Shown piece after piece: positions 1 to 35,003 of a stretch of DNA of 35,003 bases. This stretch comes from a virus. Position 1 is the stretch's first letter, and each line of letters opens with the position of its first letter. The stretch spans positions 1 through 35,003 of the IMG/VR virus record IMGVR_UViG_3300010391_000191, one strand, 5' to 3'. The notes beneath the pieces are model-generated. The model saw only the letters and a list, made by a program, of their open reading frames with translations, ran no database searches and was not told where the DNA came from. The translations under genes were made by a program, and so were the position numbers.

Positions 1-47
1 AACTTTACGCACTGGATTTTAAGTTTCATTAGCGGTGACTTTTTCAT
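1..47 (-). CDS. Partial small CDS at left edge
   Basis: An ATG lies one base after the stop of the upstream leftward gene, with AGGA about 10 bases before it, and the frame stays open to the window edge. Only about 15 residues are visible (MKKSPLMKLKIQCVK). This is probably the next gene of the leftward operon. No function can be assigned. Confidence 0.45.
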   Translation of the reverse strand, partial: MKKSPLMKLKIQCVK

Positions 48-48
48 T

Positions 49-486
49 TTATAATCCTAATTTCCTTAATTGTTCGACCTTTTTAGTTTGTTTGCTCGGC
101 TCGTACGGAGTCCGCCCGAAATTCTTCATCTTCCTTGCAATTTCTTTTCGTTGCTCAAGAGTTGCTATTTCCTTTGGGTAATTCATATCCGGCTTGACAG
201 TTGGTCGAGATATTATGGTTTTACTAATCGGTTCGTCGTCAAGCCAGTGCTTCTTGCGCAACCAGCGGTGAGGATAAGGCATGAACCGCCAGTAAATATC
301 AGAGCCGAACCCATCGGCATGAACCTTGCGGTATAATTTTTTATCTTGCTCAAGTGCGGATAGAATTTTAGATAACAAAACCTCATTCACTTTAAGGCTT
401 TTAAAACGATTGATAGTCTCGGCTTTTTCCTTTTTCCACGGGTAAGCGTCCCAGAATTTGTCGAATAATGGATTATCGGTTTTCAT
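49..486 (-). CDS. Replication-protein C-terminal-like (primosome/DnaT type) protein
   Basis: 145 aa. It begins with an FDKFWDAYPWKKEK segment. This FW-x2-YP-x-K type motif is typical of the C-terminal part of phage replication initiators and replisome organizers (lambda O/DnaD/DnaT-like). A PHRWLRKKHWLDDE segment at about residues 73-86 matches the usual P-x2-WL-x4-W ending of that module. The domain stands alone here, without the DNA-binding N-terminal half, so it may recruit the host helicase or act with another subunit beyond the left edge. Its start overlaps the stop of the YkgJ-like gene by ATGA, so the two are translationally coupled. The family assignment rests on these motifs only. 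Confidence 0.6.
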   Translation of the reverse strand: MKTDNPLFDKFWDAYPWKKEKAETINRFKSLKVNEVLLSKILSALEQDKKLYRKVHADGFGSDIYWRFMPYPHRWLRKKHWLDDEPISKTIISRPTVKPDMNYPKEIATLEQRKEIARKMKNFGRTPYEPSKQTKKVEQLRKLGL

Positions 487-815
487 TTTTTATCCTTAAA
501 TAAACATTCCTCTTCGAATATAAAATTCAGCGCTTGGCTGCATTGCTCTGAGCCAACGTCGAAACTGACGCATAAATTAGGCCGGGTCGGGTATATGCTG
601 CATTTGTTCTCGATAAGAAACGGACACGGCGACGGCAATAGATATTCCCTATCCCAGTTGCTTTCGTATTTGATTTTACCGTGACCATCCAAGAGTTCTG
701 CGTATTCCAACAATCTCGGTTCCCGGACAACGTCGAGTTCGGTGATTTCTATAAGCAGAGACTTGCAGCAAAAACCGCAATTTCCGCATATTATAGTATT
801 TATTGGTAAGGTCAT
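483..815 (-). CDS. YkgJ-type (UPF0153) metal-cluster cysteine protein
   Basis: 110 aa with a CGNCGFCC motif (C10, C13, C16, C17), then a CPFL...CSIYPTRPNLCVSFD segment. This is the cysteine pattern of the YkgJ/UPF0153 family of putative zinc- or iron-chelating proteins. The biochemical role of the family is not established; in phages it is an occasional accessory gene. Start and stop both overlap neighbours by four bases (ATGA), placing it inside the replication/recombination operon. The metal-binding call is solid from the motif; any reaction is unknown. Confidence 0.75.
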   Translation of the reverse strand: MTLPINTIICGNCGFCCKSLLIEITELDVVREPRLLEYAELLDGHGKIKYESNWDREYLLPSPCPFLIENKCSIYPTRPNLCVSFDVGSEQCSQALNFIFEEECLFKDKK

Positions 816-1102
816 ATCTGCCTCTCGTTTATTTGGTTTTCCATTTCTTTTAAGCTCAATTTACGGTAACTCGCTTTCTCGATTGCGATACGATATGCAA
901 TCGCAAGCAATTCGGGTGATACTGTTACTTTTTGACAGTTGCGGCGTACTTTCCGGCATTTGGGATGCGCTTGTCGATAGTGATTCGTGTAGGCATAAAT
1001 GCACACCTTGCAAACGCCACGCCGGATTAGTTCGTAATGACGATTGCGGCGCTGGCCAAATTCAGTTTCAGGCTTATCTTGTTTGCACTTTGAGCAAATC
1101 AT
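812..1102 (-). CDS. Small zinc-finger protein
   Basis: 96 aa. It starts MICSKCKQDKPETEF and has a second pair CKVC at about residues 31-34, giving a CxxC-x27-CxxC zinc site. This N-terminal layout is common in phage HNH-associated zinc-finger proteins, but no HNH catalytic residues follow. The C-terminal half is helical and charged. It is coupled by ATGA to both flanking genes. Likely a nucleic-acid-binding accessory protein; function unknown. Confidence 0.6.
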   Translation of the reverse strand: MICSKCKQDKPETEFGQRRNRHYELIRRGVCKVCIYAYTNHYRQAHPKCRKVRRNCQKVTVSPELLAIAYRIAIEKASYRKLSLKEMENQINERQI

Positions 1103-1437
1103 TTTTTGCCTTCCTTTTTCTCCAATTTCGCCAATGCCTTCACTAATTTTTTGTATATCCGATTTGCATATTTTTTAAAGCCAACAAGATTGCCCTGTTC
1201 TCCCATATCAATCATAAGATCAAAATCGCTGATACACCATAAATTTATACAATTATTTTTAAGCGGGCAATCGCCTTTAGCGGAATGTCGCCAACATAAT
1301 GCACATGGGCCCAAATTTACTGTGGTGTTAGTTAAATTCCGCAGATAATTATATTTCTTTATTGACACTTCCAGTGCCGCTCTGTCTGATTTTACCGCAG
1401 CAGTAAATACCTGGTTTTCGGTTGGCATTTTTAACAT
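1099..1437 (-). CDS. Cysteine-rich hypothetical protein
   Basis: 112 aa, not recognised. The middle carries CALCWRH, CPLKNNC and WC, a possible metal site. The C-terminus is strongly lysine-rich (ending KLEKKEGKK). Spacing to the next gene is an ATGA overlap. An AAAGGAG ribosome site sits upstream of the ATG, just after a stable 10-bp hairpin (1457-1483) that separates it from the SSB gene. Confidence 0.6.
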   Translation of the reverse strand: MLKMPTENQVFTAAVKSDRAALEVSIKKYNYLRNLTNTTVNLGPCALCWRHSAKGDCPLKNNCINLWCISDFDLMIDMGEQGNLVGFKKYANRIYKKLVKALAKLEKKEGKK

Positions 1438-1456
1438 AAATATCTCCTTTAATATA

Positions 1457-1483
1457 CCCCTGCCTGCCGTAAACAGGCAGGGG
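1457..1483 (-). other. Perfect 10-bp hairpin in the SSB/next-gene gap
   Basis: CCCCTGCCTG at 1457-1466 pairs with CAGGCAGGGG at 1474-1483 around a 7-base loop. Neither strand has a following T-run, so it is not a canonical terminator. In leftward mRNA it sits just before the ribosome site of the 1099-1437 gene and could mark RNA processing, attenuation or partial polarity after SSB. Confidence 0.5.
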
Positions 1484-1524
1484 TCTCTAAATCGCAGCCC
1501 ATCTACGTCAATGAGCCGGTGAAC

Positions 1525-1899
1525 TTAAAATGGTAAATCGTCTGCATCTGGTTCTGGCAATTCGTCTGGTTCTTTGTCAGCCTTCTTATTGCCATCCACA
1601 AAACCCCACTGGCTTACAATAACCTTGTGCTTGGACTTCTTAACGCCCTCTTTATCTGTCCACGAATCCAGCGTCAATTCGCCCTCGATTAAAATGCCGT
1701 CGCCCTTCTTGAAAAACTTCTGGATATTCTCTGCAGATTTGCCAAATGCAGTCAAATCAACAAACATTACCTCTTGCTTCTCACCCCGCTTTTTGTTGAC
1801 GGCCATACCAAATTGTGAAACCGCAGTCTGGCTTGGTGTGAAAGATAAAACTGGGTCTCTGGTTAAATTACCGATGAGGATAACTTTATTAAAATTCAT
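1525..1899 (-). CDS. ssb: Single-stranded DNA-binding protein
   Basis: 124 aa from the ATG at 1899, chosen because GGAGAG precedes it and the protein then begins MNFNKVILIGNLTRDPVL, the classic SSB start; a longer upstream extension has no support. The OB fold carries the usual FTPSQTAVSQFGMAVN, FVDLTAFGKSAE and KKGDGILIEGEL segments. An acidic tail ends DADDLPF, the partner-binding tip found on bacterial and phage SSBs. It coats single-stranded DNA during replication and ERF/YqaJ recombination. The start overlaps the end of the preceding gene by 11 bases. Confidence 0.95.
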   Translation of the reverse strand: MNFNKVILIGNLTRDPVLSFTPSQTAVSQFGMAVNKKRGEKQEVMFVDLTAFGKSAENIQKFFKKGDGILIEGELTLDSWTDKEGVKKSKHKVIVSQWGFVDGNKKADKEPDELPEPDADDLPF

Positions 1900-2293
1900 T
1901 TGCTCTCCAATCTTTATCAGCGTGGGGAATATGAATCCCCTGCTTCTCAAAATATGTGTAGATATTCTCAATCCACTTGGCACACTGCTTTGTGGATAAT
2001 TCGGTCTTGCTCTTGATAAACCTCAAATCGCCCATCCGCTGAACAAGCCACTGTTCGCCGCATTGTGTTTTGCAAAGGAATTCGGCCTCCCATAACGAAC
2101 TGTGCATGTGGTCTGCTATTACCGGAAACACCACCGTGTGCAGGTAAGCCATCTGTGCATCAGATATTTCCCTTTGCGCATCGTATTTCTTAACTTCAAT
2201 AGTGAACTTCGGGTATTTGGCGCATTCCTTTTGGATTACAGGCCAATTTGCAGCTGGTTCTTTATCAATGGTATCTCCGTGGAAAAGTGTCAT
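1889..2293 (-). CDS. Hypothetical recombination-region protein (NinB-like at best)
   Basis: 134 aa. The central ISDAQMAYLHTVVFPVIADH segment followed by a LWEAEFLCK helix recalls the layout of lambda NinB-type recombination proteins (short beta region, then a helical Q/N-x2-L helix), and the C-terminus ends IPHADKDWRANEF. The match is one of layout, not a firm motif. It lies between the HNH endonuclease and SSB, overlapping both (ATGA upstream, 11 bases into ssb), which supports a DNA-metabolism role. Alternative: an unrelated phage hypothetical. Confidence 0.5.
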   Translation of the reverse strand: MTLFHGDTIDKEPAANWPVIQKECAKYPKFTIEVKKYDAQREISDAQMAYLHTVVFPVIADHMHSSLWEAEFLCKTQCGEQWLVQRMGDLRFIKSKTELSTKQCAKWIENIYTYFEKQGIHIPHADKDWRANEF

Positions 2294-2745
2294 ACTTCAT
2301 TCCCCCATACATTTTTACCATAAGTTTCTGTTGTTTCGTGGCAATCCTTGCAAAGAGTTCTACCATTATCTATTGCAAATCTTAATTCGGGATACAAAGC
2401 AAAAGGTTTAATGTGGTCGGCGTGTAAATTTTTACCTTTATATCCACACCAAACACAAGTGAATTTGTCTCTTGTAAATACCACCATGCGCCACAATTTA
2501 TATTCAGGGGATTTCCTCAATAACTCATTTATTGGGGATACGCCACCTTTCCACCAACGATGCTTTGCACCCCTACAAAGCGATTCTTTTGGCGGTCGTG
2601 GCGGTCTAATCCCTTTTCTTTTAAGAGTTTCGCCGATTTTTTTCTTGTTCTCTTCGGTTCTTATCACACCCTTATTATTAGGAATAAACTTTGGCATTTT
2701 GCCTTTTAATGCTTTGCTTATTTTGTCTTTGGTTTCTTGTTTCAT
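2290..2745 (-). CDS. HNH endonuclease with NUMOD3 repeats
   Basis: 151 aa from 2745. The N-terminus holds two NUMOD3-type DNA-binding segments (ETKDKISKALKGK and ENKKKIGETLKRKG). The C-terminal half is an HNH nuclease: DKFTCVWCGYKG, LHADHIKPF and a CKDCH zinc ligand pair. The architecture is that of GIY-YIG/HNH homing endonucleases, so this is likely a free-standing homing nuclease. I chose 2745 because it makes an ATGA overlap with the methylase stop; an ATG at 2769 with a GAAGG upstream is possible and adds eight residues. A lysine-rich, AT-rich N-terminus suggests a recent acquisition. Confidence 0.88.
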   Translation of the reverse strand: MKQETKDKISKALKGKMPKFIPNNKGVIRTEENKKKIGETLKRKGIRPPRPPKESLCRGAKHRWWKGGVSPINELLRKSPEYKLWRMVVFTRDKFTCVWCGYKGKNLHADHIKPFALYPELRFAIDNGRTLCKDCHETTETYGKNVWGNEV

Positions 2746-3296
2746 AATAGGTTTTCCGAATCCCCCCATACATCCCAGCCTTCTCGTTTTTGGCGGGCAA
2801 ATAGTTCAAACTTTTCAGTATCAGGATAGAGCGATTCGATTAACTGGTAGGCAATTTCTGGTTTTTGGCTGTGCCTTTTTACTTGTTCAGTAAACACACT
2901 ATGCCATTTTCCTCTTTGGTCTAATGCTACTGGCAATAATTTGCCGTGATACATATACAAAAGATATTCATGGCCGAAGCGTATTGTAAAAGCGGCGGGG
3001 ATTCCAGTTACTTTGTTCCATATCATTCTTGCGTGAAGTTTGTAACCATATTTTTCGGCCATCGTTTGTGCGGCAAACAGATACTTGTCGATTGTCCATA
3101 AAAATAAAACATTATCTTGACAACCACACCAAAACGCTTTGCACATAATGTCTTCTATTTCCTGCAACCCGATAACTTGATATGGCAATTCTATTCCGGA
3201 AGATTGTGGTCTAACAGATTTCTTGCCGCCCCTTGATTGTTGCCACGGCGGGTCTGCATAGATAATCTGGTACTTCTTATCTGGAAATGGAATCAT
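2742..3296 (-). CDS. MT-A70 family N6-adenine methyltransferase
   Basis: 184 aa. The catalytic motif ADPPWQQ lies at residues 14-20 (DPPW 15-18), after a YQIIY strand, and the later FTIRFGHEYLLYMYHGK and KPEIAYQLIESLYPD segments match MT-A70 enzymes. The family transfers a methyl group from S-adenosylmethionine to adenine N6; in phages this most likely modifies phage DNA to escape host restriction or to time replication. There is no cognate restriction enzyme nearby, so it is an orphan methylase. Its target cannot be read from sequence. ATGA overlaps link it to ERF and HNH. Confidence 0.9.
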   Translation of the reverse strand: MIPFPDKKYQIIYADPPWQQSRGGKKSVRPQSSGIELPYQVIGLQEIEDIMCKAFWCGCQDNVLFLWTIDKYLFAAQTMAEKYGYKLHARMIWNKVTGIPAAFTIRFGHEYLLYMYHGKLLPVALDQRGKWHSVFTEQVKRHSQKPEIAYQLIESLYPDTEKFELFARQKREGWDVWGDSENLL

Positions 3297-4156
3297 ATCT
3301 GGCTCACGTCCTTCATTATATCAACTGGGCTTATATCTGCCACAATCTTTTTGACGCTGTTAGGATTTGTAGGCCACTTGCTATATTTCGCAAATACAGC
3401 ATCCTTGAGCATTTCAAAGTCCCAGTCAAAGCCTGCTATTAGTTCTTCTTGTTTATTGATAAGGAACGCTGTAAAAACATTTCGCAATATCTCTATGGAT
3501 TCTGGGGATGGTTCTGGTCTCTTTGCCGGCAAGGGGATATTTTCCTCGGCTGGCCCCAATTCCCTTAAATCTTTTCTAAGGGCAGATGCGGCGGCCTTCA
3601 CATTGGGTTTCTCCACAGCTTTATCCACAGTTTTATCCACAGGTTTTGCCACAGTTTTGGCTTGCGGCTTGACCGGCTCGTTCTTGGGCGGCTGATCGAC
3701 ATCGGCAAACGCCTCAACATCATCGCCAGTTGGCAGCAGGAACGTTTTCATCAGGAAGTACTTGCTGCCTGACGTATAAGCCTTATAGAGTGCCTTATCG
3801 CCAGTATCAGCAGCCCCACCATACCAAGGATAAGACTTTGTTAGTCCTGTTTCGGCGTCGGTAAGCGAACAGACCAACGGAACGATGAAGTGTTTCATCT
3901 CCCCGCTCCTCGTTGGGATGACGTGGCTTATTTCCGGCCTGCCACATTCGACCGCATAACTCAAGTTGTTCGTGATGAACGCCTTGCGGATATGCTTAAC
4001 AACCTCGGCTTCGGCGGCGTAAGTATATCCTTGAACTTTATTTTCACCAGTCTTTAAAATTCCTTCAACGTCGGTCATTACCTTGATTTTCTTTACTGCA
4101 AACGCAGCCTCTTTTGCCTGCAATTCAGCAACCAAATCGTATTCTTTTTTATCCAT
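3293..4156 (-). CDS. erf: ERF-type single-strand annealing recombinase
   Basis: 287 aa. Residues 30-150 form the ERF domain: GYTYAAEAEVVKHIRKAF, then the hallmark GDKALYKAYTSGSKYFL segment at about 119-134 and LLPTGDD. ERF proteins anneal complementary single strands and work with a 5'-3' exonuclease, here the YqaJ protein encoded immediately upstream, plus SSB downstream. Residues 152-190 are a proline/lysine/valine linker with four-residue repeats (VAKP, VDKT, VDKA, VEKP). The C-terminal about 90 residues look like a separate helical domain. The DNA of the linker contains DnaA-box-like repeats (see 3609-3653). Confidence 0.93.
   Translation of the reverse strand: MDKKEYDLVAELQAKEAAFAVKKIKVMTDVEGILKTGENKVQGYTYAAEAEVVKHIRKAFITNNLSYAVECGRPEISHVIPTRSGEMKHFIVPLVCSLTDAETGLTKSYPWYGGAADTGDKALYKAYTSGSKYFLMKTFLLPTGDDVEAFADVDQPPKNEPVKPQAKTVAKPVDKTVDKAVEKPNVKAAASALRKDLRELGPAEENIPLPAKRPEPSPESIEILRNVFTAFLINKQEELIAGFDWDFEMLKDAVFAKYSKWPTNPNSVKKIVADISPVDIMKDVSQI
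3609..3653 (+). repeat. Four 12-bp repeats carrying DnaA-box-like 9-mers
   Basis: Four 9-mers spaced exactly 12 bp: TTCTCCACA (3609), TTATCCACA (3621), TTATCCACA (3633) and TTTGCCACA (3645). The two middle ones equal the consensus DnaA box. They lie inside erf and encode its four-residue linker repeats on the other strand, so coding repetition alone could explain them. A dual role as a host-DnaA-dependent origin element is possible. Confidence 0.5.
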
Positions 4157-4157
4157 T

Positions 4158-4784
4158 TTAAAATTCTCCTATTATTCTTGTAATCATTTCGTTTAGCTCG
4201 ACAACAAATTGTGCAACAGCCGATGCAATCTCTTGGATGATTAGTTCATCTCTAACCGCCCTGATACAGAAATACTGTAAATGCTCGTGTTTCTGGCGGG
4301 GGTCGAAGCTGACAAAGTCACACCACTGGCGGCCAGTAACCCATAACTGGCCTTGTATCTGTTTAATATAGTCGGCGGGAACGCAGTTGTTCTCGATATA
4401 GTTAAGATGCGTCCGGCTGTAAGGGCATTTTATCTCCACCAAGCCATCATCACACACCAAACCATCAGGTGAACAACCGACCCACTCATTCAGTTCAACA
4501 AAACCCACTGGGATAATTTCGTTGCCGCTTTCGTTCGCATATCTCTGCCTTGCCGCAGCCTCGTTTTCCGTCCCCCACTGCATTGCGGAGTTGGTGTAGC
4601 TATCTTCTGGCACGCCAGTTAGGATTTCAGCCCTCAACTGCTCAAGATAGGTTGTTCGTGTTTTGGATTCTGACTTGCCCCGCCCTTGAGCCATAACATC
4701 GGAAAAACGTGACGCTGATACCTTGCCGCATCGTATTGCCCGCCACTCGTCCGTTCCCTGAATTATATCAGTGTAAATCTTCAT
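4158..4784 (-). CDS. YqaJ-family viral recombinase / 5'-3' exonuclease
   Basis: 208 aa, the usual length for a YqaJ/lambda-exo nuclease. It begins with IIQGTDEWRAIRCGKVSASRF, then GTENEAAARQRYA (residues 71-83). The catalytic core is GCSPDGL with D107 followed by LVEIKCP with E117 and K119, the PD-(D/E)XK signature. It would resect double-stranded ends to give single strands for ERF. The gap to erf is one base and it overlaps the upstream gene by ATGA, so exonuclease and annealer are coexpressed. Confidence 0.92.
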   Translation of the reverse strand: MKIYTDIIQGTDEWRAIRCGKVSASRFSDVMAQGRGKSESKTRTTYLEQLRAEILTGVPEDSYTNSAMQWGTENEAAARQRYANESGNEIIPVGFVELNEWVGCSPDGLVCDDGLVEIKCPYSRTHLNYIENNCVPADYIKQIQGQLWVTGRQWCDFVSFDPRQKHEHLQYFCIRAVRDELIIQEIASAVAQFVVELNEMITRIIGEF

Positions 4785-5227
4785 TCTGACCTCCTAAATA
4801 AAACGTGGGTTGGAATAGTTGCTGGAAATTTTCCGTCTGATATTATCCTCGGCTTGTCAAAAACAGAACCAAGCAGATATTTATACCCGATAAAATTAGG
4901 GTAATTTACCGCTTCATCCAAGTATGCCGCATCTCTGGCGGGCGGGTTAAAATAATAACGGCCATCATCCGCTCTCTTAACCTTGCAATGGATTATCTCT
5001 GGGGTTTCCGGTTCGGGCTGATAATCTGGGGAGATGCGATAACGGTCAATAGAAGAACACTTCCAATATTGCCTTATTTCCACCGGAGACCACTTCCCTT
5101 TACCATTGAGATACTGTATGAATCCTTTGGGTCGTAGGTCATCCAAAACTTCTTGTTCATCTTTGGATAAGGCTGTAAATTGAGCTAAATTCTGTTTCAA
5201 CTTTTCAATGATTTCTTGCTTGTTCAT
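4781..5227 (-). CDS. Hypothetical protein upstream of YqaJ
   Basis: 148 aa, not recognised. The N-terminal 35 residues are helical (IEKLKQNLAQFTALSKDEQEV), followed by a WSPVEIRQYW segment and a C-terminal half that reads as beta-strand-rich. No cysteine motif, signal or membrane segment is visible. The ATG is preceded by GAGG, which overlaps the end of the zinc-ribbon peptide gene, and its stop overlaps the YqaJ start. Position suggests an accessory recombination or replication role. Confidence 0.6.
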   Translation of the reverse strand: MNKQEIIEKLKQNLAQFTALSKDEQEVLDDLRPKGFIQYLNGKGKWSPVEIRQYWKCSSIDRYRISPDYQPEPETPEIIHCKVKRADDGRYYFNPPARDAAYLDEAVNYPNFIGYKYLLGSVFDKPRIISDGKFPATIPTHVLFRRSE

Positions 5228-5230
5228 TTT

Positions 5231-5380
5231 TTAGTCCTCGTAAATTTCTCTTTCGTTATTCATTCTACATAGTTCCGCATTTTCAGCCGATTCCACGTGA
5301 AACCAGTCCTCTTGACAGTTTGGGCAATCGCTGCCGCTACACGCCTCAAACCAAAAATCACAGGTCATGCAATGCCACAT
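5231..5380 (-). CDS. Small zinc-ribbon protein (49 aa)
   Basis: A 49-residue frame, MWHCMTCDFWFEACSGSDCPNC then an acidic tail ending REIYED. Two CxxC pairs (CMTC and CPNC) 12 residues apart make a compact zinc ribbon. The start forms a TAATG junction with the 3D-domain gene and the stop is three bases before the next ATG, so it fits the operon exactly. Function unknown; likely nucleic-acid or protein binding. Confidence 0.7.
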   Translation of the reverse strand: MWHCMTCDFWFEACSGSDCPNCQEDWFHVESAENAELCRMNNEREIYED

Positions 5381-5796
5381 TATTTCACCTCGCTAACTTC
5401 TAATATTTTAACACCCCAATTTAACGCCTCTTGATGAGTGGGGAAATAAACATCAAGCCGGTTGCCTTTAATCGCTCCCCCTCTGTCTAATACTGGCACT
5501 ACACCATAGCCAGGAACGCCCAGAATCGTCCCAAACGCAATATCCTTCGGCGCAGCCACGAATCTATCACCCGCCTTAATTTTATGGCCTGAAGCCGTTG
5601 TGTAGCCCCAGCCGTATTTGCCGCAGCATTTTGGGCAAGGGCAATAAGCGGTTACTTTGTAAACATGACGATGGACGGATGCACCGTGTAAAACTGTTTT
5701 CGCTGGTTGATAAGTGGTTTGTGACGAAACGGCACAAACGCAGCCTATTAAGACCACGATTACTAAGCCTAAAAATGTTACTTGGACTGTTTTCAT
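5380..5796 (-). CDS. 3D-domain cell-wall protein, probable lipoprotein
   Basis: 138 aa. The N-terminus is a hydrophobic signal with an LIGC lipobox (cleavage before C19), so the mature protein would be lipid-anchored outside the cytoplasm. From residue 46 it is a 3D (double-psi beta-barrel) domain: VTAYCPCPKCCGK, TTASGHKIKAGDRF, then PVLDRGGAIKGNRLDVYF. The conserved aspartates are D77, D104 and D115. 3D domains occur in MltA-type lytic transglycosylases and resuscitation/cell-wall proteins, so it may cleave glycan strands for lysis or entry. It is first in the recombination operon, an odd place for a lysis gene. No other lysin is visible in the window. Confidence 0.85.
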   Translation of the reverse strand: MKTVQVTFLGLVIVVLIGCVCAVSSQTTYQPAKTVLHGASVHRHVYKVTAYCPCPKCCGKYGWGYTTASGHKIKAGDRFVAAPKDIAFGTILGVPGYGVVPVLDRGGAIKGNRLDVYFPTHQEALNWGVKILEVSEVK

Positions 5797-5819
5797 TGTT
5801 TTATTCCTTAAAAAATAAT

Positions 5820-5931
5820 TAGATAGGCAGGAATCGAACCTACTCTGCCAGCCACGTTCGGGCGTTCGCGCTTATGCTGGACACGGTCATCCTCGCCTAC
5901 CGTTGACGAGACCCAATCTCGCATCTATCTA
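5820..5931 (-). tRNA. tRNA-like element 1 (112 nt, enlarged centre)
   Basis: Read leftward. A perfect 7-bp acceptor (TAGATAG at 5931-5925 with CTATCTA at 5826-5820) abuts a 5-bp T stem, GTAGG-TTCGATT-CCTGC, whose loop is the exact tRNA T-loop consensus. A D-arm-like hairpin GCGAG-ATTGGGT-CTCGT with the GG dinucleotide follows the acceptor after two bases. The centre is too long: a CGGT/ACCG stem with an 11-base loop and a CCAGC/GCTGG stem with a 23-base loop. No ordinary 7-base anticodon loop can be placed, and no CCA is encoded. It is the most tRNA-like unit of the array. Confidence 0.5.
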
Positions 5932-5937
5932 AGAAAA

Positions 5938-5994
5938 GGGTCGGGACTTATGAGGGGTTGCGAATATTGTTGACTGGAAGAAGATGCCCGACCC
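5938..5994 (-). ncRNA. Array element 2: acceptor-type stem only (57 nt)
   Basis: GGGTCGGG at 5938-5945 pairs perfectly with CCCGACCC at 5987-5994. Its length and spacing match the short units of the neighbouring array. No T arm could be found next to the stem, so membership in the tRNA-like set is inferred from position only. Confidence 0.25.
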
Positions 5995-6004
5995 GGAGAT
6001 GATA

Positions 6005-6060
6005 CCTGCCGCCCGCATCCTGCGAACGGCTTTAGGAGGAGGATGATTGCTTGCGGCAGG
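6005..6060 (-). ncRNA. tRNA-like element 3 (56 nt, acceptor plus T arm)
   Basis: An 8-bp stem (CCTGCCGC 6005-6012 with GCGGCAGG 6053-6060). Read leftward, a CCG/CGG stem abuts the 3' acceptor strand and encloses TTCG, a short insert (CAGG) and AT, an interrupted T loop. There is no room for D and anticodon arms. The 6053-6060 strand can pair instead with 6172-6179 (element 4), so the two are alternatives. Confidence 0.35.
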
Positions 6061-6179
6061 CGGGATTACGGTAAATACCCTAACCCGCTGAGATTTACGA
6101 TTAGCAACCCCTTAAACCACAAGGCCGATTCAGGTAGTGCCAACCAACCCATATTGGCTGCCTTGATACGCCCTGCCGC
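6053..6179 (-). ncRNA. tRNA-like element 4 (127 nt)
   Basis: Read leftward, a perfect 7-bp acceptor (GCGGCAG at 6179-6173 with CTGCCGC at 6059-6053) abuts a 5-bp T stem GCGGG/CCCGC. The T loop begins TT and ends AAT as in GGTT...AATCC but carries about 12 extra bases. A GGC/GCC hairpin with GGCA in its loop near the 5' end resembles a D arm. The remaining about 60 bases hold no clear anticodon arm. Confidence 0.4.
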
Positions 6180-6185
6180 AATTAG

Positions 6186-6242
6186 TGGGGCGGGTGAAGG
6201 CATTGCCTTCTGCTTTATCACGACTTGCTCCGTGCCGCCCCA
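6186..6242 (-). ncRNA. Array element 5 (57 nt)
   Basis: An 8-bp stem TGGGGCGG/CCGCCCCA abuts a 4-bp GTGA/TCAC stem whose loop contains its own perfect GAAGGC-ATT-GCCTTC hairpin. The abutting stems mimic acceptor and T arm, but the T-loop consensus is absent. It is placed in the array because it fits between elements 4 and 6 with no spare sequence. Confidence 0.3.
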
Positions 6243-6336
6243 TCCGGCGGGCTGGACTCATGGCCATACTATGTACCATATAGACCAGCCTACAATTCGC
6301 ACCCCGAAGGTTGCGATACTGTAATGAACACCGGAT
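6242..6336 (-). ncRNA. tRNA-like element 6 (95 nt, 23-base T-loop insert)
   Basis: Read leftward: acceptor ATCCGGTG/CGCCGGAT (8 bp, one G-U), abutting a 6-bp T stem GGCTGG/CCAGCC. The T loop keeps its flanks (GGT and GAGTCC) but has about 23 extra bases between them, including a short palindrome. A TCGCA/TGCGA 5-bp stem with a 10-base loop lies where the anticodon arm would be. No encoded CCA. Confidence 0.4.
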
Positions 6337-6344
6337 TTTCAGGT

Positions 6345-11817: not shown

Positions 11818-12000
11818 ATGTATTTCGGTGAGAATGCAGAAATAGACTTGGTTCTTGTGAAGGCAGAAAAGGGACTACTTAAATTCTGCCAAGATGAATC
11901 TTTACATTGTCCGATATGCGGGAATGAGAATGTTGCGTGGTATATCGGAACGTCTTATTATTTTTGTTCTGAATGTGATATTGACTTTTTTAGGGAATAA
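11818..12000 (+). CDS. Small zinc-ribbon protein before terL
   Basis: 60 aa from the ATG at 11818, six bases after GGGAG. Two CxxC pairs, CPICGNENVAWYIG and CSECDIDF, form a C2-C2 zinc ribbon at residues 31-55. Its TAA is followed at once by the terL ATG, so the two are translationally coupled. Possibly a packaging or HNH-like helper, but there are no catalytic residues. Confidence 0.65.
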   Translation: MYFGENAEIDLVLVKAEKGLLKFCQDESLHCPICGNENVAWYIGTSYYFCSECDIDFFRE

Positions 12001-13656
12001 ATGGAATCAGTTAAAGTTACAACTCTTACCCCAGAACAGATAGCTTCTGTTAATGTGGGTTATTGGGCTATTTTAAAGCAGATACGCGTTCAGACTGGCG
12101 ATTTTTCATTTAAAGACCACGAATTTCAGAAAGAACCAATACAGAGTCTATCAAAGCGAATATGTTATATTAAGGCTGCTCAATGTTTTGGTGCTACCGA
12201 GATAGAGGTTTTAAAAGACATACATGGTATGCAGTATGGTCGTTACAAACTTGGGGTAGCCCATTTATTTCCAACTGACGTTGAGGTTCAGGATTTTGGC
12301 AAGTCAAGATTTAATCCTTTAATTTTAAGGAATAAAGAGGCCATAGGCAAGTACGTTAAATCAGGTGGCAAGGGAACTGATAATGTTAGTTTAAAGAAAA
12401 TAAACGATGCTTTTTTATATTTAAGAGGTGCAAGGCAGGGTCAGAAGATAGGCGAAACGGACGAGGATACTTCGAGTAAGACTTCGAGTTTTCCTGTTGA
12501 CAGGGTCGTATTTGACGAAGTTGACTATATGGACTCGACTGTAATTGAGAAATATAAACAGAGGATGGCTCATAGTCCTATCAAGGAAGAGGTTTATCTT
12601 GGTAATCCTTCGCATGAAGATTTTGGTATTGACTTAATCTTCAAGCAGAGCGATCAGCGATATTGGTGGCGAAAATGTTTATCTTGTGGAACTTGGACTT
12701 GCGCCGAGAAAAGTTTTCCTTCGTGCGTAAAGATTCGTTCCAACGGTACTGGTTATATTGGTTGCGACAAATGCGGGAAGGAGTTGCCAGCTTGGCAGGG
12801 AGAGGGAACTTCTGAATGGCGTCCGGACTATCCTGAAAAGTCAAATTATATGCACGGGTATCATTTGAGCCAGCTTTCAACTGCGACTAATGACCCCGCT
12901 GAAATTCTTGCAGACTATACTAATCCACCTAACGGTAATCTGGGTGATATTTACAGACTAAGACTTGGACTTCCTTATTCGGCTCGTGACGAGAAGTTGC
13001 GGAAATCTGATATTCTCGCAATGTGCGGCCATGATGGTATTCAGGTTCGACACACCGGGCCTTGCGCAATGGGTGTTGATGTCGGCAAGATAAAGCACGT
13101 CGTTATCGGCATTAAGACCGCAAACGATAGATATGAGATATTACGAGCCATGAAGGTTGAAACATTCGGAGAAATTGTTGACCTTGCCAAAAGGTATAAT
13201 GTCCAAAGTGATGTTGTTGATATTCGTCCTTACGAGGATGAGGCCCGCGCATATCAAAAGGCTTCTCGACACAAGACTTTTCTTTGTGAGTATTCCGATT
13301 CGATGTTACAGGATTCGATATTCAACGAAAATACTGGAACGGTTAAAGTGCATCGAACGGGAATTTTTGATGCTTCCCACAGACTACTTAGTACTGGCGC
13401 AATAGTATTGCCCCGCCAATGCCCTGAATTGGAGGAATTTGCCCGCCAATGTTGTAACGTGGCGAAGTTTGAGGAAAAAGACAAAAAGCGTGGGACGATA
13501 ACTTATAGATATAGGGCAACCGGAGACAGGCAAGAACATTTTAGAAATGCTTTAAACTATTTTCTACTTGCCGCAAGTGGTCATCGAATAGCCAAAGTCA
13601 GTACATACAAAACCAAAAGACCAGAATATGCAAACAATCAATACCAGAGGGTGTAG
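12001..13656 (+). CDS. terL: Terminase large subunit (GpA-like)
   Basis: 551 aa. A variant Walker A lies at residues 58-67 (KAAQCFGATE) and a Walker B with catalytic acidic residues at 169-175 (VVFDEVD). A zinc ribbon (C226-x2-C229, C255-x2-C258) is inserted as in GpA-type terminases. The nuclease domain begins GVDVG with D360, followed by VVDIRPYEDEA around 406-415. It pumps and cuts DNA at the portal. The Walker A lacks the usual GKT/S but the A-Q-x-G-x-T-E form is seen in this family. Confidence 0.95.
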   Translation: MESVKVTTLTPEQIASVNVGYWAILKQIRVQTGDFSFKDHEFQKEPIQSLSKRICYIKAAQCFGATEIEVLKDIHGMQYGRYKLGVAHLFPTDVEVQDFGKSRFNPLILRNKEAIGKYVKSGGKGTDNVSLKKINDAFLYLRGARQGQKIGETDEDTSSKTSSFPVDRVVFDEVDYMDSTVIEKYKQRMAHSPIKEEVYLGNPSHEDFGIDLIFKQSDQRYWWRKCLSCGTWTCAEKSFPSCVKIRSNGTGYIGCDKCGKELPAWQGEGTSEWRPDYPEKSNYMHGYHLSQLSTATNDPAEILADYTNPPNGNLGDIYRLRLGLPYSARDEKLRKSDILAMCGHDGIQVRHTGPCAMGVDVGKIKHVVIGIKTANDRYEILRAMKVETFGEIVDLAKRYNVQSDVVDIRPYEDEARAYQKASRHKTFLCEYSDSMLQDSIFNENTGTVKVHRTGIFDASHRLLSTGAIVLPRQCPELEEFARQCCNVAKFEEKDKKRGTITYRYRATGDRQEHFRNALNYFLLAASGHRIAKVSTYKTKRPEYANNQYQRV

Positions 13657-13665
13657 AGGGGTATA

Positions 13666-15312
13666 ATGAATAAAGAGGAAGAAATTATAGCATTGAGGAA
13701 TAGAGAACTAACATCGCAAGCGAATATCCGCACTCTATGGCAGAATACCGCCGACTATCTCTATCCCTATATCAATATAACATCACTCTATGAACCGGGT
13801 ACTGTCAGGACTGATACGATATATGACATGACGCCCATGCTGGATAGTCTTGATATGGTATCGGGTTTGAAGTATATACTTATTCCAAGTGGCCAGAACT
13901 TTTTCTCTATCAAGGCAACTAAAGACTTATCAACTAATGACGCCGTTCAAAGGTATCTTTCGCTTGCTACTGAAATTTCGCACGAGAAGATAGTATCATC
14001 TAATTTTGTTACTGAATTTGACGAGGTATTAAGGTCGCTTATTACTTTTGGTTCGGCTGCTATTTTCACAGAATGGACTAAAGAAATTGGTCTTAACTAT
14101 CGGGCGTTGGTTATTGGTTCGTATCAACTACTTGAAGATTGTAAAAAGAATGTAGATGGTATTATACTTACTGTTTCTTATACGGCAAGACAGGCGGTAC
14201 AGGAATTTGGAATTGACAAAGTTGGCAAGAGTATTAGTGAGGCCGCCGACGACCCCAAAAAGGAAAATGACTTATTCGAGTTCATCTATCTTTGCAGGCC
14301 GAGAGAAAATATAAATAAAAAACTTTCGCAGAATATCAATACCAATATGAAATATGAGTCGGTTATAGTTGGTGTTAAAGATAAGAATATCATTGAGGAA
14401 GGCGGTTTTGAAGAATTTCCGTATCCGACGGCAAGATGGATGAGACCTGCCAATGAAAAGGATGGTCGTGGAATTGGCACTGAAATGTTACCGCAGATTA
14501 AAGTTCTTCAGCAGATGACAAGGGACTTTCTCGAATGTGGTAATAAATGGAACAATCCACCGAGAGAAGTACTTGATACCTTTGAAGGTGAAGTCAGAGT
14601 ATTTCCAGGTGCTAATAATTATGTTCAGGAGATGGGTTCTATTAAATCTCTTGAACAAGGAATGATGGGCAATTTCCCGATAACTGAAAAATCACTTGAG
14701 AGGCAGACCGACTTAATACATCGTGCCTTTTTCAAGAACGCCTTTTCACCTCTTGAAGATTTAACTGGTGATAGAAGAACGACCCTCGAAATCAGGGAAC
14801 GCATCAAACAGTCGTGGCCGAAGATAGGGCCTCCGGTAACAAGAATATGGTTTGAGCAACTTATTAAATGTATTACACGGTCGGTATTACTTCTCATTAG
14901 AAATGGTGAAATTCCCGCACCGCCTTCTGAATTACAAGGTCAGGACTTTGGTATAGAATTTGTAGGGCCGTTCGCTCTTGAATTACGTTCTTCGCAGGCG
15001 AAGGCGTTTCAGGAGTGGGTTGGCTGGATTGGCCAGATGGAAATGGCTTTCCCGAACTCCTTTGAACGTCCGTCCGATTATCTCGATATGAAAGATGCCA
15101 TACCCAGAATGGGTAGAACCTTCGGCGTTAATAACGAGGACATGGCTTCCGGCGAGGAAGTTGCTGCCAAACAACAACAAAGGATGCAGGAGATGCAGGC
15201 TGCACAGGCAATGCAGGCGGCCCAAATGGCAGGCGAGACTTATTCCAAAGGCACGAAAGCACCGGAACAGGGAAGTGCGACACAGAAGATAATGGAAGGG
15301 ATGGGAGTCTAA
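13666..15312 (+). CDS. Portal / head-tail connector protein (T7 gp8-like)
   Basis: 548 aa, close to T7 gp8 in size. The N-terminus RELTSQANIRTLWQNTADYL and YDMTPMLDSLDMVSGLKYIL are typical of the podovirus head-to-tail connecting protein family, as are FGSAAIFTEW and the GDRRTTLEIRER segment around residue 365. The C-terminus is Gln/Ala-rich (QQQRMQEMQAAQAMQAAQ), as in other connectors. It forms the dodecameric ring for DNA packaging and tail attachment. Good AGGGG ribosome site nine bases after terL. Confidence 0.93.
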   Translation: MNKEEEIIALRNRELTSQANIRTLWQNTADYLYPYINITSLYEPGTVRTDTIYDMTPMLDSLDMVSGLKYILIPSGQNFFSIKATKDLSTNDAVQRYLSLATEISHEKIVSSNFVTEFDEVLRSLITFGSAAIFTEWTKEIGLNYRALVIGSYQLLEDCKKNVDGIILTVSYTARQAVQEFGIDKVGKSISEAADDPKKENDLFEFIYLCRPRENINKKLSQNINTNMKYESVIVGVKDKNIIEEGGFEEFPYPTARWMRPANEKDGRGIGTEMLPQIKVLQQMTRDFLECGNKWNNPPREVLDTFEGEVRVFPGANNYVQEMGSIKSLEQGMMGNFPITEKSLERQTDLIHRAFFKNAFSPLEDLTGDRRTTLEIRERIKQSWPKIGPPVTRIWFEQLIKCITRSVLLLIRNGEIPAPPSELQGQDFGIEFVGPFALELRSSQAKAFQEWVGWIGQMEMAFPNSFERPSDYLDMKDAIPRMGRTFGVNNEDMASGEEVAAKQQQRMQEMQAAQAMQAAQMAGETYSKGTKAPEQGSATQKIMEGMGV

Positions 15313-15561
15313 GTGGCACAATCAAGAGAGGAAATTCTTCAACAGGAAACAATGGACTTTAAAAACTCTTTCACTTCCGAAAGCGGAAAGAGGGTTCTGC
15401 AAAGTCTGTCGAGGGAATGTTATGAGAACGCAGTGACGTTTGTGCGCAATGAACCTGAGTCCACCGCCTTCAATGAGGGCAAACGGTATATAATGTTACA
15501 TATCAGAAGAATACTCGCAAGAGATATTCAAAAAGATAAACCAGAACAAGCAGTTAATTGA
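15313..15561 (+). CDS. Bbp19-like small structural-region protein
   Basis: 82 aa starting at a GTG directly after the portal stop, with GGAG upstream. The sequence FTSESGKRVLQSLSRECYEN then ESTAFNEGKRYIMLHIRRI matches the Bbp19-like family regularly found between portal and scaffold genes of podoviruses. Its function is not established. Position and coupling to the portal support a head-assembly role. Confidence 0.7.
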   Translation: MAQSREEILQQETMDFKNSFTSESGKRVLQSLSRECYENAVTFVRNEPESTAFNEGKRYIMLHIRRILARDIQKDKPEQAVN

Positions 15562-15571
15562 AAGGAGTTTC

Positions 15572-16426
15572 ATGGAATCAGAAGGACAAGTAACGGCCTC
15601 TACAGAGGTAGTCGATACTACCGATGCCGGGATAACCGCTACCCCAAGTTTTGTAAGTATTGATGGTACATTGGCAAAAGACTGGACGAGTTCTCTTGAT
15701 AGTGATTTAAGAGAAGATAAGACGCTGGGTTTATTCACCAATGTTAAGGACATGGCCAAGTCCTATGTGAACGCACGCAAAATGATTGGCAAGGACAAAA
15801 TAGCAATACCGAATGACAAGTCAACTCCAGCCGAATGGGATGCGTATTACGAAGCCGGAGGAAGGCCAAAGACAGTAGCCGATTACAAATTGGATTATCC
15901 CAAAGATATGCCAGTTCCCGAAGTGGCAGATTTAAAAAACGCATGGATGGCAGTAGCGCATCAGAACGGATTATCGCAAAAACAAGCGGCTTCAGCCTAT
16001 GACTTTTACAACAAAATAGTTAAGGAAGCAGTAACCCAGAATGCTCAAACTGAAGAACTTGCGATGAAAGAGGCTGACGACCAGTTGAAAGACAAATGGG
16101 GTAAGGCCTACGAGCAGAAACTTCATTTCGGTAATGTCGCTATTGAACATGGTGTTAATGGCGACGAGGAATTAAAGTCAAGGCTTACTGAAAAATACGG
16201 TAATGACCCCGACTTTATAATGTTCGCATCTAATCTTGGTGATAAGTTCGCAGAGCATAGAACTATATCCCAGAACATACCGACACCAGGTGATATACAA
16301 ACTAGAATAAATGATTTAATGCAACAACCTGCTTATATGAACAGAGATAATCCTGGGCATAAAGCGGCAGTGGAATTAGTACAAAAGTTGTTCGTGGAAA
16401 GAAATAAAAACCAGAATCGTGTATAA
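15572..16426 (+). CDS. Capsid scaffolding / assembly protein
   Basis: 284 aa with a perfect AAAGGAG ribosome site. Acidic, alanine-rich and mostly helical; a GRPKTVADYKLDYPKDMP segment at residues 96-113 and AVAHQNGLSQKQAASAYDFY are characteristic of phage scaffold-like proteins placed just before the capsid gene. It would template procapsid assembly and then leave. No protease motif is visible. Low sequence conservation of the family limits certainty, but gene order supports it. Confidence 0.8.
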   Translation: MESEGQVTASTEVVDTTDAGITATPSFVSIDGTLAKDWTSSLDSDLREDKTLGLFTNVKDMAKSYVNARKMIGKDKIAIPNDKSTPAEWDAYYEAGGRPKTVADYKLDYPKDMPVPEVADLKNAWMAVAHQNGLSQKQAASAYDFYNKIVKEAVTQNAQTEELAMKEADDQLKDKWGKAYEQKLHFGNVAIEHGVNGDEELKSRLTEKYGNDPDFIMFASNLGDKFAEHRTISQNIPTPGDIQTRINDLMQQPAYMNRDNPGHKAAVELVQKLFVERNKNQNRV

Positions 16427-16428
16427 CT

Positions 16429-16869
16429 ATGAGTAAAGAAACAACAAAAATTTGGAGAGAAAACCATAAAGAGCAAGTGCGTAAATATCGCAAAAAATGG
16501 AGTGATAATAATAAAGCGAAAATTAAAGAATGGCGACAAAAAAATCATGTTGCAAGAACAGAATACGAAAGGACGTATGCTCAAAAAAATAAAATAAGAC
16601 GAAGAAATATGTATGTATCTCGTACATATAATATATCAGAAAGTGAGTATAATGAAATTTTTGTCAAACAAAATGGCAAGTGTGCAATTTGTGGTAAACA
16701 TCAAACAGAATTAACATCTTTTTTAAGTGTTGACCATTGCCATCAAACCAATTTTATCCGTGGTTTGTTATGTGGCAAATGTAATAGAGCCATTGGATTA
16801 TTGGATGATGATATAGAAAATTTAAGATGTGCAATTATTTACCTCCAAAAAGGACAATCTAAAATATAG
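16429..16869 (+). CDS. Endonuclease VII-type HNH nuclease
   Basis: 146 aa. A very basic, Lys/Asn-rich N-terminus is followed from residue 66 by the endonuclease VII fold: YNISESEYNEIFVKQNGKC, CAICGKH, LSVDHCH, then IRGLLCGKCNRAIG. Zinc cysteines and the DHxH catalytic core are intact. It sits between scaffold and capsid with almost no ribosome site and a visibly more AT-rich composition than its neighbours, so it is probably a free-standing homing endonuclease rather than a packaging resolvase. A structured non-coding stretch follows it. Confidence 0.9.
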   Translation: MSKETTKIWRENHKEQVRKYRKKWSDNNKAKIKEWRQKNHVARTEYERTYAQKNKIRRRNMYVSRTYNISESEYNEIFVKQNGKCAICGKHQTELTSFLSVDHCHQTNFIRGLLCGKCNRAIGLLDDDIENLRCAIIYLQKGQSKI

Positions 16870-16893
16870 ACCCTAATGGAATTTGTTGATGTA

Positions 16894-16992
16894 GTCAGAT
16901 AATCTTTCGATAAGAAAGACCTGGAAAACGGACGTATTCGTCCCGCTAACTGTCGTTAAGTTAGGATATGACCTGATTGTTTCAGACAATCA
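16894..16992 (+). other. Multi-hairpin leader of the capsid gene
   Basis: Four hairpins in the 164-base gap before the capsid gene: CTTTC/GAAAG (16904-16918), GGACG/CGTCC (16930-16943), CTAAC/GTTAG (16946-16964) and TGATTG/CAATCA (16974-16992). No T-runs follow, so these are not terminators. It could stabilise or regulate capsid mRNA, or be left over from a mobile element that carried the nuclease. Confidence 0.45.
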
Positions 16993-17033
16993 TTTCCGAG
17001 TAAGAGTTAATTAAATTATTAAAGGAAGAAACG

Positions 17034-17960
17034 ATGAGTTTACAAATACCAGTTTCTTTCGTCGATCAATTCAAAGCTAATATCCTGATGCTGTCCCAGC
17101 AGAAACCCGCTAAGTTGCGTGCTTGCTGCAGGATGGAATCAGTTACTGGCGATACGATGTTCGTAGAACGAATTGGGCCGAAAGATGCACAACTAAGGGG
17201 CGCAAGACACGGTGAAACACCTGTCTCTGACGCAGAACATTCAAGACGTAAGTTGTCAATGGCGGATTATATTGTTCCCGCTGATTTGATTGACAAACCA
17301 GATAAGTTGAAAATGCTTATCGACCCGCAGTCAGTTTATACACAGAATCAGACGTTCTCTCTTATGAGGGCTATTGATGATGTGGTTATCACTGCTCTGG
17401 GCGGACCCGCTTATGGCGGACACGCCGGAGCAACAACCATTAACAACTACGATGTCGGTGAATGTCGTCTTATTGAAAGTGATGGTTCTGTTGAGCCTGC
17501 AGGTAGCGACCACGATGCGACAACTGATACCCAGTTGACTATCGCAAAGTTGCTCACTTGCAAACAGCTTCTTGATGACGCTAACGTTGACGATGACAGG
17601 CAGCGTTACTTCCTTTGCAATCCTTACAACTTGAACCAGTTGCTAAATACAACCGAAGTTAAGAATTCGGATTACAACACAGTTAAGGCGTTGGCGCAGG
17701 GTTATGTTGATACCTTTATGGGTTTCAAGTTCCTCAAGTCAACTCGGCTTGTAGCTGATGGTACGGATGTCAGTGCCACTCTCTGTTACGCTTTCGCACA
17801 GGACGCTATAGTTCTTGCGATCGCCGAAGAGCCGAGTGTTAGTGTTAGTGTCCGTAACGATTTGTGCGATTCGATACAAGTATTTTCTACGCTTAGTATC
17901 GGAGCAACAAGAGTAGAAGGCCCCGCTGTTGTCGAGATTACCTTACCAACGGCTGCATAA
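17034..17960 (+). CDS. Major capsid protein
   Basis: 308 aa. It starts MSLQIPVSFVDQFKANILML, and the TGDTMFVERIGPKDAQLRGAR and RKLSMADYIVPADLIDKPDK segments match the N-arm and E-loop region of HK97-fold capsid proteins of podoviruses with this gene order. The C-terminal IQVFSTLSIGATRVEGPAVVEI strand set is also typical. Strong AAAGGAAG ribosome site. Directly follows the scaffold/endonuclease and precedes the decoration-like paralogs. Confidence 0.9.
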   Translation: MSLQIPVSFVDQFKANILMLSQQKPAKLRACCRMESVTGDTMFVERIGPKDAQLRGARHGETPVSDAEHSRRKLSMADYIVPADLIDKPDKLKMLIDPQSVYTQNQTFSLMRAIDDVVITALGGPAYGGHAGATTINNYDVGECRLIESDGSVEPAGSDHDATTDTQLTIAKLLTCKQLLDDANVDDDRQRYFLCNPYNLNQLLNTTEVKNSDYNTVKALAQGYVDTFMGFKFLKSTRLVADGTDVSATLCYAFAQDAIVLAIAEEPSVSVSVRNDLCDSIQVFSTLSIGATRVEGPAVVEITLPTAA

Positions 17961-17971
17961 AGGAGGCATTT

Positions 17972-18733
17972 ATGGGTTTTACAAAAACTAATTTGCCTAT
18001 GGCGAGTGTTGGTATGGGTGGGCCAGTTGAAGGATTGTGGACACCGACTGTTGACCAGAAACATCGTATTGGTGAACGATACGAAGATGCTCAAGGTCGT
18101 GTATGGCGGTATATCAGTAATAACACAACGGAGTTAGCTGCTGGTTTAATGACGGCTGCGGAGACCATTGACGCAGAGGCACTTAATGAAACGCAAACTG
18201 GTTATACAACCAGTATAGGAGACACCAGCATAAGGGCATTGCTTTCGACGGGTAACGCACTTTCTAATGGTGAACTTCAGGATGGTTGGTTATCTGTTGT
18301 ATCGTCAACGGGTCTGGGTTATGTTTACGCAATCGCAAACAATACTTGGATTACCAGTGATACGGTAATGCACATTGAGTTGTATGACCCGATACGGGTT
18401 GCGACATCTGCGACATCAGTATTTACATTTTGTAAGAATCCGTGGCGTGATGTCGTTGTTAATCCTACAACCTCTGTTACTAAGGCGGCTGGTGTTTCAA
18501 CTTGTGTAATTCCAGCCAGTTACTATGGTTGGGTTCAGACAAGAGGCCCGTGTGGTATGCTTCGTGATACGTCCGAAACACTTGTTCTTGGATGTTACGG
18601 CGGTATGGCTGCAACTTGTAATGTAGCTGGTGCAGTTGGACTTCCGGCTGAAGCAACACTCCAACTTTGGGGTAAAGTTCTATCTATCGCTGCTGACGCA
18701 CAGACGGCGATAATTGATTTGTGTTTAGAATAG
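17972..18733 (+). CDS. Decoration-like virion protein, paralog A
   Basis: 253 aa, not a named family I recognise. Beta-rich with many Thr, Ala and Gly. It is clearly paralogous to the 18814-19614 protein: both have an RY-x-GxRY-like start, then CKNPWRDVVVNPTTSVTKAAG aligned with CETYQNPWSALTVG...KAG, and YYGWVQTRG aligned with YFWVQTKG. The gene has an ideal AAAGGAGG site, 11 bases after the capsid gene, and ends in its own terminator, which fits a protein made in near-capsid amounts (head decoration or cement). Confidence 0.6.
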   Translation: MGFTKTNLPMASVGMGGPVEGLWTPTVDQKHRIGERYEDAQGRVWRYISNNTTELAAGLMTAAETIDAEALNETQTGYTTSIGDTSIRALLSTGNALSNGELQDGWLSVVSSTGLGYVYAIANNTWITSDTVMHIELYDPIRVATSATSVFTFCKNPWRDVVVNPTTSVTKAAGVSTCVIPASYYGWVQTRGPCGMLRDTSETLVLGCYGGMAATCNVAGAVGLPAEATLQLWGKVLSIAADAQTAIIDLCLE

Positions 18734-18740
18734 TTTTAAT

Positions 18741-18768
18741 GCCCCGTCATAACGGCGGGGCAGTTTTT
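18741..18768 (+). terminator. Rho-independent terminator after paralog A
   Basis: GCCCCG (18741-18746) pairs with CGGGGC (18756-18761), followed by AGTTTTT. It closes the capsid-decoration unit or partially lowers downstream expression. Confidence 0.8.
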
Positions 18769-18784
18769 ACGACTTGTCAGGACT

Positions 18785-18790
18785 TATAAT
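18785..18790 (+). promoter_or_regulatory. Possible -10 element before paralog B
   Basis: A perfect TATAAT between a terminator and the AAAGGAG ribosome site of paralog B. No good -35 lies 17 bases upstream, so this is a weak call. Confidence 0.25.
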
Positions 18791-18813
18791 AGGACAGTCA
18801 AAAGGAGTTTAAT

Positions 18814-19614
18814 ATGAACAAAAACTTTTCACTTCCTAACGGCCCGTTGAGATGGATAGCAAGTCCCAAAGATTTTTCTGGCGATAACAATTTGGGCGTT
18901 TATGCAGTAGAAACTACTCAAAGATATGTTTGCGGTGCGAGATATACAACTTGGGATGGCAGAGAATTTCGGTATGCAAAATCAACCGGAACTGCCGCAA
19001 TCGGTACATCAAAAGGTTGCGAGTTCACATCTACCGGTTATACGGCTATTACAACTTTTGCAGTGGCCGCCGCAATAGGCGATGTTGAAATTACAATACC
19101 AGCCGCAACGCACGCCGCTTTAACGGATAATGAGTTGATGGGTGGGTATGTACTTATCTTTGATGGTGCAAGCGATTTACATACCACTCTACGATGTATT
19201 GTAAGTAATACTGCTGCTGCCGCCAATGCTCTATTTACAGTGCGACTGGATGCACCATTGTCGTATGCAATCACGGCAAGTACGTCAAAATGCGAGACGT
19301 ATCAGAACCCTTGGAGTGCTTTAACGGTTGGTGCTACTGCTGAGATGCCAAAGGCCGGTATTGCCGCCGCTTACGTAAGTGCAGTCGCTCAGTATTTCTG
19401 GGTTCAGACCAAAGGTTTTACGTGGGTTACGCCGCAATCGGCTATTGTTGGCGAGAATGGCGGAATAGGTTGTTTCTGGAGACATCAGGGTAATATCGAA
19501 AGTGCAGATACCGCTCTTGCCGTAACTACTGCAACATACGATTCATCTCAATATGCAGGTTTCGTTGTTGAAGGTACTTATACAGGAAATGGCCCTTTAT
19601 TTATGCTTGTTTAG
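18814..19614 (+). CDS. Decoration-like virion protein, paralog B
   Basis: 266 aa, beta-rich, paralogous to the 17972-18733 protein over most of its length (shared NEL-x-G, NPW, KAG, WVQT-x-G landmarks). The two differ strongly at the N-terminus (here NFSLPNGPLRWIASPKDF) and C-terminus, suggesting duplication and divergence. It has its own AAAGGAG site and is flanked on both sides by terminators, so it is transcribed as a separate or attenuated unit. Probably a second head decoration or cement protein. Confidence 0.6.
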   Translation: MNKNFSLPNGPLRWIASPKDFSGDNNLGVYAVETTQRYVCGARYTTWDGREFRYAKSTGTAAIGTSKGCEFTSTGYTAITTFAVAAAIGDVEITIPAATHAALTDNELMGGYVLIFDGASDLHTTLRCIVSNTAAAANALFTVRLDAPLSYAITASTSKCETYQNPWSALTVGATAEMPKAGIAAAYVSAVAQYFWVQTKGFTWVTPQSAIVGENGGIGCFWRHQGNIESADTALAVTTATYDSSQYAGFVVEGTYTGNGPLFMLV

Positions 19615-19630
19615 TTTTATGATGAATTAT

Positions 19631-19659
19631 GGGGTGAACAAAAGTTCGCCCCAGTTTTT
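19631..19659 (+). terminator. Rho-independent terminator after paralog B
   Basis: GGGGTGAAC (19631-19639) pairs with GTTCGCCCC (19644-19652) with one G-T pair and an AAAA loop, followed by AGTTTTT. Confidence 0.82.
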
Positions 19660-19680
19660 ACAAAGTTAAGGAGACAAATT

Positions 19681-20010
19681 ATGGCAGCTTCAGCTAATAA
19701 AACCGTATGGGCATTATTGATGTATATCAAAGAATGTCCACACACGTCAATAAAATGGCAGGAATTACATGAGATTGCGTCAATGTTTATTGCGGAAAAT
19801 GTAACAGGTCAAACACTGACCGCCGCAACGGCATTGACTCACGCAAACGAGGGTCTTGGCGTTGTAGATTTTTCCACTGATATAACATTTCCGGCTTATG
19901 CAGCGGCAACGAGAGTATCGGCAGATGCCGGTGGAACTGCGGCAAGTACAACACTTGCAGCTAATAAGTTAATTCTGGCCAACGCAATGTATCCTGGCAG
20001 AGGAATATAA
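19681..20010 (+). CDS. Small virion-region protein
   Basis: 109 aa with an AAGGAG site. A helical first half (WALLMYIKECPHTSIKWQELH) and an Ala/Thr-rich second half ending AMYPGRGI. No family recognised. Located between decoration-like and tail-adaptor genes, so probably a minor structural protein. Confidence 0.55.
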   Translation: MAASANKTVWALLMYIKECPHTSIKWQELHEIASMFIAENVTGQTLTAATALTHANEGLGVVDFSTDITFPAYAAATRVSADAGGTAASTTLAANKLILANAMYPGRGI

Positions 20011-20022
20011 AGGAGAATTATC

Positions 20023-20400
20023 ATGGCTTTTGACACAAGTGCAACACCGTTGCGATATGAAAACGGTTCTTTTATGGGCAAGACATATTGGGCTTTTACA
20101 GGTACGGATTCAGATGCCTCTACCGCTATTGATATAGTGGCCGCACCAGGTTTGGGACTATCACTCTATATTACTGGCGTGATAATTCAGACGGCCTACG
20201 ATGCAGATGCTTTCCCGCAATTACAGGATGGTGCGGCCACATTATTGTTTGGCCCGTGGGTATCTGGAACGGCAGGTTCTAATTTTATTAGTTGGAAGTT
20301 TGACCAACCACTTAAAGTAACTGCGAATAAGTCTTTAGCTGTAAAATGCGCCGCCGCTGGTTCTGTTTATGTATATGTCGAAGGCTTTACGGCCGCATAA
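20023..20400 (+). CDS. Small beta-rich virion protein
   Basis: 125 aa with an AAAGGAG site. The alternating pattern (LSLYITGVIIQTAYDA, SLAVKCAAAGSVYVYVEGF) predicts a beta sandwich, as in phage fibre-base, decoration or head-completion proteins. The end VYVYVEGFTAA resembles the last strand of jelly-roll-like virion proteins. No named family. Confidence 0.55.
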   Translation: MAFDTSATPLRYENGSFMGKTYWAFTGTDSDASTAIDIVAAPGLGLSLYITGVIIQTAYDADAFPQLQDGAATLLFGPWVSGTAGSNFISWKFDQPLKVTANKSLAVKCAAAGSVYVYVEGFTAA

Positions 20401-20409
20401 GGAGTTAAA

Positions 20410-21003
20410 ATGGCTGAAGATATTACATTAGTTACCGAGATTTGTAATATGGCTCTTGGGCGCATAGGAGCTACGAGATTAGCATATACCGGAACAACTG
20501 AAACAGACCTTGACGCCAACACCACGCTTGAGGCGATACAGTGCAATCTTAATTATCATCAAACGAGAAAGACTGTACTTCGTTCTCACTATTGGAACTT
20601 TGCTTCGGCAAGGGCAAGTCTTGTACTTGATACGGAAACACCATCTTTCGGATGGGACTATCAATATGACTTGCCAGATGATTTTCTCAAGTTGAAGTTT
20701 TTCTACGAAGAAGAAAAATATACCATTGAAGGCAGAAAATTCTTGACCGATGAGGATTCGGCTTCTATTGAGTACATAAGAGATGTCACTGATGTAACCG
20801 AATTTAATCCTCTATTTGTAGAGATACTTGTTTTACAGTTGGCGTTAAAACTCATTCCCGCTCTTGCTGGTACGCAATCTGAAACTCTCCGTCAGGATTT
20901 AAAACAAGACCTTATGTTATTACTTCGCAGGGCAATAACAATAGAAAGACAAGAAACAAACGATACCGGAAAGAGCGATTGGAATAACGCTCGATTTGAA
21001 TAA
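20410..21003 (+). CDS. Tail adaptor (tail tubular protein A-like, T7 gp11 type)
   Basis: 197 aa, the usual size. It begins VTEICNMALGRIGATRL, then NYHQTRKTVLRSHYWNFASARASL, and DYQYDLPDDFLKL. These are the hallmark segments of podovirus gp11/TTPA gatekeeper proteins (helical bundle with WNFA and YDLP-DD motifs). It would bind the portal ring and the nozzle protein encoded downstream. An AAGGAG ribosome site precedes it. Confident by motif and order. Confidence 0.92.
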   Translation: MAEDITLVTEICNMALGRIGATRLAYTGTTETDLDANTTLEAIQCNLNYHQTRKTVLRSHYWNFASARASLVLDTETPSFGWDYQYDLPDDFLKLKFFYEEEKYTIEGRKFLTDEDSASIEYIRDVTDVTEFNPLFVEILVLQLALKLIPALAGTQSETLRQDLKQDLMLLLRRAITIERQETNDTGKSDWNNARFE

Positions 21004-21014
21004 GGAAAATAATT

Positions 21015-21209
21015 ATGGGCGGACTATTTAGTAAACCAAAATCAGTTAAAGCACCTCCCGTTCCTGCTCCGGTAGCCATACCGGAAGTCTCGAACGAATC
21101 CGGCGAGTACGCAATGAAAAGTGCAATGAACCAAAGTAACTTTGCCAAAACAATTCTCACCGGCGCATTGAAACCAAAATCTACTGGCAAGAAAACTGTA
21201 TTAGGGTAA
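21015..21209 (+). CDS. Small conserved virion protein (TGKKTVLG ending)
   Basis: 64 aa. An MGGLFSKPK start, a proline-rich segment (APPVPAPVAIPEV), then NFAKTILTG and a C-terminal STGKKTVLG. Proteins of this build commonly sit next to the tail-adaptor gene in podoviruses. The short length and Pro-rich start suggest a linker or minor component. Function unknown. Confidence 0.7.
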   Translation: MGGLFSKPKSVKAPPVPAPVAIPEVSNESGEYAMKSAMNQSNFAKTILTGALKPKSTGKKTVLG

Positions 21210-21210
21210 T

Positions 21211-21609
21211 ATGGCAAACGAGATCACGTTCGGTTGGAAATCAGGTAGTACATTGACTTACGGAGCATATCAACCGGATGGTTCGGTTCGCACCGCCGCT
21301 GCAACTGCATTGCCTGAAATTGGTACAACCGGATATTATACTGCAACCGATGCCGCTATTATTGCCGGAGATTTTGTAATAGTCAAAGAAAGTACAATGG
21401 TAGTTGGAGAGGGCCAGTACAAACCGGAAGTGTCAGTAAGTGGGGTAACTGCTGATTTGGCAACTATTGAGGGTAAAATTGATACTATTGATACAGTCCT
21501 TGATACAGTTGACTCCAATATTGATACTCTTATAACTATGCAAAACAATGTAGTTAATATCATTGACGAATCACAGGTTACTCCTTCTTTGCAGGTTATG
21601 GTAGAGTAA
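21211..21609 (+). CDS. Short fibre-like protein with heptad C-terminus
   Basis: 132 aa. The N-terminal 85 residues are a beta-type domain (ITFGWKSGSTLTYGAYQPDG; GEGQYKPEVSVSG). They are followed by repeating segments TIEGKIDTIDTVLDTVDSNI that form a coiled-coil or trimeric repeat. This N-domain plus I-D-T heptad layout is common in minor tail or baseplate-fibre proteins. One base from the upstream gene; no strong ribosome site. Confidence 0.6.
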   Translation: MANEITFGWKSGSTLTYGAYQPDGSVRTAAATALPEIGTTGYYTATDAAIIAGDFVIVKESTMVVGEGQYKPEVSVSGVTADLATIEGKIDTIDTVLDTVDSNIDTLITMQNNVVNIIDESQVTPSLQVMVE

Positions 21610-21611
21610 AA

Positions 21612-22028
21612 ATGAACATCCCAATCGTAAATTTAAATGGCGGCGAGTTTACATCACATCTTGACGCAAGGTCGGATACGGAAAAGTATTCATCTGGTTG
21701 CCGTCATCTTGAGAATATGATACCGAGAATTTACGGGCCTGTCGAAAGACGGCCTGGGACTATATATATATCCGGTGGGATAGACTTAAATACAATACTG
21801 CCAAGTATAATAGCGTGGGAAAATATAGGTTCATGTTATATCAATTCGGTTGTTTCAACTCTACCAGACAGTGCTTTAATGCCAATGTTCGTCTGCTATC
21901 AAAATGATATGGTATGTTTTGAAAATGAATCTGTTGTAAGTTTTGAAACCGCAGTATTAGCAGATGATATTGTCTGTTTAGAAAATAATGTAATATTTTA
22001 TGAAAACGAAATAACAATTTTTAATTAG
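21612..22028 (+). CDS. Duplicate N-terminal nozzle module with strand repeats
   Basis: 138 aa. Residues 1-52 copy the N-terminal region of podovirus tail tubular B/stabilization proteins: NLNGGEFTSHLDARSDTEKY, GCRHLENMIPR, ERRPGT. From about residue 65 come short repeats of the form hydrophobic-C-Y/F/W-E-N (MVCFENESVV, IVCLENNVIFYENE). The same two parts start the 22436-25207 protein, so this is a paralogous, shorter version lacking the solenoid. It may bind the nozzle as a small accessory. Confidence 0.7.
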   Translation: MNIPIVNLNGGEFTSHLDARSDTEKYSSGCRHLENMIPRIYGPVERRPGTIYISGGIDLNTILPSIIAWENIGSCYINSVVSTLPDSALMPMFVCYQNDMVCFENESVVSFETAVLADDIVCLENNVIFYENEITIFN

Positions 22029-22040
22029 GAGTTTTTTTAA

Positions 22041-22436
22041 ATGGCAGACCTTAAAGAAAAAGCAGTAGCACTTCTCGGTAGCGTGGACAGCGTTGATTTA
22101 AACGATGACGCATCCTCAACAACTATTTATACAGTTCCAGTTGGAATGAAATGTGTTCTTAACCATGTTAGAATAAGAAATTTATCCGCTAATGCTACAA
22201 GTTGCACCTGTACGGTTGGCCAGACCGGCGCATTGACGGATTTTCTTGGCACACAGACTTTGTCTGGCCTTAATGCTGCTGCTGCAACTGGTATTTTAAT
22301 GCCAGTGCCAAATGCAACAACTGTTAAGGGAATAGAATATCCTGCCGGAACAGCACTTGTTTTCAGAGTTGTTGCTGCCGCAGGAGTTGCCTGCACCGCT
22401 ACAATAGAATTTTTTGGAACTATTGACGTCGCCTAA
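22041..22436 (+). CDS. Small beta-rich virion protein
   Basis: 131 aa. The pattern SSTTIYTVPVGMKCVLNHV, then GIEYPAGTALVFRVVAAAG, is that of phage jelly-roll or head/tail decoration proteins. It lies between the two genes with nozzle N-modules and its TAA overlaps the next ATG (TAATG), so production is coupled to the large tail protein. No named family. Confidence 0.6.
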   Translation: MADLKEKAVALLGSVDSVDLNDDASSTTIYTVPVGMKCVLNHVRIRNLSANATSCTCTVGQTGALTDFLGTQTLSGLNAAAATGILMPVPNATTVKGIEYPAGTALVFRVVAAAGVACTATIEFFGTIDVA

Positions 22437-25207
22437 TGAATACTGAAATCGTATCATTTAATTCTGGGGAGATGACTCCAAACGAAGATGCTGTATCCAA
22501 TTTGGAGAAGTATGCCGCTGGATGTAGGCACTTGGAGAATTTCCTGCCAAGACCTTACGGCGATGCGGAGAGAAGGCCAGGTACGATAATTATACGCAAA
22601 GTGTTTAATCCATCAACTCTTCTTGTCTATCCTACTTTACACGAATTAACTCGTGAATTGCCAAGTATAGTTTCTTATGATAATATCAATTTAAGTTATG
22701 AAAACTCGACGGTAGAATCAGATGTAGAAGAAGACAATAGGGTTTACTATGATGGCAAGTTACTTTTTGATGGGAATAAACAAGTATATTATTTTGGCGT
22801 AGGCTCGACTAATTTTCAGGCCAATTTTGTTCCAGTTCCAATTCTCACATATTACGATGGTGATATTGTATGTTGGGAAAATGAAACCATAATTACCACT
22901 GGAGAAATAGTATATTGCCGAAACATAATCTGTTATGATAATAATGAGGTCTTCTGGGAAGATGATATAGTCGTTGCTTCGGTGGAAATGCCAAATGCGC
23001 CTCCAGAACCCTATGTTAAAGAAATACATCAAGTTTATTATGATGTTAGTACTCCGAATCTTGCCAATAGAGAAGTAGTTACTTATGAGGATGACCCAGT
23101 TTTCTATTATGAGAACTGGTCGCCAGTTACAACTGCCGCAGATTTACAGGCGATGGAGAAGAACAGGCGTTACCGTTTAACGACCGACATAGATTTGACT
23201 GGCGTTACATGGACGCCTATTATCGGTTTTTCGGGAACATTGGATGGTAATGGACACACTATCAGTAATTTAACTATTGATTACAGTTTTGATGTTTACA
23301 CAGGAGGGCTTACTGCCGACGCCACCGCCGATACCTTTACGGATACAGTGGGTGGAGAGGATTTCACCGATGGAACTGCGTTAAAAATATCCGGTACTGT
23401 CCCGACCGGATTGAGTTCGACAGTAACCTACTATATTATCAATTCCGTCGCTTGTGTCAGGCATAATGTAACTCTTAATTATCTTGTCAGTAACGTCAAT
23501 TTCAATAGTGTTGGTCATACGTTTATAAATGGTGATATTGTAAGAGTTGGTACTACTGGTGCTATACCTTCTGGTTCTCCATCGTGGAGTATTAACACAA
23601 ACTATTACGTTGTAAATGCTGCCGTAGATGTATTCAATTTATCAACTACTTCGGGTGGTTCGGCAAAAACTTTTACATCAAACGGAAGCGGTCAGGTAAG
23701 CGTTTATAAAAGAGCGACTTGCCAAATATCTACAAGTGTGGGTGGGGCAGCATCTTTGTTTACAAGTGCCGGTTCTGGTTTGTCCTTTACAACACCTCCC
23801 GCTGCACTATTTGAATCATTTTCAGACGGCGCACAAATATATAATCTAAATTTTTCCGATTGTGATATTTCCGGTGATGATTATATAGCTGTTTTAGTGG
23901 CCTCGATAAGTTCTAAAACGGGGATTGTACTAAAAGATATATCTATTAGTAATTGTACAGTAATAGGTGGCCAGTATATTGGTGCGCTTATTGGGTTAAA
24001 TTTTAATTCCGGCGGAATAAATATATTTAGTTGTTCAACTATCAACTGTACTATAAACACAACTTCGGATGTAGGTGGTCTTATAGGTTATCATCACCGA
24101 TTAAAGGCTGGAAATCCGAATTATTTTGTAGATTGTTGTGTAAACGGTGGGACTATTACATCCACTACGGGTTCTGGTACTGCTTATATAGGTGGTCTTG
24201 TGGGGGCATCACATGTATCGGCAAGTCCAAGTGGGATAACATTTGACCATTTCTACGGTTGTTATTCGACCGCATCTGTAATCAGCGCACAGGGTGATTT
24301 CGCAGGGGGTTTTGCATCTTTGTCGGAAGGTGTGCAATTTACAAATTGTTATGCAACCGGAGATATTACGGTTTACGATTACAGTGCAAGTGTTTCTTTC
24401 TTTGGTGGTTTTATTGGCGCTGCCGTAGATGGTTGCATATTTATTAACTGTTATACAACCGGTAATATATCCATAATCGTAAGCCCGACACAAGTATCAC
24501 AGATTGGTGGTTTTGCTGGTAAACTTGAATGTGGTACAAGTACGGATGTCAATCTTACCTGTTTAAGATGTTATTCGACCGGAGATGTTGATATTACGGG
24601 GGCTGCATGGAATGGTGTGGGGGGATTTGTTGGTTGTGCATGGCCTGCTACCGTTACAGACAAAACATCAACGATGACTATAGAAAGATGTTTTGCGAGA
24701 GGTGATATTGCATTAACAGAAAGTAAGGCCGTGTTAATGACTACCTATAAAGGCGGGGCGGGTGGTTTTTGTGGCTGGGCAGAAAATTATTCGTCTGGAG
24801 CAGTAACTACACTTACTTTTTTGAACTGTTATGCTTGGGGCGATATTGTCGATAACGAAACCGCCACACGTATTGCCGCCTATGGCGGTTTTTTAGGATT
24901 TTCCCAAAGCTCAAATGCCTCCAATATATTTTCATTCACAAATTGTTATTGCGCACAGACAAACAGTGAATATGGTTCTGGTTTTGTGGGGAAAATTCCT
25001 ACTGGCACTAATTCGCATGGGTTTGGTTCTGCTGTGGCAGCGGGGTCGAAGACAACTTTTGTCGTTACTGAATGTTTTTATGATACCCAAACATCAAGTC
25101 TTTCAACTTCTACAAGTGGCGAAGGGCAAAGCACGGACGAAATGATGACAAAATCAAATTATATAGATTGGGATTTCGTTAATAAATGGGAAATGGTTGA
25201 ACTATGA
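22436..25207 (+). CDS. Split nozzle protein, N-terminal part fused to a GLUG beta-solenoid
   Basis: 923 aa. Residues 1-56 are the N-terminus of a tail tubular B/stabilization protein (SFNSGEMTPNEDAVSNLEKY, ERRPGTIIIRK). Residues 75-228 carry short Y/W-D/E-N strand repeats. At 236-282 begins a GLUG-type domain (MEKNRRYRLTTDIDLTG, FSGTLDGNGHTISNLTID). This is interrupted at about 285-455 by two YYVVN-type phage modules and resumes with AQIYNLNFSDCDISG. Residues 480-880 are GLUG repeats (NCYATGDI...GGFIG). The end, CFYDTQTSS...WDF, is the typical close of GLUG proteins. Its stop overlaps the next gene by ATGA. Likely receptor-binding surface material on the tail nozzle. Confidence 0.8.
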   Translation: MNTEIVSFNSGEMTPNEDAVSNLEKYAAGCRHLENFLPRPYGDAERRPGTIIIRKVFNPSTLLVYPTLHELTRELPSIVSYDNINLSYENSTVESDVEEDNRVYYDGKLLFDGNKQVYYFGVGSTNFQANFVPVPILTYYDGDIVCWENETIITTGEIVYCRNIICYDNNEVFWEDDIVVASVEMPNAPPEPYVKEIHQVYYDVSTPNLANREVVTYEDDPVFYYENWSPVTTAADLQAMEKNRRYRLTTDIDLTGVTWTPIIGFSGTLDGNGHTISNLTIDYSFDVYTGGLTADATADTFTDTVGGEDFTDGTALKISGTVPTGLSSTVTYYIINSVACVRHNVTLNYLVSNVNFNSVGHTFINGDIVRVGTTGAIPSGSPSWSINTNYYVVNAAVDVFNLSTTSGGSAKTFTSNGSGQVSVYKRATCQISTSVGGAASLFTSAGSGLSFTTPPAALFESFSDGAQIYNLNFSDCDISGDDYIAVLVASISSKTGIVLKDISISNCTVIGGQYIGALIGLNFNSGGINIFSCSTINCTINTTSDVGGLIGYHHRLKAGNPNYFVDCCVNGGTITSTTGSGTAYIGGLVGASHVSASPSGITFDHFYGCYSTASVISAQGDFAGGFASLSEGVQFTNCYATGDITVYDYSASVSFFGGFIGAAVDGCIFINCYTTGNISIIVSPTQVSQIGGFAGKLECGTSTDVNLTCLRCYSTGDVDITGAAWNGVGGFVGCAWPATVTDKTSTMTIERCFARGDIALTESKAVLMTTYKGGAGGFCGWAENYSSGAVTTLTFLNCYAWGDIVDNETATRIAAYGGFLGFSQSSNASNIFSFTNCYCAQTNSEYGSGFVGKIPTGTNSHGFGSAVAAGSKTTFVVTECFYDTQTSSLSTSTSGEGQSTDEMMTKSNYIDWDFVNKWEMVEL

Positions 25208-27297
25208 TTAGAATGATACCATTTATATATAACTCTGAAATTGCTTATGAGGTAGAATTTGGCAATTTATACGCCAGATTCTATTATGATAAGGAAGTAT
25301 TATTAGATGAAAATGGTTACGACGCAGTAATTGGTACTCCATATCTGGAGGCCGACTTGCTTGAATTACAATTTAAGCAGATAGGTGATACGATGTGGAT
25401 AGTCCACCAAGATTATGCACCGAGAAAACTTACAAGAACTACGGCATATACTTTCAGTCTGGATGTGATAGTATTCGAGAACGGGCCATTTAGAGTTAGA
25501 AATGATATTCTTGAAGATGACGATGTTACGATGACTTCCGACGTTTATTCCGTTGGTGGAACTGGTACGCTTACTGCATCAGCGGAAACATTCGTAGCTG
25601 GACATGATGGCGCATTATTCTCATTAACTTATCCCAAAGATTCAAATGTTTCTGAGGGTTCGGTAGCCGAGGCACTTGGAACTCCCGATGTTTGTCCTGC
25701 GATAGACGTTAAGGGGACTGTAACATTTGTTACTCACGGTACATGGTCGGCGACTATTGTAGTTTATCGAAATGAGAATGGAACTGGTTGGGATGTATAT
25801 AGAACCTATACCGGAAAAGACGATAGGAATATTCAATATACATGGACTGAAACGGAAGATAATGTCCAATACAAAGCGGTCGTAACGGCCTTTACAAGCG
25901 GAACTGTCAATGCCGAAATAGCGGTTAATAATCATCTCCAAATCGGGGTAGTGAGAATAGACAGTATTACTTCTCCGACAGTTGCCGCCATTACCGTAAT
26001 GACGAAACTACCGACAACTAATGGTCTGGTCGCAACTTACAGGTGGGCAGAGGGCGCATGGTCTGATTACAGGGGGTATCCGGTATCGCTAACATTCTTT
26101 GAAGGTCGATGTGTTTATGTTGGCGGAAATACTATATGGGCGAGTAAGAGCGGTGATTTTGAAAGATTTGAAGAAGGTGTCTTAGATGCCGATTCGTTCT
26201 GGGATACCATTCCAACTACTAATGAAATAAGATGGGTAGAGAGCACCGATAGTGTTTTAATTGGAACATCCGGCGATGAATGGATAGTTACTCGTAATAA
26301 AATTGGTACTCCAATGACACCTTCAAACTATATAATTGAGCCGCTAACAGCGGTAGGTAGTGCCAGGATTCAACCTGTTAAAATAAATAACGCTATTCTA
26401 TTCGTTGATTTTGTAGGTAGAAAGATTAGGGAACTTTCAACTGGGAGTACCGATAGATATGTTACTCCCGATATGACTATCCTGTCGGAACATATTACCA
26501 GTAGCGGAATACTCGGTATGTCTTTACAGAGAAATCCAGAAATCATACTTTGGTGCTGGCTAACCGATGGCACTTTACTTTCAATGACTTACGAAAGAGA
26601 ACAAGATGTCGTTGCGTGGTCTAAACACCCAACTGACGGGCAAGTGCTATCTGTAAGTGTAATTCCTGGAGTAGATGAGGATGAGGTATGGATTTCAGTA
26701 GAAAGAGAAGTAGTTGGCGTTGATACTGTACTAATAGAAGTCTTTGTGCCAAGAGTATTCGATACCATCTCTGATTGCCATTTTGTTGATTCAGGTGTTT
26801 TCTACGATGGTACTGCCGCAACGGTAATTACCGGACTTGACCATCTTGCCGGTGAAACCGTTCATATTCTTGCTGACGGCGTGGTAGTTGACCCACAGGT
26901 TGTCAGTGCGGCTGGGACTATCACTCTTGCCGTTGCAGCATCTAAAGTTCACGCTGGACTTCCTTATACGCCCAAACTCGAACCAATGAGGCCGGACGTA
27001 GCAACAAGAGGTGGTACGACACATAGTAGTCTGGTGAAAGTGCCGGAAATGGGCATTTCATTCTTGAATACGATGAATGCAACCTACGGTGTATCCGATT
27101 CAAAGCAGTTTGACATTAACTGGACTGACGCAAGATGGCAAAATAATACGGAAATTACGGGACTATTCACGGGCGATGTCGTCGTTGCGGTCGATGGCGG
27201 CTTCACGCTCGATAACAATTTAATAATATCCAATCACGACCCGTTGCCGATGACGGTAAGGGCTTTAATACCTAAATTAGAAAAGACAGGGAGATAA
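25204..27297 (+). CDS. Tail nozzle protein, C-terminal main part (tail tubular B-like)
   Basis: 697 aa. The start RMIPFIYNSEIAYEVEFGN, then ARFYYDKEV, GTPYLEADLLELQFKQIGD and MWIVHQDYAPRKLTR, is exactly what normally follows the RRPGT segment inside single-chain podovirus stabilization/nozzle proteins. The later segments GYPVSLTFFEGRCVYVG and WASKSGDFERFEEG are also family hallmarks. The protein thus lacks its own N-terminal strand, which is encoded on the previous gene. The ATGA junction suggests balanced production of both pieces. It should form the hexameric tail tube below the adaptor. Confidence 0.88.
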   Translation: MIRMIPFIYNSEIAYEVEFGNLYARFYYDKEVLLDENGYDAVIGTPYLEADLLELQFKQIGDTMWIVHQDYAPRKLTRTTAYTFSLDVIVFENGPFRVRNDILEDDDVTMTSDVYSVGGTGTLTASAETFVAGHDGALFSLTYPKDSNVSEGSVAEALGTPDVCPAIDVKGTVTFVTHGTWSATIVVYRNENGTGWDVYRTYTGKDDRNIQYTWTETEDNVQYKAVVTAFTSGTVNAEIAVNNHLQIGVVRIDSITSPTVAAITVMTKLPTTNGLVATYRWAEGAWSDYRGYPVSLTFFEGRCVYVGGNTIWASKSGDFERFEEGVLDADSFWDTIPTTNEIRWVESTDSVLIGTSGDEWIVTRNKIGTPMTPSNYIIEPLTAVGSARIQPVKINNAILFVDFVGRKIRELSTGSTDRYVTPDMTILSEHITSSGILGMSLQRNPEIILWCWLTDGTLLSMTYEREQDVVAWSKHPTDGQVLSVSVIPGVDEDEVWISVEREVVGVDTVLIEVFVPRVFDTISDCHFVDSGVFYDGTAATVITGLDHLAGETVHILADGVVVDPQVVSAAGTITLAVAASKVHAGLPYTPKLEPMRPDVATRGGTTHSSLVKVPEMGISFLNTMNATYGVSDSKQFDINWTDARWQNNTEITGLFTGDVVVAVDGGFTLDNNLIISNHDPLPMTVRALIPKLEKTGR

Positions 27298-27298
27298 A

Positions 27299-27697
27299 AT
27301 GGCAGGTAGTGCAAAAGTAACAATTAAAGTGGACGTATCTGGTTTGGGTGAAGAAATAAACATTTCTAATGCCAAGACAATGACTGTTCCGGTAGAGGTT
27401 CAAAGTGGTTATACAATCTTGCCTATTGCAACGGCAGCAATACAATTATTTGATATGATAGACCATATAGCCCTTGCCAAGATTTACGGTGTTTATATTA
27501 AGTCTGAATCTGGTACAGTTTTAATTGCAATAGATACGGCAGGAACAACTATCCTAACCGCCGCAACTGCCGATTTGGTTTTGAATGTTGGCGAGTCTTG
27601 TTATCTGCCAATAAATCCCGCAGGCAATCTTGGCCTTGTAATAAATGGATTAGTGGCAACAGACACGGCAAGTTGGACAATTTTAGGTAAAGCCTAA
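27299..27697 (+). CDS. Small beta-rich virion protein
   Basis: 132 aa, one base after the nozzle gene, and its TAA overlaps the next ATG. Sequence alternates strands (AKVTIKVDVSGLGEEINIS; TVLIAIDTAGTTILTAATADL; WTILGKA) and predicts a beta sandwich. No family recognised; position suggests a nozzle or head-tail decoration protein. Confidence 0.6.
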   Translation: MAGSAKVTIKVDVSGLGEEINISNAKTMTVPVEVQSGYTILPIATAAIQLFDMIDHIALAKIYGVYIKSESGTVLIAIDTAGTTILTAATADLVLNVGESCYLPINPAGNLGLVINGLVATDTASWTILGKA

Positions 27698-28107
27698 TGA
27701 TATTTAGAGAAACCACACTGGAAGATGTCGAATTTGCTGGCAACCATTCTATTAGTAGGGGTATTAGCAAGCGACAACCCGAAAAGATAGAGTATTTATA
27801 TACTCTCGAACATCACGAAGTACCTCTCGGCATTGGCGGATTCCACTTAATTAACCTTACTACTGCATGGTGTTGGGTTGATTTAATGGATACTGCGGGC
27901 GAACACATGATAGTTGCTTATCGTGTTATTAAAGAATGGATAGACATCTTCGCAAAAGAACACAACCTAAAACGACTCCAAGCCTATGTCCAGATGGATT
28001 TCCCAGAGGCTATCAGGATGGTACAGCATTTAGGATTTGAGAAGGAAAGTATTATGAAGAATTTCGTTGGCGATAAAGACGCATTGTTGTATGTGAGGGT
28101 ATTATGA
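27697..28107 (+). CDS. GNAT-fold protein of the T7 gp13-like type
   Basis: 136 aa. MIFRETTLEDVEFAGNH, a VPLGIGGFHLINL strand pair, a helix after it, and a C-terminal FPEAIRMVQHLGFEKESIM segment follow the GNAT acetyltransferase fold. Podoviruses with this gene order carry such a protein (T7 gp13-like) between nozzle and ejection proteins. The acetyl-CoA loop (Q/RxxGxG/A) is not obvious, so it may be structural rather than catalytic. TAATG and ATGA junctions couple it to both neighbours. Confidence 0.8.
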   Translation: MIFRETTLEDVEFAGNHSISRGISKRQPEKIEYLYTLEHHEVPLGIGGFHLINLTTAWCWVDLMDTAGEHMIVAYRVIKEWIDIFAKEHNLKRLQAYVQMDFPEAIRMVQHLGFEKESIMKNFVGDKDALLYVRVL

Positions 28108-28673
28108 AACTTCATTCTGGAATAATAGAATTAAAACCTGGGTGGTTTATACGATTACCGTGTCCCATGACCAAAATGGAGATGGCAAGGTATAGATTTG
28201 ACCCCATAACAATAGCGATGGTTGCGGCAACCGCCCTTACGGCAGCGGGGCAGATACAAGGTGGTCGTGCGGCGGAAGCTGAAGCGAAGTCTGCCGCTAA
28301 TATGTCTGAATATAATGCCAAAGTTCAAGAGCAGGAAGCGAGGGCTATTGAGCAGAAATCTCGTTTTGATTCTATAAAACAGGCAGAAGCTGGCGAACGG
28401 TATATGAGTTCACTACAAGCCAATATCGGTGCAAGTGGCAGTAGTGGCATGGGAACGCCCCTTCTTATTCAAGCTAAATCAGCAGAGGAATTGGAACTTG
28501 AGAATTTGCTGATAGGTTACGAAGGACAGGTAGGTTCGCAACGGGCATTATCTCAAGCTGCACAAGATAGGATGCAGGCCAAGATATATAAACAAAAGGG
28601 CAAGAACGCTAAAACAGCAGGGTACATCGGGGCAGGTACATCATTACTTTCGGGATTTGGAGCAATGAAATAA
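28104..28673 (+). CDS. Internal virion (ejection) protein, gp14-like
   Basis: 189 aa. A hydrophobic Ala-rich segment (ITIAMVAATALTAAG, about residues 36-50) precedes a long helical region (AEAEAKSAANMSEYNAKVQEQ, then RAIEQKSRFDSIKQAEAGERY) and a Gly-rich end. This is the layout of T7 gp14-type ejection proteins that line the channel across the outer membrane. ATGA overlap with the GNAT gene and TAATG with the next. An internal start at MEMARYRF (residue 25) is possible. Confidence 0.82.
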   Translation: MKLHSGIIELKPGWFIRLPCPMTKMEMARYRFDPITIAMVAATALTAAGQIQGGRAAEAEAKSAANMSEYNAKVQEQEARAIEQKSRFDSIKQAEAGERYMSSLQANIGASGSSGMGTPLLIQAKSAEELELENLLIGYEGQVGSQRALSQAAQDRMQAKIYKQKGKNAKTAGYIGAGTSLLSGFGAMK

Positions 28674-30085
28674 TGGCGACATTTCCAGCATATTATACAC
28701 AGGCAACGCCGTCGGGCAGAGGGCAATCAGTCAGGTCGAATCTGGATGTATCTACTGGCGAGGGTATGGTTGCACAGGCCACACAAAACCTCGGCAACGA
28801 ACTGTTTCAGTTGGGCCAGAAGTATGACCTAAAGCAGGCCAACGTCCAATTCAGTGAAGCCAAACGCAAGGTTGAAGAAACTAAGACTCGTGAGAGTATC
28901 GCTTTGATGGGTGAATTAGATACAGATAAACACGATGCTATCCATCAGCAACATACTAAAGAGGCTCAAAGTTACAGGCCGAAGAATAAACGCGCTGCGG
29001 AATCATTTGACTTATACATGAATACCCTGTCTCCCGCTTGGGATGTTGATGTTCTCAATGGGAAGATTAAGAGGGCGGATGATAATTTTGACGCTGACAT
29101 ATTATCTGATATAACCAGACTTGAATCTGGGGACGGCAATGCAAGTTCCATTAAAGACAAAATAGTTCGTGGCTATAAAGTAGATAAAGATACCAACCTG
29201 CCAGTTGATAGGACTAAATATATTAAATTTATTGCTATGGCAAACGAGGCTCAGGTTGAAGGAAGTATTTATACCGCTATTAAATCCGGGCAATGGAGTT
29301 TGGCTAAAGATTTAATTGATAAGTCTCCACTTGATCCCGACAAAAAGAATGTACTTACTAATAGGGTAGAATCGTCAAGACTTCAACTTTCCAAAGATTT
29401 CGAGAATAATATAAATGATCGAATGATACAGGCCGACAATGACGAAATGGCCGCTGGACAATTTGACCTCATTGCTGACACAATGAAACAAGATATTATA
29501 AATAGTCAACTTGACGGGACACATAAGACCAGATTGCTTGATGACATACGACGATGGCGGACGGGAACTAATGAGATAGATTACAATAGGCTTCTTGCAT
29601 TAGACCAAGAAATGGATGCGGCGCAAAGAACCGGTTTTATAAGTAAGGAGACAAGGGATAGAATTGTTCAGGCAAATGTAGAGGGTGTTTTTGGTTCTCG
29701 TCAAAAGGGTGGAGGCGAAAGATATAATTCGAGAATACGAAGATTTGACAATCTCAAATTCGACGAAAAAGCCAATACTGTTTCCGGTATCGTAAGTGCT
29801 TTTGAGGCCGACATGGAAGGTGAGGCAAATACTATATTCTTATTCCATGAAGCAAAAAATAAATGGTTTGAAAATAATAAGGATGCTACGCCAAGAGAGG
29901 CGTTTATTGCCATTCAGAGAATTTCAGATGAATATGAAACGATGAAGCCAACTGAAATTGCAATGAGAATGTTTATTGAGCCAACCACTTTGACGCCTAA
30001 ACGATGGAAGTACACGGCTACGGATAAAAAAACTGGGCAACGAATGGGAAGTAATGATGGAGTAATATGGCAACCAATACCATAA
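28673..30085 (+). CDS. Internal virion (ejection) protein, gp15-like
   Basis: 470 aa, nearly all helical. N-terminal NLGNELFQLGQKYDLKQANV with repeated helices (SEAKRKVEETKTRESIALMG), middle SGQWSLAKDLIDKSPLDPDK resembling TPR-like repeats in podovirus core proteins, and a beta-type end (WKYTATDKKTGQRMGSNDG). No catalytic motif. Position between the gp14-like and the giant ejection protein supports a gp15-like core role in periplasmic DNA transfer. Starts at a TAATG junction. Confidence 0.78.
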   Translation: MATFPAYYTQATPSGRGQSVRSNLDVSTGEGMVAQATQNLGNELFQLGQKYDLKQANVQFSEAKRKVEETKTRESIALMGELDTDKHDAIHQQHTKEAQSYRPKNKRAAESFDLYMNTLSPAWDVDVLNGKIKRADDNFDADILSDITRLESGDGNASSIKDKIVRGYKVDKDTNLPVDRTKYIKFIAMANEAQVEGSIYTAIKSGQWSLAKDLIDKSPLDPDKKNVLTNRVESSRLQLSKDFENNINDRMIQADNDEMAAGQFDLIADTMKQDIINSQLDGTHKTRLLDDIRRWRTGTNEIDYNRLLALDQEMDAAQRTGFISKETRDRIVQANVEGVFGSRQKGGGERYNSRIRRFDNLKFDEKANTVSGIVSAFEADMEGEANTIFLFHEAKNKWFENNKDATPREAFIAIQRISDEYETMKPTEIAMRMFIEPTTLTPKRWKYTATDKKTGQRMGSNDGVIWQPIP

Positions 30086-33000
30086 CATTACCAGAAGGTT
30101 TCGAATTAGATGTTAAGCCAGTGCCACCTGAAGGTTTCGAGTTGGACGCCACGTTTTCTCCCGTTAATGATTTTAATGCTATTCAATCTGAGGATAAGGC
30201 CGCCAAAATATACGATACTGCCATTGAATCTGGTATTACAACTAATGAGTCTAAAGATTTGTATAAGAACCTGTCCCCTTTTGACAGTTCTGGTGTCGGT
30301 ATGGGAATGTCTTTGTCATTGAGTAATGTGGAACAGATAAAACAGCAGGGTCTTGTTAAACGATTCGGCAAACAACTTTATAATAAGTCGATTGCCGATG
30401 TACTTCACACTCTTGGCAAGAGTGACTATAGTGCCGTACAAAGTAGGGCGTATGTCAAGATGTTCCAATGGGAAAAGGAAACGGGAATTAAGTTAAATGA
30501 CACATTTTTTCAGGAACAACTTGATGATTGGTCTTATCAACTAACCTTACCTCCAACTCAAAGGGAATCGGAATTTCTTAAAAGTGAACCACAGTTTAAT
30601 CCACCCAAACCGGATGTCAATCCGTTTGCAGCAGAGGTTTCCCAAGCCGAAGGGGCATCAGATAAAGTCATAGATGCCCTTGCGGGAATTATAGGATTTG
30701 TGGCGCAGGCGTCTTTGCTTGAAAAGTATGCACCGTCTATACCAAAACCTGCTGTATGGGAAACTGTAAGTATGGCCAACGGCGAACCACCTGGAATTGG
30801 TATCGCAATGCATGGCATAATGTCAGGAACCGGCAAGTTGTTTCCTGGCGCCGATTGGCTTTCGGCTACCAAGAGGGCGGTAACAACAGGAACAATCTTT
30901 GGAGCGACCACGGCAGCGGGTGGGGGAGATACAACAGATATTCTTATTGCATCTGGCATTCCATCTGCCTTTGAAGGCTTAAATTTAGGTAAGCAGGCTT
31001 GGCGGAATTATAAAGGCAAAGAAAACTTTATAAATATTATGCGCAAGAAAGAACCTAACTTATCAAACAAATCTTATGAAGAAATAGATAGGGCTATGGA
31101 GAAGGTCTTGCCACAAGAGAAGTCTGCCGAAGCCACTACAATGGCCGAGAAGCCCTCTGGCATTGCGCAGGTTTCGAAAAGTACCGAAAAGGCGGGAGTT
31201 GCAGGCATTGAATTAGACATTAAATCTTTGACTGACAAAGCCCTTGTTGAACTTGCAAAGGCTGAAAAACCACGAGCGCAGATAGAAACCGAAAAGACTA
31301 CCGAACTTGGAAAACGTGCGGCCATAGGCGAGAGGGCCGTGGGTACTGCTAAAGGAGAACAAAGACTTGAGGCTGCGCTTAGCTCGCTTAAAGGGCCATT
31401 GACAGAATATAAGAATCCCGACTTTAAACCATTGCGGGAGACTATGCCGAAGGAAGCATTATCTACCCTGCACGACGATATATGGCTAAAGCCACATACA
31501 GATGAATTTTTTACTAAACTCAATACGGCCAAAGCATGGGCTAAGGTAGTTGAAGGATTTGTTCCAACAAGAGGAGAGATACTTCTTCTCGAAAAGCAGT
31601 GGGGGAAGGACTTCGCAAAAGGTCTTTTGAAGAAACTTCCGCTTGGTGATAAAATTTGGGATACCGTTGCGGATATAAGTAACTTCATGCGTACTATGGT
31701 AGCTGGCGGTGATGTAAGTGCTGTAGGCAGGCAATTAAGATTATTGGGGCAGATATATCCCCAAGAATATGGAAGGGCTATCAAAGAAGGCGCCAAGGCT
31801 TATGCAAGTGAAAATTTAGCTAATGATGTTCGCAAGGAGTATGAATCCTCCCCATACCATAAAGAAGCCAAGAGGTTTATTAAGTTCTTTGAAAAAGCGG
31901 GAACGGTATCAGTTGAACCTTCCGAAAGGCCCGAATGGTATATCAGTCATTACCCCGAAAAAATACCGATACTTGGCCATTTAATACGCATGGGTAATAG
32001 GAGTTACGTTGAAGCAACTAACGTAATTACGCAGGCTATTTGGGATAAATTAAGATTACAGGATAATATTAATGGCATAACCCCCACCAAAGAACAATTA
32101 GCAGCAAGGGGCAAGTGGATGATGTCAATGGAAGGCCGACCGGAAATAGGCGGTGTAATCGGCAGGCGCGTTGCTCCAATAACGGCAGGGTTCTTTTTCG
32201 CACCAAGATATGCCATATCAAGATTTACTACACCCTTATATCTCAAAAATTTAGTGTCCGGCGACCCCGTTGCAAGGCAGATAGGTAAACAAACCGCAGG
32301 CGCATTCGCAACTATGATAGGCACTAATATCGCTATTATTACTCTTGCCAAATTAGCCCTTGGCGATAAAGCATCAGTTGAACTCGACTCTCGCTCCGCA
32401 GACTGGGGTAAATTAAAAATAAACAATAAACATATAGATTTATGGAATGGCTATCAACAGGCGGCGCGATTCATGGTTCAAGTTGCACTCGGCGAATATA
32501 AAACGCAAGCTGGTAAAATAAAGGAACGGCCAAGAACTGAAATCATAGGTAGATTTATTCGTTCTAAAGAAAATCCTCTCGTCGCCCTTATTGCCGATTT
32601 ATGGGCGGGAAAGACTTTTCAGGGTGATAGACCATTCAGTCCACCTAAAGGAGAGATGAAAAAGAAGCTCGATGAACTTGGAATACCCGATATTGTTCAG
32701 GGCGTAGGTAAGGAAGCATATAACCGAATGCTCTTTATGTGGGTGCAGGATTTTACTGACGCCTCAATAAACGATGGTTGGGTCTCAGGCCTATCTACGG
32801 GGGCATTGTCATTTATAGGTATTGGCGCATCGTCTTATCAAGACACGGCATATACCAAAATTATTCAGTTTCAGGATAAAATAGCTCAACAGGAATACGG
32901 TAAAGAATGGTCTGAATTAAATGATATTGAACAAAGAAGATTGACGCGAGCCAAGAAAAATGAATTGGCACAAATGGAACTGGCTACTAAGGTAGAGGGC

Positions 33001-33351
33001 GTAAATGCCTTTGATTTTGATTATGTATCAAGAATCATTACCGAACAGAAAGAGGCTGGTAGAAATATTTATAATCAGCTGCCGAAAGAACAACAGGGTC
33101 TTTTGGATGAAATGGGTATATCGCTTGGTTTAGCCAGAAGAATAGGCCAGTGGGAAATCAGTGATGAAAAGTACGCTGAATATCAAAATGCAATGGCTTC
33201 TATTCTCAAGGATAAACTCGGCAGGCTGATAGATAGGGGAACATGGAATGAACTATCTATTCAGAACAGGACGCATAAACTTGAAATAGCAATCGAAAAC
33301 GCCAGAACAAAAGCGTCTTTGAGGATTAAACGGGAAGCGAGACAAAATTAA
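30067..33351 (+). CDS. Giant internal virion (ejection) protein, gp16-like position
   Basis: 1094 aa, overlapping the previous gene by 19 bases. The N-terminus has a tandem PEGFELD motif (residues 9-15 and 21-27), seen at the start of many podovirus core proteins. A long helical middle (270-450) is Lys/Glu-rich, and residues 700-765 include hydrophobic segments (APITAGFFFAPRYAIS, GAFATMIGTNIAIITLAKLA) that could insert in a membrane on ejection. No lytic transglycosylase or protease motif is visible, unlike T7 gp16. It would be the largest ejectosome component. Confidence 0.78.
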   Translation: MATNTITLPEGFELDVKPVPPEGFELDATFSPVNDFNAIQSEDKAAKIYDTAIESGITTNESKDLYKNLSPFDSSGVGMGMSLSLSNVEQIKQQGLVKRFGKQLYNKSIADVLHTLGKSDYSAVQSRAYVKMFQWEKETGIKLNDTFFQEQLDDWSYQLTLPPTQRESEFLKSEPQFNPPKPDVNPFAAEVSQAEGASDKVIDALAGIIGFVAQASLLEKYAPSIPKPAVWETVSMANGEPPGIGIAMHGIMSGTGKLFPGADWLSATKRAVTTGTIFGATTAAGGGDTTDILIASGIPSAFEGLNLGKQAWRNYKGKENFINIMRKKEPNLSNKSYEEIDRAMEKVLPQEKSAEATTMAEKPSGIAQVSKSTEKAGVAGIELDIKSLTDKALVELAKAEKPRAQIETEKTTELGKRAAIGERAVGTAKGEQRLEAALSSLKGPLTEYKNPDFKPLRETMPKEALSTLHDDIWLKPHTDEFFTKLNTAKAWAKVVEGFVPTRGEILLLEKQWGKDFAKGLLKKLPLGDKIWDTVADISNFMRTMVAGGDVSAVGRQLRLLGQIYPQEYGRAIKEGAKAYASENLANDVRKEYESSPYHKEAKRFIKFFEKAGTVSVEPSERPEWYISHYPEKIPILGHLIRMGNRSYVEATNVITQAIWDKLRLQDNINGITPTKEQLAARGKWMMSMEGRPEIGGVIGRRVAPITAGFFFAPRYAISRFTTPLYLKNLVSGDPVARQIGKQTAGAFATMIGTNIAIITLAKLALGDKASVELDSRSADWGKLKINNKHIDLWNGYQQAARFMVQVALGEYKTQAGKIKERPRTEIIGRFIRSKENPLVALIADLWAGKTFQGDRPFSPPKGEMKKKLDELGIPDIVQGVGKEAYNRMLFMWVQDFTDASINDGWVSGLSTGALSFIGIGASSYQDTAYTKIIQFQDKIAQQEYGKEWSELNDIEQRRLTRAKKNELAQMELATKVEGVNAFDFDYVSRIITEQKEAGRNIYNQLPKEQQGLLDEMGISLGLARRIGQWEISDEKYAEYQNAMASILKDKLGRLIDRGTWNELSIQNRTHKLEIAIENARTKASLRIKREARQN

Positions 33352-35003
33352 ATGCAAATCCTGCCAATTAGAGACCCTTACGCAGTACCTTATACCGGCG
33401 CAACCGGTACTGTCAATCTTGGCGCTAACGCTCTGTCCGCAGGAGCGATAACAGGAACGTCGTTAGATATTACAGGCAATGCGGTTTCTACTTTTGGGGG
33501 CGCAAGTTCAACTGGAAATTACATTAAGGTCACAGGAAGTAAAACAGAGAATACTTATGATGTTTTTCGGGGCGAAAGAAAATATCCAAGAATTACCCTA
33601 TGTGATACTTCTGTTGGAGGAGAAGAGTTTAATCTTTGGAGTTTAGGAACACAGTTAAGATTTGGAACAGCCACAGATATTGCTGGAGACAGTGCCTTTT
33701 ATGCAAAGGCAGGAGCAAAAGGAAGTGTTATCTTTAATGGCAATATAGGTATATCAACTCCTATTCCATTGGCAAGATTACATCTTCCCGCTGGCACAGT
33801 TTACGCATTTAAGGCTCCATTAACATTTACTTTGACTGGTGCAGCATTAACAACTGTTGCGGTCGCAGGACAGTTAGAAACTGACACTACCGATATTTAT
33901 TATACAGATGGCACACCCACAAGACACAAGTTGGCATATTATGATTTCGGCGCTAATAACTTTACTGGAACAGGCACGCTTGCCGCAGGCGCTACAACAA
34001 TAGAAACTACGCTTCTTCTGCAAAGTGGTTCTATAACCGATTCATCTGGGGCAATCGACTTCGATGATAATAATTTAACCACAACTGGCAAAGTCGGCAT
34101 AGGCATAACTCCAACTTACAAACTCGATGTTTACGGAACTGTATTAGATACAACTTTAGTTAATATTGCCTGTGATGACCTCTCAGGTGACACCATCAAT
34201 GGTTCAGTATTCAAAATAGACACAACCACTGACACTGGCACCACCCTATCTTTTTATGGTCAACGGCAGGAATATGTATTTAATCGAGAACAAAAGGATA
34301 CTGGTGTAGATGATTTCTCCTTTAGTGCCTCAGCTATTATTGGGCAAGACTTATCCGTAATTAGTAATACAAAAATATCAGATGTTACTGATTTCTTAGG
34401 TAATATGACGGATATATGGGGCATAAAATTTAGTGTTCAGGACTATTCTAACGATATAAGCTCTAATGATTCATATATGAATTTGGTTGGATTATTATGC
34501 TCCGCCGGAAGTATCCCGAAAATGCACAAGTCCGCCGGAACTAATACGTATTTGGTGAAGGGGGCATCTTTTGTAGCAGGTTTTTCGGATAACGATGAGG
34601 TTGCCGGAAACAATGGTTTGGCAGATGTTAGTGTGATTGGCGGAGAATTTTATGCGTCAATAAGTGACAATAGTAAAATTGTTTTTACGAACAAAAAAGT
34701 CTATGGGGGATTTTTTAGGGCATTGGGAGGAACAGAGAATTGGGCTATCTGGAACGGAGATGGTGACGTTTTCCTCGGTGATGATAACGAACGAACATAT
34801 TGGGGAACTGGTTTGGACGCCGCCATTTATTACGATGGAACAGACCTGATATGCAATCCAGCTTTAGTTGGTTCGGGCGGATTTAAGGTATCAACTACTC
34901 TTGGCGTTACCGGCCTGACAACGGCAACGGGGGGGATAAGTTGCGCAAACGACCTTACTTTCACCACAGACGGCTCTGGCCTGCCTTACGGTTCGTGTTC
35001 AAA
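33352..35003 (+). CDS. Tail fibre/spike protein, truncated by window end
   Basis: At least 550 aa, open to the right edge. It starts MQILPIRDPYAVPYTGATG immediately after the ejection gene stop. It has alternating beta and Gly/Thr-rich repeats such as LTTTGKVGIGITPTYKLDVYG, IGISTPIPLARLHLP, and LGVTGLTTATGGI, which are typical of long tail fibres that end in an S74-type or similar C-terminal chaperone. The end is not seen, so a chaperone or receptor domain cannot be confirmed. It is in the usual distal place for a host-recognition protein. Confidence 0.82.
   Translation, partial: MQILPIRDPYAVPYTGATGTVNLGANALSAGAITGTSLDITGNAVSTFGGASSTGNYIKVTGSKTENTYDVFRGERKYPRITLCDTSVGGEEFNLWSLGTQLRFGTATDIAGDSAFYAKAGAKGSVIFNGNIGISTPIPLARLHLPAGTVYAFKAPLTFTLTGAALTTVAVAGQLETDTTDIYYTDGTPTRHKLAYYDFGANNFTGTGTLAAGATTIETTLLLQSGSITDSSGAIDFDDNNLTTTGKVGIGITPTYKLDVYGTVLDTTLVNIACDDLSGDTINGSVFKIDTTTDTGTTLSFYGQRQEYVFNREQKDTGVDDFSFSASAIIGQDLSVISNTKISDVTDFLGNMTDIWGIKFSVQDYSNDISSNDSYMNLVGLLCSAGSIPKMHKSAGTNTYLVKGASFVAGFSDNDEVAGNNGLADVSVIGGEFYASISDNSKIVFTNKKVYGGFFRALGGTENWAIWNGDGDVFLGDDNERTYWGTGLDAAIYYDGTDLICNPALVGSGGFKVSTTLGVTGLTTATGGISCANDLTFTTDGSGLPYGSCS

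Follow-up and report, generated by a model that had tools for sequence, protein, structure and literature searches.

The tail nozzle of a phage seals the genome and opens upon host contact, and it is normally one protein chain. In the window, by which we mean the whole 35,003-base viral contig analysed here, nozzle sequence is divided between separate ORFs within a podovirus-type head and tail module that also holds genes for the large terminase, portal, major head protein, adaptor and internal virion proteins. This raises the question whether the nozzle is truly made in pieces, and what the pieces do. The nozzle proves to be genuinely split, and in our judgement it is likely that its N-terminal segment (the first ~56 residues, NT below) acts in trans to complete the platform and to dock a beta-solenoid adhesin on some of the six positions.

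The break lies between two ORFs on the plus strand. The upstream one (22436-25207; 923 aa, ORF confirmed) is a decorated NT protein, and the downstream one (25204-27297; 697 aa) is a headless nozzle core with propeller, tip and C-terminal platform, without NT. Columns 9-62 of the 712-column tail protein profile PHROG_376 match aa 6-59 of the 923-aa protein (E 2.6e-10) and columns 66-710 match aa 2-695 of the 697-aa protein (E 7.9e-156). Since the profile is continuous across the two ORFs, the cut is a clean one, with hardly any nozzle sequence lost. The core is also matched by the Carin1 nozzle 8ck1 (E 3.6e-71), and a check for an N-terminal domain elsewhere in the 697-aa protein found none. 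Judged by these matches, the window nozzle is a split variant of the PHROG_376 podovirus nozzle family; one uninterrupted chain is usual in this family, without being part of its definition, and here the chain is interrupted at 25204.

Within ten nucleotides of the junction (25198-25207, plus strand) lie the stop of the core frame (25198-25200), the start of the core and the stop of the decorated NT protein. The two ORFs are in different frames and overlap by ATGA only (4 nt), which suggests that their translation may be coupled; no strong Shine-Dalgarno sequence precedes 25204. Only 7 nt are open in both frames, as is also the case in a related locus, L021, and no Rfam intron family matches the window. 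Together, the short common open frame and the absence of an intron family indicate that the window nozzle is made as two chains. The original prediction, which placed the nozzle N-terminus on the 923-aa protein and its continuation on the 697-aa protein with an ATGA joint, is thus confirmed by the ORFs and the PHROG_376 columns, and it concluded correctly that assembly of the nozzle takes more than one chain. It was incomplete, in that NT is duplicated and a plain 138-aa copy had been overlooked.

This plain copy is encoded just upstream (21612-22028, plus strand). It consists of NT (aa 1-56), matching PHROG_376 columns 8-56 with E 3e-13, and a short tail of beta-strand hairpins; with 80 residues of strands in this tail the window copy is not strictly bare. 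The NT segments of the 138-aa and 923-aa proteins are 59% identical. In the decorated protein the NT segment covers aa 1-59 (22436-22612, PHROG_376 columns 9-62) and is followed by a strand-hairpin region (aa 60-227; 22613-23116) resembling the tail of the plain protein; the likeness of this shared stretch is seen in the alignment of the two NT proteins and in a direct repeat family, D1, common to both genes. The window thus contains two NT genes and one headless core. Counterparts of the plain protein with the same build are found in L109 (137 aa), L194 (140 aa) and L201 (142 aa).

Similar hairpins, such as VTWEGETV/VCYENEIV, recur in the NT proteins, a small neighbour protein, the adaptor and the nozzle core of the clade described below (window 21780-22028 and 22613-23116; L019 2984-3463; L022 8144-9049 and 10938-13712; L026 11098-13155). 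We considered whether they are a mobile in-frame element; similar hairpins do occur in several clade proteins, but the pattern count was unconvincing.

In the window the nozzle genes come after the adaptor gene and ahead of those for the GNAT-like and internal virion proteins; additional ORFs separate the core from the adaptor. The adaptor (tail tubular protein A; 20410-21003, plus strand), the 12-fold ring that carries the nozzle, matches PHROG_394 with E 1.1e-42. It is followed by a 132-aa protein (21211-21609, plus strand) that gave no family match in a profile search and is a regular neighbour of clade NT genes: similar ORFs precede NT in L113, L108, L228, L019 and L022. Between the two NT genes lies a 131-aa 'DLKEK' protein (22041-22436, plus strand), conserved near the nozzle throughout the clade, with counterparts in L109, L194, L201, L240, L024 and L022. 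The block ends with a GNAT-like protein (27697-28107, plus strand; PF13420, 26.1 bits against a cut-off of 24.3), which by gene order occupies the position of epsilon15 gp13. Elsewhere in the window, an endonuclease VII-like gene (16429-16869; PF02945, 80.8 bits) stands between a scaffold/protease-like gene and the major head protein, and a reading frame at 33352-35003, at least 550 aa long, tail-fibre-like by eye and without a PHROG match, runs off the contig end.

To see how the nozzle is organised in relatives, we scanned the window and 272 fetched loci with HMMs for NT and core; the loci (L with a number) came from core and NT searches of uncultured virus contigs, plus prokaryote contigs, and repeats were removed before counting. 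NT and nozzle sequence form one chain in 189 distinct loci, and a spare NT is absent from every one of them. Free NT genes accompany a headless core in 19 loci, seven of which have two NT genes; the association of two NT genes with a headless core gives a Fisher p of 1.7e-8, uncorrected for kinship among loci. Every headless core with enough flanking sequence is accompanied by at least one NT gene, and a decorated NT (at least 160 aa) is always accompanied by a bare one (7/7 loci). In the headless cores the start methionine stands a few residues ahead of the conserved R-(L/M/I)-(I/V)-P-F. Four loci were left out of the evidence: L139 and L206 may be assembly breaks (L139 has Ser/Pro-rich repeats), and L236 and L251 may have frame errors.

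The double sets vary in length (window 138/923 aa, L109 436/137, L224 64/395, L024 474/90, L022 74/246, L116 61/356, L112 64/73). That of L112 is two bare NT without a decorated partner, and in L194 a 140-aa NT is paired with a long copy that is truncated. A single free NT of ~60 aa together with a core is found in L021, L025, L108, L117, L178, L220, L222, L237, L240, L241, L250 and L259, while three loci with a single such NT (L195, L217, L228) end before the core. The nearest locus by NT is L194, with 74% identity over 50 residues and the gene order of the window: plain NT, small 'DLKEK' protein, long NT. In L108 (6516-11254), L220, L222, L237, L250 and L259 the bare ~60-aa NT goes with a headless core that has ~340 extra N-terminal residues, and in L108 two small ORFs lie between the two.

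An NT query matches 111 of the 50,697 records of the phage collection, in one place each, and the matches listed for the window core are all below 40% identity. In the reference phages (epsilon15, Carin1, BcepC6B, HTVC010P, AF and others) one nozzle gene directly follows the adaptor. The split is no lone oddity, and instead is a recurrent architecture of one clade: the nearest relatives (L109, L112, L194) are split too, although a single-chain nozzle, or one without a clear split, is found in four clade members and in every more distant relative except one.

The structure of an intact clade member gives an idea of what the break detaches. The model of L111, built from 55 sequences, is well determined (pLDDT 91.7, pTM 0.87) with NT well ordered. 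It aligns to the Carin1 nozzle 8ck1 with Z 46.9 over 650 residues at 1.8 A, and to T7 gp12 with Z 28.5 (model residues 1-754 on T7 4-790); alignments of unrelated propellers are mostly confined to the stretch from about residue 34-45 to 580. The nozzle fold, a seven-bladed propeller with tip, fibre dock and a platform barrel that includes the N-terminal strands, is thus found in L111, which stands here for the intact form and not for the window protein itself. In T7 gp12 the C-terminal platform barrel receives three of its strands from the 45-residue N-terminus, a velcro strand closes the propeller, and the place where fibres attach is between adaptor and nozzle; the platform is also in contact with the adaptor, which has 12 subunits to the six nozzle chains (PMC6702177). 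What a break after residue ~57 cuts off is therefore a segment that packs against the far end of the same protein even when the chain is intact. As the NT strands complete the C-terminal barrel in T7, strand completion in trans is the natural reading, and it would put a payload fused to NT near the fibre dock.

The payload of the window (aa 228-923; 23117-25207), a proposed adhesin, is a predicted GLUG-type beta-solenoid. The GLUG assignment of the original prediction stands in so far as PF07581 is above cut-off in the window and strong in several related payloads (up to 69 bits); in the window itself it is marginal (22.3 bits against 20.5). In addition, phrog_30905 matches aa 231-286, and a stretch of ~145 residues (aa ~283-427) is inserted within the payload. 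The AlphaFold model of the 923-aa protein, from five sequences, is poor (pLDDT 45.5) and solenoid-like, with repeated short strands at aa 455-885; its fold matches are weak and none is significant, nearly all of them being beta-helices (best E 0.05, to a beta-helical protein). No known fibre anchor or tailspike family matches the 923-aa protein in Pfam or PHROG.

Other payloads follow NT in other loci. GLUG-type solenoids are found in the window and L024 by Pfam, and in L109 (also phrog_30905) and L224 by eye, while L116 has a LamG domain and L022 another domain. Payloads diverge faster than cores: identity is 41% for payloads against 59% for cores between L109 and L224, and 34% against 51% between the window and L109, with a shuffled baseline of ~25%. 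By their position and divergence, the decorated payloads are probably host-surface adhesins. In L112 a pectate-lyase-like gene (PF12708; 7537-9111) lies between the two bare NT genes and the headless core.

The nozzle had been described as split in two by a very large insertion. As the cause of the break this does not hold, for the same break occurs with a bare ~60-aa NT (L021, L025) or with LamG (L116), and GLUG solenoids also occur at a different break. In L021 a 64-aa NT is joined to the core by ATGA. Neither there nor in L025 does the split come with a payload on NT, and we therefore reject insertion as a necessary cause. The different break is at core column ~275, where L020, L114, L115 and L178 have GLUG solenoids and the piece is not duplicated. 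A third break, at the border of propeller and platform (column ~490), shows the same short-plus-long pattern as NT: the ORFs for the C-terminal domain are 192 and 606 aa in L023 and 213 and 650 aa in L101, and the long copies have a repeat-rich domain of several hundred residues, propeller-like by eye. These two loci, in which the C-terminal domain is split off and duplicated (L023 12289-14603, L101 11554-14042), are distantly related. Conversely, L030 (7351-11256) has a single-chain nozzle of ~1,300 aa with large inserts, LamG-like by eye, near core column 50, which indicates that a payload can be inserted without splitting the chain.

In a tree of the propeller half, 20 split and 4 intact loci group together with 100/100 support, and L101 is a separate case. 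Nearly all splits thus fall within one clade, which has no cultured members. On this tree the NT split needs 8 changes, and constraining the loci with the NT split to a single clade is rejected (p-AU 0.017), which indicates repeated fission, refusion or exchange. Between paired NT copies pS is 0.50-0.84 and pN 0.15-0.29 (window 0.75 and 0.28); since pS is far above pN, both copies are constrained, and invariant residues are retained in both.

HNH-type endonuclease genes are candidates for the agent of fission, by analogy with the split nrdA of Aeh1. They lie just upstream of NT on the opposite strand in L019 (3475-4191, minus) and L021 (8174-8863, minus), and near the locus in L020 (8031-8543, minus), L025 (11795-12229, minus) and L112 (5797-6351, minus); the count of their enrichment used clade members as seeds. 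No endonuclease gene is present at the break in the window.

Judged by T7 gp12, NT is no free-standing domain in an intact nozzle; it would add three strands to the platform barrel before the chain continues into the propeller. In the split nozzle, each of the six cores would receive an NT protein in trans at the interface of adaptor and nozzle, where podovirus fibres dock. Fold homology makes this docking very probable. The decorated 923-aa copy would then anchor a host-surface adhesin on the tail. That the N-terminal piece anchors a host-binding solenoid had been proposed as an alternative to assembly from two chains; it is plausible, and the two are compatible. The plain 138-aa copy would fill the remaining positions, so that a symmetric tail could carry a bulky adhesin at less than full occupancy. 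Such a mixed ring, with the solenoid on some of the six positions, is suggested by decorated copies always occurring with a bare one. However, the two bare NT of L112 call for no decorated partner. Further, at the column ~275 break the piece with the payload is not duplicated, so full occupancy seems to be tolerated there, and from its context we rate the mixed ring at slightly under an even chance.

Could the nozzle still be one chain with a large inserted domain, divided by a sequencing or assembly error or rejoined by programmed frameshifting or splicing? Two ORFs in different frames with a 4-nt overlap might be read in this way, and intact relatives with large in-chain insertions exist (L030). 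However, independent contigs share the break, with start methionines, which excludes the assembly error at 25204 that the original prediction had flagged for checking. Further, NT and core are separated by other genes in L109 and in L108-type loci, and the plain NT has its own stop. With the 7-nt common open frame of the window and L021 and the lack of an Rfam intron, we reject error, frameshift fusion and splicing, and give the one-chain reading practically no weight. It is hardly more credible that the NT pieces are decaying remnants and that the core works alone: five residues are lost from the long NT of L024, but the low pN and the invariant residues of both copies, as well as the NT gene beside every sufficiently flanked headless core, speak against decay.

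The other explanations accept the split and differ in how the two NT proteins are used. The plain and decorated forms might both dock on the core, in different virions or at different times, much like a host-range switch. Payloads are indeed variable and exchangeable between loci, and the order and number of NT genes vary among near relatives (L109, L112, L224, window). Nevertheless, both NT genes of the window share a strand and a compact block, the window shows no sign of an inverted or switching element, and no decorated NT occurs without a bare one; we regard this alternative use as unlikely. Somewhat less likely again is that the extra copies attach to a different ring, such as free sites of the 12-fold adaptor, as pure adhesin anchors. 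The 12 adaptor subunits to six nozzle chains, and the contact of the platform with the adaptor (PMC6702177), would allow it, but an anchor independent of the core should also occur beside fused nozzles, and there the count of spare NT is 0/189. Docking of both NT forms in trans on the split core is thus the reading that we prefer.

In family (PHROG_376) and in the fold of an intact member, the nozzle resembles Carin1 gp36 (8ck1), T7 gp12, epsilon15 gp12 and P22 gp10, and the gene order is alike, with the nozzle following the adaptor and preceding the GNAT-like and internal virion proteins. Those nozzles are one chain, whereas here the chain is broken after ~57 residues and NT is encoded twice, once with a large solenoid. 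Our searches of the open-access literature found no report of a split nozzle. Phage genes in pieces are known, such as the split nrdA of Aeh1, DNA polymerase 43A/43B and T4 topoisomerase 39/60, and split phage proteins can work in pieces (PMC2988022). As proposed for the nozzle, a normally continuous protein is there made as separate polypeptides that reassemble, and a further likeness is that homing endonuclease genes are near some of the loci. However, those proteins are enzymes and no piece is duplicated, while here a structural ring protein is split, a piece is duplicated and one copy gains a domain. In tailspikes and fibres (e.g. T7 gp17) a small N-terminal module fixes a large host-binding part, as NT would do; there the anchor is an added docking domain, while here it would be the nozzle's own NT, needed to complete the nozzle. 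The payload shares its repeated short-strand GLUG motifs with bacterial surface proteins (PF07581); in GLUG proteins a cell-surface signal or anchor is present, and here the solenoid follows a phage nozzle segment instead.

More generally, and tentatively, splitting a symmetric tail protein, duplicating a piece and decorating one copy may be an evolutionary route to an adhesin on some of the six-fold positions, one that could have arisen at both ends of the nozzle, with NT as a plug-in docking clip for unrelated host-binding domains. If so, a nozzle in pieces with a peptide clip that accepts payloads would show how a symmetric machine can carry a sub-stoichiometric adhesin, and would be an example of a structural protein whose gene underwent fission, duplication and the gain of a domain. 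Nozzle genes of environmental phages that are in pieces can also be missed or misannotated.

One member of the split-nozzle clade, L178, is on a contig binned with a Phycisphaerae (Planctomycetota) MAG; this is a possible hint at the host, though it may be a matter of binning.
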